In this document: one piece after another, positions 1 to 64,000 of the stretch | Position numbering within the stretch: position 1 is the stretch's first letter | How the letters are laid out: every line of letters starts with the position of its first letter | Origin: Nitrosomonas sp. Nm34 | GTDB lineage: Bacteria > Pseudomonadota > Gammaproteobacteria > Burkholderiales > Nitrosomonadaceae | Reading direction: 5' to 3' | Assembly (NCBI RefSeq): GCF_900113925.1 | Contig: NZ_FORD01000014.1 | Location: 1-64,000 of the forward strand | DNA length: 64,000 bases | Notes under the pieces: generated by a model | The model's input: only the letters and a program-made list of their open reading frames with translations | Databases searched by the model: none | What the model was told of the DNA's origin: nothing | Program-made: the position numbers and the translations under genes

Positions 1-278
1 ACCAGGCTACCTTGCAACAGCTCCACAAAGCGGTGGTAACTCACCAACCCTGGAAAATAATCGCGCTGATACCTCAACACGTCATTCAGGTAATAGTGTT
101 TAAACGTCCGGTACCCGGATAGATGAAACCCCACCATGATGGTCATGATTTCGCTTAGACACAGCGCTCCTTGCCGCCGACGCCGTTTCAGCGATGACTC
201 TAATAAGTGCTGCTCCCATCGCGGCTCAAACTCTTTACAAAATTCGTCACTCTCACAAAAAATCGTTGTAGTATCCAT
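1..278 (-). CDS. IS982-family transposase, N-terminal part (cut by window edge)
   Basis: The reverse strand from the ATG at 278 is open to the window edge, giving about 92 residues that start MDTTTIFCESDEFCKEFEP. The pattern of an acidic N-terminus with DEFC, an Arg-rich RRRRQG stretch near residue 34, then LSEIMTIMVGFHLSGYRTFK and a Tyr/Phe-rich FPGLVSYHRFVELL block is that of IS982-family DDE transposases (recognised by eye). The catalytic core lies outside the window. The upstream side ends near the 20-base sequence at 361-380, which probably belongs to the element's end. Whether the full gene is intact cannot be seen. Confidence 0.8.
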   Translation of the reverse strand, partial: MDTTTIFCESDEFCKEFEPRWEQHLLESSLKRRRRQGALCLSEIMTIMVGFHLSGYRTFKHYYLNDVLRYQRDYFPGLVSYHRFVELLQGSL

Positions 279-360
279 GGAAATCTGACTCCTCTCATGA
301 TGAAATTCTTTTGCAAAACCATTTCATCATAAGGAATTCAGGTTTCTTTTACAGCTTTTC

Positions 361-380
361 TTATGTCGAACTCACGTTAA
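361..380. repeat. Presumed IS982 end, copy 1
   Basis: TTATGTCGAACTCACGTTAA recurs with one mismatch at 6520-6539 in the same orientation. Its place just upstream of the IS982 transposase start suggests it is the element's terminal region. The opposite end is outside the window, so the inverted repeat cannot be confirmed. Confidence 0.5.
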
Positions 381-630
381 ATAATTACTTGGTATGGAGC
401 TGTAACCGCACAGTATCATCCTATTATGGATACATACAAACATTCTTATAAATTTTAAAAAAGCCGCAGAAAATAATACTAAATTCTTTTGTTAGGTATT
501 AAGTATATATTTTTTATCATTATTGATTGGAAAGTACAAAATGAAAAGCATCACAGCCACACTTGCACACAAAACACTACCAGGAAGTAAATCATTCGCA
601 GCTAAGGAAGGCGCCTCGATTCAGGGGTTT

Positions 631-735
631 AATTCCATTTCTAAATCAAAAATGATTTTGTCGTCTTCACCTTGCCGTATTATTGATGCTATCTGCGGCT
701 CGCCTTCGCGTCATTTTTGATTTAGAAATGGAATA
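631..735 (+). repeat. MITE-A copy 1
   Basis: About 105 bp with near-perfect inverted ends (ATTCCATTTCTAAATCAAAA at the left and its complement at the right). The core holds TCTTCACCTTGCCGTATTA and GCGGCTCGCCTTCGCGTCA. TA lies beside both ends. It interrupts or follows a short open frame from ATG 541. It is the copy whose two arms agree best. Confidence 0.85.
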
Positions 736-868
736 ATCTGTGCACGCAAGCGGGCAACGCTTTACTTCTCTATTTCTCACTTTTACATCATATTCTTTGA
801 CATTAATCAAGTAGCTATGATGCTACATGCTGTAGATTATCCTCTGGTGTAACTAAGAAGATATAAAA

Positions 869-1276
869 ATGAGTATGGAAAATATTACGACAACAGAGCC
901 GGTCAATATCTCGACCAAAGGTATAGCAAAGCAGCTTGAAACCGACATCGCCAAGCTAGAACGGTTCACTGCGATATTATCCGATCTAGTTCGGCTAACT
1001 AACGATGATGAGATAGGTGTGCTGACGGAGAATGGCAGAGACCTTTGCGATAAAATAAACTGCTCATTATCTCAATTATTACAAAAATTGGAGGAGCATA
1101 AAACCGAAGAAGTAAAAAAGCATTATGCAATTTTATCTTGTCCTGATCGCTCATTATGTGATGCGTCTCCCGAACATCAGGGGCATATTTATGAATTCGA
1201 CACCAAAAAAGACCGGGATACTTTTTTATCAGTAATTATTAATCCGCTTTTTCAGAAACTGGTGGTGATAGTATAA
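869..1276 (+). CDS. Hypothetical protein, 135 aa
   Basis: ATG at 869 follows an AAGAAG ribosome-binding site. The first ~85 residues are mostly charged and helical (QLETDIAKLERFTAILSDL, SLSQLLQKLEEHKTEEVKK), suggesting a helical or coiled-coil protein. The C-terminal ~45 residues carry two cysteines and an EFDTKKDRDTFL segment. There is no signal peptide or membrane helix. I do not recognise the family. It lies alone between MITE-A copy 1 and a non-coding stretch, transcribed away from both. Real coding is likely from length, start context and codon pattern, but it is unproven. Confidence 0.5.
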   Translation: MSMENITTTEPVNISTKGIAKQLETDIAKLERFTAILSDLVRLTNDDEIGVLTENGRDLCDKINCSLSQLLQKLEEHKTEEVKKHYAILSCPDRSLCDASPEHQGHIYEFDTKKDRDTFLSVIINPLFQKLVVIV

Positions 1277-1683
1277 TTTAATAAAAATCCGCCAGATAAT
1301 TTATGATCTGGCGGGCTCTGCTCAGCAATCATTCCATTTATCACAATTGTCTCAATCATCAACCCCAATAGGCTGTTTATATAAATGACAAACTTGTTAA
1401 TGGACTCGATATGTTTGTTAATAAGGCTTTCATAAATCTGAACCCTTATTACCGCCTGATTAATAGCTATCACATATACATTATTTATGAGTGGTTTATG
1501 AACTAATTTTACTCGCTTGATATCCAGACAGACGCCAACTGTATTTTATAAAGCTTCACACTATAAAATAGAAACCAAAAATACCAGCCAGCGTTGCGTT
1601 TCAATCAAAACCTAAAAAATATTTGTAAAGACGCTCTCTATTCGTAATCTTGATTTAAATACCAGCCTAGAGAGATATCCAAG
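1277..1683. other. Gap without recognisable gene
   Basis: About 400 AT-rich bases. A reverse frame at 1252-1473 has no ribosome-binding site and an unlikely composition. Nothing else stands out. Confidence 0.5.
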
Positions 1684-1998
1684 TTAATAGCCTGATAACA
1701 CAAAACCGACATTGCCCGTATTAACGCCTAAAAAATACCTGCCCGCTGCTATGCCATATGCGGGCGCGGGCGGATAGGGTTGATTGTAATAAATATTCTG
1801 CGTGTTGTAATGATTATAGTGGGTATGACGGTGATGATGGCTCTGATGGCCATGATGGTGATGATGGGCATGATGGCGGTGATGATGATGACGATGGCCT
1901 TTTTTAGCCTCAGCTACCATGGGCGCTGCTAAAGCAACGCTTAATAACATAACAGATAAAAATTTTAATGCCATATTTATATTAGTTCTTGTTTTCAT
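1684..1998 (-). CDS. Secreted histidine-rich protein, 104 aa
   Basis: ATG at 1998 is preceded by AGAGGT. Residues 1-31 form a signal peptide (KTR basic start, LKFLSVMLLSVALAAPMVAEA hydrophobic core with an Ala-x-Ala type site). Residues ~33-62 are almost entirely His with Gly, Arg and Gln, followed by a Tyr/Asn/Pro region (NIYYNQPYPPAPAYG) and a Gly-rich tail. This composition suggests periplasmic or secreted metal binding (Ni, Cu, Zn), which is inference from composition only. No metal transporter gene adjoins. The low-complexity tract makes homology calls unreliable. Confidence 0.7.
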   Translation of the reverse strand: MKTRTNINMALKFLSVMLLSVALAAPMVAEAKKGHRHHHHRHHAHHHHHGHQSHHHRHTHYNHYNTQNIYYNQPYPPAPAYGIAAGRYFLGVNTGNVGFVLSGY

Positions 1999-2187
1999 GT
2001 TGTACCTCTTTAATCGTTATTTATTAGAATGACTTCTATTGGTAATAACTTTACAGTGAATATCATGAATACAAGCTGAATAAACTGAAAAATAGAATTG
2101 CAAATGCTTATATCTTATTTGCATAAGTGTGAGAAAAGTTATAAGGCAGGATACTTCAATTAAGAACTAAAGAGAATAAGATCGCCC

Positions 2188-2577
2188 TTAAAATAATTTT
2201 TCTAAGTTAAATTTTGAGCCAGTCGGAAATAGACACACATGAGAAACGCCATTGACGCACGAAGTTATAGTGGCTGTTGACGGTCCATTGTCATTGAAAT
2301 TAAAAGTTACTTTTAGCTGAATATCAGAAGAACTTACGCCGACAACATTTGTTAGAGAAGCGCTGTTACCTCTCCGGGTACCAACCATTGGCTCCCATGG
2401 GGTATTAGGCACGGGGTCAACTATAATCACAACCATTTTATTATCTACTTCATGTACTGTGGCATAGCCTGAAGTAAAGCCACTAACGACTACTGAGTAA
2501 ATGCCATCATACGGTCCCGCGGCATATAGCGTGCCCGATAGAGAAAAAAGTAGAAATAACGCAATTATTTTTTTCAT
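2188..2577 (-). CDS. Hypothetical secreted protein, 129 aa
   Basis: ATG at 2577 begins a clear signal peptide (MKKIIALFLLFSLSGTLYA, cleavage likely before AGPYDG). The mature part is ~110 residues of beta-type sequence (GIYSVVVSGFTSGYATVHEV, MVVIIVDP) with two cysteines close together (TSCVNGVSHVC) that could form a disulfide. The family is not recognised. It may be co-transcribed with the short frame upstream (2596-2793), but the gap holds no strong signal. A periplasmic or extracellular location is the only supported statement. Confidence 0.6.
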   Translation of the reverse strand: MKKIIALFLLFSLSGTLYAAGPYDGIYSVVVSGFTSGYATVHEVDNKMVVIIVDPVPNTPWEPMVGTRRGNSASLTNVVGVSSSDIQLKVTFNFNDNGPSTATITSCVNGVSHVCLFPTGSKFNLEKLF

Positions 2578-2595
2578 TCTAACAGTCAGTCCTGT

Positions 2596-2793
2596 CTAAT
2601 TAGGACTTCCAATAACCAGAGAGATCATGAAAAATGCATAAAAATAAAGTATAACAGCCATCCTGTCTGGGAGCACAGCATTATTCAATAAGAAAATTAT
2701 TGGAAATAATTGCAGGACTTCATAGTGGCTATTCCAGTATTTTTCTATGGTTTTTGCATTTCTACTTCTTATTTCTTCATGGCTGATATGCAT
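2596..2793 (-). CDS. Possible small membrane protein, 65 aa
   Basis: Short reverse frame with two hydrophobic segments (LQLFPIIFLLNNAVL and MAVILYFYAFFMISLVIG). It runs in the same direction as, and 18 bases before, the secreted protein gene at 2188-2577. No good ribosome-binding site precedes the ATG and it borders IS debris, so it may be chance or a fragment. Confidence 0.25.
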   Translation of the reverse strand: MHISHEEIRSRNAKTIEKYWNSHYEVLQLFPIIFLLNNAVLPDRMAVILYFYAFFMISLVIGSPN

Positions 2794-2885
2794 GCCATGT
2801 TTTAGAGCATTCTGGCTCGTGAGGTATGCTGAGTTTTATGGAGTCCAAAGTTTCATAAAATATAGACATGAAATGGAGGATATAG

Positions 2886-3143
2886 ATGGAACAATTACTC
2901 CGAACACGATATAGCCAGGAATTTCGCGAGCAATCGGTCAAGTTTTTTAAAGAAAGTGAATTGACGCTGGTTGAAGCAGCAAAACGATGATCTTTACCTA
3001 AAGGAGCGTTAAAGAACTGGGTTTATGCTGACCGGCAAGGCGAGCTCACAACTTTAGGTAAAAAGCAGAGCCCACTGGTTGAGCTTGAACTGGAGTTATC
3101 CAGGATCAAACGTGAGTTGGCAGAAGGTGAATTCCTATTATAA
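2886..3143 (+). pseudogene. IS3-type orfA relic with in-frame stop
   Basis: From ATG 2886 the frame reads MEQLLRTRYSQEFREQSVKF..LTLVEAAKR, then an in-frame TGA at 2988-2990. It resumes in the same frame with SLPKGALKNWV and LVELELELSRIKRELAE, ending at TAA 3141-3143. This is the helix-turn-helix plus coiled-coil layout of IS3-family orfA (a recognised pattern). The following ~100 bases do not give a readable orfB, so the element is degraded and inactive. Confidence 0.75.
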
Positions 3144-3243
3144 GTGCATAAGCCGTCTATCAAGCTGGGATCATTACTAACCGAAGCAGCCAAGAGCAAG
3201 GTATGGTAAAAGGTAGTCCGGCATACCGCTGACGGAAGACTTT

Positions 3244-3360
3244 ATGGCTTATGCACAACTTACCCTTGCGGAAAGGAATTATATCGATATGCTTCTGTAA
3301 TAGCATGATTCAATCTCTTCCAATATCAAGCGAGTCTGAAAGGGTTTGCGATTCGCTTGG
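3244..3360 (+). pseudogene. IS30-type transposase 5' relic
   Basis: ATG 3244 opens MAYAQLTLAERNYIDMLL, matching the N-terminus of IS30-family transposases (usually xxLTxxERYQIxxLL). A TAA stop follows directly, and the same frame continues HDSISSNIKRV as a decayed helix-turn-helix. No DDE core follows within the next 100 bases before MITE-A copy 2. It is a short dead fragment next to the IS3 relic. Confidence 0.55.
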
Positions 3361-3463
3361 TTATCAAATAATCTAGCTTGCCGCAACGGCATTCGCTTAA
3401 ACATAGATTGAATAACGATGTATGGGTTGACCGGGACGAAAATCGGAAAGCAGACATCCCGTC

Positions 3464-3570
3464 TAATTCTATTTCCAAATCAGAAATGACACGAAGGCGA
3501 GCCGCAGACAGTATCAATAATACGGTAAGGTGAAGCCGACAAAGTCAGTTTAGATTTAGAAATGGAATTA
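3464..3570 (-). repeat. MITE-A copy 2
   Basis: Same element as 631-735, reversed: left end ATTCTATTTCCAAATCAGAA, core CGAAGGCGAGCCGCAGAC and GGTAAGGTGAAGCCGAC, right end TAGATTTAGAAATGGAAT. It is flanked by TA on both sides (GTCTA / TTAGAC), a clean TA duplication. Confidence 0.85.
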
Positions 3571-3611
3571 GACACCAATGGGCATCAGTGAACAGATTTA
3601 TTCCTATCCGT

Positions 3612-5339
3612 TTACCGTACAAGCATAACTTGTTTTAACTCAAAAGTTAGTACTGGCAGATCAGGGACTAATTGCAGCTGGGCAGCAAAGGTGGATATAT
3701 CATTAGTGTCACGGATATTCACAAACGGAATGGATAGCTCACCAGTGGTTTGATTAAAGCTAGCGTTGTCTCCCCGAAAACGATCAGCCAGTTGTTCAGT
3801 TTGAGTTAGCTTGAAGCGTGGTGGTTGGGTATCCTGGATAAGCTGCAGACGAGCACGGAAAGTAGCGCTATGATTGTTATCAAAATTGACATCTACTGCA
3901 GGTATCTCAAGAACGGCAGAATCAAAACTGGCATTGGGCACCAGTTTATACACTGCACCCGTGGTTTCGAACGGAGTTCCGGTCATATTGCCGAGTACAT
4001 AAAGCTCTTTATCGATATCCTGCCCGAAACCAAGCACCCAAAAGCCAGGTTGTGCATGCTCGGTCAGATCCATTTCCAGGATGCTACTGCCATCAGAATA
4101 AAATATCCTGCCATCGCCATTCCCAGTCTTGGCCACATCCCCAAACAGATATATACCTTCTAAAGCTGGGATGGCCTTACCCCGATAAATAAAACCACCA
4201 ATGACAGCGGTACCTTCATTGTGATCATACTGAATGACAGGATCGATGAAATTGCCCGCAATCTCGGCATCGGTAACGAACCCTGGTTCATTACCGTTGG
4301 GCTCAAAACGGAAGCTTCCTTCTTTTAACCCCCAGCCATAATTCCCGCCAGCTTGAACCAGATTAATCTCTTCAATATCGTTTTGTCCTACATCGGCAAG
4401 CACGAGCAAGTTCGTTTCCGGATCAAATGAAAAGTGGAATGGATTACGAAAACCATAAGCATAAATCTCTTTAAGCGCAGTGTCTGAACCGACAAAAGGA
4501 TTATCGTTTGGGATACCATATTGCCCATTATTCGAATTACTTCCAACTGGATCAACCCGCAGCAATTTACCAAGAGGATTGCCGGTATTCTGACCATTGC
4601 CATTGGGGCCATGCTCCATCATTTGACTGCCACCAAAATCCTGACCATCACGATCATCAGCGCCGCCACCATCCCCGAAAGCAATATATAACATGCCATC
4701 TGAACCAAAATTAAGTGCCCCTGCATTGTGATTGAATTGGGGTTGATCCACAGTCATCAATACTCGCATCTCTTTCACATTAGCCTGGGCCTGATTCAAA
4801 TTGTTAGGATTTAGCCGCCATTCCCTGATTACTGAGCGGTGATTAGGGCTGGCGCCAGGAGGAAGTGTAGAAAAATCACTTTTTTCGCCTGCGGGCTCTG
4901 AAGTATAGGTGTACAGCAAACCATTTTCAGCGAACTGGGGATGAAAGGCAAAGCCGAGAAAGCCTCGCTCATCAAATGAATTGCTTCCAGACACCCCTAA
5001 CGGTACTAACAGATCAGAAAAATCCAGGAAAATTTCTTTATTGTTGGTAGTAAGGTTGATGCGCCATAATTTCCCGTTCTGATCACTAACATATAAATGA
5101 TCAGGATCATTTGGAGCAGGGGTTGCCCAGTTTGGCGCAGTTAAGCCGTTCGCTATCTGTTTCAATCTCAATCGGACTGATCCTCTTTGAATTGGCGCTA
5201 GAATTGGATCATCAAAGCGTTGTTCTGATGCTGAAGTCACAGGTTCACCCGATGTCGCTGGGTTAGCATTAATCTCTGACCATTTGGTAGAAATGAATAT
5301 CAATAGCAGTAAAGACAGAATAGAATAATAAATTTTCAT
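3612..5339 (-). CDS. PQQ-dependent sugar dehydrogenase (soluble GDH / aldose sugar dehydrogenase-like), secreted
   Basis: 575 aa from ATG 5339, with a signal peptide (MKIYYSILSLLLLIFIST). Residues ~55-470 form the six-bladed glucose/sorbosone dehydrogenase fold: NHLYVSDQNGKLWRI-like blade start, FNHNAGALNFGSDGMLYIAF followed by GDGGG, IYAYGFRNPFHFSFDP, and VGQNDIEEINLVQAGGNYGW. Known members oxidise sugars or aldehydes with PQQ in the periplasm and pass electrons to quinone or cytochrome. The last ~90 residues (from about 485) are an extra beta-rich domain (PAVDVNFDNNHSATFRARLQ, FELKQVMLV) not needed for the enzyme. The gene stands alone between IS relics and a foreign GC-rich block. Its true substrate and PQQ use are inferred from the family. 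Confidence 0.85.
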   Translation of the reverse strand: MKIYYSILSLLLLIFISTKWSEINANPATSGEPVTSASEQRFDDPILAPIQRGSVRLRLKQIANGLTAPNWATPAPNDPDHLYVSDQNGKLWRINLTTNNKEIFLDFSDLLVPLGVSGSNSFDERGFLGFAFHPQFAENGLLYTYTSEPAGEKSDFSTLPPGASPNHRSVIREWRLNPNNLNQAQANVKEMRVLMTVDQPQFNHNAGALNFGSDGMLYIAFGDGGGADDRDGQDFGGSQMMEHGPNGNGQNTGNPLGKLLRVDPVGSNSNNGQYGIPNDNPFVGSDTALKEIYAYGFRNPFHFSFDPETNLLVLADVGQNDIEEINLVQAGGNYGWGLKEGSFRFEPNGNEPGFVTDAEIAGNFIDPVIQYDHNEGTAVIGGFIYRGKAIPALEGIYLFGDVAKTGNGDGRIFYSDGSSILEMDLTEHAQPGFWVLGFGQDIDKELYVLGNMTGTPFETTGAVYKLVPNASFDSAVLEIPAVDVNFDNNHSATFRARLQLIQDTQPPRFKLTQTEQLADRFRGDNASFNQTTGELSIPFVNIRDTNDISTFAAQLQLVPDLPVLTFELKQVMLVR

Positions 5340-5636
5340 GTTGAACCTCCCTGTACCACAAATAAGTTTTTACAGATTCAATCCTCGCTTCTTGACGCAT
5401 AAGGATGGTTGGAGACTTCAGATTATTAATCAGTTATGGGGTGGCGCTATTATTTTGGTCGAGCAGCGCTTGAACGAAAAAACATAGGTAATGGATCAAA
5501 CCCATCCAAATTTTTGCTTAATGATGCTAAGGAATAACCAGTAGACAGACAATAATGCATCAGCATACAATTTTTCTTACTAATATTAGCGTGGATGATT
5601 GTTCGCGCGCCCAACATGCACAAATGGAGCTTGATC
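5340..5636. other. Junction gap before foreign block
   Basis: About 300 bases with no supported gene. Composition switches from AT-rich to GC-rich near 5595-5605, just before the HisN-like gene, marking the left edge of transferred DNA. No IS end could be assigned on this side. Confidence 0.5.
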
Positions 5637-6425
5637 ATGTCCAAACTGCCTAACGCTGATTTCCTTCACCGCCTGGCGGACATCGCCGACGCCGAGACGA
5701 TGCCACGCTATCGGACCGAGCTTGCAGTCGACACCAAGTTCAACGAGGGTGACACCTTCGATCCTGTTACGGAGGCGGATCGAGAAGCTGAGATCTCGAT
5801 TCGCGCCGCGATCGAAGCCGAATACCCTGATCACGCGATCCTGGGCGAGGAATTGGGTCAGACTGGTAACGGCTCTTTTCGCTGGGTGCTGGATCCGGTA
5901 GACGGAACCCGTCCCTTCATTTGCGGTCTTCCCGTATGGGGGACGCTGATCGGCCTTACCGTCGACGGCCGGGCCGAGATGGGGATGATGAGCCAGCCCT
6001 TTATCGGCGAACGCTTCTGGGCAGACGTTGAGGGTGCGTGGTACGAGCGCGCTGGCAAGCGCCAGCGTCTTTTCACCCGCAATGTCGGTGCGCTGTCGGA
6101 GGCGATCCTGCACACGACCTCGCCCGAGGATTATCACGGCGATTTAAAGCAAGGGTTCGACCGCCTCGCCGCGTCGGTGCGGATGACCCGCTATGGCGGC
6201 GAATGCTACGCACTTGCTATGCTGGCGGCGGGGCGCATTGACCTCGCCGTCGAACCCTCGCTTCAGCCCTACGACATCGTAGCGCTGATCCCCATTATCG
6301 AGAAAGCCGGCGGCGTCGTGACACGGCTGGATGGTAAACGGGCCGAGGAGGGTGGATCCGTCCTCGTTTCAGCAACGCCGACCCTGCATTTCGAGGCGCT
6401 GCGCCTGCTCAATGGCTGCGCTTGA
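5637..6425 (+). CDS. hisN: Histidinol-phosphatase / inositol monophosphatase family (HisN-type), foreign
   Basis: ATG 5637 (MSKLPNADFL) has GGAG 9-12 bases upstream and is preferred over the upstream ATG 5595. The 262 aa protein shows the Mg-binding signatures of the inositol monophosphatase superfamily: PVTEADREAE (~37-46), the GEE site (ILGEELGQ, ~68), WVLDPVDGTRPFI (~82-94) and the late SLQPYDIVALIPIIEKAGG (~211). The last resembles the HisN type of alphaproteobacteria, which dephosphorylates histidinol phosphate, rather than inositol monophosphatase. The gene is far richer in G+C than everything around it and is bounded by abrupt composition changes, so recent transfer is strongly suggested. 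Native histidine genes are not in the window. Confidence 0.8.
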   Translation: MSKLPNADFLHRLADIADAETMPRYRTELAVDTKFNEGDTFDPVTEADREAEISIRAAIEAEYPDHAILGEELGQTGNGSFRWVLDPVDGTRPFICGLPVWGTLIGLTVDGRAEMGMMSQPFIGERFWADVEGAWYERAGKRQRLFTRNVGALSEAILHTTSPEDYHGDLKQGFDRLAASVRMTRYGGECYALAMLAAGRIDLAVEPSLQPYDIVALIPIIEKAGGVVTRLDGKRAEEGGSVLVSATPTLHFEALRLLNGCA

Positions 6426-6442
6426 TCATTCAGCAAGTTTCC

Positions 6443-6502
6443 ATGACCAACAAAACCCGCCAACTTGCTTTCGCCGACGACTTCATCCGCGCGGAATGTT
6501 AG
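6443..6502 (+). pseudogene. Truncated start of the gene that followed hisN in the donor
   Basis: ATG 6443 gives MTNKTRQLAFADDFIRAEC then TAG at 6500-6502. It is still GC-rich and begins 17 bases after the hisN stop with donor-like codons, so it looks like the first ~18 codons of a donor gene cut off at the right junction (~6500). The product is unrecognisable from so little. Confidence 0.5.
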
Positions 6503-6519
6503 AAGGAACTCACCTTTCC

Positions 6520-6539
6520 TTATGCCGAACTCACGTTAA
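6520..6539. repeat. Presumed IS982 end, copy 2
   Basis: TTATGCCGAACTCACGTTAA differs from 361-380 by one base and has the same orientation. It sits exactly at the right edge of the GC-rich hisN block and the start of phage-like sequence. This suggests an IS end marks the transfer junction. Confidence 0.5.
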
Positions 6540-6540
6540 T

Positions 6541-6789
6541 AAAATTGAGGCGACTAGTTCTTCCGTATTTGTGGCTAGCTGGCGTTCTGCTTTGGGTTGG
6601 TGTTGCGTGTTTGGGTGCTTTTGGGCCTTCATTGGACAGCCCTTCATGCTTTGGATTGTGCAGGCTTTTGAGCTCCCATTTAAGACCCTGCCGAATATTC
6701 ATACTGACTACTTACTAGAATTAGTATTGGCTATGCTAGGGTTTAGCGGGGTGAGGATGGTAGAGAAGATCAAGGGCGTTGCTAAGTAA
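6541..6789 (+). pseudogene. Holin of 3TM type, N-terminally truncated
   Basis: The C-terminal 82 codons of a longer composite frame read ..VASWRSALGW, a hydrophobic run (CCVFGCFWAFIGQPFMLWIV), then LLELVLAMLGFSGVRMVEKI and KGVAK before TAA 6789. The W-R-S start, the central membrane segment and the GxxGxRxxEKxKG tail match the gene-transfer-agent / 3TM phage holin family (recognised pattern). The normal start is missing, replaced by the IS-like end and hisN DNA. It is phage debris, probably not expressed. Confidence 0.6.
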
Positions 6790-6841
6790 TTGACTGAAAG
6801 GTGTAGGTATAGGTTGAGGTGGTTAATAATAAATGATGCTT

Positions 6842-6874
6842 ATTAGACTAGTGAAGTTTTTGCACTAGTCTAAT
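6842..6874. terminator. 12-bp perfect hairpin after holin relic
   Basis: ATTAGACTAGTG (6842-6853) pairs with CACTAGTCTAAT (6863-6874) around a 9-base loop with a T run. It is preceded by AATAATAAATGATGCTTA, which closely resembles the lead-in to the hairpin at 8966-8993. It could end transcription from the holin side and, read the other way, the operon 6992-8226. Confidence 0.6.
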
Positions 6875-6991
6875 TATTCTTTATTACCAAATTAATAACA
6901 GAACCATAATGACTGAATAAGGGATCTTATCTTGTGTCACTGTCTCATGATAATTAGATGAATATTATTCCTAAAAAATATTCTATTACTA

Positions 6992-7357
6992 TTAAGTAGG
7001 CATTAACAAAAGATAATCTTGAGTAGGTTCCTCAATTATATTAGTCTCATAAATTCGCTTTGATACTTTTTTTTCATGTATTTCTAGCTGAGTATATCCT
7101 GATTTTGAAAAAGAAATCCTGCTTTTCGAAAAGGATTGGTTCTCAAATGCATTGACTAAATATAGCCAGTCAATATCAGATTTATTGTTTATCGGAGTTT
7201 GGTTTAGATTATTAATTATATTGTCAGCAAGAAATCCAATTTTTTTACATTCCGATTCAATATTCTGAAAATTCTTTTCTCTTTCTCTATGATCTTTAAT
7301 AGTTTTGTAAATAGATAATGCCGCGGCCAAAGTTAATACTATAGTTAAATCAGTCAT
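6992..7357 (-). CDS. Unknown protein with N-terminal membrane anchor, 121 aa (operon gene 3)
   Basis: ATG 7357 has a strong GGGGGAG ribosome-binding site inside the end of the gene before it; the two frames overlap by 8 bases. Residues 3-18 (DLTIVLTLAAALSIYK) form a short hydrophobic anchor, followed by a charged helix (KTIKDHREREKNFQNIESE) and a soluble domain ending EEPTQDYLLLMPT. It is very AT-rich. The family is not recognised. The overlap with the two genes before it says the three act together. The hydrophobic N-terminus followed by charged residues predicts a membrane-tethered cytoplasmic protein. Confidence 0.6.
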   Translation of the reverse strand: MTDLTIVLTLAAALSIYKTIKDHREREKNFQNIESECKKIGFLADNIINNLNQTPINNKSDIDWLYLVNAFENQSFSKSRISFSKSGYTQLEIHEKKVSKRIYETNIIEEPTQDYLLLMPT

Positions 7358-7655
7358 TGCTAGTTCTCCCCCTTTTTAGTTCACTCACATGGTTATCAAA
7401 CGTAGCTAAAGCTGTAGAAATTTTCCCGAGTGCAAAATTATTATCTTTTATTAATTTACTTAACTTATTTTCATTAAATAGATTGGCAATCATTTTAATA
7501 AGATTAGAACATAGTATATAAAAAATAATACCGACAACAACATAAAATGCTAATTCGTTGTCTATTATAGTCTTTAATATTTTATAAATCGTTGCGAGAG
7601 CTATATTGAGTTGCTCTAAATCGACATCAGCGAATTTTTCTAAATTATTTGCCAC
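7350..7655 (-). CDS. Unknown small membrane protein, 101 aa (operon gene 2)
   Basis: GTG start at 7655, overlapping the previous gene by 11 bases; ends at TGA 7350-7352 inside the start of the next. One strong membrane segment lies at ~34-52 (LAFYVVVGIIFYILCSNLI), flanked by helical charged regions (LEQLNIALATIYKILKTII before, NENKLSKLIKDNNFALGKI after). The layout resembles small holin-like or toxin-like membrane proteins, but no motif supports a function. The GTG start follows from the overlap; an in-frame ATG is not available near the start. Confidence 0.55.
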   Translation of the reverse strand: MANNLEKFADVDLEQLNIALATIYKILKTIIDNELAFYVVVGIIFYILCSNLIKMIANLFNENKLSKLIKDNNFALGKISTALATFDNHVSELKRGRTSND

Positions 7656-8226
7656 TAAATTTTATCCGTAAAGTTTCAGCTTTACTTTTTGCGATTTTCA
7701 ATTCTTCTATTAAATCATCAATAGTATCTTCGTAAAACTCGCATAAAAAAGATTGCTCGTCTACAGTGTTAATTTTTAGGATATAAGGGTATAAATTAGT
7801 TACTATTTCTTTTCTTCTAATATCAAAAATTGGACGAACATCAGTAGTGATTTGAAAATTTTCTATTCTGCTATATCTGTCTTTAATTTTTTCTATTTTT
7901 TGATCTAGAAAGTAGCTTTCAAGTTGAGAGATAGAATGATTTAGTTTTCGCCATCCATTTCTAGCTTCTGGACTGCTTTCAGATAGACGATCTATAGTAT
8001 CGTTTAGATCTGAAATAGCATCTTCATAATTTCGTGCATCAGTCACGAAACTTATTAATCTCAATAGTGCCTTTATTTCTCCAGTTTCATCTTTAGTTAT
8101 AAATCTCTTTAATTTTAATGTTCTATCTAATGCATTGTTGTTGCTCTCTGCATATATGGAAATTATATCGGTATAAGCAGAATCATCAATTAAGTGTATG
8201 AGTTCTAAATCAGATATTAAATCCAT
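7645..8226 (-). CDS. Unknown cytoplasmic helical protein, 193 aa (operon gene 1)
   Basis: First gene of an overlapping three-gene operon. I take ATG 8226 (MDLISDLELIHLID); a GTG ten codons upstream at 8256 is possible, and neither has a clear ribosome-binding site. The protein is soluble, rich in Asp, Glu, Ile, Lys and Ser, and looks all-helical (RNYEDAISDLNDTIDRLSES, EQSFLCEFYEDTIDDLIEEL). There is one Cys and no recognisable catalytic motif. Its position between a holin relic and a frameshifted umuD, beside a dead integrase, marks it as mobile-element cargo. Function is unknown. Confidence 0.6.
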   Translation of the reverse strand: MDLISDLELIHLIDDSAYTDIISIYAESNNNALDRTLKLKRFITKDETGEIKALLRLISFVTDARNYEDAISDLNDTIDRLSESSPEARNGWRKLNHSISQLESYFLDQKIEKIKDRYSRIENFQITTDVRPIFDIRRKEIVTNLYPYILKINTVDEQSFLCEFYEDTIDDLIEELKIAKSKAETLRIKFSGK

Positions 8227-8438
8227 ATATTTATAATGAGTTGCATTAGAGCCCACACAAAAAGGAGTTGTTAATAAGAAATTTCTTATCCTTAAAAGCG
8301 GCGTGAATTATATCAAACATTATCTAGATTGAATAATCGACTTAAAGAAGGGTAGAACGTTTGCACATTTCATCGTATTGTTATTCGTCGAATAGGTGCT
8401 TTATACTGCGCTATTCATCAAGCGCTTTAGAAATTGTT

Positions 8439-8907
8439 ATGATAATTAATACTCCAGTTGAACCAAGTAGCGAATCGATCCTGCCTGTTCTGGAGCGAGC
8501 AAAGCTTAACCCTGTCACTTGTTATTGCTGTTTTGCAGTATCGAATTCCCGCTGGGTTTCCATCTCCTGCAGAGGGATATTCTGAGAAAGGGCTGGATAT
8601 CAGTGATTATCTGGTACGCAATAAAGCCTCTACCTATCTCTTCCGAGTGATGGGCGATTCTATGATCGGTGCTCGCATTCATGATGGTGATATGCTGGTG
8701 GTTGATCGCTCAATCAAACCTAAACACGGGCATATCGTTCTGGCAGTAATTAACAATGAATATACTGTAAAGCGATTGTATTCCTGCAGTGGTGTGATTG
8801 AGCTTCATGCTGCTAATCCGACTTATCCTGCTATTCGATTCCGTAAAAATGATGAATTGCAAGTGTGGGGAGTTGTAGTTGGTGCAGTAGCACGCTTTAT
8901 AGTGTAA
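8439..8907 (+). pseudogene. umuD: UmuD-like S24 peptidase with N-terminal frameshift
   Basis: From ATG 8439 one frame reads MIINTPVEPSSESILPVLE, typical of a UmuD start. The conserved body is in the next frame from about 8530: IPAGFPSPAEGYSEKGLD (Ala-Gly self-cleavage site), VMGDSMIGARIHDGDMLVVD with the catalytic Ser, and NNEYTVKRL with the catalytic Lys. A shift of one frame between about 8490 and 8530 is therefore needed to join them. The alternative 149-aa frame from TTG 8458 has an unusual N-terminus. UmuD is the accessory subunit of DNA polymerase V; no umuC follows. It could also be a mobile-element SOS repressor relic. Confidence 0.65.
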
Positions 8908-8965
8908 TTATGTCTGATATTTACTAGCTTCGCATTCGCAGCGGTTGGTAATAAATAATGCTTAC

Positions 8966-8993
8966 TGAACTAGCACAATTTAGTGCTAGTTCA
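8966..8993. terminator. 11-bp perfect hairpin after umuD relic
   Basis: TGAACTAGCAC (8966-8976) and GTGCTAGTTCA (8983-8993) enclose AATTTA. It lies between the convergent umuD relic and the 143-aa gene. The preceding AATAAATAATGCTTAC is shared with the hairpin at 6842-6874. Confidence 0.6.
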
Positions 8994-9003
8994 CATAAAG
9001 AAA

Positions 9004-9435
9004 TTACTCTGACAAATCCTCCAGGTAATTTTCTGCATCCTTTTTGGTTTTGAATATAAGAGGTGAATTACTGTTATTTTTAAAATTATTGACAGCACAA
9101 TCAAAAAGCCACTCATAAGCCTTTTCCTTAGTGTCAAATACACTTATTTTGTCACAAAAATTTCCTTGATCCCTCCATTCACAACCCTCATACCGCAACA
9201 CTTTTTCTAATTCAGGCTTTGAGCCCGTATGCTTAAAGATATTATCAGTAACAAGCTCAGCTTCTGATTTTTCTTCAAAGAGATCTCCGGAAACTCTAAA
9301 CCAGATTGCTTCATCTACATAGTTTTTCCTTCGAACACCTGAAGGAGTTGTAATTTTTTCTGCAAAGGATTCAATCAAATCAATATAATCTTCTTCAATG
9401 ATAAAGCCATCTTCTATAATGTACACCGGGTCCAT
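9004..9435 (-). CDS. Hypothetical acidic protein, 143 aa
   Basis: ATG 9435 follows GGGAGAAG, a very good ribosome-binding site. The protein is acidic with several aromatic residues (VYIIEDGFIIEEDYIDLIES, LRYEGCEWRDQGNFCDKISV, AYEWLFDCAVNNF) and three or four cysteines; it has no signal peptide or membrane helix. I do not recognise the family. It lies between the umuD relic and the integrase relic, so it is probably cargo of the integrative element. The end KTKKDAENYLEDLSE matches a helical tail. Coding is well supported by start signal and length; function is not. Confidence 0.6.
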   Translation of the reverse strand: MDPVYIIEDGFIIEEDYIDLIESFAEKITTPSGVRRKNYVDEAIWFRVSGDLFEEKSEAELVTDNIFKHTGSKPELEKVLRYEGCEWRDQGNFCDKISVFDTKEKAYEWLFDCAVNNFKNNSNSPLIFKTKKDAENYLEDLSE

Positions 9436-9635
9436 TTTACTTCTCCCTTTAGTTACCTGATTCCGTCAGGCCGATCTGATCCATTTTTTATAAGATGATT
9501 ATCTGGCAAGAGACACTTATACAGCTCTGCCGACATTAAGAGCTGCAGTATTCGGAACTTTGAAAATATATTTTACTTTACCAATCTTAATGGTTACTGA
9601 GCAATTTGCAAAAAATGCACATTGCTTATTGCACA
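9436..9635. other. Spacer upstream of the 143-aa gene
   Basis: About 200 bases without an open frame of note. It includes the promoter side of the 143-aa gene and a short TTGCA-rich stretch (9601-9630) beyond the end of the integrase. No att duplicate of tRNA-Leu was found here. Confidence 0.4.
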
Positions 9636-10623
9636 TTAAATCCTCTTGGCAATATCCTCAATACTTTCTCTGTAGTAAATTTGAAGCTGGTCTCATATCA
9701 CGATGACCAGATATCCTCGCAAGCGTTAAAATATCCACCTTCTTGGCTAGTCTAGTGATAGCTTCTGCCCTGGTGTCATGAAAATGCAGGTCTTCAATCA
9801 TTGCCCTGCCTTTAGCCTTCCTGAGCAACGCATCAATCTGGCTTGTACGCAGATTAAACACGGATTCCGCAGATTCATTCACGGATTTTAATTGCTCGAT
9901 AATCCTGATCGCTTCACTAGACAATGGCACATTTCGAGCAAAACTATTCTTTGTCATTGGTAAGTGCGCGACTCTCTTTTCAATATCAACATAAGTCCAA
10001 GTAAGAGAAGCAATTTCACCTGTGCGCATGGCTGTCTCAATCGCAAATATTAAAGCCGCGCCAACTCTAGCTGATATAGTTTCTGGCTCCTCTGTATACT
10101 CATAACCAAGCGCAAACAGTAGACGGTCTATTTCGTCTTGCTCAATACGTCGCTCTCTGTGCGGCGGTTCTTTTGGCCGTTTAACTTCCTTGATAGGGTT
10201 TTCCAAAAGCCACTTCCATTCGTTCTTTGCTATATTTAAAGCATGCGTAATCAGGTTCCAATCACGGAGCACGGTACCAGCTTTCACGGATTGCAACCTT
10301 CTATCCCGCCATGCTGCAAAATGCGTCTAGTTTAGTTCGCTTAATTTAATCTTTGAGATTTCATCTTCAGACAGCTTGCTAAAACGCTTAAGCTCAAATG
10401 ATCCACTGCGCTTAGTTGGTGATACTTGTTTGCCGTATCTATCCATGAGATCGCCAAACGTTTTATCAGGTATAGTATTAAACTTTCCAGATAAAATTTC
10501 TTTCTCTGTTTCAGCAATCCACATATTGGCTTCGGCTTTGGTGCGGAAGGTTCTGGACTTCCTGATACCCATCTTGAAGACCGCAGCTTCATAGCCGTTA
10601 TTTTTCTTCCTGATAGTACCCAT
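9636..10623 (-). pseudogene. Tyrosine recombinase (phage-type integrase), two lesions
   Basis: The N-terminal part starts at ATG 10623 (MGTIRKKNNGYEAAVFKMG) and carries the arm-binding and SAM-like segments. It meets an in-frame amber stop at 10327-10329 and continues in the same frame with THFAAWRDRRLQSVKAGT. The catalytic domain keeps AMRTGEI (Arg), HFHDTRAEAITRLA (His-x-x-Arg) and ISGHRD (His). After RDMR an extra base near 9698 shifts the frame; the other frame restores LQIYYRESIEDIAKRI with the catalytic Tyr and a stop at 9636-9638. Read through both lesions the protein would be ~328 aa, normal for the family. It lies with its 5' end toward tRNA-Leu, as in elements that integrate into a tRNA 3' end. 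Confidence 0.85.
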
Positions 10624-10631
10624 AGATTCAT

Positions 10632-10675
10632 CCGTGAATTTAACCGTAATTTATCCGTGAATACTACCGGAAATT
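10632..10675. repeat. Four phased CCGTGAATT-type direct repeats upstream of integrase
   Basis: CCGTGAATT (10632), CCGTAATTT (10644), CCGTGAATA (10655) and CCGGAAATT (10667) recur every 11-12 bases between the integrase start and the tRNA-Leu gene. Spacing near one helical turn is what arm-type integrase sites or an operator would show. The identity is inferred. Confidence 0.5.
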
Positions 10676-10793
10676 TGTTAAATCTTGTGAATCTTTGTTG
10701 AAACTAGAGAGAAGGAAAAACTATTAAGAGGCTCTTAAAACAATGCTTTTTGGGGATTTTTTGACTTTTGGTGATTGCTGTCAAAATAGTCGG

Positions 10794-10883
10794 TGGTGCC
10801 CGGAGCCGGAATCGAACCGGCATGGACGTATAAGGTCCGAGGGATTTTAAGTCCCTTGTGTCTACCAATTTCACCATCCGGGC
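10794..10883 (-). tRNA. tRNA-Leu(TAA)
   Basis: The reverse strand gives GCCCGGATG at the 5' end, D arm AAATTGGTAGA, anticodon loop CTTAAAA (anticodon TAA), a long variable arm, T loop TTCGATT and a matching TCCGGGC acceptor, with CCA encoded at 10794-10796. The class II variable arm fits Leu. It stands 171 bases from the integrase start. Confidence 0.95.
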
Positions 10884-11514
10884 AATCAAAATTAGAATAT
10901 TATTTTTTCTTTACTATCAATAGATTGGTATTAAAGGTAATATTGCTAAGAATTTGTTATTATACTGCGAAATAACGTTCTAGAGAATCTATTATTGTGA
11001 ACAGATTGTGTGAATCTAATTAAAATGAATCCGTTCAAATCAATTTTTATTTGATGGGGTGGTGGTGAGTCCTCGTCGCGAATTAAACCAAGATGCGTCC
11101 AGCATACCCTTACTTTACCTATTCTTTAATTGGCAAAAATTGCTGTCTAATAAAAACTGAAAGTTGGAGCTATTTCTGTGTCTATATGATTTAGTCTAAA
11201 AAATCTTCTTTGCTAATATAAAAATGGATCAGTCCAAATAAGCTAAAGCCAGCAGATCATTTTAGCTTCGTGGCAATAAAATTTACTGTTTTCAGATTTG
11301 CTTTATCTGTACATAGTCAATTTATATCGGCGATAAAGTTATTAACTTTAGAAGGTATTTGGCAGAAATTAAAATAGATCTTGCTTTTACTGAAGCTATA
11401 TTTCACCTCATGGTGAATGAGGTGTTGGTAGCAAAGAATGGTAGAATCTCTAATTCAGGTAACTAATTGATAGTTAAGCCTGAGCGATTCGAGTGCAAGG
11501 ATAGTATACGCGTG
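10884..11514. other. Spacer between intact and decayed tRNA-Leu
   Basis: About 630 AT-rich bases with no supported gene. It probably is residual DNA of the element or of an older insertion that displaced the leucine tRNA from its neighbours. Confidence 0.45.
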
Positions 11515-11560
11515 TTTGAAGTCCCGTGTGTCTACCAATTTTCCTATACAGCAATCGAAA
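11515..11560 (-). pseudogene. Decayed tRNA-Leu 5' half
   Basis: On the plus strand TTTGAAGTCCC..TGTGTCTACCAATTT..GCAATCGAAA copies the 5' half and leader of the intact tRNA-Leu (about 37 of 46 positions agree). The acceptor stem and anticodon (TTCAAAC region) are broken. It lies 14 bases from tRNA-Cys, where a Gly-Cys-Leu cluster would place the native Leu gene. Confidence 0.7.
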
Positions 11561-11573
11561 CAGGCTGAATTTT

Positions 11574-11647
11574 TGGAGGCGGGGGTCGGAATCGAACCGG
11601 CGTAGACGGCTTTGCAGGCCGCTGCATAACCACTCTGCCACCCCGCC
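11574..11647 (-). tRNA. tRNA-Cys(GCA)
   Basis: The reverse strand reads GGCGGGG acceptor, D arm, anticodon loop CTGCAAA (GCA), T loop TTCGATT, matching CCCCGCC, discriminator T and encoded CCA. 74 bases in total. It is second in the Gly-Cys-(Leu) cluster. Confidence 0.95.
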
Positions 11648-11753
11648 AATTATTTTTTTAAGATCAGAATGTGGTCTGTATCGTAACACCACGATGAATA
11701 ATATGATATGGGTTTTTTATCTATTTGTTAAAAAATCCAATTTATCTCGATAT

Positions 11754-11828
11754 TGGAGCGGGAAACGAGGCTCGAACTCGCGACCCCAACCTTGGCAAGG
11801 TTGTGCTCTACCACTGAGCTATTCCCGC
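11754..11828 (-). tRNA. tRNA-Gly(GCC)
   Basis: The reverse strand gives GCGGGAATAGCTCAGTGG, an anticodon loop with GCC (TTGCCAA), T loop TTCGAGC, acceptor TTCCCGC, discriminator T and encoded CCA. It is first in the cluster and is followed by tRNA-Cys. Confidence 0.95.
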
Positions 11829-11956
11829 AATTTTGAGTTTTACGTACTCAACAACACAATTCAGAAATAAAGAGAGGATTATAAAGATGCTGTTTATTTT
11901 GTCAAGAAACGCATGGATCCAGTCTTCCTTAAATTGTTATTTTTCGGTTTGATCTA

Positions 11957-12637
11957 TCATCGCAACACTTGCTGTAACCATCTGCTTATATCAGCCAGCT
12001 CCTCAGAACAGACAGAATGCTCCATTGGATATTCATGCCACTCAACTTGATAACCGGCTTCTGCTAGCTGTTGCTGGGAAGTTTTCGCTAGGTGGATTGG
12101 TACAATCGGATCATGGCTGCCATGCGCCATAAAAATGGGGGTAGAGGTATTAGCATGATGTGTTTCCTTGGCAAGGGTATGCGCTAATGGTAGATAACTT
12201 GATAGTGCCATAATGCCTCCTAATTTGTCTGGATAGCGCAGGCCAACCTGTAAAGCCATGACGCCTCCTTGAGAAAACCCAGCTAATACAATATGGTTAG
12301 AAGAAATGCCACGTTGATTTTCTCGCTCAATCAGTGCTGTAATTGCATGTTGGGAGCGGCGAATACCTGCTTCATCTTCATAGTGAGTTAGATTCGTATA
12401 CTTGATATCATACCAGGCACGCATAATAAAGCCTTGATTAATGCTGACCGGTTGTTTGGGTGCGTGAGGAAAAATAAAACGTATTGCGGTGTCAGGTGGT
12501 AGCTTGAGCTCATGTATAATAGGCACGAAATCATTACCGTCAGCGCCAAGCCCATGCATCCACAAAATTGAATGAGTTGGTTGTGCGCCTGTTTCTAGCT
12601 CAATTGCAGGAAGTTGCTGTGATAAAGGGGGGAGCAT
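11957..12637 (-). CDS. Carboxylesterase / phospholipase, alpha/beta hydrolase (EstB type)
   Basis: 226 aa from ATG 12637. The fold is shown by ILWMHGLGADGNDF (oxyanion region, ~27-37), the nucleophile elbow GFSQGG (~120), Asp in GSHDPIVP (~170) and His in PMEHSVCSEE (~206), giving a Ser-Asp-His triad. The family is the small cytoplasmic carboxylesterases (Pseudomonas EstB / yeast and human acyl-protein thioesterase relatives) acting on short acyl esters. Length is typical. It is transcribed away from the transglutaminase-like gene, whose start lies 73 bases off, so the two share a divergent promoter region. Confidence 0.9.
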   Translation of the reverse strand: MLPPLSQQLPAIELETGAQPTHSILWMHGLGADGNDFVPIIHELKLPPDTAIRFIFPHAPKQPVSINQGFIMRAWYDIKYTNLTHYEDEAGIRRSQHAITALIERENQRGISSNHIVLAGFSQGGVMALQVGLRYPDKLGGIMALSSYLPLAHTLAKETHHANTSTPIFMAHGSHDPIVPIHLAKTSQQQLAEAGYQVEWHEYPMEHSVCSEELADISRWLQQVLR

Positions 12638-12709
12638 GATAGAGACTGATTGATTCGATTAATAATAAAATTTGTTTTTCAAAAGCTATACAGGTTACAG
12701 GAGATGTGC

Positions 12710-13807
12710 ATGAAACGCAGGGATTTTATCAAATTGATCGGTGCAAGTATTACCTTGCTTCCTATCACTCCATCAACTTTTGCGCAAACCACGAGTTCTA
12801 GTAAATGGCGCAGTTATCGTTTGTCATATCAGGTAACGTTACCTCCAACGGGTAAGCATGCACGTCTTTGGTTACCACTGCCGGATACCAACGACACGCC
12901 TTATCAGTTTACTCAAGGGAGTGTTTGGAATGGTAACGCCAAATCAGCAAAGTTTTATACCCTTCCCCAAACGGATTTTCCTGCATTTTATGCTGAATGG
13001 AACGGGGATGGAGAGCGCCTTGTCACAGTGAGCAGCATCGTCAAGACTGCACAACGGCAAATTGATCTGCAACATTATAATGCACCAGCCAAAGCAATTA
13101 TTCCTGACAATATCAAACATTTTCTGCAATCTACGCAACAAGTACCATTAGATGGGATTGTGCACCAAACCGCTTCTGCCATTACCAAAGAAAGTAAGAA
13201 CAGTTCTCCTTTGCAGAAAGCCAGGCTTATTTACAATTGGGTAATTGACAATGCTACTCATGACCAGAGCGTGCGGGGTAGAGGCAAGGGCGATATTAAG
13301 CAAATGCTGGCAAATGGCAACCTGAAAGGAAAGTGTGCGGACATTAATGCCTTATTCGTTGGCTTGGCGCGCGCTTCAGGCATTCCTGCACGGCAGCAAT
13401 TTGGTATCCGGATGGACGAATCAGCGTTGAACAAAAATTTAGGTAAGTTTGGCGATATCAGTACAGCGCAGCATTGCCGTGCGGAGTTTTACCTTGCCGG
13501 TCCTGGCTGGGTGCCCGTTGATCCGGCTGGTGTGTGTGAAGTCATCGCATTAGATAACTTGCCGCGCAATCATGAGCAAATTACCGCGTTGAGAGAGAAA
13601 TTGTTCGGCACTTGGGAAATGAATTGGGTGGCTTTTAACCATGGAGAAAATATTACTTTGGGTCAGAATAGCAAAGCAGGAAAGGTACCCTTCTTCCTGT
13701 ATCCACATGCTGAAATAGATGGAAAGCAATTGGATAGCCTTGATCCGCAGACATTTTCATATAAAATTGTGTCAGCAGCATTAATTGGTACAGGAGCAAA
13801 ACTTTAA
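12710..13807 (+). CDS. Secreted transglutaminase-like domain protein (twin-arginine type signal)
   Basis: I start at ATG 12710 because AGGAG lies 6 bases before it; this gives a 365-aa protein starting MKRRDFIKLIGASITLLPIT, a twin-arginine type signal ending near FAQ. The transglutaminase-like core has KARLIYNWVIDNATHD, GNLKGKCADINALFVGLARA with the nucleophilic Cys, AEFYLAGPGWVPVDPAGVCE with the expected His upstream (STAQHCRAEF) and Asp (PVDPA). The fold is used by bacterial peptidases and crosslinkers. Its substrate is unknown. The first ~130 residues form a beta-rich domain usual in this group. It is divergent from the esterase gene. Confidence 0.8.
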   Translation: MKRRDFIKLIGASITLLPITPSTFAQTTSSSKWRSYRLSYQVTLPPTGKHARLWLPLPDTNDTPYQFTQGSVWNGNAKSAKFYTLPQTDFPAFYAEWNGDGERLVTVSSIVKTAQRQIDLQHYNAPAKAIIPDNIKHFLQSTQQVPLDGIVHQTASAITKESKNSSPLQKARLIYNWVIDNATHDQSVRGRGKGDIKQMLANGNLKGKCADINALFVGLARASGIPARQQFGIRMDESALNKNLGKFGDISTAQHCRAEFYLAGPGWVPVDPAGVCEVIALDNLPRNHEQITALREKLFGTWEMNWVAFNHGENITLGQNSKAGKVPFFLYPHAEIDGKQLDSLDPQTFSYKIVSAALIGTGAKL

Positions 13808-13864
13808 ATAATCAGAAAAAATCTCGTGCACAGGATAATGAGGAAGTGGGTTTGTGTTAGATAA

Positions 13865-13902
13865 ACTCATTGCCCTTATAAAGACTCATCAGGGCAATGA
13901 GT
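13865..13902. terminator. 12-bp perfect hairpin
   Basis: ACTCATTGCCCT and AGGGCAATGAGT pair around a 14-base loop, 57 bases after the transglutaminase-like gene. No T run follows, so it may be a weak terminator or an RNA-stabilising hairpin. Confidence 0.5.
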
Positions 13903-13999
13903 GTCAATCAGTGCTTATGATCTTGAATATTGGTTTCTGCTGATGCCGTTGAACAGATAATAATGAGTAAGGCGGCATGAGAGTATATTTAAATACGAG

Positions 14000-14323
14000 T
14001 TAGCGCTCTAGTTTATCCAATTTGTCCTTAACAGTGGCCCATTCATCAGCATCCTGCGGCGCATCTTTTTTCTCGATGATAGGTTTCCAGATTTTGGATA
14101 ATTCCTCATTAAGGGCAATGAAGCCGCGTTGATTGTCAGGAACATCATCTTCAGCATAAATCGCTTCCACAGGGCACTCAGCTACACATAACGTGCAGTC
14201 AATACATTCATCAGGGTCAATTACTAGAAAATTGGGACCTTCGCGGAAGCAATCCACCGGGCATACATCGACACAATCAGTATATTTACATTTGATACAG
14301 CTTTCAGTTACTACATAAGTCAT
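14000..14323 (-). CDS. fdxA: 7Fe ferredoxin FdxA
   Basis: 107 aa from ATG 14323, with AAGGAA upstream. The N-terminal half holds [18 protein letters not shown] and [17 protein letters not shown], the cysteine pattern that binds one [3Fe-4S] and one [4Fe-4S] cluster in the FdxA (Azotobacter FdI-like) group. The C-terminal ~45 residues form the usual helical extension ([20 protein letters not shown]). It is a low-potential cytoplasmic electron carrier; partners are not in the window. Length and motif order are fully typical. It is divergent from xthA across a 336-base gap. Confidence 0.95.
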
Positions 14324-14659
14324 GATGGAATTCCTTGCGTGGTACTTATAAGATTCAGAATCCTGAATTTTATCAGAAATTGAGGGGGCTCTACTACTCT
14401 GTCGACGGGCTTCTCAAGGAGAGAGTCGGAATAATGCTGTAAAAATAGATTAATTTAATGTTTCAAAAGCAGAACACATGGTTATTTTGAATATAGAAGA
14501 TTATTGCATTGACTCAAGCTTATTAAAACATATCCTGTGCTCATTTTAATAACTCACTGAATTAACGAATATTATGCTGGGCATTGCGACGGGTTGCATG
14601 CAGAGGATATCATGTGTTCTGCAGAAACAGATGAATAATAAAAATAAATACTGAATACT
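14324..14659. other. Divergent intergenic region fdxA / xthA
   Basis: 336 AT-rich bases between the two divergent starts; it must hold both promoters. No hairpin or operator palindrome stands out. Confidence 0.5.
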
Positions 14660-15454
14660 ATGAAAATCGTTACCTGGAATGTTAATTCACTTAAAGTTCG
14701 TCTGCCGCAGGTCATTAACTGGTTAGTGGCTCATCAACCAGATATATTATGTTTACAGGAAACTAAACTGCAGGACGAGTTTTTTCCAGCCGCTGAGATT
14801 GCAGCGCTTGGCTATCAATCCGTTTATACCGGACAGAAAATGTTTAATGGCGTTGCGCTATTAAGTAAGCAAAATGGAGCTGATGTAGTTACGGCAATTC
14901 CCAATTTGGATGATAGCCAGAAGCGAATCATCGCGGCAACTTATGAAGATGTACGTGTCGTCTGTGTGTATGTGCCCAATGGGGAAAGTATTGAATCGGA
15001 TAAGTATCAATATAAGTTAATGTGGCTAGACGCACTGAACCAATGGCTCAGTAAGGAGCTGGAGCAATATCCGCGCTTAGCTTTGCTCGGAGATTTTAAT
15101 ATTGCACCGGAAGATCGAGATGTGCATGATCCCGATTTGTGGAGAGGTCAGGTACTTTGCAGTGAGTCCGAAAGAAATGCCTTCCAGGAATTATTAAAGC
15201 TCGGTTTCGTTGACAGTTTTCGTTTATTTGATCAGCCAGATAAATCATACACGTGGTGGGATTACCGTATGCTTGCTTTCCGCCGCAACAGGGGATTGCG
15301 TATTGACCATATCATGCTCAGCAATGAGCTGGCCAGTATCTGTAAAAGCTGCATGATCGATAAGGAGCCCAGAAAATTGGAACGGCCTTCTGATCATACG
15401 CCCGTTATAGTTGAAATTGCCCAGGACTTGGAACAAGCTCGATCCTGTAACTAA
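14660..15454 (+). CDS. xthA: Exodeoxyribonuclease III (AP endonuclease)
   Basis: 264 aa from ATG 14660. It shows the ExoIII signature set: MKIVTWNVNSLKVRLPQ at the start, LCLQETKLQDEFF (metal-binding Glu), LLGDFNIAPEDRDVHDP (catalytic Asp/Asn), LRIDHIMLS and SDHTPVIVEI (catalytic Asp-His). It cleaves DNA at abasic sites and trims 3' ends in base excision repair. Length and motif spacing are normal. No strong ribosome-binding site is visible (AATACT before the ATG), but the N-terminus aligns exactly with the family. Confidence 0.95.
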   Translation: MKIVTWNVNSLKVRLPQVINWLVAHQPDILCLQETKLQDEFFPAAEIAALGYQSVYTGQKMFNGVALLSKQNGADVVTAIPNLDDSQKRIIAATYEDVRVVCVYVPNGESIESDKYQYKLMWLDALNQWLSKELEQYPRLALLGDFNIAPEDRDVHDPDLWRGQVLCSESERNAFQELLKLGFVDSFRLFDQPDKSYTWWDYRMLAFRRNRGLRIDHIMLSNELASICKSCMIDKEPRKLERPSDHTPVIVEIAQDLEQARSCN

Positions 15455-15648
15455 CCGGACAACTCGTTAACAGCTGGTCAGGTTCGGCGCGGGAGGATTT
15501 GGATCATCCCGATTGAGTGTTTTCACGCAAGCTGAATCAGAAATCAATAAGCCGATTACCCTCTGTTACGAGCCCAGTGATTTATTCAGAAACATTTCAA
15601 TGCGTTTGCCGAACCTGAGATATTTCTGAGTTATCTCTCAAAGTAACG

Positions 15649-16029
15649 CTATTCCATCGAATGCAGACCAATCATGTTGCCTTCGGTATCCACCACCAAA
15701 GAAATAAAGCCGTATTGACCAATGGATTTCTTTTCTTGCACTATTTTTCCTCCAGAAGCGGCCGCACGAGCAGCCGCAAATGCGCAGTCAGTGCATATAA
15801 AGTAAACCAATACGCCGTTTCCACCGGATGAAACGCCTTCCTTCTTGACCAATGCGCCAGTTATTCCTCTTCCATCCTTTTCCATCGGAAAAGCCCATAG
15901 TTCTATTTTCATTTCCGGCGGAGAGTTAAGCTGTTCCAGCTTAACCTCAAAAACAGCTTCATAAAAACGCTTAGCTCGCTCGAGATCTTGCACGTAGACT
16001 TCAAACCATCCCACTGGATTATTGCTCAC
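15649..16029 (-). CDS. VOC (glyoxalase/bleomycin resistance fold) family protein
   Basis: 126 aa starting at GTG 16029, chosen because AGGAGATA precedes it and MSNNPVGWFEVYVQDL is the usual start. Two paired beta-alpha-beta modules are seen: WFEVYVQDLERAKRFYEAVF at the start, GVLVYFICTDC in the middle and GFISLVVDTEGNMIGLHS at the end, with possible metal ligands Glu and His. Proteins of this kind are small metalloenzymes or binding proteins; the substrate cannot be told. It stands alone, followed by MITE-A copy 3. Confidence 0.8.
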   Translation of the reverse strand: MSNNPVGWFEVYVQDLERAKRFYEAVFEVKLEQLNSPPEMKIELWAFPMEKDGRGITGALVKKEGVSSGGNGVLVYFICTDCAFAAARAAASGGKIVQEKKSIGQYGFISLVVDTEGNMIGLHSME

Positions 16030-16130
16030 TTGAATATCTCCTAAAAATGCAAATCATGTGTTAACACAAGAATGAGTTCAGGATCTTTAACTTTTTATGA
16101 ACTACTGATGCCGTCGGTTACCGAGTACCT

Positions 16131-16240
16131 TATTCCATTTTTAAATCAAAACGGATTTTTTCGGCTTCACCTTGCCGTATTATTGTATTGATACTGTCTA
16201 TGCTCGTTTTCGCGTCATTTTTGATTTAGAAATGGAATTA
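16131..16240 (+). repeat. MITE-A copy 3
   Basis: TTCCATTTTTAAATCAAAA..GGCTTCACCTTGCCGTATTA..CGCGTCATTTTTGATTTAG and AAATGGAATTA. It carries TA on both sides. One arm has a small insertion (TGTATTGATACTGTCTATGC) and the GCGGCTCGCC core is altered to TGCTCG. It lies between two genes that both run on the minus strand. Confidence 0.85.
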
Positions 16241-16380
16241 TCCAAATTACTTAAGGTAGTTAAGGATGGCAACAAAAAAATGAGAAACGGATATGCGCTG
16301 GATTTTTATACTCTTCATTAGAAGAGATATGATGAGGATCGGCATATATGGCTATCGTTAATCTTCTTTTTCTTGGTGTT

Positions 16381-17037
16381 TTAGATAAATTCTTGCTTTT
16401 GCACTGCATTAAATTTATTTTCGGTTTGCTGCCTGTCAACTTTCTGCGCGACGATTGCATAGCGTCCTTTATCTCGACCCTTGGTGGGAAAGTTCATGAA
16501 TTCTCCTACTAATATTTGACAACCTAGACTACGAAGAATATGGTTAGTATCCTCTGGCGTATTCGAATCGTAAAAAAATTCTTGCCCAAACATGGTGTCA
16601 ATAAATGCTGGGTGTGCAGAACCGCCGACTGTAAGCATGATCTTTCCCCCTCCTGGCAGTTTCTCGACAACGTTGCGCAAGATAATGGTGTGCCGCGAGC
16701 GATCAATATGAAATAGAGAATCCCAGATGATAGCAGCATGGAAATCGTTGTTGAAGTCATACTGTTCAATAGGGGACAGAATCCACTGCTCATCTGGAAA
16801 ACGTTTCTTGGCAAGCTTGATTAATTCTTCGGCCTGTTCAATGCCAAGTATCTCATGGCCTTTGGAAATCACGTACTCTGCCATGGGACGACCGGTACCA
16901 CAGCCAAGATCTAACACTAAAGCATGACCCGGTAAATCGGACAACAGTAAATCAAGATAATCTTGCTCGCGCCCGTAGAATTCTTTACGGGATTCATCCC
17001 ATTGACTGGCAATCCTGTTGTATGAGTCGCGGTTCAT
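16381..17037 (-). CDS. SAM-dependent methyltransferase, class I
   Basis: 218 aa if started at ATG 17037 (MNRDSYNRIASQWDESRKEF), which matches the usual start of this group; the open frame extends another 36 codons upstream with no better signal. VLDLGCGTGRPMAEY is SAM motif I, IEQAEELIKLAKKRFP is motif II, and DFHAAIIWDSLFHIDRSRH with LPGGGKIMLTVGG fill the remaining strands. The substrate is unknown. The last ~20 residues (RQQTENKFNAVQKQEFI) are polar. It is a single gene. Confidence 0.8.
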   Translation of the reverse strand: MNRDSYNRIASQWDESRKEFYGREQDYLDLLLSDLPGHALVLDLGCGTGRPMAEYVISKGHEILGIEQAEELIKLAKKRFPDEQWILSPIEQYDFNNDFHAAIIWDSLFHIDRSRHTIILRNVVEKLPGGGKIMLTVGGSAHPAFIDTMFGQEFFYDSNTPEDTNHILRSLGCQILVGEFMNFPTKGRDKGRYAIVAQKVDRQQTENKFNAVQKQEFI

Positions 17038-17254
17038 AGAAAAGTTTAATGAGTGCTTCGATAAGTTAGAAGGCCGCATGTTATGGTCGAGGCTCAAATT
17101 TGTTGAGCTGCCTATTTTTGGCCTATGGCAGCTAACTAGTATCAACCTCAGAAGCCATATTGCTATTACGTAAAAATGGTATCGACTATCGTGATTCTCA
17201 CCGTGCTGCTTTTGTTTCTTAACAGATGAATGAGTTAGCTTTCAAACTACATAC

Positions 17255-17902
17255 TCACTTCTTCTCCATAGTCTTAATAAACGCGTTAGCTTCATTGATA
17301 GATTTTTCCATCGAACTAATGAGTGAGGATACATCAGACTGGAGTGTGCCGAGTTCTCCCTTCAATGAAGCGATTGCTTGTGCGTTCAGGTTATGTTTGA
17401 GGTACATGACTTGATCCTTGAATACCGTTAGCACCGGTTGAAGCTTGCTTTCGGCATTTTTCATGGTGGTGATCAATTGCTGGTAGTGCGCTTGGGTGGC
17501 TAATAGTTTCTGCTGGCTGCTGCGTTTAAGTGATGCGTTGGAATATTGGGTGATTTCTTGTTCCCATTCGTCAAACAATGCCTGGGAGACATCTTCGATA
17601 GCAGCAATGCGATCGCTGACTTCGTTTGCCTTAGCGACACTGGCTTCATATTCGCTGTTCAATTTCTTGTAGACTGCTTCCAGGTCACCACCTTTGAAGT
17701 TGGTCACGGCGGTGAACTGCTCCAGAGCTGATTTGAACTGCTCTTTGGTTTCTTCTTGGGTGTCACGCGCATTTTCCACTCGATGCACTAGCACATCGCG
17801 CTTGGGAATTCCGATTTTTTCCAGCCCACTGTAATAGAGGGTGGAGCAAGCAGATAAAGAAAATAATAGCAGGCAAGCGAAGAAGCGAGATAAGCTCATC
17901 AT
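17255..17902 (-). CDS. DUF2959 lipoprotein
   Basis: ATG 17902 (MMSLSRFFACLLLFSLSAC) has GAGGA eight bases upstream and a lipobox LSAC, so I prefer it to the frame start nine codons earlier. The mature part is a long helical, probably coiled-coil protein (ENARDTQEETKEQFKSALEQ, FTAVTNFKGGDLEAVYKKLN) with the sequence pattern of DUF2959 family lipoproteins. Function is not established. Its stop lies in the same direction after the lipid genes and 34 bases from the nucleotidyltransferase-like gene stop, so it may be the last gene of the lptF-to-here run. Confidence 0.8.
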   Translation of the reverse strand: MMSLSRFFACLLLFSLSACSTLYYSGLEKIGIPKRDVLVHRVENARDTQEETKEQFKSALEQFTAVTNFKGGDLEAVYKKLNSEYEASVAKANEVSDRIAAIEDVSQALFDEWEQEITQYSNASLKRSSQQKLLATQAHYQQLITTMKNAESKLQPVLTVFKDQVMYLKHNLNAQAIASLKGELGTLQSDVSSLISSMEKSINEANAFIKTMEKK

Positions 17903-17936
17903 GATGTTTTCCTCAAAAGAATCAGTCAATGAAAAA

Positions 17937-18911
17937 TTAACGGAGGATCCCTCGCCGCAGCATTAGCCACATGACCTTGAATCCCCACAGGATCGGGTAG
18001 CGTCGCAGCATGGGTGTAACTTCAACCCGGACACCGCTATGGCGTTCTATTTTCCACGCAGCATAGTTGAGGTAGTCATGAAATGTCAGTGTAGCTTTAC
18101 TCAAGCGTAATATCGAGAGGATTCTTCCCTGCCAGCGCCTGAGACGCCAGCACAAGCGGGCTCGTCGGTTATCTGATGGCGTAGCCTGACAGTAGTAATA
18201 AGGCCCATCGGTTTGAACAGTCAGCAGGCCATTTAAAGCGGGCAGAGCGGCAGCCGTCAAACGTTCATAATGATTGAGACTAAGCTGAGCGAGGTGACGT
18301 GCTCGCGTGGCCCGTTCGGCGCGTAGTTCTGCGGCGTAAGTCAACATCAGGCCCTGAGTCCAGATTTCTTCAGTATTTAATGCGTGTGCTTCAAGTGCTA
18401 ACAGACTCGATTTCAGGAATTTAACGACTGCTTGCGCCATAGCCACATCAACGCGTTGACGGATGAAATCATCACGCGCATAGAGTAATCGTGCTGGTTG
18501 AGCAAAGCGTGCCCAGAGATAGGGATGAAACCAGTAACGGTTGCCGTATTCGAAATCGGCGGTTGAGAAGACTGCATACTTGGCACGGAAGATTTTTTCC
18601 TGCTGGGTGACTTCCAAATAGAATACATTGGGAGGAAGCCAGGTATTCAGATAAGCGAGATAACGCTTAGCGTAGGCATTGCGGTAATCATTGACCAGTA
18701 CGTGGAAATCGGCGATGCCTTCAGACAGATTGCTGGTGTGTAGACAGGATCCATATAGGATGATGGCATCCAGCGAGTCAGCAAAGCGCTGTTTGATTGC
18801 CTCAGTCAGATACTCGAAATCAGGGGAAACTGTTTGGGCATTCTGTGAAGCGATAATTTCTACCAATGGTGCGGGTGGTTGCTCAGTGTGGAGTGATTTG
18901 TTCTTTTTCAT
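17937..18911 (-). CDS. Nucleotidyltransferase-like protein of unknown function, 324 aa
   Basis: ATG 18911 lies 12 bases after the previous stop (18924). Residues ~45-75 (LDAIILYGSC..IADFHVLV) look like the G-S..D-x-D region of the polymerase-beta nucleotidyltransferase fold, but the second acidic residue is not clear, so catalysis is doubtful. The C-terminal part has many Arg and aromatic residues and helices (RATRARHLAQLSLNHYERL). I do not know a named homologue. Its tight coupling to a diacylglycerol-kinase-like gene and a CDP-alcohol transferase gene argues for a lipid-synthesis role, perhaps transferring or sensing a nucleotide-activated head group. Confidence 0.6.
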   Translation of the reverse strand: MKKNKSLHTEQPPAPLVEIIASQNAQTVSPDFEYLTEAIKQRFADSLDAIILYGSCLHTSNLSEGIADFHVLVNDYRNAYAKRYLAYLNTWLPPNVFYLEVTQQEKIFRAKYAVFSTADFEYGNRYWFHPYLWARFAQPARLLYARDDFIRQRVDVAMAQAVVKFLKSSLLALEAHALNTEEIWTQGLMLTYAAELRAERATRARHLAQLSLNHYERLTAAALPALNGLLTVQTDGPYYYCQATPSDNRRARLCWRLRRWQGRILSILRLSKATLTFHDYLNYAAWKIERHSGVRVEVTPMLRRYPILWGFKVMWLMLRRGILR

Positions 18912-18923
18912 CGTTAACTCAAG

Positions 18924-19925
18924 TTACAGTACGAGGAAGGTAATGGGTCCGCTAGCCGAGATGCGTAGGGGTCCATGTTGGCGCGAGGCATGAAACAGCT
19001 CGCCATCTATGATGTATTCATCATCCAGCGGTAATTCCAGCACCTGGGTATTGTAACTGACATAGCCGTCTTCCTTCTTGAGGTTATGTCCACGACCTGT
19101 GATTAACGGCAAAATCGAGCACCAGAATTTTTTGCTATACTGTCGAACAAAAGTAACATGCAGAGGTGCTGATTCATTTCCCCAATAAGGGCGAATGCCC
19201 ATCAATAGCTGTTCCAACGCACTGACCAGAACTAATAAATAGCGTTCCTCGCGTCTTGTTCCCGTTTCGTCTTCGATAGTGATTTGTACCGGTGCCCATT
19301 CGGGCTGCGGCCGCCCCAGAAAGGTGCCTAATAAAGAGCGTAATACGATGAGTGTGGTAAAAATATCCCCGGTAATGCCTATTTGTTTGATGGGACTGCG
19401 CGAGAATTTGACTCCGCGCGCAATCAGCCCCAGCCCCAAAAACATGCCATAGATTTTTTCCCGTCCTGTTTGTTCAATACACAATACCGGTCGTTCAACA
19501 AGTACGGGAGCTGGACGTGGAGCAGGTTGCTGCAGATAGTGTTTTAAGCGGCGCAGGATATGATCCGGTTTGCCGCGCATGCCCAGATCAAGTGCAGTCA
19601 TATTGGTCGTTCCGCCAGGAATGATCGTCAGAACCGGCCATTGTTCAGACGGTAACCAGGCATAGAGGCGATTGAGTATCCCTTGAAAGGTACCATCCCC
19701 TCCAAGGATAATTAGCCAGTCAATCTTTGCCTGAATGAGTGCTTTTACTGAAGCATCGAAATCTGCGGCAGTAGTGACGATCCACTGGTGGATACCGGGT
19801 ATCTCAGCCAGTAACTGCTTGATCAGGCTATAACGTTTCCGTGCCTTTCCGCCCAATGGATTGAGGATCAATCCGACACGGGCTGTTCCTGTTTCCAGAC
19901 TATGAATGCGTAATGGCGCTACCAT
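18924..19925 (-). CDS. Diacylglycerol kinase / lipid kinase family protein
   Basis: I start at ATG 19925, which gives 333 aa; the open frame begins with TTG at 19994. The start overlaps the end of the upstream gene by 26 bases. VGLILNPLGGKARKR and LIILGGDGTFQGILNRL (Gly-Gly-Asp-Gly-Thr loop) then IIPGGTTNMTALDLG are the nucleotide-binding motifs of the DAG kinase catalytic fold (PF00781). The C-terminal beta domain ends YIIDGELF. Such enzymes phosphorylate diacylglycerol or another lipid alcohol with ATP. With the neighbouring CDP-alcohol transferase it could supply or recycle the acceptor lipid. Confidence 0.8.
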   Translation of the reverse strand: MVAPLRIHSLETGTARVGLILNPLGGKARKRYSLIKQLLAEIPGIHQWIVTTAADFDASVKALIQAKIDWLIILGGDGTFQGILNRLYAWLPSEQWPVLTIIPGGTTNMTALDLGMRGKPDHILRRLKHYLQQPAPRPAPVLVERPVLCIEQTGREKIYGMFLGLGLIARGVKFSRSPIKQIGITGDIFTTLIVLRSLLGTFLGRPQPEWAPVQITIEDETGTRREERYLLVLVSALEQLLMGIRPYWGNESAPLHVTFVRQYSKKFWCSILPLITGRGHNLKKEDGYVSYNTQVLELPLDDEYIIDGELFHASRQHGPLRISASGPITFLVL

Positions 19926-21120
19926 TTTTCTCAGCAAGGGGAACGCGGGTAAATACTTTGACCGCCAGTTGCTGTCTGTCTCGTATTGGGTCAATTGCTT
20001 CCATCCACGAGGTGAGTGGTCCCTCTAGGCGTCGGACTTGCCAGGCAACGAGCACTCGCCAGGCGAGAAAAAGTGTTGATAAGCCATGCCAGCCCACAAC
20101 CATTAAGAATCCGATATCCGGTCGGTCAGCAAGCCAACTTGCTGTCATTAGAATCAGATTGGGATTACGCCGCGCAGTGATGAGGCGATTGAACGAATCA
20201 ATGCGTTGCCACATAAACATGACAAAAGGCGCAAGCCAGAATTCGAATAACCCTTCACAGATACGTCCACCAATGTAACCGACAAATATCAGCCAGACCC
20301 ATAATTCCAGATTCGCTAGCGGGAATGCAGTGGTCGTTAAACCGACACCCCAGGCAACGTACCATAACGGTGGATGAATAATATCCAGGCCATGATCCAG
20401 TACATCGCCCAGCCGGCTTGAACTAAGCGTGACGCGTGCCAGTTTACCATCCACCGTATCGAGGAAAGTCATTAACCATCCCATGACCAAGCCACTTGCG
20501 TAGTAACCGTACCAGAAGGCCACTCCTGCGAAAATTGCTAATAGCAGACTGAACAACGTCACCTGATTGGGCGTTATTTTCCAGCGCACACAGAGGTGAG
20601 TTGCCCAAAATGCAGGTATAGGCCATAGCCATTTGGTGACGAGGTCGGTTACGCCTTTATAAGAGCCTGCGAACAATTCCCATTCAAGTGCCTCCCGATT
20701 AGCTGCGCTGATCGGGAGGATATAGGGGGGGTCTTTTTTCTTCAGATTCTGCTGGATACCTAGCTGTAAATCTTTCAGAGCGTATTCCTTCATAAAGGAG
20801 AATGCTTGCATATTTGCACTGCTTAAGGCTCGAAGCAGGGTGGGTATATTTTTTCCGATAGTGCGTATGGCAACGGCCATGTCGCCTTGATATAGTACGA
20901 TGTCTTCTTGCAAGTTAATCAAAGCAGTAATCACCCTGGCATCATACAGATGATCGGCGCGCAGCAGCAGCGCAGGCGCATCGCCCGGAATGTCTGCTGG
21001 GTTATCAATCAGATGGGTTTGTTTGAGAGATGCTACCGTACGTAGCAGCCGTTCGCGGCCACTCAATCCCCAGAGGCTGGCTTCGCTTTCACCGAGGATA
21101 TAAATATAAGTTGTCGACAT
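19900..21120 (-). CDS. CDP-alcohol phosphatidyltransferase with degenerate N-terminal nucleotidyltransferase domain
   Basis: 406 aa from ATG 21120. Residues ~1-110 look like a worn nucleotidyltransferase domain (LSGRERLLRTVASL, PALLLRADHLYDARVITAL) without the Gly-rich Lys-containing nucleotide loop. Residues ~170-340 carry the full CDP-alcohol transferase signature D-x2-D-G-x2-A-R-x8-G-x3-D-x3-D (DTVDGKLARVTLSSSRLGDV then LDHGLD), inside several membrane helices. The architecture recalls inositol-phosphate cytidylyltransferase/phosphate synthase fusions. The product should be a phosphodiester lipid or head group in the inner membrane, identity unknown. It overlaps the downstream kinase gene by 26 bases, so they are translated together. 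Confidence 0.8.
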   Translation of the reverse strand: MSTTYIYILGESEASLWGLSGRERLLRTVASLKQTHLIDNPADIPGDAPALLLRADHLYDARVITALINLQEDIVLYQGDMAVAIRTIGKNIPTLLRALSSANMQAFSFMKEYALKDLQLGIQQNLKKKDPPYILPISAANREALEWELFAGSYKGVTDLVTKWLWPIPAFWATHLCVRWKITPNQVTLFSLLLAIFAGVAFWYGYYASGLVMGWLMTFLDTVDGKLARVTLSSSRLGDVLDHGLDIIHPPLWYVAWGVGLTTTAFPLANLELWVWLIFVGYIGGRICEGLFEFWLAPFVMFMWQRIDSFNRLITARRNPNLILMTASWLADRPDIGFLMVVGWHGLSTLFLAWRVLVAWQVRRLEGPLTSWMEAIDPIRDRQQLAVKVFTRVPLAEKNGSAITHS

Positions 21121-21147
21121 GAACTAAAATTGAAATGGGGTGAAAAA

Positions 21148-22212
21148 TTAATAAATTCGCCGCAACCACAGAATGATCAAGGTAATAAGGATTAAACTGG
21201 GAAGAATGGATGTCAATACCAGATTCAATTGCAGCAACAAGCCCGCATTAGCAATGATCTGGTCGAGCAGATAAACCCCGACTCCGATGACGGTAGCCAG
21301 AGTCAGTTTACCTCCCAACCCCTCACGGACCGAACCGAAAATAAAGGGAATGCCCAGCAATATCATGGCGATGATCATGAGTGCGTTCCCTATCTTACGC
21401 CAGATAGCCATGAGATATGCATCGGCTTTCTGGCCAGTCTCTTGCAGAAATTCTGTATGTCGTATTAGCTCCACCGGGGAAAGGCTTTCGGGAGGCTTGG
21501 TCAATGTAGAAATATCTTCTGCTTTAAGAAAGGATTGCCATTCTACGGTGCTGGCAGTGGTTAGTGCGATGTTTTTCTCTGTGAATGTTCTGACAGTTAC
21601 ATTATTTAATCGCCATAATTCATTATTGAGGTTATCCGCAAACTTTGCATGTGTATGCGTAGCAAGCAAGTTCTGTTCATTAAAATGCATGATTTCAATA
21701 TCAATTGCGATGTTTCCAGGCAGGATTTCACCGATACGTAGGATATTATGCTCATTGCGTGTCCAGATCCCAAGCCCCTTTCCTAGCTCAGCGGTTTTAT
21801 CCATTGCAGTCGCCCGGAGTGCAACAGCGCTTTGCTGAAGCTGTGGAGCGATGAATTGTTCCATCACAGCGATGATCAGAATGAACGCCATCCCAATGCC
21901 AACAGGGACGATACTAAGCCGGGCGGGTGACAATCCGGCGACCCGTAGGGCCACTAATTCGAGATTAATGGCTAATTTGCCTAGCGCACCAACTGTGCCC
22001 AGCAGAGCGATAAAGGGCGCAATCTGAATAAACCGGCGTGGCATCAGCATGGCAACATACAGAAAGGCATCTCTCGTCTGATAAGTGCCTTTGCCAACAT
22101 CATCGAGTTGCTCCAATAAATCGAAGAAACTGAATAACGGTAATAACACTAGCGTAGCGAGGGCCATAGCCATTACTATCTGTTTGGCAATATAACGGGA
22201 GGCAGTTTTCAT
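21148..22212 (-). CDS. lptG: LPS export ABC transporter permease LptG
   Basis: 354 aa from ATG 22212. Start MKTASRYIAKQIVMAMALAT, then LVLLPLFSFFDLLEQLDDVG, three N-terminal membrane helices, a beta-jellyroll periplasmic part (~150-250) and three C-terminal helices (IIAMILLGIPFIFGSVREGL, LATVIGVGVYLLDQI, LVLTSILPSLILITL). With LptF and the LptB ATPase it pulls LPS from the inner membrane to the LptC-A-D bridge. The start codon overlaps the lptF stop as TAATG, so translation is coupled. lptB is not in the window. Confidence 0.95.
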   Translation of the reverse strand: MKTASRYIAKQIVMAMALATLVLLPLFSFFDLLEQLDDVGKGTYQTRDAFLYVAMLMPRRFIQIAPFIALLGTVGALGKLAINLELVALRVAGLSPARLSIVPVGIGMAFILIIAVMEQFIAPQLQQSAVALRATAMDKTAELGKGLGIWTRNEHNILRIGEILPGNIAIDIEIMHFNEQNLLATHTHAKFADNLNNELWRLNNVTVRTFTEKNIALTTASTVEWQSFLKAEDISTLTKPPESLSPVELIRHTEFLQETGQKADAYLMAIWRKIGNALMIIAMILLGIPFIFGSVREGLGGKLTLATVIGVGVYLLDQIIANAGLLLQLNLVLTSILPSLILITLIILWLRRIY

Positions 22213-23285
22213 TATCTTTTAAACAATTTTTGTCTTGAGCCAGGCAAAAGCAGTCCGGCGATAATAAAAAGTAGCAGATATAGCCACCATATACCCGGTA
22301 TGGCGGCGACGATGCCTTGTTCTACCCATGTTTGAGCCAATCCGCTGAGATTATAGTAAATAGCAAACACGGTGGCGGCAATTAGAAAGGTTTTATCGCT
22401 TTTGTTTTGACGGGGAGAAACGCGCGTAAACGAGACAGCGATCAAAGCCAGCAGAATAGTTGCAACTGGACGGGAAAGCCGCCATTGAAGCTCTGCAATA
22501 TCATGCGTTCTTTCGGATCCCCATAGCATACGTGTGGGTGCAGCTTTGCGACGATGCCACTTTGATTGCTCGCTTTCAGTAAAATAGGTCATTTTTTCAT
22601 ATTGAATCGCACTATCACTATCTTTTGGGTAGGCAATACGATAAATATAGCCGTCAAACAATTCGATATGCGGCCGTTGTTCCAGGGATATCTGTTGCCG
22701 CTGAATGGCTTCCTTTGCTATGACAATCTCACTGATACCCTCTTTCTTGATAAAGTGAAATACTTCTTCCAGACGCATGCCAGAATTATCCTTGGCTTGT
22801 ACAAAAACCACGCGCCCGCTCTTTTCACTGCCGTAAAAACGTCCTGCCTGGAAACGATTGGCATTGAGTTCGGCTTCAGCTTGCGCGTTAAGAATATAGG
22901 TTTCAGCATAAGCCCAGGGACGTGCATAAAGTGAGAGCGCACCACTCATGATGCCTACAGGAGCCGCAACCAATAATACTGTATAGAGAACACGATAATC
23001 GCTGAATCCGACAGAACGCAGTATATTCATTTCTTGATCCCTGCTCATTCTACTTAATCCATAAATGACAGAAACATAGAATGAGATAGGGATCAACACT
23101 TCCAAAGCAATGATCGTTTTGAGCATCACTAGTTGAAGCATGGCGACCATGCCGAGTGTTTCAGTGACCGCGCCAGCCAATAATCGAGCAATACTAAAGC
23201 TAACGAAAAGTCCGACAAGAATGCTGAGTACAGTGAGAAAAGGGAAGAGCAGCTCTCGTGTGATGTATTTCTCGATGATTTTCAT
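22212..23285 (-). CDS. lptF: LPS export ABC transporter permease LptF
   Basis: 357 aa from ATG 23285. MKIIEKYITRELLFPFLTVL is the usual start; the six-helix permease layout with a large periplasmic domain (AELNANRFQAGRFYGSEKSG, HRRKAAPTRMLWGSERTHDI) and SRPVATILLALIAVSFTRVS near the end are family hallmarks. It forms the heterodimer with LptG in the LPS-extraction complex. It is the first gene of the minus-strand run lptF-lptG-(CDP-alcohol transferase)-(lipid kinase)-(nucleotidyltransferase-like)-(DUF2959), in which every gap is short or overlapping. Confidence 0.95.
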   Translation of the reverse strand: MKIIEKYITRELLFPFLTVLSILVGLFVSFSIARLLAGAVTETLGMVAMLQLVMLKTIIALEVLIPISFYVSVIYGLSRMSRDQEMNILRSVGFSDYRVLYTVLLVAAPVGIMSGALSLYARPWAYAETYILNAQAEAELNANRFQAGRFYGSEKSGRVVFVQAKDNSGMRLEEVFHFIKKEGISEIVIAKEAIQRQQISLEQRPHIELFDGYIYRIAYPKDSDSAIQYEKMTYFTESEQSKWHRRKAAPTRMLWGSERTHDIAELQWRLSRPVATILLALIAVSFTRVSPRQNKSDKTFLIAATVFAIYYNLSGLAQTWVEQGIVAAIPGIWWLYLLLFIIAGLLLPGSRQKLFKR

Positions 23286-23591
23286 TAAATCGGATTATTT
23301 TTGTAAGTATTGATCTGGCTTGAATGGAGGGCCGCATTACCAAACATTTAACCAGGAAGTTATTTAACTATCTCTAAATAAGATTTTATCAACAACCAGT
23401 CATCAAGTTTATCAGCATCAATTCCTGCCCGAGTAAAGGGTAAAGAAATTGTTTCAACATAAAAAAGCCAATTCACTGAAACAATTTGCACTGTGTTAGT
23501 GTTAATAATAAAGCTAAAGCGGATAATTCTCAGTACTACCTATCAGCCAAAGATCTTGTAATTAAAGGCCAAGAATATTCGCGTTGATCAA
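23286..23591. other. Gap between yghO-like and lptF
   Basis: 306 AT-rich bases between the yghO-like 3' end and the lptF start, so it should hold the lptF promoter. No clear box or hairpin was picked out. Confidence 0.4.
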
Positions 23592-24746
23592 CTAGAGCGT
23601 TTTTTTATAAAGCCGGTATCGCTTATATTCTTGGCAGCCAATAGTTTCGAGTATACTGCGCATAGGCTTGTTATCTTCAAGGATCCAGGACAGTTCGACT
23701 TTTTTGATTCCTCTGACAAGCCCGATTTCTCTCGGCGCATCGATCACCATAAAAGCCAGTGCCATGCCAAGCGGCGTATTGTGGAATTGCTTGCGCACAC
23801 CCATTAGCGGAATACGGGCAGTCTGAACCGTGTTGGATTTTAGCTGCTTAATTAAACGAAGCCAGCCTGTCGGAAACAAATTACCATTGAGTTGGGCAAA
23901 AATTTCATTAAAGTTGGGAAGGGCTGCCATAAATGCAACAGGGACTCCCTCTACTTCCGCAACCTGGATATATTCGCTTGGGACTAGCCAGCGCAGACTG
24001 TTGCCAAGCTCAGCAAATTCCGATTGGGTAAAGGGGACAAATCCCCAGTTTTCTGACCAGGCATCGTTGAAAATATCACGTAATATTTCCATTTCTTCAC
24101 TGAATCTATCGCGGCGTAGCGTTCTCAGCTTAATTTGGTTTGAAAATTTCTGAATCACCGTACGCATGATTCTTGGTGGTTCAAAATCAACCGCAATCCA
24201 ATAGGCCAGGAGATCTTTAGCAGGCTGGTAGCCGCATTGTTCCAGTAATGAACCATACCATTTAGGTGAATGCGGCATCATGACAACTGGTGGTGTTTCA
24301 AAGCCCTCTACTAAAATACCGCACTCCTGATTGATGGATAGATTAAAAGGTCCAGTTACCTGACGTGTGCCCCGTTCAGCAAGCCAAGTTTCGGCAGTAT
24401 GCATGAGCTTGGCAAAGACCTCGCTATCGTTAATACATTCCAGTGAGCCAAAATGCCCCGTATCTGCACCATAACGTTGTCTGTGAAGAGTGTCCACTTG
24501 TGCACTAATTCTACCTACGGGTTGTTTGCCTTTATAAGCAATCCAGGCTTGCCATTCTGCATGCTCTAAAAAAGGGTTAAATCTGGAAAAATGCAAGCGT
24601 CGCTCCAAGCGAAGAGGAGGCACCCACATAGGATCATTTGCATAAATTTGCCAGGGAATGTCAATAAATGTACCCATCTCACGGTAAGAGGTGACAGGAT
24701 GCACGTAAATAGGGTTATTTTTCTGCTGATCTATTTGTTCACTCAT
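23592..24746 (-). CDS. GNAT-like N-acyltransferase, YghO-type, 384 aa
   Basis: Start at ATG 24746 (MSEQIDQQKNNPIYVHPVTS) fits the family; earlier in-frame starts add 17 codons without a better signal. The N-terminal part has FIDIPWQIYANDPMWVPPLR, VGRISAQVDTLH and TGPFNLSINQECGILVEGF; the C-terminal half has the second GNAT-type repeat (VEGVPVAFMAALPNFNEI, KKVELSWILEDNKPMRSI). This matches the large double-domain acyltransferase-like proteins such as E. coli YghO, whose substrate is unknown. It is a single gene on the minus strand. Confidence 0.75.
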   Translation of the reverse strand: MSEQIDQQKNNPIYVHPVTSYREMGTFIDIPWQIYANDPMWVPPLRLERRLHFSRFNPFLEHAEWQAWIAYKGKQPVGRISAQVDTLHRQRYGADTGHFGSLECINDSEVFAKLMHTAETWLAERGTRQVTGPFNLSINQECGILVEGFETPPVVMMPHSPKWYGSLLEQCGYQPAKDLLAYWIAVDFEPPRIMRTVIQKFSNQIKLRTLRRDRFSEEMEILRDIFNDAWSENWGFVPFTQSEFAELGNSLRWLVPSEYIQVAEVEGVPVAFMAALPNFNEIFAQLNGNLFPTGWLRLIKQLKSNTVQTARIPLMGVRKQFHNTPLGMALAFMVIDAPREIGLVRGIKKVELSWILEDNKPMRSILETIGCQEYKRYRLYKKTL

Positions 24747-24941
24747 GATATAAAGCGGATCGGCAGGCTCATGTAATATTGCAGAAACCATGAGCACATC
24801 GGCAATTTCTCATCATGTCAGGTGAGGTTGAATGGAATAAGCAAAACCGGAGCAAAAATATCGGCAAGCTTGCCATTAAAGCTTGTTGGTGTTCAATGGC
24901 TTGCCTAATTCAAGTCAAGTTTATGGAAAACTTTTTTGTTT

Positions 24942-25406
24942 TTACCGTTTAAATTGATCAGTATAGGCCAACAGATCGGTTACAAGCTGATGAAAGGCTT
25001 GTTTTGCATCGTGCTCTGCTTCAGATGGTGTCGTTGTATCAGCTTGCTTTTCATCAATTGCACCATTCATGCGACAAAAATCATAAAATTTATTCCAAGC
25101 GAGGTTGTAATCACGCAGCTGTTTTTGGGGAATAAAAATTTTCAGAATTTCAAACGCTTCGCGCATGACGGGTAATCTTGTGCGTAAATGAGCCGAGAGA
25201 TCTTCCGGCCAGTGCGTAGGAACTGGATATAAGCCAGCAAGTTCTGTTCTGAAAGTGGTGTCATAATACTCTACGGCATCTGCTCGTCGTCGACGATTAA
25301 TAATTTCGACGAAAATGGCAATAGCGATGATGAAGCCAAGTAATGTAAATGGCCACAACGGGACCATAATGAAATAATTGGTAATTTGATCTAGGTATTT
25401 ATCCAA
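24942..25406 (-). CDS. Hypothetical membrane-anchored protein, 154 aa
   Basis: TTG start at 25406 is supported by GAGGA six bases upstream; the in-frame ATG at codon 14 lacks one. Residues ~12-33 form one membrane helix (NYFIMVPLWPFTLLGFIIAI), followed by an Arg-rich stretch (NRRRRADA) and a soluble domain with several Trp and Tyr (DYNLAWNKFYDFCRMNGAID). Family not recognised. It is transcribed away from xseB. Confidence 0.6.
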   Translation of the reverse strand: MDKYLDQITNYFIMVPLWPFTLLGFIIAIAIFVEIINRRRRADAVEYYDTTFRTELAGLYPVPTHWPEDLSAHLRTRLPVMREAFEILKIFIPQKQLRDYNLAWNKFYDFCRMNGAIDEKQADTTTPSEAEHDAKQAFHQLVTDLLAYTDQFKR

Positions 25407-25803
25407 AATTTCCTCGACTTTTAACGTATTGGTTAAATTAGAAAATATAAATACAAAATATTAAATTCTTTGAAAATTAAATGATTTGCTCAATCTTGTA
25501 GAAATTGTAATCGATATTGCCATAGGATAGCGCACGGATCAATATGACATACCTCGACAATTGCTGTTGGAATCAAGTTTACAAAGATATAGTATACAAA
25601 AAAGCTGGAGGGAATAAGTTTCCGAAAGATGAATAGGGTTTGATTAATCGGATATTTATTAAATCCTTATGATGAGAACGGCAGGAAAAGTTAAAATAGG
25701 ATTGACCGAGTTATACTGATTGCGATATTTTGTCTGTGTTTAAGCAAAATAAACCGAACAAACTGTTTTCCTTCGCCCTCCTGAAAAAGTAAAAGAAGAA
25801 AGC
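25407..25803. other. Divergent intergenic region before xseB
   Basis: About 400 AT-rich bases separating a minus-strand gene from the xseB-ispA-dxs operon. It should hold promoters for both directions. No hairpin or clear box was identified. Confidence 0.45.
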
Positions 25804-26070
25804 ATGAAAAATAAATCCAACGAAGCAGTTATGACAGCATCCCCACCACAGCCAGATAGTTTTGAAGCAGCATCAACCGAGCTAGAAGCCATTGTCGTCG
25901 CAATGGAAGCAGGGCAAATGACATTGGAGGCTTCGCTTTCAGCTTATAAGCGGGGAGTGGAGCTATTGCATTACTGTCAGACTACGTTGCAAAATGCGCA
26001 GCAACAAATACGTGTTCTTGAGGCAGACATGCTGAAAGATTTTTCTACATCAGGTATCGATGAACGCTGA
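25804..26070 (+). CDS. xseB: Exodeoxyribonuclease VII small subunit
   Basis: 88 aa from ATG 25804 after AGAAGAA. PDSFEAASTELEAIVVAMEA, GQMTLEASLSAYKRGVELLH and YCQTTLQNAQQQIRVLEADM are the three helical signature blocks of XseB. It pairs with XseA (not here) to degrade single-stranded DNA. Its stop overlaps the ispA start by 11 bases, the common xseB-ispA-dxs arrangement of proteobacteria. An internal start at codon 10 is possible. Confidence 0.95.
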   Translation: MKNKSNEAVMTASPPQPDSFEAASTELEAIVVAMEAGQMTLEASLSAYKRGVELLHYCQTTLQNAQQQIRVLEADMLKDFSTSGIDER

Positions 26071-26953
26071 TTTCCAGGGCTGGGTTAAAAGCCATCAGTT
26101 ACAAATAGAGTCTTACCTACAAAATCACCTTCCTGCGGAAAATCATGCGCCGAAGCGCTTGCACGAGGCGATGCGCTATGCGGTACTTGGTGGAGGGAAG
26201 AGAATTCGTCCATTGCTTTCTTTTGCCGCTGGAGAATTGAACGGAGCAGAGGAAGCGCGCGTCATCGTTGTAGCTGCAGCGGTAGAATTGATTCATGTCT
26301 ACTCGCTAGTTCACGATGATCTGCCTTGTATGGATGATGATACGTTGCGGCGCGGTAAACCTACTTGCCATATAAAATATGACGAACCAACTGCATTATT
26401 AGTAGGGGATAGTCTGCAAAGTTTGGCCTTTCAGTTAATGGCTGAATTCAGTTTGGCAGATAACCCAAAAAAGCAGCTGGAAATGATCAAGCAACTTGCC
26501 CAAGCAGCTGGATCACGGGGAATGGCCGGTGGGCAGGCGATTGATCTTGAAAGTGTAGGCAAGATGCTGACTTTGCCAGAGCTTGAGTTTATGCATATCC
26601 ATAAGACTGGGGCACTTATACGTGCAGCAGTCATGCTGGGAGCGTATTGTGGCGATAATTTAAGCGAAGAACAACTGGATCGTTTGGATCATTTCGCTAA
26701 ATGTATCGGTCTTGCGTTTCAGGTAGTAGACGATGTGCTTGATGCCGAAGCAACGACTGCAGCATTGGGCAAAACTGCAGGTAAGGATGCAGAGCAAAAC
26801 AAGCCAACCTATGTCAGTATTTTAGGAGTGAAGCAGGCTCGTGAACTGGCTAAAGCGCTGCAGCATGATGCCTATCAGGCAGTGGAACATCTGGGAGAAT
26901 CTACTCATCGATTATTGCAGGTAACAGATTTCATTGTTCAGCGTGAGTTCTAA
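26060..26953 (+). CDS. ispA: Farnesyl diphosphate synthase
   Basis: 297 aa from ATG 26060, overlapping xseB. The first Asp-rich motif VHDDLPCMDDD (~84-94) and the second FQVVDDVLDAEA (~222), with GGGKRIRPLL (~40) and GLAFQ, define short-chain prenyl diphosphate synthases. The residue pattern before the first motif (IHVYSLVHDD) suits a C15 product. It condenses IPP with DMAPP/GPP for ubiquinone, undecaprenyl and heme O side chains; the farnesyl group feeds the ctaB product found later in this window. Confidence 0.95.
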   Translation: MNADFQGWVKSHQLQIESYLQNHLPAENHAPKRLHEAMRYAVLGGGKRIRPLLSFAAGELNGAEEARVIVVAAAVELIHVYSLVHDDLPCMDDDTLRRGKPTCHIKYDEPTALLVGDSLQSLAFQLMAEFSLADNPKKQLEMIKQLAQAAGSRGMAGGQAIDLESVGKMLTLPELEFMHIHKTGALIRAAVMLGAYCGDNLSEEQLDRLDHFAKCIGLAFQVVDDVLDAEATTAALGKTAGKDAEQNKPTYVSILGVKQARELAKALQHDAYQAVEHLGESTHRLLQVTDFIVQREF

Positions 26954-27003
26954 TCCTGATTCTTTTCTTTTTACAATCAGCTAACATTTCTATTTAAGTT
27001 TGC

Positions 27004-28848
27004 ATGTACCCATTACTTGACCGTGTTAACACTCCTACCGACTTAAGAAAGCTGGAGCGTAAACAACTATCACAATTTGCTGATGAGCTACGTCAGTTTC
27101 TGGTTGAATCCGTGGCAAAAACTGGCGGGCACTTGTCGTCGAATCTTGGTACTGTCGAATTAACCATTGCGCTGCACTATATCTTCAATACGCCCTGTGA
27201 CCGACTGGTATGGGATGTAGGTCATCAAACCTATGCTCATAAGATATTAACTGGCCGGCGTGAAGGAATGGCTAAATTGCGCATGCACGGCGGCATTGCG
27301 GGATTTCCGCGGCGGGATGAGAGTGTATATGATGCCTTTGGTACAGCCCATTCGAGCACATCTATCAGTGCGGCTTTAGGGATGGCAGTGGCCGCACAAC
27401 TAGGAGGTATCAAACGGCGCACGATTGCTGTGATTGGCGACGGGGCCATGAGTGCCGGTATGGCATTTGAAGCGTTGAATAATGCTGGCGTAATGGATGC
27501 TAATTTGCTGGTGATATTGAACGATAATGATATGTCCATTTCTCCTCCAGTCGGGGCGCTCAATAATTATTTAGCCAAGCTGATGTCTGGTAGATTTTAT
27601 GCAACAGCTCGTCGTGCCGGTGAGAGGGTATTGGGCGTAGTGCCACCCGTTCTGGAGTTGGCGAGGCGTGCCGAAGAGCATGTAAAAGGAATGATGACGC
27701 CTGGTACATTGTTTGAAGAGTTTGGCTTCAACTATATCGGGCCAATTGATGGGCATGATCTGGATGTGCTGCTTACGACGCTGAACAATATCAAACATCT
27801 GGATGGGCCCCAGTTTCTGCATGTTGTGACGCGCAAAGGTGCTGGCTATCAGCCGGCTGAAGAGGATCCGATTTTGTATCATGGTGTGGGGAAATTTGAT
27901 CCAGCCCGGGGCATTGTTTCCAAACCCGGTAGTAACCCGACTTATACACAAATCTTTGGCGATTGGTTGTGTGATATGGCAGCCATAGATCCACGCTTGA
28001 TTGGTGTTACACCTGCGATGCGCGAAGGATCGGGTTTGGTCAGATTTTCCCGGGAATATCCGAATCGCTATTTCGATGTAGGAATTGCTGAGCAACATGC
28101 GGTGACTTTTGCTGCTGGTGCAGCATGTGATGGGTTGAAGCCGGTGGTGGCTATTTATTCAACTTTTTTACAACGCGCTTATGACCAGTTGATTCACGAC
28201 GTGGCCATTCAAAATTTACCCGTGGTTTTTGCCATTGATCGCGCGGGATTAGTGGGAGCTGATGGGCCTACCCATGCAGGTAGCTTTGATCTAAGCTATT
28301 TGCGCTGCATTCCGAATATGACGGTGATGACGCCTGCCGATGAAAATGAATGCCGTCAAATGCTTTACACTGCTTACCAGATGAACACACCAACAGCGGT
28401 GCGTTATCCACGTGGGACAGGCGTTGGCGTAAAGATACAAAAAGAGATGCAAGTATTACCACTAGGTCGTGGAGAGATTCGCCGGAAAGGTAGCAAAATC
28501 GCTTTGCTTGCTTTTGGCAGCATGCTGGCCCCTTCTCTGGAGGCGGCGGAGGAATTGGATGCTACCGTTGCGAATATGCGGTTTGTCAAACCATTGGATG
28601 AAGATTTGGTGCTAGCGTTAGCGGCTACCCATGAATTGCTGGTCACGATTGAAGAAAATACCATTATGGGTGGAGCGGGTAGTGCTGTGATGGAATCACT
28701 GGCAAACAAAAGAATGGTCGTTAAGCTGCTTCAGTTAGGCTTGCCAGATCGTTTCCTTGATCAGGGAGATCCTGCACAAATGCTGGTTGATTGCGGCCTA
28801 GACAAAATGGGTGTCATTAGCTCCATCCGAGCTAGGCTATCCGAATAA
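27004..28848 (+). CDS. dxs: 1-deoxy-D-xylulose-5-phosphate synthase
   Basis: 614 aa from ATG 27004. [20 protein letters not shown], the thiamine-diphosphate motif [27 protein letters not shown], the transketolase pyrimidine-domain block [15 protein letters not shown] and [20 protein letters not shown] are all present. It makes DXP from pyruvate and glyceraldehyde-3-phosphate, the first step of the MEP isoprenoid pathway, and follows ispA by 50 bases. Length is normal (~620). No thiamine riboswitch was seen. Confidence 0.97.
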
Positions 28849-29076
28849 CTGGTAGAGTATCTGTAATGACTCCACCTGAGTGAACTGAAGATTTCTATTG
28901 ATGTTTTTTAATGGGTTTAATGGGTTTCATGCTTAGAACCAACTTTGTAAAGGAAGGTCTGACCAAAAAGCGCCTACTCGGTCTTGGTTAGTTCTTTTAA
29001 ACCTGACACATGTTGTTATTCTTAAAGGCTTTCAGTAGCGAAGCAGGCTGTCTCTATCTTTCCAGAAGGAATCACC
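28849..29076. other. Gap dxs / folE2
   Basis: 228 bases with no gene; repeated TGGGTTT stretches near 28911-28930 but no clear hairpin. It carries the folE2 leader. Confidence 0.4.
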
Positions 29077-29892
29077 ATGAACAAACAAACTGATTTTTCG
29101 ATTGCTGATGTACAAAGTTCGTTGGATACCCGGCGTATTGCAATCGACAGAGTGGGTATTAAAGCCATTCGTCATCCAGTCAAAGTAGCTGATAAAGATG
29201 GTGGAGTGCAGCATACCGTTGCAGTATTCAACATGTATGTCAATTTGCCGCATAATTTCAAGGGTACGCACATGTCTCGGTTTGTCGAGATACTGAATAG
29301 CCACGAACGCGAGATTTCCGTTGAGTCATTTGAGGGAATCTTGCGGGCGATGGTAACCAGGCTAGAATCTGATTCTGGACATATTGAAATGACCTTCCCT
29401 TACTTCGTTAACAAATCAGCTCCCATCTCTGGTGTGCAAAGTTTGTTGGATTATGAAGTAACCTTTATTGGTGAAATCAAACAGAATCACTATGCATTCA
29501 CTATGAAAGTGATCGTTCCTGTGACTAGCCTTTGCCCCTGTTCCAAAAAAATTTCAGAGTATGGCGCACACAATCAACGCTCTCATGTAACCGTTTCAGT
29601 ACGTACCAATAGTTTTGTCTGGATTGAGGATATGATCAAGGTAGCCGAAGAGAATGCTTCTTGTGAACTTTACGGTCTGCTCAAGCGTCCAGACGAAAAA
29701 TATGTCACTGAAAGAGCCTATGACAATCCCAAATTTGTCGAAGACCTTGTACGTGATATAGCCGAAGTGCTGAACAGTGATGATCGTATTGATGCCTATG
29801 TGGTGGAATCAGAGAATTTCGAGTCCATTCATAATCATTCTGCTTATGCATTGATCGAACGGGATAAATGCAACGAGTTGCCCCATACTTAA
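29077..29892 (+). CDS. folE2: GTP cyclohydrolase IB (FolE2)
   Basis: 271 aa from ATG 29077 with AGAAGGA upstream. Motifs: [20 protein letters not shown] near the start, [10 protein letters not shown] (catalytic Glu region), [20 protein letters not shown] with the metal-binding Cys and His, and [11 protein letters not shown] near the end. It opens GTP to dihydroneopterin triphosphate for folate. The IB enzyme uses several divalent metals and in some bacteria replaces FolE when zinc is short; no Zur box is seen upstream. It converges with murJ, their ends being 23 bases apart. Confidence 0.95.
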
Positions 29893-29914
29893 TTTTGCGC
29901 ATCAACTAGCGATA

Positions 29915-31453
29915 TTATTCTTCTCCTTGTCGAGCAAAATCACGCAGGCGGAAACCTAATAGCCATAAGGCAGCGAAATAGGCAACAGCGCCTAGGAAGA
30001 CAACTTGGGCCAAGCGTAGTGCGCGCTCCATTGCGGGATTTTGTAACCAGGATAGATCGCTACCTGTCGCAAACCACAGAGTGCTGCCCATGACAACTAG
30101 CGCTGTTAAAATCTTCAGTAAGAATATTGCCCAACCGGGTTGCGGCTGATAAATGCCATGATGGCGTAGTTTATAGTAGAGTAATCCTGCATTAAGGCAA
30201 GCACCTAGGCCGATCGCCAACGCTAATCCAGCATGCTCCAATGGAAAGATAAAAGCAAGATTCATTAATTGAGTCGCAGCGAGTGTAATGACGGCAATTT
30301 TGACAGGCGTTTTAATATTCTGTCGGGCGTAAAAACCGGGAGCCAACACTTTTACCAGAATGAGTCCAAGTAAGCCGATGCTGTAGGCGATAAGTGCTTG
30401 ACGGGTCATCCAGACATCTTCCGCTGTAAAAGCGCCATGATAAAAAAGCGTGGCAATAAGTGGCGTAGCAAGCAATGCCAATGCTACGGCTGCCGGTAAT
30501 GTCAACAGAAAAGTCAATCGTAAACCCCAATCCAGCAGGTGAGAGTATCTCTCGTTATCATGGCTCGCGTAGTGGCGCGATAAGGATGGTAACAAGATGG
30601 TTCCCAGTGCGACACCGAGAAGGCCTGCCGGAAATTCCATTAACCGATCAGCATAGTAAAGCCAGGAAACGCTACCTGTCACTAGCAATGAAGCAAAAAT
30701 GGTGTTGATCAGCATGCTGATCTGTCCGATAGATACCCCAAAAACCGCTGGCCCCATTAGTTTGAGCACGCGCCACGCGCCGGTATCCTTTGATTTCAGA
30801 TGAAAACGGGGTATTCGTTTGAGGCGTATCAGGAATGGGATTTGAAATGCAAGCTGCAGTATGCCACCGAGGAATACTGCCCAAGCAAGGGCAAGGACGG
30901 GAGGATCAAGTAGAGGTGCAAGCCAAATTGCACAGCCGATGAACGATAAATTCAATAAAACCGGCGTAAATGCTGGCACTGAAAATTTACTATAGGTATT
31001 AAGGATCCCTCCTGCCAGCGCGACAAAAGAAATAAACAAAATATAAGGAAAAGTAATGCGCAGTAGTTCGATGGTTAACGCAAATTTTTCCTGATCGGCT
31101 GAAAATCCTGGGGCACTGACATAAATGATGAGTGGCGCAGCCAACACCCCGGCCAGCGTTACTATAAATAGTGCAATTCCCAATAATGTCGCCACATGAT
31201 CGATCAGTTCGCGTGTTTCATTTTCCGTACGGCGGTTTTTGTATTCAGCAAGAATAGGAACAAATGCTTGTGAAAAGGCGCCTTCTGCAAATAGTCGACG
31301 TAACAGATTGGGAATACGAAATGCAACAAAGAAAGCGTCGCTTGCCATCCCAGCACCAAAGATTCTGGCGATGAGTACGTCACGCAAGAATCCTAGGATG
31401 CGTGAAATTAATGTCATGCTGCTGACTGCGGCAAGTGCTCTAAGTAGATTCAA
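29915..31453 (-). CDS. murJ: Lipid II flippase MurJ
   Basis: I start at TTG 31453 ([20 protein letters not shown]), because this is where family members begin; the longer frame to 31501 runs into MITE-A copy 4. The 512-aa protein has ~14 membrane helices, with [35 protein letters not shown] and the MATE/MVF repeat [20 protein letters not shown]. It exposes lipid II to the periplasm for peptidoglycan synthesis and is essential in most bacteria. TTG has no strong ribosome-binding site, which may mean low expression or a start slightly upstream. Confidence 0.92.
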
Positions 31454-31482
31454 TTGAGTGGACGATATAAATAAATTGACCT

Positions 31483-31588
31483 TATTCCATTTCCAAATCA
31501 AACATGCTGCGAGGTCGAGCCACAGACAATATCAATCATACGACAAGGTAAGCGGACAAAGTTGTTTTTGATTTTAAAAATGGAATTA
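31483..31588 (-). repeat. MITE-A copy 4, immediately upstream of murJ
   Basis: TATTCCATTTCCAAATCAAA..GAGGTCGAGCCACAGACAA..TTTTTGATTTTAAAAATGGAATTA. TA lies at both ends. Relative to murJ it begins 30 bases upstream of the TTG start, so it occupies the 5' leader and perhaps the promoter. Confidence 0.85.
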
Positions 31589-31738
31589 AATAAGAAGATC
31601 AGCTTTTTTGAATATAAATAATTCTCTGTCTGATTTAACCATTAGCTGCCCACAATAGCTAAAAGATAAAGCACGGTTGGTATTTATTGTTAAAATATTA
31701 AAAATTCTGTTAATAATTAACTAGAGAGGTGATAGAAG

Positions 31739-31816
31739 ATGCTGAAAAAAATTGTCATCATTATTGCAGCTTTTTTTGTCATTGGTTATATCTATTTAAT
31801 GGTTAAGTATTTTTAG
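31739..31816 (+). CDS. Candidate small membrane protein, 25 aa
   Basis: ATG 31739 is preceded by GAGAGGTGA at good spacing. The product is MLKKIVIIIAAFFVIGYIYL followed by MVKYF: one membrane helix with a positive N-terminus. It lies between two MITE-A copies. The ribosome-binding site and the hydrophobic pattern support translation; its size leaves a chance frame possible. Confidence 0.4.
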   Translation: MLKKIVIIIAAFFVIGYIYLMVKYF

Positions 31817-31983
31817 TCTGATAAATGCTCTGGTTATGTCATGCAGCCAGTCTGTCAGTTTTGAGGCTGGTGTGACAATGGCATATCATTTTTACTTGCG
31901 TTCATTCTAGTTGGGAGTAAGTTTTAGAAATATCCAAAACTAATGAATCAATGTCCCAATAATATAAAACCCTGACACACCTC

Positions 31984-32087
31984 ATTCCATTGCTAAATCA
32001 AAAATGGTTTTGTCGGCTTCACCTTGCCGTATGATGGATACTGTTTGCGGCTCGCCTTCGCGTCACGCTTGATTTAGAAATGGGATT
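31984..32087 (+). repeat. MITE-A copy 5
   Basis: ATTCCATTGCTAAATCAAAA..GGCTTCACCTTGCCGTATGA..GCGGCTCGCCTTCGCGTCA..TTGATTTAGAAATGGGAT. The two ends carry one change each from copy 1. It is 100 bases from the tRNA gene at 32188. Confidence 0.85.
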
Positions 32088-32187
32088 AGATGAGCGATGC
32101 TGGACATAATTTAAACAGTGGCGTCCGTGGTATTTGCGATATCTAATGTCTATAGTAGCCGCTTCGCCCTTGTTAATTGGTAAGAGG

Positions 32188-32263
32188 TGGTGGCGAATCA
32201 GGGATTTGAACCCCGGACCAACGGATTATGATTCCGCTGCTCTAACCACTGAGCTAATTCGCC
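32188..32263 (-). tRNA. tRNA with CAT anticodon, probably tRNA-Ile2
   Basis: The reverse strand gives GGCGAATTAGCTCAGTGG, an anticodon loop with CAT (ATCATAA), T loop TTCAAAT, matching ATTCGCC, discriminator A and encoded CCA (76 bases). The acceptor GGCGAAT and the anticodon-stem sequence GCGGA-TCCGT are more like the lysidine-modified tRNA-Ile(CAT) of betaproteobacteria than an elongator tRNA-Met. The choice between the two is an inference. Confidence 0.85.
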
Positions 32264-32381
32264 ATATATCGCATAAAACGTGCATTTTGCCTTTGGAGTG
32301 GGAATGCTGTCAAGATTGACTTGATGTTTCTTTTATATATTTGCTGTATTCCCAGAGATAAAGCATCTGTATAATTCCATC

Positions 32382-33554
32382 ATGAAATTCGATATTGTTG
32401 TGATCGGTGGTGGCCTGGTGGGTGCAAGCCTAGTCGTGGCACTTAAAGGAAGCGGCTTGAAAATAGCGCTGATTGAATCGCGCTTGCCTGCTCCATTGCC
32501 AAATGATACGAGCTGGGATAGCAGAGTTTATGCTATCAGCCCAGGTAGTACTGCTTTTCTGCAAACGCTAGGCTTATGGCAACAAGTAGAAGATTCACGC
32601 ATTACACCGGTGTACGAGATGAAGGTGTTCGGCGATGACGGCGCAGCGAGGCTTGATTTTAGTGCTTATGCAAGTGGATTATCTGAGCTGGCGTTTATCG
32701 CTGAAAATCGGCAATTACAAACTGCTGTCTGGAAGGCACTTACCAGTATAGTTGATGAGAGTGTGACAGTTTTCTGCCCCGCCCAATGTATTTCGCTTGT
32801 ATGGCATGAGTCCCGAGTTGATATACAGCTGGCAGACGGTCGCTTGCTACAAGCTGCTTTAGTCATAGGTGCAGATGGTGTTAATTCATGGGTAAGGAAG
32901 CAAGCAAAAATTGAGGTGGCACAGCATGCCTATCACCAAATAGGTATGGTAGCCAATTTTAGCACTGAAATTTCTCATTTTAACACGGCATATCAGTGGT
33001 TCCGGCGAGATGGTGTTTTAGCATTATTGCCATTGCCTGATAAACGGGTATCGATGGTGTGGTCAGCAAATGAATCTCAGGCTAGCAAGTTACGCGGCTT
33101 ATCCGATGAAGCATTATGCTGCCAGGTAGCGGAAGCTGCCAACCATATACTTGGAAAATTCCAGTTGGTGACAGAGCCAGTAGGTTTTCCGCTAAATTTT
33201 GTACACGTCAAAACACTAGCAAAACCACGGCTAGTTTTAATTGGTGATGCTGCACATGGTATTCATCCGCTAGCAGGGCAAGGCGTCAATCTGGGCTTGC
33301 GTGATGCACGTGAATTAGCTGCCATTCTAATGAATCGAGGCTTGCAATCAGATTGTGGTGATTTTATGTTATTGCGCCGCTATGAGCGAGCACGTAAGGA
33401 AGATATTCTTGCGATGGAATTTGTAACCGATGGTCTACAAAAATTATTTAGCAGTCCAGACCCTATATTGATTCGTTTACGAAACTTGGGGTTTGAAATT
33501 ACCAATCGTTTGCCCTTATTAAAAAACAGACTGATGCAGCATGCACTGAGTTAA
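32382..33554 (+). CDS. UbiH/UbiF/VisC-family FAD monooxygenase (ubiquinone hydroxylase)
   Basis: 390 aa from ATG 32382. FDIVVIGGGLVGASLVVAL is the FAD-binding motif, AALVIGADGVNSWVRKQA is the DG motif, and LVLIGDAAHGIHPLAGQGVN with LGLRDARELA is the second FAD motif of this group. Family members hydroxylate the ubiquinone ring (positions 1, 5 or 6). Which step cannot be decided from sequence alone, so I give no symbol. It stands directly before dsbC, spaced by 283 bases. Confidence 0.88.
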   Translation: MKFDIVVIGGGLVGASLVVALKGSGLKIALIESRLPAPLPNDTSWDSRVYAISPGSTAFLQTLGLWQQVEDSRITPVYEMKVFGDDGAARLDFSAYASGLSELAFIAENRQLQTAVWKALTSIVDESVTVFCPAQCISLVWHESRVDIQLADGRLLQAALVIGADGVNSWVRKQAKIEVAQHAYHQIGMVANFSTEISHFNTAYQWFRRDGVLALLPLPDKRVSMVWSANESQASKLRGLSDEALCCQVAEAANHILGKFQLVTEPVGFPLNFVHVKTLAKPRLVLIGDAAHGIHPLAGQGVNLGLRDARELAAILMNRGLQSDCGDFMLLRRYERARKEDILAMEFVTDGLQKLFSSPDPILIRLRNLGFEITNRLPLLKNRLMQHALS

Positions 33555-33837
33555 ACCTGGATTCATCAATTGAATGAAATGAAGTGCGCTATTTTATGGG
33601 GCAGGATGAGATGCCGCAAAGCGGAATAGTCGCTTTATTCAAGTAGTTATAACACAGCCATGTGCTCGTAAATTAGGTAATCTACCCGAAGCAATTGCAT
33701 CCAACAGGGGGTGCGGAAATCTTTTTTTAAAGATAAGAATAATCATCATGTTAACACCTAACATCAGCGATGAGCTGAGGAGGCTAGGTCAAATGAGCAT
33801 ACCGAATCCTAATTTTTTAAACAGGAGCAAAATAATC

Positions 33838-34551
33838 ATGCATTTACATCATTTTTGTATGTTTCTACTGTTAGGCTTTATTTTCAATTATGCCTTCGCT
33901 GATGAGGCACAGCTGAAAAACATGCTCCAAACACATTTCCCGGGTAGCGAGATCGAAAGTGTTCGTAAAACGCCTTATATGGGTTTATATGAGGTTGTGG
34001 TTGGTGGAGAAATCCTCTACACAGACGAGAAGGCAGCCTATTTTTTCGTCGGACATATCGTCGATACTAAAACGCGAGTAAGTTTGACCAGCGAACGCAT
34101 GCAGGAGCTCAGAGATGCACGTCGGATAGCACTGGATACTTTACCATTGGATCTAGCGATCAAGGCGGTTAAGGGAAATGGAAAGCGCACGCTGATCGTT
34201 TATTCTGATCCACATTGCCCTTATTGCAAAAAATTGGAGGCAGAACTTGCCAAAGTAAACGATGTTACCATTTACACACTGCTTTATCCTATCTTAAAAA
34301 ACTCAATGCAAACAGCAACAGCGATTTGGTGTTCAGTTGACCGGCTAAAGGCCTGGGATGATTTTATGCTGCGAGGGATTGCGCCCACAGGGAAAGACTG
34401 CGAAACGCCGTTGAATACACTGCTTCAATCAGGACAGAAAAATAAAGTAAACGGAACACCCACGCTTATCTTTGCTGATGGATCAGTTGTATCCGGGATG
34501 GTTCCAGCAGAAGAGATTGAGAAAAGACTCAATGACGCGGGAAAAAAATAG
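33838..34551 (+). CDS. dsbC: Thiol:disulfide isomerase DsbC
   Basis: I start at ATG 33838, where AGGAG precedes by 10 bases and a signal peptide follows (LHHFCMFLLLGFIFNYAFA). The 237-aa protein has an N-terminal dimerisation domain (GSEIESVRKTPYMGLYEVVV) and a thioredoxin-like domain with the active site YSDPHCPYCKKLEAEL (Cys-Pro-Tyr-Cys) and cis-Pro in NGTPTLIFADG. It reshuffles wrong disulfides in the periplasm. It is kept reduced by DsbD, not in the window. The longer frame start at 33748 has no signal peptide context. Confidence 0.93.
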   Translation: MHLHHFCMFLLLGFIFNYAFADEAQLKNMLQTHFPGSEIESVRKTPYMGLYEVVVGGEILYTDEKAAYFFVGHIVDTKTRVSLTSERMQELRDARRIALDTLPLDLAIKAVKGNGKRTLIVYSDPHCPYCKKLEAELAKVNDVTIYTLLYPILKNSMQTATAIWCSVDRLKAWDDFMLRGIAPTGKDCETPLNTLLQSGQKNKVNGTPTLIFADGSVVSGMVPAEEIEKRLNDAGKK

Positions 34552-34612
34552 AGCGAATGAGCATGTATAGTTATATTTTTGTACAAGAAATAGTAACTAC
34601 CCTATTCTTTTT

Positions 34613-35851
34613 TTATTTTTGAGCCTGAAGTTGTGAGGAATAGTTTTTGGGTAACAGTACCCACATTTTTCCTTTTTGCTTCATTTTTCCGGCCTGGCTT
34701 GCTGCTTCCGGGCCGAATCCCCAGAAGAAATCAGCACGTACTCCACCTTTTATCGCACTACCCGCATCCTGGGCTACCATCAACCGATTGAGCGGTTTGT
34801 TGCTGTTAGGCCACGTGGTGGAGAGAAAAACAGGAGCGCCTTGTGGTATAGCGCGGGGATCGACAGCCAAGCTTCTACCCGCAGTGAGTGGTATACCCAA
34901 TGCACCAATTGGGCCGGATAAGTTATTTGGAAGCTCTCGAAAAAAGATATAGCGTGAATTTTGATGCAGTAATTGAGTGAGTTTATCAGGATTTTGCTGT
35001 CCCCATTGCTTGATTCCCTGCATGGAAGCATTTTCTAAGGGAAGTTCACCACGCTGAACCAGAAGTTTTCCGATTGATTGATAGGGATGGCCATTCTGAT
35101 CGGCATAACCCACTCTGAGAATTTCTCCATTTTCGAGAATGATACGGCCTGAACCTTGAATCTGGAGAAAGAATAATTCAACTTGATCGTTGACCCATAA
35201 AAGCTCATGCCCTTTCAGTGATGCTGATTCATTCTCAATTTCTGCTCGAGTATAATACGGTACCACTTTGCGTCCTTCTAAACGGCCTCTCAATTGCAGA
35301 TTCTTAAGTTCTGGATAAACATCAGCTAATTCGATAATAAGAAGTTCATCAGGTTGCGCATAAAGTGGGTAACGATACTGCTGCGATGGGGTGCGGCTGC
35401 CTTTAAGCAGTGGCTCATAGTAACCGGTAATTAATCCTTCAGCACTACCATCCAAATTCATTACTTGATGAGGGGTGAAATGGAGCTTAAAGAAATGTTT
35501 AATGGTGTTATCAGTGGATTGCTTGATCATGCTGGCTTTTTTGCAGGTTTCCCGCCACAATAGTTGCTTATTTAAAACATTGCAGCTTTGTAAAAAAGCA
35601 GTCCACGCTGGCAAAAACATGTCTTGCTCCCATTCTTTTAATTGAGACCAATCAGTGGCTTTTAGCTGACTGGTGCTAGGGGATATGGGGGATACTTGGG
35701 GTACAATGGGAGCAGACGGGGCTAATTTGCTAGTGCTTGAGGAAGTGGATGGTTTGGCAGGTATGTGTGCTGGCGGAATAGTCTCTGTTTTGCAGGCTAC
35801 CAGCAGCAACAATAGCAATGCGAGAATAGATAAAGTTGATTGGCTTTGCAT
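34613..35851 (-). CDS. mltA: Membrane-bound lytic murein transglycosylase A
   Basis: 412 aa from ATG 35851, with a lipobox (LALLLLLLVACKTE). Residues ~30-70 are a Ser/Pro-rich linker. SAEGLITGYYEPLLKGSRTP, LFFLQIQGSGRIILENGEIL and, at the C-terminus, the 3D domain VAQDAGSAIKGGVRADFFWG with catalytic Asp residues identify MltA. It cleaves glycan strands of peptidoglycan from the outer membrane inner face. Length is slightly long owing to the linker. It converges with dsbC across 61 bases containing a T-rich stretch. Confidence 0.93.
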   Translation of the reverse strand: MQSQSTLSILALLLLLLVACKTETIPPAHIPAKPSTSSSTSKLAPSAPIVPQVSPISPSTSQLKATDWSQLKEWEQDMFLPAWTAFLQSCNVLNKQLLWRETCKKASMIKQSTDNTIKHFFKLHFTPHQVMNLDGSAEGLITGYYEPLLKGSRTPSQQYRYPLYAQPDELLIIELADVYPELKNLQLRGRLEGRKVVPYYTRAEIENESASLKGHELLWVNDQVELFFLQIQGSGRIILENGEILRVGYADQNGHPYQSIGKLLVQRGELPLENASMQGIKQWGQQNPDKLTQLLHQNSRYIFFRELPNNLSGPIGALGIPLTAGRSLAVDPRAIPQGAPVFLSTTWPNSNKPLNRLMVAQDAGSAIKGGVRADFFWGFGPEAASQAGKMKQKGKMWVLLPKNYSSQLQAQK

Positions 35852-35911
35852 TTAATTTTAATTAAAGTTATATTTTTTGATAAATTCTGACTATACAACA
35901 AGCTGAGAGAT

Positions 35912-36016
35912 ATGTGGATATTAGCAGCAGAAGCAGCGCTGGCATTGGGATTGTTTATTTTTATCATCTGGTGGACTCTGCCTAAGAAAAAAGACAAGAG
36001 CAAGAAGAAAGATTGA
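35912..36016 (+). CDS. Candidate small membrane protein, 34 aa
   Basis: ATG 35912 follows GAGAGAT. The product MWILAAEAALALGLFIFIIW (one membrane helix, Trp at both ends) then TLPKKKDKSKKKD has a very basic cytoplasmic tail. Helix plus Lys tail is a common layout of genuine small membrane proteins. It lies between divergent mltA and the convergent Nif3-type gene. Confidence 0.5.
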   Translation: MWILAAEAALALGLFIFIIWWTLPKKKDKSKKKD

Positions 36017-36083
36017 CTGGCCTTGGAAAATCATCACTCATGCTTTTAGCGTCTAAATTTTCTATAAACTGTAAATGCATCGA

Positions 36084-36830
36084 TCATACCGGGTTATCTA
36101 GATCAATGAAGTGATGTTTGATGCCAAATTGACGGGCAATATGTTCTCCAAGTGCTTGCACACCGAAACGTTCAGTTGCGTGGTGTCCTGCAGAAATAAA
36201 TGCGACTCCTGATTCTCGTGCAGTATGGACATTTTGCTCGGAAATTTCACCTGTAATGAATGCATCGATATCCAACTGGATAGCTTCTTCGAAATGGTTT
36301 TGCGCGGCACCGGTGCACCAGGCGATGCGGCGGATTTGTTTAGTTGGTTCGCCAATGATCAATGGTTGGCGTACCAATACCAATGATATTTTTTTACCTA
36401 GTTCATTGAGAGAAAGTGTGCGTATAACTTCGCCGTATGAAGCAATGTTTTGTTCTCCAAAGTGACCGATTGTCGCAAAATGGAGTTTTTGTCCCAATTG
36501 AGCGTTGTTACCTAATTCAGGATGAGCATCTAGGGGGAGATGATAGGCAAAAAGGCTGATTTCATGCTTCATCAATAAGGCTATGCGACGATGCCTTATG
36601 CTGCGCAGTGTTCTATCTTCGCCACGCCAAAAATAACCATGGTGCACGAGGACGGCGTCAGCGTGCATGGCTACAGCCGCTTGCAGAAAATCCATTGATG
36701 CTGTAACGCCACTTACTATAGTATGAATTTGATTGCGCCCTTCCACTTGCAGTCCATTTGGGCAATAATCTTGGAAACGCGAAATATCCAGTAATTGGTT
36801 CAGATAATTCTCAAGTTCATCCTGTTGCAT
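36084..36830 (-). CDS. Nif3-like dinuclear metal centre protein (NIF3/YbgI family)
   Basis: 248 aa from ATG 36830. DYCPNGLQVEGRNQIHTIVS, AVLVHHGYFWRGEDRTLRSI (metal-binding His pair), LPLDAHPELGNNAQLG and, near the C-terminus, VAFISAGHHATERFGVQALG give the ligands of the two-metal site in order. Members form hexamers and are annotated GTP cyclohydrolase type 2 homologues, a label that is not well founded; true function is uncertain. It is divergent from the DegS-type protease, with 59 bases between starts. Confidence 0.88.
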   Translation of the reverse strand: MQQDELENYLNQLLDISRFQDYCPNGLQVEGRNQIHTIVSGVTASMDFLQAAVAMHADAVLVHHGYFWRGEDRTLRSIRHRRIALLMKHEISLFAYHLPLDAHPELGNNAQLGQKLHFATIGHFGEQNIASYGEVIRTLSLNELGKKISLVLVRQPLIIGEPTKQIRRIAWCTGAAQNHFEEAIQLDIDAFITGEISEQNVHTARESGVAFISAGHHATERFGVQALGEHIARQFGIKHHFIDLDNPV

Positions 36831-36889
36831 TTTTTATTCCTGATCACTATATACCTATTGATATTGTAACTCCTGATTAATACGCTGAT

Positions 36890-38023
36890 ATGAATAAACT
36901 TTGGTTAATTTTTGCACAATCGGTCACGGTACTGCTGGCGATTTTTTTTGTCGTTTCCACGCTCCGGCCTGAGTTATTGCCCTGGACGCCACGTGGCAAG
37001 TTGGCGACGGTCAAAGAAGCTGTGTCCGTTGAAACGGCACCCCGGCCTGGTAGCTTTTATGCTGCCGCAGAAATTGCGATGCCGTCGGTTGTTAATATTT
37101 TTACGAGCAAGGAAGTCAGGGTGCCGTCACATCCGCTACTGGATGACCCGATGTTTCAGCGTTTTTTTGGCGAGCGTTTTGAGTCCAGACCGAGGCGCGC
37201 TTCCAGTCTTGGCTCAGGCGTGATTGTCAGTTCAGAAGGGTATATCCTGACAAATCATCATGTAGTGGAGGCAGCAAGTGAAATCCAGGTTGCCTTAGTG
37301 GATGGTAGAAATGCCAAGGCGCGCATCATTGGTTCTGATCGGGAAAGTGATTTGGCCGTACTAAAGATTGATCTGGATAATCTGCCCAGTATCACTTTTG
37401 GCCAATCCGAGCAAGCAAGAGTGGGTGACATTGTACTCGCTATCGGTAATCCTTTTGGCGTTGGTCAGACCGTTACCATGGGAATTATCGGTGCATTAGG
37501 GCGATCCCAAGTAGGCATTAATACTTTTGAGAATTTTATTCAAACTGATGCAGCTATTAACCCAGGTAATTCAGGCGGTGCACTGACTGATACGGCTGGT
37601 AATTTGATTGGAATTAATACGGCTATTTATTCTCGTACAGGTGGATCGCTCGGCATAGGCTTTGCTATTCCAGCAAATGCAGCTAAACAAATCATGGAGC
37701 AAATTATCGAAACCGGGAATGTGACACGTGGTTGGCTAGGTGTGAGTATGCAGGATATCACGCCTGAGCTGGCAGAGTCATTTAGGTTAAAAAAAGCTGG
37801 GGGCGCCCTCATTGCCGGTGTGCTGAAAAATGGTCCAGCTGATGAAGCCGGGATAAAACCAGGAGATATTCTGCTTGCTATGGATGGAAAAACAGTGGCA
37901 GATTCTTCCGAAATGCTCAACCTGGTTGCAGCTTTAACCCCGGGGAAAACAGTGACTTTAACGATATTACGTAATAGCTCGGAAAGGTCGGTTAAAGTTA
38001 AAGTGGGTAAGCGTCCTACTTAA
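36890..38023 (+). CDS. Membrane-anchored HtrA-type serine protease (DegS/AlgW type)
   Basis: 377 aa from ATG 36890. One N-terminal membrane helix (FAQSVTVLLAIFFVVSTL), then a trypsin-like domain with ILTNHHVVEAASEI (His), DRESDLAVLKIDLD (Asp) and TDAAINPGNSGGALTD (Ser), then a single PDZ domain (~270-370, GALIAGVLKNGPADEAGIKP). One PDZ and an uncleaved anchor fit DegS or AlgW, which cut an anti-sigma factor on envelope stress, rather than DegP/DegQ with two PDZ domains. No anti-sigma gene is nearby, so the substrate is inferred. Confidence 0.9.
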   Translation: MNKLWLIFAQSVTVLLAIFFVVSTLRPELLPWTPRGKLATVKEAVSVETAPRPGSFYAAAEIAMPSVVNIFTSKEVRVPSHPLLDDPMFQRFFGERFESRPRRASSLGSGVIVSSEGYILTNHHVVEAASEIQVALVDGRNAKARIIGSDRESDLAVLKIDLDNLPSITFGQSEQARVGDIVLAIGNPFGVGQTVTMGIIGALGRSQVGINTFENFIQTDAAINPGNSGGALTDTAGNLIGINTAIYSRTGGSLGIGFAIPANAAKQIMEQIIETGNVTRGWLGVSMQDITPELAESFRLKKAGGALIAGVLKNGPADEAGIKPGDILLAMDGKTVADSSEMLNLVAALTPGKTVTLTILRNSSERSVKVKVGKRPT

Positions 38024-38137
38024 TGAGCGGGATAGTATGCTTGGATCAATAGCTTATACACGTTTTTTTGCGTGTGAATTTAAATGTTTGAAGCCATATT
38101 TCCGAAGAAATAGATCAAAAGAAACAGGATAACCTGA

Positions 38138-39790
38138 ATGAAAGTGGTGCCACCAAATTCAAAAGCACTAGCTGCCTTATACCGTTGGTTCGATATCAAT
38201 ATATTTGCGCTCGGCCGTGAAATGCGGCTTTCGTATTTGCCTCCATTAATGGTTTATGTGGCTGCTGGTATTTCAAGCTTGACTGGAATTGTAGGCACAT
38301 TTTACGTTAAAGAGCGGTTGGGGCTTTCTGCTGAGTTCCTGGCAGGACTGGCATTCTGGATGGCATTGCCATGGGCGCTCAAAATGCCGATTGGCCATCT
38401 CGTCGACTTGATATGGCGTTGGAAGAGCTTGCTCGTCTATCTGGGAGCAAGTTTGATTATGGTAAGCCTGCTCATCATGATCGGATTGCTTGGGTATACC
38501 GATACCATGAGAAGTGTTGCAGCACTAGAAAGCTGGTATGTAGCAGCCGCCTTACTTGCTCCGATTGGTTATGTTCTCCAAGATGTAGTGGCCGATGCAA
38601 TGACAGTCGAAGCTGTTCCACGTGTAGATGCGAATGGGGAACCATTGCCTTTAGAAAAGCGCAAACAAATGCATGTCACAATGCAAACGCTTGGCCGAGT
38701 GGCTATCATTGGCGGCAGTGTACTTGTCTCTATTGCGAATGTTGTTTTGATGCGCGATGTGGGGGCCATGCCAGAAGAAGGTAGAACCGCTGCCTATTTG
38801 TTGGTTTATAAACTCGCCTTGGTGATTCCATTTATCTCGGTTTGCGGGGTATTTTTTGCGAGCTGGTTGCGGCGGCAAAATATGAGACGTTTTTTGTCAC
38901 AGGGACTGAATCGTAAAGAGGCTGAGGCATTGTTGACTATCCATACCGAAGCACCGCCGGTTAATTGGTGGATATTGGGCGGCGGTGCAGCGTTTACGAT
39001 TGTATCTTTAAGTATCGGACTTGGTGGGTTTGCTGCTGCCGAGGAAATTGTTTTTTGTTTATCAATTGTCATCATTCTTTTTCTGATCTGGCGTCTTTCG
39101 AGTGAGCTTGATGCAGAAGCACGCAATCAGTTGGTGGGTACAGCTATTCTGATATTTATATTCCGGGCACTCCCTAACCCAGGAGCAGGTATAACCTGGT
39201 GGATGATCGATCAACTAGGTTTCGATCAGCAATTTCTTGCCACCTTATCATTGATAGGTGCGGTCTTAACGTTGGTGGGAATGTTTATATTCCGCCGTTT
39301 TATGGCAGAACGCTCTATGGCTTATATTATAGGTGCACTCACCATCGCCGGTACTTTGTTGTCTTTCCCAATCATAGGTATGTACTTTGGTTTGCACGAA
39401 TGGACAGCAGCACAAACAGGAGGAATAGTAGACGCACGTTTTATCGCTATAATAGATACGGCAATAGAATCACCACTGGGCCAAATTGCAATGATTCCTA
39501 TGCTGGCATGGATCGCTAACTCAGCGCCAGATAAACTTAAAGCAACTTTCTTTGCTGTCATGGCATCGTTTACTAACCTTGCTTTATCAGCTTCTCAGTT
39601 GGGCAGCAAATATATCAACCAGATTTTTGTTGTTACACGCGAAGTGAGAGATCCTGTCACCAGCGAAATCTCTGTACCAGCTGACTATAGTGAGCTAGGT
39701 ATGCTATTAATAACAGTCACTGTTATTGGCTTTATTCTACCTTTTCTGGCTATTATCCTGATTAAACAAACACGTTTCCGTAGCGCTTGA
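38138..39790 (+). CDS. BT1-type (folate/biopterin transporter-like) MFS membrane protein
   Basis: 550 aa from ATG 38138, with AGGAT upstream. At least 12 hydrophobic segments. VGTFYVKERLGLSAEFLAGL followed by AFWMALPWALKMPIGHLVDL recalls the BT1 family of the major facilitator superfamily (PF03092), and YVLQDVVADAMTVEAVPR is a similar conserved block. The transported compound is unknown; family members carry folates or biopterins in protists and plants, but bacterial members are uncharacterised. It may be transcribed after the protease (gap 114 bases). Confidence 0.7.
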   Translation: MKVVPPNSKALAALYRWFDINIFALGREMRLSYLPPLMVYVAAGISSLTGIVGTFYVKERLGLSAEFLAGLAFWMALPWALKMPIGHLVDLIWRWKSLLVYLGASLIMVSLLIMIGLLGYTDTMRSVAALESWYVAAALLAPIGYVLQDVVADAMTVEAVPRVDANGEPLPLEKRKQMHVTMQTLGRVAIIGGSVLVSIANVVLMRDVGAMPEEGRTAAYLLVYKLALVIPFISVCGVFFASWLRRQNMRRFLSQGLNRKEAEALLTIHTEAPPVNWWILGGGAAFTIVSLSIGLGGFAAAEEIVFCLSIVIILFLIWRLSSELDAEARNQLVGTAILIFIFRALPNPGAGITWWMIDQLGFDQQFLATLSLIGAVLTLVGMFIFRRFMAERSMAYIIGALTIAGTLLSFPIIGMYFGLHEWTAAQTGGIVDARFIAIIDTAIESPLGQIAMIPMLAWIANSAPDKLKATFFAVMASFTNLALSASQLGSKYINQIFVVTREVRDPVTSEISVPADYSELGMLLITVTVIGFILPFLAIILIKQTRFRSA

Positions 39791-39923
39791 GAGCTGGCTT
39801 TACCTTGATCTATCTAAAATTTTCTCAATAAGATTGAGAAAACGCCGATATATGGATTGCTTTATAAGCAATAAAGGCTTGTCAAAAGCAAAACAACACT
39901 TTTTTATAATTTTAGGAGTGATT

Positions 39924-40220
39924 ATGGTAAGGTTGAAACAACTGATAATTATCTTTTTTATATTGAGTAGTGATGTTTATGCAGCAGTCGATATTAATAC
40001 TGCTTCACAAGCCGAGCTCGAAGCGCTGAAGGGAATTGGTCCAGCCAAGGCAAAAGCCATTGTTGAATATCGAAATGAGCATGGCCTGTTTAGTTCGATT
40101 GATGATTTGGAAAAAGTAAATGGTATTGGAGCAGGCACTCTTCAGCAAATACGCAGCGATTTGACAGTGGATAAGGGAGAAAAAATAGCAGTTGAACAGA
40201 AAGAAGAACCCAATCCATAA
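39924..40220 (+). CDS. ComEA-like helix-hairpin-helix protein
   Basis: Start ATG 39924 is marked by AGGAGTG; 98 aa. Signal peptide MVRLKQLIIIFFILSSDVYA, then AAVDINTASQAELEALKGIG and KAKAIVEYRNEHGLFSSIDD with GIGAGTLQQI, the double helix-hairpin-helix of ComEA, which binds DNA without sequence preference in the periplasm during natural uptake. Such single-domain secreted forms are common in beta- and gammaproteobacteria. A good terminator follows. Confidence 0.9.
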   Translation: MVRLKQLIIIFFILSSDVYAAVDINTASQAELEALKGIGPAKAKAIVEYRNEHGLFSSIDDLEKVNGIGAGTLQQIRSDLTVDKGEKIAVEQKEEPNP

Positions 40221-40237
40221 GTTAGCGGAGTGATGCT

Positions 40238-40280
40238 ATACCCCCAGACATACATTTCAGTTTCTGGGGGTATTTTTTTT
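40238..40280 (+). terminator. Rho-independent terminator after comEA-like gene
   Basis: ATACCCCCAGA at 40238-40248 pairs with TCTGGGGGTAT and is followed by a run of T to 40280. It is one of the clearest terminators in the window. Confidence 0.9.
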
Positions 40281-40285
40281 GCTTA

Positions 40286-40390
40286 TTTCACTTCCAAATC
40301 AAAAATGATGCGAAGGCGAGCCGCAGGCAATATGAATATTACGGCAGGGTGAAGCCAACCAAGTCAGGTTTGATTTAGAAATGGAATTAT
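40286..40390 (-). repeat. MITE-A copy 6, upstream of cysM
   Basis: CACTTCCAAATCAAAAATGA..GAAGGCGAGCCGCAGGCAA..GTTTGATTTAGAAATGGAAT. The left end is damaged. It fills the space between the comEA terminator and cysM, so the cysM promoter must lie within it or in the 70 bases after it. Confidence 0.85.
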
Positions 40391-40461
40391 TCTGATTCTT
40401 TGGACATTTATCTTTAATGACATATGCGATAATTAATCCTCTAGCAAAAATTGCATTGTCT

Positions 40462-41346
40462 ATGTTCAAAACAATTGAAGATTTTGTTGGTAGTACCCCC
40501 TTAGTGGAGCTTAAACGGATCCCTGGGAAAACCAGTAATACTATTCTGGCTAAGCTTGAGGGAAATAACCCGGCTGGATCAGTGAAAGATCGGCCAGCGC
40601 TTTCTATGATTAAGCACGCGCAAAAACGAGGTGATATCCAGCCAGGTGATACTTTAATTGAAGCTACGAGTGGCAATACTGGTATTGCCTTGTCGATGGC
40701 GGCGGCCATGATGGGTTATCGGATGATTCTTGTTATGCCGGAAAATTTGAGTATAGAACGCCGGCAAGCAATGAGCGCGTTTGGCGCTGAAATTATATTA
40801 ACCCCTAAGGAAGGAGGCATGGAAAATGCACGTGATATTGCTGAAAAAATGTGTGAAGAAGGTAGGGGGGTGATTCTTGATCAGTTTGCTAATCCCGATA
40901 ATCCGTTAGCTCATTATGAGGGTACCGCTCCAGAAATCTGGCGTGATACGGATGGAAAAATAACTCATTTTGTAAGTAGCATGGGTACCACAGGTACAAT
41001 CATGGGATGCGCTCGCTATTTTTCAGAAAAGAAATCATCTATTGAAATTATTGGAGTTCAACCGGAAGAAGGATCGCAGATTCCGGGGATTCGTAAGTGG
41101 CCAGAAAACTACTTGCCAAAAATATATGATCCTAAACGGGTGGGCCGCATCATACTGGTTTCTCAGTATGAAGCTGAGGCTATGACTCGGCGTTTGGCAC
41201 GCGAAGAAGGTATCTTTGCGGGAATCTCGTCAGGTGGGGCACTAGCTGCAGCGCTTAAAGTTTCTGCAGAGCTAGATAATGCAGTGATTGTTTTTATTGT
41301 ATGCGACCGCGGCGATCGCTATTTATCTACCAGCGTTTTCAATTAA
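40462..41346 (+). CDS. cysM: Cysteine synthase B (O-acetylserine sulfhydrylase)
   Basis: 294 aa from ATG 40462 (MFKTIEDFVGSTPLVELKRI), the normal start; the frame extends 15 codons upstream without a ribosome-binding site. The PLP lysine lies in EGNNPAGSVKDRPALSM, followed by IEATSGNTGIALSMAAAMMG and a Gly-rich phosphate loop SMGTTGTIMGC. The tail CDRGDRYLSTSVF is typical of the CysM branch. It makes cysteine from O-acetylserine and sulfide (or thiosulfate). Confidence 0.93.
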   Translation: MFKTIEDFVGSTPLVELKRIPGKTSNTILAKLEGNNPAGSVKDRPALSMIKHAQKRGDIQPGDTLIEATSGNTGIALSMAAAMMGYRMILVMPENLSIERRQAMSAFGAEIILTPKEGGMENARDIAEKMCEEGRGVILDQFANPDNPLAHYEGTAPEIWRDTDGKITHFVSSMGTTGTIMGCARYFSEKKSSIEIIGVQPEEGSQIPGIRKWPENYLPKIYDPKRVGRIILVSQYEAEAMTRRLAREEGIFAGISSGGALAAALKVSAELDNAVIVFIVCDRGDRYLSTSVFN

Positions 41347-41580
41347 AAAACCAGATTTGACCAATGTACTATTAAACAAGAAGAATGGCTATTTTGGCTA
41401 TCCTTTTTAGTTTATGGAGATGCAGTAACTAATTCATCTCTTTTGCCTGGGGGAGCTAATAGCTACTGAAGCAAGCTGATAAACAATTTATAAATATTAA
41501 TGGACACCTCTAAAAATTCAGAGTTTAAACAAAACGAAGCGAGAGCAACAAATATGGGCGCTGCATACGATTGATATGTA
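41347..41580. other. Spacer after cysM
   Basis: About 230 bases without a gene. A weak inverted stretch AATGGCTATTTTGGCTATCC lies at 41383-41402. The IS630 relic begins after it. Confidence 0.4.
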
Positions 41581-42019
41581 ATCCCATTTCTATTTCATAA
41601 TTGAATTTATAATCCAAGGCCATGCAACGATGGAATGGACACATTCACGATCTTTTTTCATGTCGCGCATTGCTGCTTCCTAGTGATTTTCAAGTGTATC
41701 AAAGCTATTGATACACGGTTATGGAATGATTTCTCCCGTAGCTCATCCCAATATTCTCTACAGGATTGAGCTCTGGTGAGTAAGGTGGCAGCCTCAAATA
41801 AGCGCAGATTGTGTGGAAGCTTAAGGGTGTAACTACGATGCCATCCTGCCCCATCGAGCGCCAGAACCATTCTGTCATTGGAATAGCGCGACGCTGCCTC
41901 ATCCAGAAATAGCTGCCTGCAATCGCTATTAACCTGAGGCAGGATAAGCGTGTCCAAGTTCACCATACTCCTTTTCATAAGTCGCTTCTATTATTGCACC
42001 TATGAAATAGAAATGGAAT
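41581..42019 (-). mobile_element. Internally deleted IS630-type element with 19-bp inverted ends
   Basis: Left end ATCCCATTTCTATTTCATA (41581-41599) and right end complement of ATTCCATTTCTATTTCATA (42001-42019) match at 18 of 19 positions, and TA stands next to both. The 439-base length is far below a full IS630 (about 1.1 kb). Transposase sequence at 41658-41978 fills most of the interior. The first nine bases of the ends, CCATTTCTA, are shared with MITE-A. Confidence 0.85.
41658..41978 (-). pseudogene. IS630 transposase C-terminal fragment with two frameshifts
   Basis: One frame gives MVLALDGAGWHRSYTLKLPH (second catalytic Asp) up to NLRLF; a second frame continues LRLPPYSPELNPVENI (catalytic Glu in the PELNPVEN block); the first frame resumes at YWDELREKSFHNRV. 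Read across two offsetting shifts this is a continuous IS630 DDE C-terminal domain. The N-terminal helix-turn-helix domain is absent. Confidence 0.85.
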
Positions 42020-42070
42020 AAGGAAACATTTTCTGCGAAAAACAATGTATTGTAAAGAAATAGAAATTTT

Positions 42071-42361
42071 TTAGAGGTCCCTTAATGTAAAAATACCCAG
42101 AGTTGTGATTACATAATTAGTCTCGTCATTATTTATGATACGGCTGACATCAAACAAGATAAATCCTAAGAAAAGCAATATTGTAGCGGCAGAGATTACA
42201 AGCGATACAGCGGATATCGCAAAGAATAAATGAGCCAGTGGAGCAAGAATCATCATGGAACTATGCAAAAAGCTATAGTCTCTACGAGTTACAGTAGAGA
42301 TTCCTGCCCAAGTAAAAAAGATAATACCCACTCCGACTGTTGCTGTGCCAATCAATTGCAT
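42071..42361 (-). pseudogene. Bax inhibitor-1 (YccA/YbhL-type) membrane protein, truncated
   Basis: The 96-residue frame carries three or four membrane segments and ends FDVSRIINNDETNYVITTLG, the conserved C-terminal signature of the BI-1 family, preceded by GISTVTRRDYSFLHSSMMI, also typical. A whole protein is ~220 aa; the first ~110 residues are missing and the natural C-terminal helix is replaced by IFTLRDL. It sits 28 bases after serB and 51 bases from the IS630 relic. A shortened but functional protein cannot be excluded. Confidence 0.65.
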
Positions 42362-42389
42362 GCCATTGCTAAAATTTAATGCATATTAA

Positions 42390-43220
42390 TTACTCGAAAA
42401 GATTGACAATGCCATCCAGTCCCACAAAATTAATGGAATAGGTTGCTTTCTCTTGTAAAACGGGTTTGGCGTGGTAAGCAATACCAATACCTGCAGATTC
42501 CAGCATTTTTATATCATTGGCGCCATCGCCCACCGCAATAACTTGTTCCTTGTTTAGACCTAGCTCATCTCGGATACGCTTTAACACTTCAGCTTTTCCC
42601 TCGGCGCCAATAATATTACCAAGCACTTGGCCAGTTAATTTTTTATCCTTGATTTCCAATGTATTTGCAAAGGCATAATCTAACCCAAGCTCTGTTTTGA
42701 CTCTATCAGTGAAGAAGGTGAAACCACCTGAGATTACCATGGTCTTGATACCTACTGCTTGCATGCGCTGTAATAGTTTATTTGCGCCAGGGTTTGATTT
42801 AACTTTTTCATCATAAACTTTTTGCAGCGCTTCTTGCGGTAATCCTTCTAGAAGTGCTGTACGCCGAATCAGGCTTTCAGCGAAATCAATTTCGCCTCGC
42901 ATGGTGCTCTGCGTAATTTCTGCAACTTGGGGCTTGACATTGTTCATACCAGCCATTTCGTCAATTGATTCAATGGCGATGAGGGTAGAGTCCATATCCA
43001 TTGCAATTAGCCCAAAATTAGTTAACTTTGTTCCGCTCGGAACAAAAGCAAAATCGAGTTTTACTTCAGAGCAGTATTCAGGAATATCGGGATGAGGATT
43101 GGCATTGGCTAAGCGGAACGCTTGCCCGGTAATACGTTCAATATGGCTAGCTTGTGCGAGTTTTGCAACTGCTCGCAGGTCGCTGTTTTCAACTTCTAGT
43201 CCTTGAATGATGAGGTTCAT
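42390..43220 (-). CDS. serB: Phosphoserine phosphatase
   Basis: 276 aa from ATG 43220. The HAD signature LIAMDMDSTLIAIESIDEMA (nucleophile Asp and its partner), KTMVISGGFTFFTDRVKTEL and IAVGDGANDIKMLESAGIGI are in order. The first ~75 residues form the small regulatory-type domain seen in SerB. It performs the last step of serine synthesis. It precedes the BI-1 relic on the same strand. Confidence 0.95.
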   Translation of the reverse strand: MNLIIQGLEVENSDLRAVAKLAQASHIERITGQAFRLANANPHPDIPEYCSEVKLDFAFVPSGTKLTNFGLIAMDMDSTLIAIESIDEMAGMNNVKPQVAEITQSTMRGEIDFAESLIRRTALLEGLPQEALQKVYDEKVKSNPGANKLLQRMQAVGIKTMVISGGFTFFTDRVKTELGLDYAFANTLEIKDKKLTGQVLGNIIGAEGKAEVLKRIRDELGLNKEQVIAVGDGANDIKMLESAGIGIAYHAKPVLQEKATYSINFVGLDGIVNLFE

Positions 43221-43299
43221 GGTGTATCCGAATTATTATTAATTATTGATAGTGATGTTAATAAAGCAAGCGTAAAGCAGGGTACTCCAGATGGTGTAG

Positions 43300-43410
43300 T
43301 TCCATTTTAAATCAAAACTGACTTGGTCGGCTTTATTGGTCGGCTTTACTTTGCCGTGTGATTGATACCGCCTGCGGCTCGCCTTCGTGTCATTTTTGAT
43401 TTAGAAATGA
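43300..43410 (+). repeat. MITE-A copy 7
   Basis: GTTCCATTTTAAATCAAAAC..GTCGGCTTTACTTTGCCGTG..GCGGCTCGCCTTCGTGTCA..TTGATTTAGAAATGAAA. The GTCGGCTTTA segment is doubled in tandem. The right end has lost its GGAAT, so this copy should be immobile. Confidence 0.8.
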
Positions 43411-43589
43411 AAAAATGAAATACCTTGCTTTGCACTTGCTTTTTAATTAGGAATTAATTTTAAGGTGGAAAGTTTATCCCAGTTATACCCGGTTGCTTAT
43501 TTTGACTTTATACATTAAGTACAGCGATAATCCATGCAAATTTATTTATGAAATTCTTCCATCTTAAAATAATTAACAAGGAGTAGAAA

Positions 43590-45080
43590 GTGGATTTTAC
43601 AATCAAACTCTGCGCCCCAGAAAAACAGCGCGGGGCCTGTATCGTGGTGGGTGTATTTGAATCACGCAAATTGACCGAGCCTGCCAAAAGCTTGGATGAT
43701 GCTTCTAAAGGCGTCATCAGCAACATTTTGCGCCAAGGTGATATGGAGGGTAAAGCTAATACAACTTTACTGTTACACAACGTTCCTGGCATTACAAGTA
43801 AGCGCGTGCTGTTGGTGGGATTAGGTAAAGAGAAAGAGTTCAATGATAAGGCGTATCAACAAGCAGTTTTAGCCACATTCAAAGCGTTATCTCAAACATC
43901 TGCTCCAGATGCTACCCTCTTCTTGTCGGATATTCCAATAAAAGAGCGGAATATTGCATGGAAAATTACTCAGACCGTGATTCTGGGGGCGGAAAGTACT
44001 TATCGTTTTGATCGCCTTAAAAGTAAACCAGAGAAAGAGCAGCCTGCTCTTGGTAAAATTACGATAAATGTGAATGATCAAGCATCGCTTCAAGCTGGAG
44101 AGAAAGCATTACAGCAGGGCCTTGCAATTGCGCGTGGTATAAAAGTAGCTAAGGATCTTGGCAATCTTGCGCCCAATATCTGTACTCCGACATATCTTGC
44201 TGAGCAAGCTATCGATATGGCTAAAGCCTATGATCTTAAGGTTTCTGTGCTAGGACAGAAAGAGATGGAAAAAGCGGGTATGGGTGCATTGCTTGCTGTT
44301 TCACGTGGAAGTCATCAGCCTGCCAAATTAATCGTGCTGGAGTACCGCGGCTTGGCAAAAATGGAAAAACCTATTGTGCTAGTCGGTAAAGGCGTCACTT
44401 TTGATACAGGGGGTATTTCATTAAAGCCTGCAGCTGAAATGGATGAGATGAAATTCGATATGAGTGGCGCAGGCAGTGTGTTGGGCACATTAACAGCGGT
44501 AGCAGAAATGAAGCTTCCTCTCAATATCGTCGGTATTATTCCAGCGACTGAGAATATGCCTGGTGGTAATGCGAGCAAACCAGGGGATGTGGTGACAAGC
44601 ATGTCTGGCCAAACAATTGAAATTCTGAATACTGATGCTGAGGGGCGGCTGATTTTATGTGATGCGCTGACTTATGCTGAACGGTATAAACCTGATGCCG
44701 TAATAGATATCGCGACCCTGACTGGAGCTTGCGTCATTGCACTGGGACATATAGCATCTGGTTTAATGAGTAATAATGACCAATTGGCCCAGGAATTGTT
44801 ACAGGCTTCCCAATTGGCGTTGGATCGTGCTTGGCAGTTGCCGCTGTGGGATGATTATCAGGAGCTGTTGAAAAGCAACTTTGCAGATATGGCAAATATT
44901 GGTGGACGCTCAGCAGGAACAATTTCGGCCGCCTGCTTTTTGTCACGCTTTACAGCAAAATATCCTTGGGCACATCTGGATATTGCCGGTACGGCCTGGA
45001 GAAGTGGGAAGGAAAAAGGGTCGACTGGTCGTCCGGTCCCGCTTTTAACACAATTTTTAATTTCGCGTGCGAATAGATAA
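43590..45080 (+). CDS. pepA: Leucyl aminopeptidase
   Basis: 496 aa starting at GTG 43590, fixed by AAGGAG eight bases before. The N-terminal domain (1-~170) binds DNA in relatives; the catalytic domain holds KGVTFDTGGISLKPAAEMDE, KFDMSGAGSVLGT and the signature LNTDAEGRLILCDALTYAE with the two-zinc site. It removes N-terminal Leu and other residues; in relatives it also acts in Xer recombination and pyrimidine gene control. It is directly followed by holC, the common pepA-holC-valS order, though valS is displaced by 1.2 kb here. Confidence 0.96.
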   Translation: MDFTIKLCAPEKQRGACIVVGVFESRKLTEPAKSLDDASKGVISNILRQGDMEGKANTTLLLHNVPGITSKRVLLVGLGKEKEFNDKAYQQAVLATFKALSQTSAPDATLFLSDIPIKERNIAWKITQTVILGAESTYRFDRLKSKPEKEQPALGKITINVNDQASLQAGEKALQQGLAIARGIKVAKDLGNLAPNICTPTYLAEQAIDMAKAYDLKVSVLGQKEMEKAGMGALLAVSRGSHQPAKLIVLEYRGLAKMEKPIVLVGKGVTFDTGGISLKPAAEMDEMKFDMSGAGSVLGTLTAVAEMKLPLNIVGIIPATENMPGGNASKPGDVVTSMSGQTIEILNTDAEGRLILCDALTYAERYKPDAVIDIATLTGACVIALGHIASGLMSNNDQLAQELLQASQLALDRAWQLPLWDDYQELLKSNFADMANIGGRSAGTISAACFLSRFTAKYPWAHLDIAGTAWRSGKEKGSTGRPVPLLTQFLISRANR

Positions 45081-45100
45081 AATAAGCATTTAAATAAACA

Positions 45101-45538
45101 ATGCCACAAATTGATTTTTATTCGGGGGCATCCGATAAATTATTGGTTGCATGCAGGCTAAGTGAAAAAGTAATTCAACAGGCGGCTAAAATAATGGTTT
45201 ATATCCCAGATTCGTCGCTTCTGAATCAACTCGATAAATTGCTCTGGACCTTCTCTCCCATCAGCTTTATTCCGCATTGTCACGGGGATGACAAAATAGC
45301 CAATGTGACACCGGTAATATTAATTAGTAATAGCGAAGAAATTCAGCAGATTGGGTCTTATGAGGTATTGCTTAACCTGCATGATGAAGTACCTCCAGTT
45401 TATGATCACTTTCAAAGAGTCATCGAAATCGTTGAAAATGTGCCCGAGGACAAGAAGGTTGCTCGCAAACGTTATCGTTTTTATCAGGAGCAGGGGCTCA
45501 GTGTACATCATTATAAACTTGATCAGAGTCAGCATTGA
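45101..45538 (+). CDS. holC: DNA polymerase III chi subunit
   Basis: 145 aa from ATG 45101, 20 bases after pepA. IDFYSGASDKLLVACRLSEK, VMVYIPDSSLLNQLDKLLWT-like block (residues ~30-50) and SFIPHCHGDD match HolC; LNLHDEVPP and KARKRYRFYQEQGLSVHHYK the C-terminal half. Chi links the clamp loader to single-strand binding protein. The spacing to pepA indicates one transcript. Confidence 0.92.
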   Translation: MPQIDFYSGASDKLLVACRLSEKVIQQAAKIMVYIPDSSLLNQLDKLLWTFSPISFIPHCHGDDKIANVTPVILISNSEEIQQIGSYEVLLNLHDEVPPVYDHFQRVIEIVENVPEDKKVARKRYRFYQEQGLSVHHYKLDQSQH

Positions 45539-46382
45539 TCGATACCAGAACGATGAAGTCAATCGGAAAAAAATGGCATGGAGAAACCAAGAGATTCTAA
45601 GGTTGATTGAAAAAAAGCTTGCTTGGCTCTCGAATGCGAATTAAGCGCTGAAATAGAAGCCAGTTCATCAATAACTTTAAACTATTGAGGAAGGTACCCG
45701 CCAACCTTAATAAATTATAATAACGGATGCACCGGCAAGACCGATTAATAACGATTTGTCTCTATGTTCACAAGCATTATCAGGGATATTCTTTGCTTTA
45801 TAGCCAAAGAATGAGTAATTACGTGAATTGAAGTTTTAGCGATAAAGAAATCACTGCTCTCTACCTGTTCGGTGTGGTGGACAGGTAGAGAGCGATCAAG
45901 AGTATTTATGAGTATGCGGATCATCATTTACGCGCTTAGTCTGCACGACTTGCGAGTGATGTTGCTTGCTTATGTTCAGCGCTTTAATCGGTTAGCCGAT
46001 GTATTTGATCAGATTCAACCACAATTGCACAGTAATAACTGTATGATGATAAAGCTTATCAGCGGCCTGAAGCTGAAGAGGCCAGACAAGCTTGGAATAT
46101 GATCGTCTTGACATCGGTTAGAAACAAAAAAGAACCACCACACTATCCGGTATCACAGGATCAACGGTGCCTGCAGCGGTTCACTAGCAGGCTTTTGAGA
46201 AACTATCTGCATTGCCACTGCGATATTAAAAACAGGTTTAAAATGAAAAACAAATTCAAGATACTGATTTATCAGCTATAAACACCGTTTTTTGACTGTG
46301 TTTACTCATCATTATCATCGAGTACCTCTGCCTCCAGTACATTTTTCAACAACTTGCTACCACCCAATATAGTTTTTTTCTT
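45539..46382. other. Long spacer between holC and MITE-A copy 8
   Basis: About 840 bases without a gene I can support. Short frames (45351-45644, 45872-46102, 46099-46281) lack start signals and family character. The region separates holC from valS, which usually adjoin, so it looks like an insertion or decay product. Confidence 0.5.
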
Positions 46383-46495
46383 ATTCTATTTTAAATGAGA
46401 ACTAATTTTGTCGGCCTTTGTCGGCTTCACCTTGCCGTATGATTGATGCTGTCTGCGGCTCGCCTGCGCGCCATTTTTGATTGAGAAATAGAATG
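46383..46495 (+). repeat. MITE-A copy 8
   Basis: ATTCTATTTTAAATGAGAAC..GGCTTCACCTTGCCGTATGA..GCGGCTCGCCTGCGCGCCA..TTGATTGAGAAATAGAAT. The TCGGC(C)TT segment is doubled (TCGGCCTTTGTCGGCTTCAC). The outer ends changed together (ATTCTATT / AATAGAAT) and so still pair. Confidence 0.85.
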
Positions 46496-46707
46496 ACTAA
46501 AAGTGTTATACATTCACTGTAGGGACTGCTAAATGCTCAAATCAATTCTAGCTTCTTTTGATTAACTGACTCTGCCTCAGGCATGATCGTGGTGCTTTCT
46601 AAAAAACATTTAGATCAGCTAATAATTAATGACCTTGCTACCTGCGGGGTTACCTTCCGATATAATGGCAAATTTTCTGTTTTTGCTAATTTAATAATTT
46701 AATTTTC

Positions 46708-49467
46708 ATGGAACTTGCAAAAAGTTTTGATCCGAAAGTCATAGAAGCTCATTGGTATTCTATATGGGAGTCATCAGGTTATTTCAAGCCATCAAATAAG
46801 GAGGAGGATGCTGCTTACTGCATCATGTTGCCACCTCCCAATGTAACGGGCACCCTGCATATGGGACACGCGTTTCAGCACACTCTGATGGATGCATTGA
46901 TTCGATATCATCGTATGCTGGGTGATAACACGCTATGGCAGCCTGGAACAGATCATGCCGGCATTGCCACACAAATAGTCGTCGAGCGTCAATTAGACCA
47001 AGAAAATATTAATCGGCGAGAACTTGGACGTGAGGCGTTCCTCAAGCGTGTTTGGCAATGGAAAGAGGAATCAGGTTCAACTATTACGCGGCAGATGCGG
47101 CGGATGGGTACTTCTTGCGATTGGTCGCGGGAGCGTTTTACCATGGACGAGATGCTTTCCCAAGCAGTGACTGAGGTATTTGTACGGTTATATCGAGAAG
47201 GATTGATTTATCGTGGCAAGCGTCTGGTTAACTGGGATCCTGTGCTGCAAACAGCCGTGTCTGATTTGGAAGTCATTTCGACCGAAGAAATAGGTTCACT
47301 TTGGCATATTCTTTATCCATTCGAAGAGGATAGCAGTACTGGATTGCAGGGAAGTGGCTTAATTGTTGCGACCACACGGCCAGAAACGATGCTAGGAGAC
47401 ATGGCGGTGGCTGTTCATCCAGAGGATGAACGCTACCGTCATCTGGTTGGGCGGCATCTCCGATTACCTCTATCTGAGCGCACGATTCCTATTATTGCGG
47501 ATGAATATGTCGATCCGACTTTTGGTACGGGTTGTGTGAAAATTACGCCCGCGCATGATTTTAATGATTATCAAGTCGGCTTACGTCATAAGCTGGTTCC
47601 ACTTAATATTTTTACTTTCAACGGAAAAATCAATGATGTTGCGCCAGTCGAATATCAAGGGTTGGACCGTTTTGAGGCACGGAAAAAGATTATTAGCGAT
47701 CTGGAAGCGCAGGAATTGTTGGTCGAAACGCGACCACACAAGCTGATGGTGCCACGAGGAGATCGTACGCAAACTATTATTGAGCCGATGTTAACTGATC
47801 AGTGGTATGTGGCGATGGAAGGGATGGCTAAACGTGGTTTGGAAGTAGTAGCCAATGGTGAGGTCAGATTTACACCGGAGAATTGGACGCATGTTTATAA
47901 CCAATGGTTGGAAAATATACAGGATTGGTGTATTTCACGCCAATTGTGGTGGGGCCACCGGATTCCTGCCTGGTATGATGAGGATGGCAATGTAACGGTT
48001 GCGCATAATCTTGAGGAAGCGCAGCGGTTATCAGGTAAGGAAAATCTCAGGCAAGATGAAGATGTGCTTGATACCTGGTTTTCTTCCGCATTATGGCCAT
48101 TTTCAACACTTGGGTGGCCACAGGACATAGCCGAGCTCAAGACCTTTTTACCCACCTCAGTGCTGGTAACTGGGTTTGACATTATTTTCTTCTGGGTTGC
48201 GCGCATGATCATGATGTCACTGCATTTCACTGGGAAGGTGCCATTTCGTGAGGTTTACGTGACTGGATTAATCCGCGATTCGGAAGGCCAGAAAATGAGT
48301 AAATCCAAGGGAAACGTATTGGATCCACTTGATCTGATCGATGGTATTTTACTGCCCGAGTTGATCAAAAAGCGCACTACAGGCTTAATGAATCCTAAAC
48401 AGGCTGAATCAATCGAGAGAAATACATGTAAGCAATTCCCACAGGGAATAGCTGCATTTGGTGCTGATGCCCTGCGTTTTACTTTTGCCAGTTTGGCTTC
48501 ACATGGACGAGATATTAAATTTGATCTGCAGCGATGCGAAGGCTATCGGAATTTTTGTAATAAACTATGGAATGCTACTCGCTTTGTCCTCATGAATTGT
48601 GAAGAGAAAGATGTCGGTTTGGATGAAACGCTGCCTTTGGCATTTTCTCACGCCGATAAATGGATTATTGGTCGATTGCAACTAGCCGAGCAGGGCGTGA
48701 GGCAAGGATTTAGTGATTATCGCTTTGATATTGCCGCGCGCGAGCTCTATGAGTTTATCTGGGATGAGTATTGCGACTGGTATGTAGAGCTTGCTAAGGT
48801 TCAGTTAAGCTCAGGGGAAGATATTGAACAGCGTACTACACGTCGTGTGCTGGTGCGCGTGCTTGAAGCTGCGCTCCGTCTGGCACATCCTGTGATTCCC
48901 TTTATTACGGAAGAATTGTGGCAAAAAATTGCACCTCTGGCTGGTAAGAAAGGTAAGAGCATCATGTGTCAATCTTATCCACTAGCCGACTTCACGCGTA
49001 TTGACCAAGAAGCTGGTAGTCGCATTGCACTACTCAAAGAGATTGTAAATGCATGTCGAGCATTACGTGGAGAAATGAAATTATCACCAGCAGAGAGAAT
49101 GCCCTTGCTAATTGAAGGTAGTCAATCCAGCTTGGCCGGGTTTTCTAATTATTTAGTAGCACTGGCTAAGTTATCTGATATGGAAATTATGCCAAGTGGT
49201 TTGCCTGATGCAAACGCGCCTGTTGCTGTTGTCGGTGAATTCCGATTGATGCTCAAAATTAAAATAGATGCATCAGCAGAGCGTGCGCGACTTCAAAAGG
49301 AAATTCTTCGTTTGGAAGGCGAGATCAATAAGGCAACAACAAAGCTGCATAATCCGGCTTTTGTGCAACGTGCACCAGAAAAAGTGGTTACACAGGAGAA
49401 AGAGCGTTTGGCAAGCTTTAAGGCAATGTTGACCAAATTGGCAGAGCAATTGCAAAAATTAAGTTAA
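46708..49467 (+). CDS. valS: Valyl-tRNA synthetase
   Basis: 919 aa from ATG 46708. [20 protein letters not shown] carries the HIGH-type motif, [20 protein letters not shown] the nucleotide region, and [20 protein letters not shown] the KMSKS loop. The editing domain (~200-340), anticodon-binding domain and a C-terminal coiled coil ([20 protein letters not shown]) complete a class I ValRS. It charges tRNA-Val and clears Thr. Length is usual. No T-box or other leader structure was seen. Confidence 0.97.
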
Positions 49468-49940
49468 TTTTTAAGTATGTATTTTTTTAGAAAACATTGC
49501 CTGGTGTCTTGGTGTTATTGATAGTGATGCTATAGTAGGCCGAGGCAAACACTTCGTTGTTCGCTGATAGTCCTAATCTCAATATTTGCTTGCTGATACT
49601 TGAATTATTTTCGATATCGTAGGGATGATGTAATAGACCATAAGATATTTTTGCCGCCGGCGAAGTTTTTTATTGGTGCCAAACGAGGGAAAGGATAGAT
49701 AGAAATGCAAAGACTGTGTGATCGACGTAAATAGGGATGTACCGGCGCTTGTAGTTCGATACATGGTTCAGTGTCTTTGGAAGGAACAAAATTCGCTGGG
49801 TACAGGAATATTGACAATAATTCATCTGGGTTTACAGAGGAAGTATTACAGCAGAAGGGAGATAGGTTCATTTTCTGTTTCAATAATCTGCTAGGGTGCT
49901 GACTGGTCTAATTAATATTAGTTTATCTCTCTTTGAGTAA
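49468..49940. other. Spacer after valS
   Basis: About 470 bases with only weak reverse frames (49579-49883) that lack starts and family traits. No terminator of the usual form was found directly after valS. Confidence 0.4.
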
Positions 49941-50064
49941 CCGACATTCCGCACCCTTTTCATAACTCACTGATAATTCTTCATTAATTTTTCCGAAAAA
50001 AATAGGTGCGAAAAAATATCTCAAGAAAATTCAGATAATTGCGAATGGGGGTGCGGAATGTCGG
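49941..50064. mobile_element. MITE-B: 124-bp element with 16-bp perfect inverted ends and 6-bp target duplication
   Basis: CCGACATTCCGCACCC (49941-49956) and its exact complement GGGTGCGGAATGTCGG (50049-50064) bound an AT-rich core. GAGTAA stands immediately outside both ends (49935-49940 and 50065-50070), a direct repeat expected of a target duplication. No coding sequence lies inside. A partial end GGGGGTGCGGAA also occurs at 33707-33718. Confidence 0.8.
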
Positions 50065-50360
50065 GAGTAACTAAATTGCATTGATATCGCTCTTTTAGTA
50101 AGAGTATTAGGGGTAGCTATAGAATTCCCAGTTCTTTGTATTTTTAACATAAGAGGAGCACTTGCTTATATCTAATTTTTCTTTATGATGATGTTAGATA
50201 AGGTTTGAAAAAGCTATTATGGCAACAGTTAAATAAGGTCTTTTTTTTTGGTAAAAAAATGCTATTTTTAAACTAAAAGAATAATAAATAAAAAAATCAC
50301 CACATTCAAAGCAGGGGAATTTTTCTATAAAAATCATGATTTTCCCTTGTTAGCACAAAT

Positions 50361-50390
50361 TTGACATGCTAGAATTCCAGCCAGCATTAT
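50361..50390 (+). promoter_or_regulatory. Candidate sigma70 promoter for the cox operon
   Basis: TTGACA at 50361-50366, an 18-base spacer and CATTAT at 50385-50390, about 160 bases before coxB. The -35 box is consensus; the -10 matches four of six. No other equally good pair was seen before coxB. Confidence 0.45.
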
Positions 50391-50551
50391 TGGGTGATTT
50401 GGTAAGATTAAAAACTATCAGAGATCAATAAAAGTTTTAGCATGAAGTAATCTGGCAGTCAGGTAGTTTTGTGTAGCCATTTGAGTCAAATGGTCGTGTT
50501 TTTTTAATAAGTAAATTAGTCTTAAATTAGTAATTTATGTGGGGGGAATAT

Positions 50552-51385
50552 ATGAGCAGTAAATCAGTAATGGCCCTGCTGGGGTCTGCAACACTTGCTT
50601 TATACTCAAGTATGGCGTTTTCGCTAGATGAGACTAGTAAGTATTTTCATCCGCAGCCAAACTCTATAATTGCACAAGAAACCTATGATCAGCATATTTT
50701 TGCGCTATGGATTTGTTTGGCAATTTTTATTGTTGTTTTTGGTGTGATGTTTTACTCGATTCTGAAACACCGTAAATCAGTTGGATATAAGGCTGCCAAT
50801 TTTCATCATAGTACTGTTGTAGAGATTATCTGGACGACTATTCCGCTTCTGATTCTTATTGGTATGGCATTTCCGGCCACTAAAACTGTCGTTGCCATGA
50901 AAGATACGTCCGAGCCTGATATCACTATTAAAGCCACAGGGTATCAGTGGATGTGGGGTTACGATTACCTTCAGGGAGAAGGTGAGGGCATCAGCTTCTT
51001 CAGTAAACTGTCCACGCCAACTGCTCAATTGGAAGGCAAAGAAGCCAAGGGGGAAAATTATTTGCTGGAGGTGGATAATAATCTGGTTGTGCCTGTAGGC
51101 AAGAAGATTCGGGTAATCACAACGGCTAATGATGTTCTTCACGCATGGTGGGTGCCTGCTTTCGGAGTCAAGCAAGATGCAATTCCAGGATTTATTCGTG
51201 ATGTGTGGTTTACGGCAGATAGACCGGGTATTTACCGTGGCCAGTGTGCTGAGCTTTGTGGCAAAGATCATGGCTATATGCCGATCGTGGTTGAAGTGCT
51301 GGAGGCAGACAAGTACGCGCAATGGGCTGCGGATAAGAAAAAAGCATCGGCAGCAGTCGTTAACACGGCGGCAGTTGGGAATTAA
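50552..51385 (+). CDS. coxB: Cytochrome c oxidase subunit II
   Basis: ATG 50552 has GGGGGGAA just upstream; the frame start five codons earlier does not. The 277-aa protein has a signal peptide, two membrane helices (FALWICLAIFIVVFGVMFYS and VVEIIWTTIPLLILIGMAFP), and a periplasmic cupredoxin domain with DVLHAWWVPAFGVKQDAIPG and GQCAELCGKDHGYMPIVVEV. These give the CuA ligands (His, Cys, Glu, Cys, His, Met). There is no C-terminal heme c domain, so it is the simple caa-less aa3 type. First gene of the operon. Confidence 0.96.
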   Translation: MSSKSVMALLGSATLALYSSMAFSLDETSKYFHPQPNSIIAQETYDQHIFALWICLAIFIVVFGVMFYSILKHRKSVGYKAANFHHSTVVEIIWTTIPLLILIGMAFPATKTVVAMKDTSEPDITIKATGYQWMWGYDYLQGEGEGISFFSKLSTPTAQLEGKEAKGENYLLEVDNNLVVPVGKKIRVITTANDVLHAWWVPAFGVKQDAIPGFIRDVWFTADRPGIYRGQCAELCGKDHGYMPIVVEVLEADKYAQWAADKKKASAAVVNTAAVGN

Positions 51386-51447
51386 TATTTCAATCGCATG
51401 AGATGTAATTTCAGTAAATAAAGAAGTAAGTACTAAGGAGAATAATC

Positions 51448-53022
51448 ATGGCAGTAGTTCAAGATGTTCATGGTCATCACGACCATCATCCCAGTGGCAT
51501 AATGCGCTGGGTAATGACAACCAATCATAAAGACATTGGCACGCTGTATCTGTGGTTCAGTTTTGCTATGTTTTTGGTTGGCGGTTTCCTGGCAATGGGA
51601 ATTCGTGCAGAATTGTTCATGCCGGGTATACAAATATTAGAGCCGGAACTTTTTAATTCGTTTACCACACTGCATGGTTTAATCATGGTGTTTGGGGCGA
51701 TTATGCCCGCATTCGTGGGATTAGCTAACTGGCAAGTACCTATGATGATAGGTGCGCCTGATATGGCGTTTGCGCGGATGAATAACTGGAGCTTCTGGCT
51801 GTTGCCGGTAGCCGGTATGTTATTAATATCCTCGTTCTTTGTGCCCGGTGGTGCTGCTGCAGGGGGCTGGACATTCTACCCGCCGCTTTCTGCACAAGGT
51901 GGCTTAGGGGTCGATATGATGATTTTTGCTATTCATATTCTGGGGGCTTCCTCAATTATGGGCGCAATTAATATTATTACTACCATCCTAAACATGCGCG
52001 CACCCGGTATGACGTTAATGAAAATGCCGATGTTCGTGTGGACATGGTTGATTACTGCTTATCTGCTGGTGCTGGTAATGCCAGTTTTGGCCGGTACAGT
52101 AACCATGTTGCTGACAGACCGCCATTTTGGTACGTCATTCTTTAATGCGGCAGGTGGAGGTGATCCTGTTCTGTTCCAGCACATTTTCTGGTTCTTTGGA
52201 CATCCTGAAGTTTATATCATGATTCTGCCCGCTTTCGGTATTGTGTCCGAAATCGTTCCAACATTTTCCCGTAAACCGTTATTTGGTTATGCATCAATGG
52301 TATATGCGACCGCATCAATTGCAATTTTATCTTGCATAGTATGGGCACATCATATGTTTACGGCTGGTATGCCAACGGTCGGTCAGTTGTTCTTCATGTA
52401 TGCTACTATGCTGATTGCTGTACCTACCGGCGTGAAAGTCTTTAACTGGACTGCGACAATGTGGCGCGGGTCGTTGACTTTTGAAACACCAATGCTGTTT
52501 GCAATTGGGTTTATCTTCCTGTTTGTGATTGGTGGTTTCAGCGGCGTGATTTGTGCAATTGTGCCAATTGATATCCAAGTACAAGATACTTACTATGTCA
52601 TTGCGCATTTCCACTATGTGCTAGTATCGGGCGCGCTGTTCGCTATATTCGGTGGAGTATATTACTGGTTGCCGAAGTGGTGCGGACGTATGTACGATGT
52701 TAAATTGGCTAACATGCATTTCTGGCTATCTATGATCTTCTTTAATGTGGCATTCTTCGTACAGCACTTCTTGGGATTGGCCGGTATGCCTCGCCGAATT
52801 CCAGACTACTCGCTACAGTTTGCTGATTTCAATATGATCTCCAGTATTGGTGCATTCGGATTTGGACTGTCGCAAATACTCTTCCTTTATATTGTGATCA
52901 AATGCATTCGTAGCGGTGAAAAAGCGGCTGATAAACCATGGGAAGGTGCAAATACATTGGAATGGACACTGCCTTCACCTGCACCATATCACAGCTTTGA
53001 AACCCCGCCAGTAATTAAATAA
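51448..53022 (+). CDS. coxA: Cytochrome c oxidase subunit I (aa3 type)
   Basis: 524 aa from ATG 51448 with [23 protein letters not shown] (heme a His), [20 protein letters not shown] (CuB His, the cross-linked Tyr and the D-pathway Glu), a His pair in [13 protein letters not shown], and [17 protein letters not shown] (heme a3 and heme a His) are all present, so it is an A1-type, heme a proton-pumping oxidase. It starts with a short His-rich N-terminus ([10 protein letters not shown]). It forms the core with CoxB and CoxC. Confidence 0.98.
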
Positions 53023-53034
53023 AGCGAAGCGTAT

Positions 53035-53145
53035 ATGTCGCAAGATGACGATAGAGATCTCAAGCGTAAAAAACTGAGGACTGCTTTTTTACTGCTTATC
53101 CTGATGGGTGTAATCTATTTTGTAACGGTGATGATAAAACAATGA
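53035..53145 (+). CDS. Cytochrome oxidase small assembly protein, 36 aa
   Basis: ATG 53035, 12 bases after coxA, gives MSQDDDRDLKRKKLRTAFLL then LILMGVIYFVTVMIKQ: an acidic-basic N-terminus and one membrane helix. Its TGA (53143-53145) overlaps the ctaG ATG (53142) in the form ATGA, so translation is coupled. Small proteins of this type between coxA and ctaG are known in betaproteobacteria under this name; the exact role is not settled. Confidence 0.8.
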   Translation: MSQDDDRDLKRKKLRTAFLLLILMGVIYFVTVMIKQ

Positions 53146-53672
53146 CACAGAGCGTAACTAACATCAATGTAACCATGTTGAAGAAACTGTTGATTTTTTC
53201 GGCGATCATGTTTGGTTTTGGTTATGCGCTTGTTCCGATGTATGAAAAATTTTGTGAAGTCACCGGAATAAATAATTTGTTACAACCGAATGCGGTGGAT
53301 AAAAATATTAAAGTAGATATGTCGCGCACAATTGCAATAGAATTAGATGCAAACGTACGCGGCATGCCTTGGCAATTTAAACCGCTACAATCAAGCGTAA
53401 AAATACATCCTGGAGAATCAATAGAGGTGATGTATGAAATTAGAAATATGTCTGATCAAGAATTTACTGGTCAGGCAATACCCAGTTATAGCCCACGCTT
53501 CTTGGAGAAGTATCTTAAGAAATTTGAATGCTTTTGCTTTACTAAGCAGGTGCTTAAGCCGGGCGAGGTTAGGCAAATGCCAGTGAAGTTTGTCATTGAT
53601 CCTGAAATACCTGTTGATGTCAATACAGTTACTATTTCCTATACTTTTTTTGCATTACAACCAGGTAAGTAG
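53142..53672 (+). CDS. ctaG: Cytochrome c oxidase assembly protein CtaG (Cox11)
   Basis: 176 aa from ATG 53142. One N-terminal helix (LKKLLIFSAIMFGFGYALVP), then LVPMYEKFCEVTGI with the conserved Cys, and the copper motif FECFCFTKQVLKPGE (Cys-Phe-Cys), ending PVDVNTVTISYTFFAL. Cox11 delivers copper to CuB of subunit I at the periplasmic face. Length is typical. Confidence 0.96.
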   Translation: MTQSVTNINVTMLKKLLIFSAIMFGFGYALVPMYEKFCEVTGINNLLQPNAVDKNIKVDMSRTIAIELDANVRGMPWQFKPLQSSVKIHPGESIEVMYEIRNMSDQEFTGQAIPSYSPRFLEKYLKKFECFCFTKQVLKPGEVRQMPVKFVIDPEIPVDVNTVTISYTFFALQPGK

Positions 53673-53722
53673 AAGATGTTTAGTAAACAACCTTGCAGGT
53701 TAACTAACAGTGAATTGCATGA

Positions 53723-53932
53723 ATGAATAATACAGAACATCAAACTGGAAAAGCATCAACGCTACAAGTAGCAAAGGCTGTGTTTTGGTCATTTCTAGGT
53801 ATACGTAAGAAAGATGATCTCGATCGGGATGCAAAAATGATAAAACCGCATCAGGTAGTAATTGGCGGGATTATTGGCGGAGTAATCTTTGTATTGAGTA
53901 TATTGACGTTGGTCAAAGTAGTAACGAGTTAA
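53723..53932 (+). CDS. DUF2970 small membrane protein
   Basis: 69 aa from ATG 53723. Residues 15-33 (TLQVAKAVFWSFLGIRKKDD) and a C-terminal helix (VVIGGIIGGVIFVLSILTLV) match the DUF2970 family that accompanies betaproteobacterial cox operons between ctaG and coxC. Probably an oxidase accessory or assembly protein; no direct evidence. Confidence 0.8.
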   Translation: MNNTEHQTGKASTLQVAKAVFWSFLGIRKKDDLDRDAKMIKPHQVVIGGIIGGVIFVLSILTLVKVVTS

Positions 53933-53963
53933 TTCATTAGAAAATAAATCAGGAGGGTTGGTA

Positions 53964-54812
53964 ATGAGTCAAGGAACTGGACACTACTATGTGCCGGCAC
54001 CATCTAAATGGCCAATTGTAGGATCATCTGCGCTGTTCTTTTTAGGGTTTGGTGCAGCAATGACAATGAATAAAATACCGGCAGGCTATTACATGCTGGG
54101 TATAGGTTTTGCTATTCTTATTTATATGCTGTTTGGCTGGTTTGGCGAGGTGGCGCGAGAAAGTGAAGCTGGCAAATATGGAAAAGTGGAAGATAAATCA
54201 TTCCGCTGGGGAATGAGCTGGTTTATTTTCTCAGAGGTAATGTTCTTTTCAGCCTTTTTTGGTGCGCTCTATTATATGAGAGTACTTACCATTCCAGAAT
54301 TAGCTGATGCAGAACATAATTTATTGTGGCCTAGTTTTACTGGGGGATGGCCAACTGCAGGACCTGGTATTACTGAGAAATTTACCCCTATGGGTGCTTG
54401 GGGTTTACCGGCCTTTAACACTTTTTTATTACTTTCTTCTGGTGTGACGGTGACACTTGCTCACTGGGCACTCAAGGAGAATCGACGTCCAGCGCTTAAA
54501 ATGTGGCTACTTGCAACTGTTGCACTAGGCTTTACTTTCCTTGCTTGTCAGATTTATGAATATAGCCATGCATATTCCGATCTCAATCTTAAACTGACTA
54601 GCGGTGCGTATGGCTCAACATTCTATATGCTGACTGGTTTCCATGGTTTCCATGTGACCTTAGGCGCCATTATGCTGACTGTCATCTATTTTAGATGCGC
54701 TGCTGGACACTTTAAACCTGAACATCATTTTGGGTTTGAAGGTGTGGCTTGGTATTGGCACTTTGTTGATGTGGTCTGGCTTGGATTGTTCATATTTGTT
54801 TACTTGCTATAA
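53964..54812 (+). CDS. coxC: Cytochrome c oxidase subunit III
   Basis: ATG 53964 follows AGGAGG at a good distance; 282 aa. Seven membrane helices, GHYYVPAPSKWPIVGSSALF at the start, SWFIFSEVMFFSAFFGALYY, TLAHWALKENRRP and GFHGFHVTLGAIMLTVIYFR (lipid-binding region) and WYWHFVDVVWLGLFIFVYLL at the end. It stabilises the catalytic site of subunit I. The seven-helix form and place in the operon are typical. Confidence 0.96.
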   Translation: MSQGTGHYYVPAPSKWPIVGSSALFFLGFGAAMTMNKIPAGYYMLGIGFAILIYMLFGWFGEVARESEAGKYGKVEDKSFRWGMSWFIFSEVMFFSAFFGALYYMRVLTIPELADAEHNLLWPSFTGGWPTAGPGITEKFTPMGAWGLPAFNTFLLLSSGVTVTLAHWALKENRRPALKMWLLATVALGFTFLACQIYEYSHAYSDLNLKLTSGAYGSTFYMLTGFHGFHVTLGAIMLTVIYFRCAAGHFKPEHHFGFEGVAWYWHFVDVVWLGLFIFVYLL

Positions 54813-54963
54813 GCAAAATTTGAGCCAGAGCTAGTTATATTCCAGACTCTTGCTTCCTTTAGTTAAGGATGTCAAGAGATCTGGGAACAAAGTTTATTCA
54901 GGTAGATTGAAATACAGGCAATTTGCATGCGGCCATTTGGGGTATGAGCGATAAATAAAAAAT

Positions 54964-55677
54964 ATGAATTATCAGTTCAAACCACGATGGTGGGTTGTTT
55001 TATTGACCGCAATTTTCATATTAATCTTTACGCGGCTGGGTTTTTGGCAGCTTTCGAGAGCAAATGAGAAAGAGTTACGGCACGAAAGGATTGAGCAATA
55101 TACGCGGGAAGCGGTGGTAGCATTACCTTCAACACCGATTAAATTAGAAGATTTTCAATATCGACAAGTTGAAGTAAAGGGTAGGTTTATTGAGGATCAT
55201 GCCATCTATCTCGACAATAAAATCTATCAGGGAGTAGCAGGTTACGAAATTCTTGCACCTCTTAAAATTGCGAATAGCTCTCTGCATGTGTTAGTCAATC
55301 GCGGCTGGATAGCCTCAAGCAACGATCGTACACAACTTCCTGTTATTTTTTATCCGCAGGAAGAAGTAAAAGTGACTGGTATAGTGACTTCGCCAACAAT
55401 AAGAACGATGCAGCTCTCAGAAGAGAAAGCAGCGGGTAAGCTTTGGATAAATTTAGATTTTGATCTTTATCAAAAGACAACAGGGCTTGCACTACAACCC
55501 ATTTTATTGTTGCAGCAGGATAATCAAATTGATGATGGATTGATACGCCAGTGGATACGGCCTGATTCAGGTGCCTCAAAGAATATCGGATACGCAGTTC
55601 AATGGTTTCTGTTAGCTGTGACAACATGCATTATATTTTTAGTATTAAATGTCAAACGAAATAGCTCGAAAAAATAG
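54964..55677 (+). CDS. SURF1-family oxidase assembly protein
   Basis: 237 aa from ATG 54964. One helix at each end (WWVVLLTAIFILIFTRLGFW and FLLAVTTCIIFLVLNV) and between them QYRQVEVKGRFIEDHAIYLD, VLVNRGWIASSNDRTQLPVI, the SURF1 pattern. It helps heme a insertion into subunit I. Its end overlaps the next gene by 29 bases. Confidence 0.92.
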   Translation: MNYQFKPRWWVVLLTAIFILIFTRLGFWQLSRANEKELRHERIEQYTREAVVALPSTPIKLEDFQYRQVEVKGRFIEDHAIYLDNKIYQGVAGYEILAPLKIANSSLHVLVNRGWIASSNDRTQLPVIFYPQEEVKVTGIVTSPTIRTMQLSEEKAAGKLWINLDFDLYQKTTGLALQPILLLQQDNQIDDGLIRQWIRPDSGASKNIGYAVQWFLLAVTTCIIFLVLNVKRNSSKK

Positions 55678-56230
55678 AATTAAATTCCTTCTGTTGATGT
55701 TAGCGATGCTGTCTCCGGTCATTGCATCGTATTTCTTTCACGTACTAGAAATACGTCCAGAAGGTACGGTCAATTACGGTGAATTGCTGGAAATAAAACC
55801 ACTAAAAGGTCAGGCACTTAATATCGAGAATAACACTATTTTTCGTCCACGAAATATGCACGGAAAATGGTCATTGGTTACTATCGATTCTGGACAATGT
55901 AGTGAGTATTGTCAAAAAAAGCTTTATCAAATGAGGCAAGTTCGTCTCGTTCAGAATACAGAAAAAGATCGGGTGGAAAGAATCTGGTTAATTGATGATC
56001 ATAATGTCCCTGATCAAGATATTAAGAATGAATACGAGGGTACGGTACTTCTAAGTGCAAAAGATAGTGATTTGTTGAATGAATTTCCTGCTGTACTGTC
56101 GCAGCACGACCATATTTATGTGGTGGATCCAATGGGAAATTTAATGATGAGATTTCCAAAGGATGCTGATCCTACGAAAATTTCGAAAGATATAAAACAT
56201 CTATTGAAGCTTTCTCATCTCGAACATTGA
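55649..56230 (+). CDS. SCO-like / thioredoxin-fold oxidase assembly protein
   Basis: 193 aa from ATG 55649, inside the SURF1 end. One N-terminal membrane helix (IKFLLLMLAMLSPVIASYFF), then a thioredoxin-like domain in which GKWSLVTIDSGQCSEYCQKK holds a C-x3-C pair as in copper chaperones Sco1. HDHIYVVDPMGNLMMRFPKD is the typical last strand pair. The classical downstream His of Sco is not obvious. Its place between SURF1 and heme O synthase makes a role in CuA or thiol handling likely. Confidence 0.75.
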   Translation: MSNEIARKNRIKFLLLMLAMLSPVIASYFFHVLEIRPEGTVNYGELLEIKPLKGQALNIENNTIFRPRNMHGKWSLVTIDSGQCSEYCQKKLYQMRQVRLVQNTEKDRVERIWLIDDHNVPDQDIKNEYEGTVLLSAKDSDLLNEFPAVLSQHDHIYVVDPMGNLMMRFPKDADPTKISKDIKHLLKLSHLEH

Positions 56231-56330
56231 GTTGTTATCCATGTGTTTTAGTGTGTGGCAATGCCATAAGTGTATGTAATAAGTAAATTAAAGAATAGAC
56301 AAATATGATATTGTTTAGGAGGTGTATGTA

Positions 56331-57224
56331 ATGAGTGCTAGTTTAGTGTGGCGACAAACAACATCAAGAATAAATCAATTTTACCGGCTTACAAAACCTC
56401 GGGTAGTCTCATTAATAGTTTTTACTGCAGTAATAGGTATGTTTTTAGCTGTTCCTGGCGCGGTACCAATCGATATTCTATTTTTTGGTACGCTCGGTAT
56501 AGCTTTAGTCGCTGGGGCTGCTGCTGCATTAAATTGCCTGGTAGAACAAAAATTTGATGCTGTGATGGCGCGGACTCGTGGACGTCCTCTTCCACAGGGC
56601 AAAGTCAGTGTTCCAGAAACATTATTTTTCTTGGGATTGATAGGTGGTTCAGGATTATTCATACTTCATCAATGGGTAAATCCTTTAACTATGTGGCTTA
56701 CTCTAGGAACATTTGTCGGCTACGCAATTATTTACACCGTAATACTTAAACCACTCACTCCTCAAAATATTGTGATAGGTGGAGCATCTGGCGCAATGCC
56801 ACCTGTCCTGGGTTGGGCCGCGGTAACTGGTCAAATTTCTCCTGATGCGCTATTGTTGTTTTTAATCATTTTTGCTTGGACACCGCCCCATTTTTGGGCG
56901 TTAGCGTTATACAGAAAGCATGAATATGCTCAGATCGGCATGCCTATGCTTCCTGTGACGCATGGTGATAACTTTACTCGCCTCCATGTTTTGCTATATA
57001 CGCTCATACTTTGTGTGGTCACGATACTTCCCTATATTTCTCAAATGAGCGGGTTGATTTATTTGGTAGGGGCATTAGTATTGGATGCAATTTTTCTGTA
57101 CTACGCCATCCAGATTTATCGCAGATATAGTGATCAGCTTGCACGTACTACATTCAAATATTCGATTATTTATCTAGCTCTGTTATTTGTCGTTTTACTT
57201 GTGGATCATTATTATCATTTCTAA
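56331..57224 (+). CDS. ctaB: Protoheme IX farnesyltransferase (heme O synthase)
   Basis: I start at ATG 56331 because AGGAGGTG ends six bases before it. 297 aa, about eight or nine membrane helices. [20 protein letters not shown] holds the first Asp-rich prenyl-diphosphate motif (N-x2-x-x-x-D-x3-x-R-T), and [20 protein letters not shown] is the second family block. It adds farnesyl (from the ispA product) to heme b. No heme A synthase gene (ctaA/COX15) is present in the operon. Confidence 0.95.
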
Positions 57225-57256
57225 ATTAGAATTGATATATCGTTTTTAACGAAAAG

Positions 57257-57290
57257 TAAAACCCCTGTTCTCAGGACGGGGGTTTTTTGT
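57257..57290. terminator. Terminator between ctaB and the GlcD-type gene
   Basis: TAAAACCCCTG pairs with the later CGGGGGTTTT around TTCTCAGGA, with a T run following on the plus strand and an A run before it, so it can end transcription from both converging genes. Confidence 0.85.
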
Positions 57291-57301
57291 TTTTATTATA
57301 T

Positions 57302-58669
57302 TCAAGGAAATAATTTACCAGGATTAAGAATATCGTTGGGATCAAATAGCTGTTTGATCCTTTTCATTAAAGTCAAGGTTGTAGGATCAATTTCCTTGTG
57401 GACATAAGCACGTTTCTCTCTGCCAATACCATGTTCACCAGACAGTGTTCCATTCAGACTGATGACTAAATCAAAAATTTCATTCAAACATTTTTCGGCT
57501 CGGTGGTTTTCTTCTGTATCGTCAGGATTAATGAGTAAGTTAACGTGAATATTGCCATTACCAGCGTGACCAAAATTTACATTAGCAATGCGATACTGGG
57601 TCGCAAGTTGGGTTAATTCATCTAAAAACTGAGGTAGTGTATTAACAGGTACAACTACATCTTCATTAATTTTCTTTGGTGCAATATCACGCAATAGGGG
57701 TGATAAAGCTTTTCTAGCTTTCCACAAATTTTCAGAATTAATAACTTGTTCAGCTTGCAACAGGCCAGAATTGTGGCAAGCATATAAGATGTTGTGAATG
57801 GTTTCAGAAATTTCAGTTTGCGATCCATCGACTTCGATCATGAGCATTGCTTGGCAATTGGATGGCAGTAAATCAGGAAAACGTGCCCGGATAAGGTTTA
57901 ACGAGCCTGCATCCAGAAATTCAAGCGCACTGGGCCCTCTGGGTATCCCCATAATCGCCACTATGGCAGCTGCACAACTGATAGCATCACAATAATAGGC
58001 AACCAGACCTCCTTGTTTCTCGGGTAAAGGAGTGAGCTTAAGAGTCGCTTCTGTAATAACAGCTAAGGTTCCTTCAGAGCCGATGAGTAGTCTCGTTAGA
58101 TCATACCCAACGACTCCCTTGGTTGTATAACAGCCTGTCTTAATCACTTCACCGGCACCTGTTACTCCTTTTAGTCCCAAAACGTGATCACGAGTTGTAC
58201 CATATTTCACAGCATGAGGGCCACCCGCACTAGTCGCAAGGTTTCCACCGATGGTTGAAAAAGCTGCACTAGAAGGATCAGGAGGCCAGAAAAAACCATA
58301 TGGTTTAACTGCAGTTTGTATTTCTTGATTCAATACGCCAGGTTCTGCGACAACAACTCGATTTGCTGGATCAACATGGATAATTCGTACCATTCGTTCT
58401 AAGGATAGCGCAATCCCACCTTTCTCTGGGAGGCTACCTCCTGCTGTGCCTGTCCCTCGCCCACGAGGTGTCAGAGGAATTTTATTTGCATTACAAAGCA
58501 ATACGATAGCCACTACCTCTTCAGTGGTAAGCGGAAAAACCACGGCTTCTGGTGGGAAAATTTTTCTACTATTATCGTAGGCGTATGTATAACATTCTAC
58601 GGGATCGGTATAAATTCGATCGGCAGGAAGTAGCTCAGACAGCTGATTGATAAATTCTAATGGCAACAT
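57302..58669 (-). CDS. FAD-linked oxidase, GlcD type (glycolate / D-lactate dehydrogenase subunit-like)
   Basis: 455 aa from ATG 58669. The PCMH-type FAD domain has LTPRGRGTGTAGGSLPEKGG, FSTIGGNLATSAGGPHAVKY and VGYDLTRLLIGSEGTLAVIT; the C-terminal cap has NFGHAGNGNIHVNLLI and SLNGTLSGEHGIGREKRAYV. These are the family marks of GlcD and of D-lactate dehydrogenases. No glcE or glcF (FeS) gene adjoins, so the true substrate is open. It converges with ctaB. Confidence 0.85.
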   Translation of the reverse strand: MLPLEFINQLSELLPADRIYTDPVECYTYAYDNSRKIFPPEAVVFPLTTEEVVAIVLLCNANKIPLTPRGRGTGTAGGSLPEKGGIALSLERMVRIIHVDPANRVVVAEPGVLNQEIQTAVKPYGFFWPPDPSSAAFSTIGGNLATSAGGPHAVKYGTTRDHVLGLKGVTGAGEVIKTGCYTTKGVVGYDLTRLLIGSEGTLAVITEATLKLTPLPEKQGGLVAYYCDAISCAAAIVAIMGIPRGPSALEFLDAGSLNLIRARFPDLLPSNCQAMLMIEVDGSQTEISETIHNILYACHNSGLLQAEQVINSENLWKARKALSPLLRDIAPKKINEDVVVPVNTLPQFLDELTQLATQYRIANVNFGHAGNGNIHVNLLINPDDTEENHRAEKCLNEIFDLVISLNGTLSGEHGIGREKRAYVHKEIDPTTLTLMKRIKQLFDPNDILNPGKLFP

Positions 58670-58697
58670 CTACATCAATAGTTGATGATTAGCAGTT

Positions 58698-59282
58698 TTA
58701 ATTTAAATATTCGAATACCTTAACGACCTTCCTTGCCCCTGCAGTAGTACTGGCAATTTGTGCGGCATTTTCTGCTTCTTCGCGCGTAACAAGCCCAAGC
58801 AAATAAACAACGCTATTTTCAGTGACTACTTTCACGTAATTAATTCGAAATTTTCTTTCATTTAGAAAACGTCCGATAACCTTAGAGGTGATCAAAGTAT
58901 CGTTAGTGCGCGCAGATAAGGCACTTTTTTCGGCTATGGAAATTTCATTATAAACGTTCCGAACATTATCCACTCCCTTAGCGATTTTTTCTGCTTCACT
59001 TTTTATGGATTCATTGGGTGCTTCTCCGGTCAAGAGTACATTGCGATTAAAGCTGGTGACATTAATACGAACATCGTAACCGAGCTGCTCAACGATTCTT
59101 CTGTTCGTTTTAAGCTCGATTGTTTGATCATCTATAAATGTACCACTACTTCTACGGTCTTCACTCATAAGAGCGCCTGTTCCTGCGCCTGCACCCACGC
59201 CAGTAACGACAAGGGGTACACAGCCGTTCAAGATCGATAAGAGTAACATCAGTAGGAAAGGATAATATTTTATATTATTCAT
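58698..59282 (-). CDS. BON-domain lipoprotein (DolP/YraP type)
   Basis: I start at ATG 59282 (MNNIKYYPFLLMLLLSILNG), which has a lipobox (ILNGC); the frame extends 30 codons upstream without sense. 194 aa. Two BON domains are seen: DYDVRINVTSFNRNVLLTGE-like block (~70-90) and KFRINYVKVVTENSVVYLLG (~135-155), with EAENAAQIASTTAGARKVVK at the end. DolP-type proteins bind anionic phospholipid at the outer membrane and support envelope integrity. Confidence 0.88.
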   Translation of the reverse strand: MNNIKYYPFLLMLLLSILNGCVPLVVTGVGAGAGTGALMSEDRRSSGTFIDDQTIELKTNRRIVEQLGYDVRINVTSFNRNVLLTGEAPNESIKSEAEKIAKGVDNVRNVYNEISIAEKSALSARTNDTLITSKVIGRFLNERKFRINYVKVVTENSVVYLLGLVTREEAENAAQIASTTAGARKVVKVFEYLN

Positions 59283-59623
59283 TAGCTTCGCTTTAAGTAT
59301 GAGTAAAATTATGCCTGGTATTGCAGTAAAATAACATTCAATCAGAAATTTTACTGACCCATAAAATAACATAAATCTAAACCCGATAATTGATTACTAC
59401 CTACCAACAATACGCTTCCTTAAATATGCTTCCTTATTTTATATAAAGCATACTCATAAAAAATAGATTTGACGCTAAAAGTGGTTAAATATCTATAAAC
59501 AATTTATAAAGCAGCACTACAGTTCTCGATAAAAGCTTAAATATGATCCGGTTTGAATTGATGTAATTAATACTGATTGATATCTTCTCTCTACTAAAAG
59601 CATCTTACTAAAAATATTTATAG

Positions 59624-60520
<897 letters not shown>

Positions 60521-60568
60521 ATTACCTTAATCTCTTCGGGCACAATTCCCCGCTTCCGTGAGAGCATT

Positions 60569-60672
60569 ATTTCATTTCTAAATCAAATCTGGCCTTGTCG
60601 GCTTCACCTTGCCGTATTATTGATATTATCTGCGGCTCGCCTTCGCGTCATTTTTGATGTGGGAAAGGAATT
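60569..60672 (+). repeat. MITE-A copy 9, after argB
   Basis: TATTTCATTTCTAAATCAAA..GGCTTCACCTTGCCGTATTA..GCGGCTCGCCTTCGCGTCA..TTGATGTGGGAAAGGAATTA. Left and right ends have decayed differently, so this copy is old. Confidence 0.8.
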
Positions 60673-60762
60673 AGAAATAGCCCAGTAGGTGTCCTGTAGG
60701 AAAAAATGACGTAATATTCTTTTACTTGCAGCGGAGGTAGCCGTTTTTAGTTTGTCACAATT

Positions 60763-61401
60763 TTATTTGTGGTGACTCCGCTGATAACGACCAATCAATT
60801 CTGTCTGCACAATAATATGACCGTGCATGGCTTTTTCCAGCTCCGATTTAGTAGGATGCTTCAAATCAGGCAGCACAGTATCGAGGGCATAAAGTTTATG
60901 AAAATAGCGATGAATACCTATGGGCGGACAGGGCCCGCCATAACCTGTACGTTTCCAATCGTTAATTCCCTGTAAGGTTCCTGCTGGCAGTTCATTCACC
61001 GCGACATTTTCGGGTAAACCGTTAGCCTGCGGAGGAATGTTGTAAAGCACCCAATGCACCCAAGTCATTTTAGGCGCAGCAGGATCAGGCGCATCTGGAT
61101 CATCAACGATCAGCACGAGACTTTTGGTGTGATCAGGTACGCCTGACCATGAAAGGGCAGCAGAAATATCTTGACCATCACAGGTGTATTTGCTCGGAAT
61201 CATGTCATTAGGCAAAAAGGAAGGAGATATCAGTGAGAGTGTCATAATATTTTCATTGTTAATTTGAGACGTGCTCGTTCCTGCACGACTAGTTTGAAAA
61301 AGGATGAAAAAAAGCATGATTGTGAAGAAAGTTATTACTACCAGACGGAAAAAATAAATACAACCGATGCTTGCTGGATTATTTTCACGAAAATATTTCA
61401 T
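60763..61401 (-). CDS. YbhB/YbcL family (Raf kinase inhibitor-like) protein with membrane anchor
   Basis: 212 aa from ATG 61401. Residues ~15-40 form a membrane or signal segment (YFFRLVVITFFTIMLFFILF). From ~52 the PEBP fold follows: MTLSLISPSFLPNDMIPSKY, SLVLIVDDPDAPDPAAPKMT (ligand-binding DPDAP), VHWVLYNIPPQANGLPENVA, GYGGPCPPIGIHRYFHKLYA and ALDTVLPDL. Such bacterial proteins bind phosphorylated ligands; role unknown. The anchor makes this one membrane-bound or exported. Confidence 0.9.
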   Translation of the reverse strand: MKYFRENNPASIGCIYFFRLVVITFFTIMLFFILFQTSRAGTSTSQINNENIMTLSLISPSFLPNDMIPSKYTCDGQDISAALSWSGVPDHTKSLVLIVDDPDAPDPAAPKMTWVHWVLYNIPPQANGLPENVAVNELPAGTLQGINDWKRTGYGGPCPPIGIHRYFHKLYALDTVLPDLKHPTKSELEKAMHGHIIVQTELIGRYQRSHHK

Positions 61402-61770
61402 GTTCTTGCCTCCTTCTGCAAATTATCAATTAACGACTATCAATAACTGGCTCAATGAGAAAACTGACATCGTACTTTTATAACGCATATATGAGTAAAG
61501 AAAAAGAGTTTGTTGATTTAAAGGAGTCACATTCAAATGCTGATCGGGTACCGGGTGTTAATAATTTTTTCAGTCTGCGTCTGCCTGATTGAGTGCAAAA
61601 ACAAGTAAAAGTTATGCGATAAAGCTAGAAATAAAACTCGATGACTTGGACCCTAATGAAATCTACAAATAATTTATTGCTGCTGTTTTTTATGATATTC
61701 CTATTCTAGGATACGCTATGATCAAACTGAACAGCTCCAGAATAGAATGGAATAGTGAATCTGGCTATTT
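61402..61770. other. Gap upstream of the YbhB-type gene
   Basis: About 370 AT-rich bases, including the YbhB-type promoter side. No hairpin or frame worth listing. Confidence 0.4.
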
Positions 61771-61935
61771 TTATTTGTGATGGCTGACGATCAGTGCGGC
61801 AATCTCTATACCCAAACCAAGGCTCAGAAGGATCACTCCAACCCATGCATTTTCCGGTGCCAAGAAAATCAGTACACCCCCTAAAATAAATAGCGAAATT
61901 GATAAAATGCGTTTGGTACGAGGGATTCTGATCAT
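61771..61935 (-). CDS. Small two-helix membrane protein, 54 aa
   Basis: ATG 61935 is preceded by GAGGAG at nine bases. The product MIRIPRTKRILSISLFILGG continues VLIFLAPENAWVGVILLSLG and LGIEIAALIVSHHK: basic N-terminus and two membrane helices with a short hinge. The signal and amphipathic layout make it a convincing small gene; the family is not recognised. It is divergent from hsp20. Confidence 0.65.
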   Translation of the reverse strand: MIRIPRTKRILSISLFILGGVLIFLAPENAWVGVILLSLGLGIEIAALIVSHHK

Positions 61936-62044
61936 ATTAATTCTCCTCATCAGGCTGAAAGATTTTGACTATGTTTATAGCTTATTCGAGTGCTTGAAAA
62001 AAGCTCTATCTAGATCAATATAGAGTCGATTCTATACTAATTAG

Positions 62045-62071
62045 TGCCCGCGCCGCTCGCGGCGGGGCGGG
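62045..62071. other. GC-only hairpin in AT-rich gap
   Basis: A 27-base stretch made up only of C and G apart from one T holds CGCCGC and GCGGCG two bases apart, with outer CCCG and CGGG able to extend the stem with a bulge. It lies between the small membrane gene and hsp20, has no T run, and stands out from its surroundings. Confidence 0.5.
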
Positions 62072-62114
62072 AAATGAGATTTGGTATTCATCGAAATATT
62101 TCTTTTTATCTGGG

Positions 62115-62142
62115 TTGAAAATATAGTGACTATTCTTATATT
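62115..62142 (+). promoter_or_regulatory. Candidate promoter upstream of hsp20
   Basis: TTGAAA at 62115-62120, 16-base spacer, TATATT at 62137-62142, leaving a ~210-base leader before hsp20. The heat-shock sigma32 -10 (CCCCAT type) was not seen. Low certainty. Confidence 0.3.
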
Positions 62143-62354
62143 AGGATCAGTACACATTATTTCCTTAAGTGATAATTAGTGAGCATATCAAGGCATTTTC
62201 TGGAATTTGTAGACATGAGCAAAAAATTGTGTAAATGGAAAATATCAGAGTGCAACTAAAAATTTTTCGCAAGAGGAGATAGGTAGGTACGCTACATGAA
62301 GATACTTTGTAGCAACCCGATTTAAGTGACTTTTTGTGATATGGAGATTATCAA

Positions 62355-62792
62355 ATGGCTATTATGCGTTATGAACCGTGGGGGTTATTGACTCAACTTC
62401 AGAAAGAACTGGAGCAGATGCGAGGTGATGTATCAAGAGAAAGTTCCTCTGCTACGGCGGAGTGGGTTCCCTCAGTGGATATCAAGGAAGAAACTGATAA
62501 GTTTGTGCTGCTCGCTGATCTGCCCGGGGTTAAGCCCGAAGAGATAGATGTCAGTATGGAGAATGGAGTATTGACGATTAAAGGTGAGAAAAGAACCGAA
62601 GCCAAGACTGAAAAAGAAGGTTACAAGCGTGTTGAGAGAACGTATGGCTCTTTTTATCGACGCTTTAGTCTGCCAGATACAGCAAACTCGGATGCTATTT
62701 CTGCTGTTTCTAAACATGGTGTGCTGGAGATTGTTATTCCCAAACGGGAATCAGTGCAACCCAAGAAAATTAATGTAGCATCAAATGAGTAA
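62355..62792 (+). CDS. Hsp20 / alpha-crystallin small heat-shock protein
   Basis: 145 aa from ATG 62355, with ATGGAG as ribosome-binding site. The alpha-crystallin domain runs from WVPSVDIKEETDKFVLLADL (~37) through GVKPEEIDVSMENGVLTIKG and RVERTYGSFYRRFSLPDTA to the A-x-x-x-G-V-L signature (AVSKHGVLEIVIPK). It holds unfolding proteins for refolding chaperones. It has its own terminator, so it is a single-gene unit with a long leader. Confidence 0.95.
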   Translation: MAIMRYEPWGLLTQLQKELEQMRGDVSRESSSATAEWVPSVDIKEETDKFVLLADLPGVKPEEIDVSMENGVLTIKGEKRTEAKTEKEGYKRVERTYGSFYRRFSLPDTANSDAISAVSKHGVLEIVIPKRESVQPKKINVASNE

Positions 62793-62796
62793 TAGG

Positions 62797-62823
62797 ATGG
62801 AGCCTTCGGGCTCCATTCTTTTT
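62797..62823 (+). terminator. Terminator after hsp20
   Basis: ATGGAGCC-TTCG-GGCTCCAT forms an eight-pair stem with a TTCG tetraloop, followed by TCTTTTT. It starts four bases after the stop codon. Confidence 0.95.
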
Positions 62824-62923
62824 AGAATATTTTGAATAAAAGTCCCTCTATATAAAAAATTATTTTGCTGTGTCCTGTAATTCATGAAAGAATTACAGGT
62901 TTGCTAATTTTCTAGTTTTTCTC

Positions 62924-64000
62924 ATGCCTCTCGTAATACTTGAGAATGCCAGTCTGGCATTCGGTCACCATGCATTATTGAATCATGTTAATTTGCAACT
63001 TGATTCAGGGGAGCGTATCGGTTTAATTGGCCGTAATGGTAGTGGTAAATCAAGTCTCCTGCGTATAATAGCAGGTGAGATTAAGTTGGATGATGGCAAG
63101 CTCTGGTATGCACCAGAATTGAAATTGGTCTATGTGCCACAGGAGCCGCAATTTGAAGGTGGCAGTACCGTATTTCAGGAAGTCTCTAAAGGGCTTGGAA
63201 ATCTAAGCCAAGTATTGCTCGAATATCATGAGATTTCTCATACTTTGAGTGAAAACGGAAAAAATACCCAAGCATTGCTCGAGCGCTTGCAGGATTTACA
63301 AAGCATACTCGAGGTGCAGGATGGTTGGCGTATTCAAACGAGAATAGATACTGTGATTAGTCAGCTCGGGTTGCTGCCAGATGCACAGATAGAAAATCTT
63401 TCAGGTGGTGTAAGAAAACGAGTGGCGCTTGCACGTGCCTTGGTAGTTATGCCAGAGGTACTATTGTTAGATGAACCGACCAATCACCTTGATTTTTCAT
63501 CTATTGAATGGCTAGAAGGTTTACTCAAGGATTTTCCCGGTAGTGTCATTTTCATCACACATGATCGACGTTTTCTAGATAATATTGCTACACGGATTAT
63601 TGAGCTTGATCGCGGGCATCTGGAGAATTTTCCTGGAAGTTTTGCGGTTTACCAACAGAAGAAAGCTGAGCTTCTTCAAGTCGAAGCAGTGCATCATCAG
63701 AAATTTGATAAAGTGCTGGCACAAGAAGAAATCTGGATACGCAAAGGAGTTCAGGCGAGATGTACACGCAATGAAGGTAGGGTAAGGCGATTGGAAGCAT
63801 TACGACTGGAACGTGCAGCCCGACGTGATCGTGTCGGATCGGTTAATTTTAATATCGAGCTAGGGGAGCGTTCTGGGCAGCTGGTCGCAGAGCTGGAGCA
63901 TGTCTCCAAAAGCTACGGTGATAAAATTATTATTAAAGATTTCTCCTGTCGGATCATGCGGGGTGATAGGGTGGGATTGTTGGGGCCGAATGGCGCCGGA
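62924..64000 (+). CDS. uup: ABC-F ATPase, Uup type (cut by window edge)
   Basis: ATG 62924 gives MPLVILENASLAFGHHALLN, the usual Uup start, and 359 codons are open to the window edge (full length ~630). First ATPase domain: GRNGSGKSSLLRIIAG (Walker A), IENLSGGVRKRVALARALVV (signature), VLLLDEPTNHLD (Walker B). A linker with basic helices follows (RNEGRVRRLEALRLERAARR), then the second domain begins (LEHVSKSYGDKIII, ending GLLGPNGAG at the edge). Uup binds ribosomes and branched DNA and lowers tandem-repeat excision. Confidence 0.93.
   Translation, partial: MPLVILENASLAFGHHALLNHVNLQLDSGERIGLIGRNGSGKSSLLRIIAGEIKLDDGKLWYAPELKLVYVPQEPQFEGGSTVFQEVSKGLGNLSQVLLEYHEISHTLSENGKNTQALLERLQDLQSILEVQDGWRIQTRIDTVISQLGLLPDAQIENLSGGVRKRVALARALVVMPEVLLLDEPTNHLDFSSIEWLEGLLKDFPGSVIFITHDRRFLDNIATRIIELDRGHLENFPGSFAVYQQKKAELLQVEAVHHQKFDKVLAQEEIWIRKGVQARCTRNEGRVRRLEALRLERAARRDRVGSVNFNIELGERSGQLVAELEHVSKSYGDKIIIKDFSCRIMRGDRVGLLGPNGAG

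Follow-up and report, generated by a model that had tools for sequence, protein, structure and literature searches.

Organisation of the tRNA locus

The window, which is the whole 64-kb stretch of DNA that was analysed, belongs to the Nitrosomonas genome designated here as G000. On its minus strand, tRNA-Gly(GCC) and tRNA-Cys(GCA) are followed by a decayed 5' half of a tRNA-Leu gene, an intact tRNA-Leu(TAA) gene and an integrase relic, in that order. All three intact tRNA genes were called by ARAGORN on the minus strand, and the Rfam score was above the threshold for each. The features were as follows:

11878–11905, minus: putative promoter of the Gly-Cys operon, TTGACA-16-TATAAT (12/12 consensus matches; predicted from the consensus only)
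11754–11828, minus: tRNA-Gly(GCC) (ARAGORN, Rfam)
11574–11647, minus: tRNA-Cys(GCA) (ARAGORN, Rfam)
11515–11552, minus: stranded, decayed tRNA-Leu 5' half (nt 1–39), the putative left attachment site (comparison with G077)
11389–11514, minus: putative integrase-proximal arm of the element, with an inverted repeat at 11404–11424 (homologous place in G066, G078 and G010)
11011–11388, no strand assigned: interior of the element relic, integrase body missing (partial matches only, to G000 contigs C102 and C65)
10884–11010, minus: putative right end of the element, upstream of the rebuilt Leu, with a -10 box TATAAT at 10959–10964 (likeness to G066, HMM)
10794–10883, minus: intact tRNA-Leu(TAA), a putative chimera of an element 5' half and a host 3' half (ARAGORN, comparison with G077)
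9658–10623, minus: second tyrosine integrase relic, on the 3' side of Leu (ORFs, Pfam Phage_integrase)
6545–10793, no strand assigned: segment absent from G077 at the same place, containing the second integrase relic (alignment with G077)
60567–60676, 46380–46494, 43294–43420, 40277–40389, 31979–32090: dispersed repeat, places 1–5
31484–31586, 16128–16240, 3464–3571, 627–738: dispersed repeat, places 6–9

An earlier note on this DNA had listed the Gly and Cys genes, a broken Leu 5' half and an intact Leu(TAA) at 10794–10883, and ARAGORN, Rfam and the comparison with G077 bear this out. The remnant that it placed at 11515–11560 is real, but its true extent by comparison with G077 is 11515–11552, corresponding to Leu nt 1–39 minus one base; the extra 8 bases are spacer. 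The remnant and the window's intact Leu match at 25 of 27 core bases. The adjoining arm closes with the relic of an integrase start (ATA at 11397–11399; ATG in the relatives) and about 11 further bases of the gene. Within the interior of the element relic, 11170–11266 matches C102:7604–7698 of the same genome at 76%. The dispersed repeat, of about 105 bp, was found in both orientations and is 75–92% identical to copies in G077 and G097; it is possibly a MITE or REP-like element.

A 31-base Leu(TAA) pattern, allowing up to three mismatches, matched once in the whole G000 assembly. By this search, G000 holds no second Leu(TAA) gene and no intact cluster elsewhere of the kind that the earlier note had considered. 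A tRNA-Leu(UAA) gene is essential for decoding, and the single gene found in G000 would therefore be so. The earlier note had also suggested looking for a duplicate of the Leu 3' sequence at the far end of the element. Such a Leu(TAA) duplicate was sought in the 64-kb window (23 bases, up to three mismatches) and in G000, and was not found. At E ≤ 10, the other matches in the G000 assembly were to tRNA-Leu(CAA), to tRNA-Cys, to a Leu(CAA) 3' fragment (contig C114) and to a single stretch of 14 bases. The C114 fragment, with a P4-like integrase relic behind it, was considered as a displaced Leu(TAA) 3' half and rejected, being a 3' fragment of tRNA-Leu(CAA). It lies at C114:8284–9211 (L258 1297–2224) together with the integrase relic that follows, is 98% identical to the intact gene on C38, and is a vestige of a conventional island that used Leu(CAA).

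The uninterrupted site in a sister genome

In a tree built on rpoB from 78 genomes (an outgroup and 77 members of the genus; support below 0.8 at 9 of 75 inner nodes), G000 stood beside G077, in which the Gly-Cys-Leu operon is intact. Window positions 18521–11515 aligned with G077 at 96.9% identity over 7,010 bases, and the alignment halted at nt 39 of Leu, where the anticodon loop has its 3' border. The intact Leu of the window aligned apart from this 7-kb block and was identical to the G077 Leu at 90/90 bases. The variable arm shared by these two genes is unlike that of G066, of G097 and, by one base, of G078. Colinearity with G077 resumed only at window position 6544.

Over its 39 positions, the window's remnant has seven substituted bases and one that is lost, in surroundings that have diverged by about 3% from G077. 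Given this decay, and the identity of about 97% to operon-intact G077 in the flanking DNA, the split-Leu locus looks, from these sequences, older than the separation of G000 and G077. Either restoration of the operon in G077 or import of the segment into G000 must then be assumed.

The same junctions in three further genomes

In three other genomes (G010, G066 and G078), a Leu 5' half likewise stands behind tRNA-Cys, and similar DNA and the start of an integrase come next. The remnants terminate at nt 39–40, in the anticodon loop, in all four genomes. The DNA immediately past the remnant is alike, reading GTGTGTACC in the three relatives and decayed in the window. An intact tDNA lies downstream of the 5' fragment, on the same strand, in the window, G066 and G010. 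A two-copy layout in relatives lacking any integrase, which the earlier note had raised as evidence against its reading, was not encountered: at the stranded 5' half of each of the three relatives there is an integrase gene or the relic of one.

A whole element, of 5.5 kb and with an intact integrase gene, is present in G010 (Nitrosomonas sp. NMNS01). The order is Leu 5' half, 113 bp, a whole integrase ORF (334 aa) and an intact Leu whose start is 5,481 bp from that of the remnant; the contig stops 177 bp past Leu. In G066 the integrase is truncated to its N-terminal 152 aa, 67% identical to that of G010, and Leu begins 1,465 bp after the start of the remnant. G078 has an integrase pseudogene at the remnant and its Leu on a different contig with the same right end, so that the order of the parts is not visible. 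The integrase within the island is thus whole in G010, truncated in G066, a pseudogene in G078 and reduced to the start relic in the window. The relic arms of G000 and G078 are 75–80% alike, against 93% for the Gly-Cys spacer, and this sequence difference favours separate insertions in the two genomes.

None of the four cargo proteins of the G010 element had a Pfam match. PHROGs gave two families of unknown function among the four, one of them weak; the 503-aa cargo protein (L031 1389–2900) matches phrog_4756, of unknown function. No relative of the G010 integrase was found in the viral contig scan, and the genome collection returned only G010's own contig. Against phage records, the best match was 42% identical (15 of 1,030 records listed). 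No free form of the element was seen in the viral contigs, the genome collection or the phage records listed.

The 3' flank of the G078 Leu resembles those of the operon-intact genomes G097 (86%) and G077 (82%) from the first bases. Read by eye, this flank is a P4-like integrase relic, and such a relic also stands after tRNA-Leu(CAA) in G066, G078 and G097, 80–85% identical to that of G077. Because the same relic follows tRNA-Leu(CAA) as well, the resemblance is weak proof that the G078 flank is host DNA. The P4-like relic lies directly after tRNA-Leu(TAA) in G077 (L062 7056–8240), G097 and G078, and the related copies after tRNA-Leu(CAA) are at L255 (G066 C112), L259 (G078 C186) and L260 (G097 C170). 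One kind of P4-like element seems to use two Leu genes.

Two integrases at the locus

The integrase ORFs at 9658–10623 contain an in-frame TAG (10327–10329) and a frameshift that wrecks the Tyr motif. This relic is 33–34% identical to the G010 integrase, and it most likely represents another, conventional 3'-side insertion, distinct from the element that split Leu. No far end was found for this 3'-side element. By sequence comparison, all that is left of the responsible integrase is a few bases near 11397. Outside the same-site group, the nearest integrases in the genus are 43–47% identical and occupy the conventional position after tRNA-Arg(CCT), which ARAGORN confirmed for three of four; the fourth is cut by a contig end.

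The right end and a candidate promoter

The right end and Leu of the window are 84.8% identical to those of G066, and the 125 bp preceding the rebuilt Leu are 59–80% alike across the four genomes, with a TATAAT box inside. A search of 916 kb with an HMM built from the four right ends gave six additional loci at E < 1e-3. Each of these lies directly upstream of a non-operon Leu, and the first match elsewhere had E = 4.3; the label 'elsewhere' on a weaker match, L040, reflects only its end point, 62 bases short of Leu. After iteration, which may also collect similar promoters unrelated by descent, the HMM matched 27 (the four seeds among them) of 39 loci with Leu away from Cys (the out-of-genus G035 and G018, at a contig end, are included in the 39) and none of 40 loci with Leu beside Cys (G007 is counted twice). 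The zero of 40 is weak as a control, since Cys fills that place in the operon. The absence of off-target matches is the better control, and no other match was found at E < 0.01. At E < 1, the final HMM found the window's own right end only in 608 kb (the window and the rpoB loci), a weak test for tRNA promoters as the three loci scanned for tRNA genes had none.

The right-end motif was also considered as a general tRNA promoter. The 13-mer TTCAGGTTATAAT occurs three times in 12 genomes, always upstream of Leu; it is absent from the other five of eight genomes with a non-operon Leu, where the box varies, and from four operon genomes. A promoter scan returned nine promoter-like sites, the right-end candidate not among them. 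The right end has a conserved -10 and no consensus -35; the Gly-Cys operon has a perfect consensus promoter at 11905–11878. We infer that the TATAAT region of the right end probably acts as the promoter of the rebuilt Leu.

Proposed mechanism and alternative explanations

Conventional tRNA islands carry the 3' half of their target, and the intact gene stays in place. A host 5' half stranded in the operon with an intact gene downstream implies that the element carried either a 5' half or a complete gene. The 5' half is favoured because the window's Leu is the same as that of G077 and no Leu(TAA) 3' half was found elsewhere in G000. Very probably, then, a tyrosine-integrase element bearing a Leu 5' half entered the Leu gene of the operon, the gene was rebuilt, and a second, conventional element came to lie on its 3' side. 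The sequence comparisons directly show where the crossover fell, that an integrase belongs at the remnant, that the right end is shared and that the rebuilt gene is identical to its sister's.

Under this model, a small tyrosine-integrase element would integrate into tRNA-Leu(TAA) of the Gly-Cys-Leu operon, with the crossover in the anticodon loop and with an attachment site made of the Leu 5' half and upstream DNA instead of the usual 3' half. The sequences themselves show the host 5' half left in the operon as a fragment, with the integrase end of the element after it, and a complete Leu at the element's other end, behind the right end that the relatives share. With this polarity a far-end 3' duplicate is not expected, because the 5' half is itself the fragment that is left. 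The rebuilt Leu would consist of the element's 5' half joined to the host's 3' half; its 5' half is assigned to the element by its place at the right end, and its sequence is also identical to that of the host gene. The TATAAT region of the right end would drive the only Leu(TAA) gene found, and for this reason the right end could not be lost and would be kept while the remnant and the integrase decayed. The second, conventional element would have inserted at the 3' side of Leu.

The earlier note had an element entering the Leu gene, a working copy restored and the stranded part decaying, an outline that holds in the light of G077 and the relatives. It had allowed that the element brought the working copy. 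A complete Leu could have been brought as in tRNA-dependent lysogeny, in which the host gene is destroyed and complemented instead of rebuilt. The whole Leu copy does lie apart from the disrupted one, lysogeny of this type occurs in mycobacteriophages according to the available text of PMC10865867, and the right side of G010 is closed by the contig end 177 bp after Leu. Identity to the sister gene at all 90 bases, with only the upstream DNA foreign, and the lack of a displaced Leu(TAA) 3' half in G000, where the C114 candidate is a Leu(CAA) fragment, make this explanation improbable.

The note had also pointed to the integrase next to the intact Leu. The relic at 9658–10623 is directly downstream of that gene, in the usual place for the 3' type, and could be taken to have rebuilt Leu by ordinary 3'-half integration, with the 5' piece as decay of the original. 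Integration of this type leaves the intact gene in the operon and no 5' half beside Cys, however, and what follows the 5' half is the leader of a different integrase, whose counterpart stands at the remnant in each of the three relatives; nor was a Leu(TAA) 3' duplicate found in the window or G000. This integrase is thus probably not the agent, and we consider 3'-half integration very improbable. Two tandem copies on one strand would also be produced by duplication of tRNA-Leu without a mobile element, one copy then decaying, but in all four genomes the remnant breaks off sharply at one position, and this, the integrase ORFs or relics and the common right ends render such a duplication scarcely credible.

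Distribution in the genus

The Leu 5' pattern was matched in 77 of 85 genomes. Cys and Leu are less than 45 bp apart in 39 of these and not so in 38 (including G018, cut by a contig end). The two states are intermixed on the rpoB tree, where 72 tips required 13 Fitch changes or 16 irreversible gains, with five stateless tips and the outgroup dropped and G018, whose Leu is cut by the contig end, counted as displaced. On this tree, splitting of the operon was either gained repeatedly or reversed.

The element-like right end, with its -10 box, at 27 of 39 non-operon Leu loci suggests that promoters of the element became permanent. The related upstream region is present in 27 of 77 genomes, and the 5' remnant survives in four only. 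An element origin was considered for every non-operon Leu and is not shown, 12 of the 39 loci being without the right-end motif. In the other 34 stretches (33 genomes, 202–3,500 bp each), no Leu 5' fragment was found downstream of Cys. Some genomes (G035, G013) have conventional insertions at tRNA-Cys instead. In G035, which belongs to a different family in the order, Leu is immediately preceded by a duplicate of the Cys 3' end (L036 13187–13728), the result of a conventional insertion there. In G009 (L037) and G061 (L103), Leu 3' fragments start 1,398 bp and 3,244 bp past the Leu start, respectively; these are conventional uses of the same Leu gene at the same anticodon-loop site.

More tentatively, and with confidence somewhat short of an even chance, the element family may act as a one-way ratchet, in which each integration moves Leu(UAA) out of the operon and under the element's promoter. 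The split would be permanent because the right end of the decaying element cannot be lost. If true, this would explain why Leu lies outside the operon in about half of the Nitrosomonas genomes examined and why a related upstream region is found in 27 of 38, with later insertions or rearrangements carrying Leu further away. A single-copy tRNA gene here appears to depend on DNA that arrived with a mobile element. The genus offers an insertion-free site (G077), a whole element (G010) and stages of decay (G066, G078 and the window), and so permits a direct test of whether conserved tRNA operons are broken up by mobile elements whose promoters then stay in place.

Comparison with known systems

According to the available text on Islander, 159 of 3919 tDNA islands carry a 5' tDNA fragment (PMC4383910). 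Such islands share with the present locus an intact tRNA gene at one end, a crossover in the anticodon loop and, upstream on the same strand, a 5' fragment of that gene; the tyrosine integrase that they carry has its counterpart in the whole ORF between fragment and gene in G010. In all four genomes the fragment is terminal and stops at a known crossover subsite. Islander covers lengths of 2–200 kb, a filter that G010 (5,481 bp) passes, unlike the window's relic (about 670 bp) and that of G066 (1.5 kb). Unlike the Islander 5'-fragment islands, the insertions described here break up an operon of several tRNA genes, and relatives retain right ends like that of the element. Conventional 3'-half islands use the same target gene in G009 and G061 but carry the opposite half, and they have a 3' tDNA fragment at the far end, whereas the window has no Leu(TAA) 3' duplicate.

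The available part of one review (PMC8371274) describes pTN3-type archaeal integrases that use the tRNA 5' half, the tRNA then being expressed from the integrase promoter, and states that use of the 5' half is seldom met in bacteria and that, with very few exceptions, tRNA genes restored by bacterial islands retain the promoter they had before. The locus resembles the pTN3 type as described there in the use of the 5' half and in a rebuilt tRNA under an element promoter, which is reported for pTN3 and predicted here. The pTN3 integrases are suicidal, their gene being split on integration (PMC8371274, same part), whereas that of G010 is whole at 334 aa. As in the tRNA-dependent lysogeny of mycobacteriophages (PMC10865867, available text), a tRNA gene is disrupted and the carrier would depend on element DNA for that tRNA; there a complete phage tRNA complements, whereas here the gene appears to be rebuilt at the junction.

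No report of the Nitrosomonas element was found in the literature, among the matches listed. Although rare, islands with 5' tRNA fragments have been described, and the insertion event itself belongs to that kind. Its aftermath is unusual, and the noteworthy point is that one operon has been split repeatedly in the same genus.
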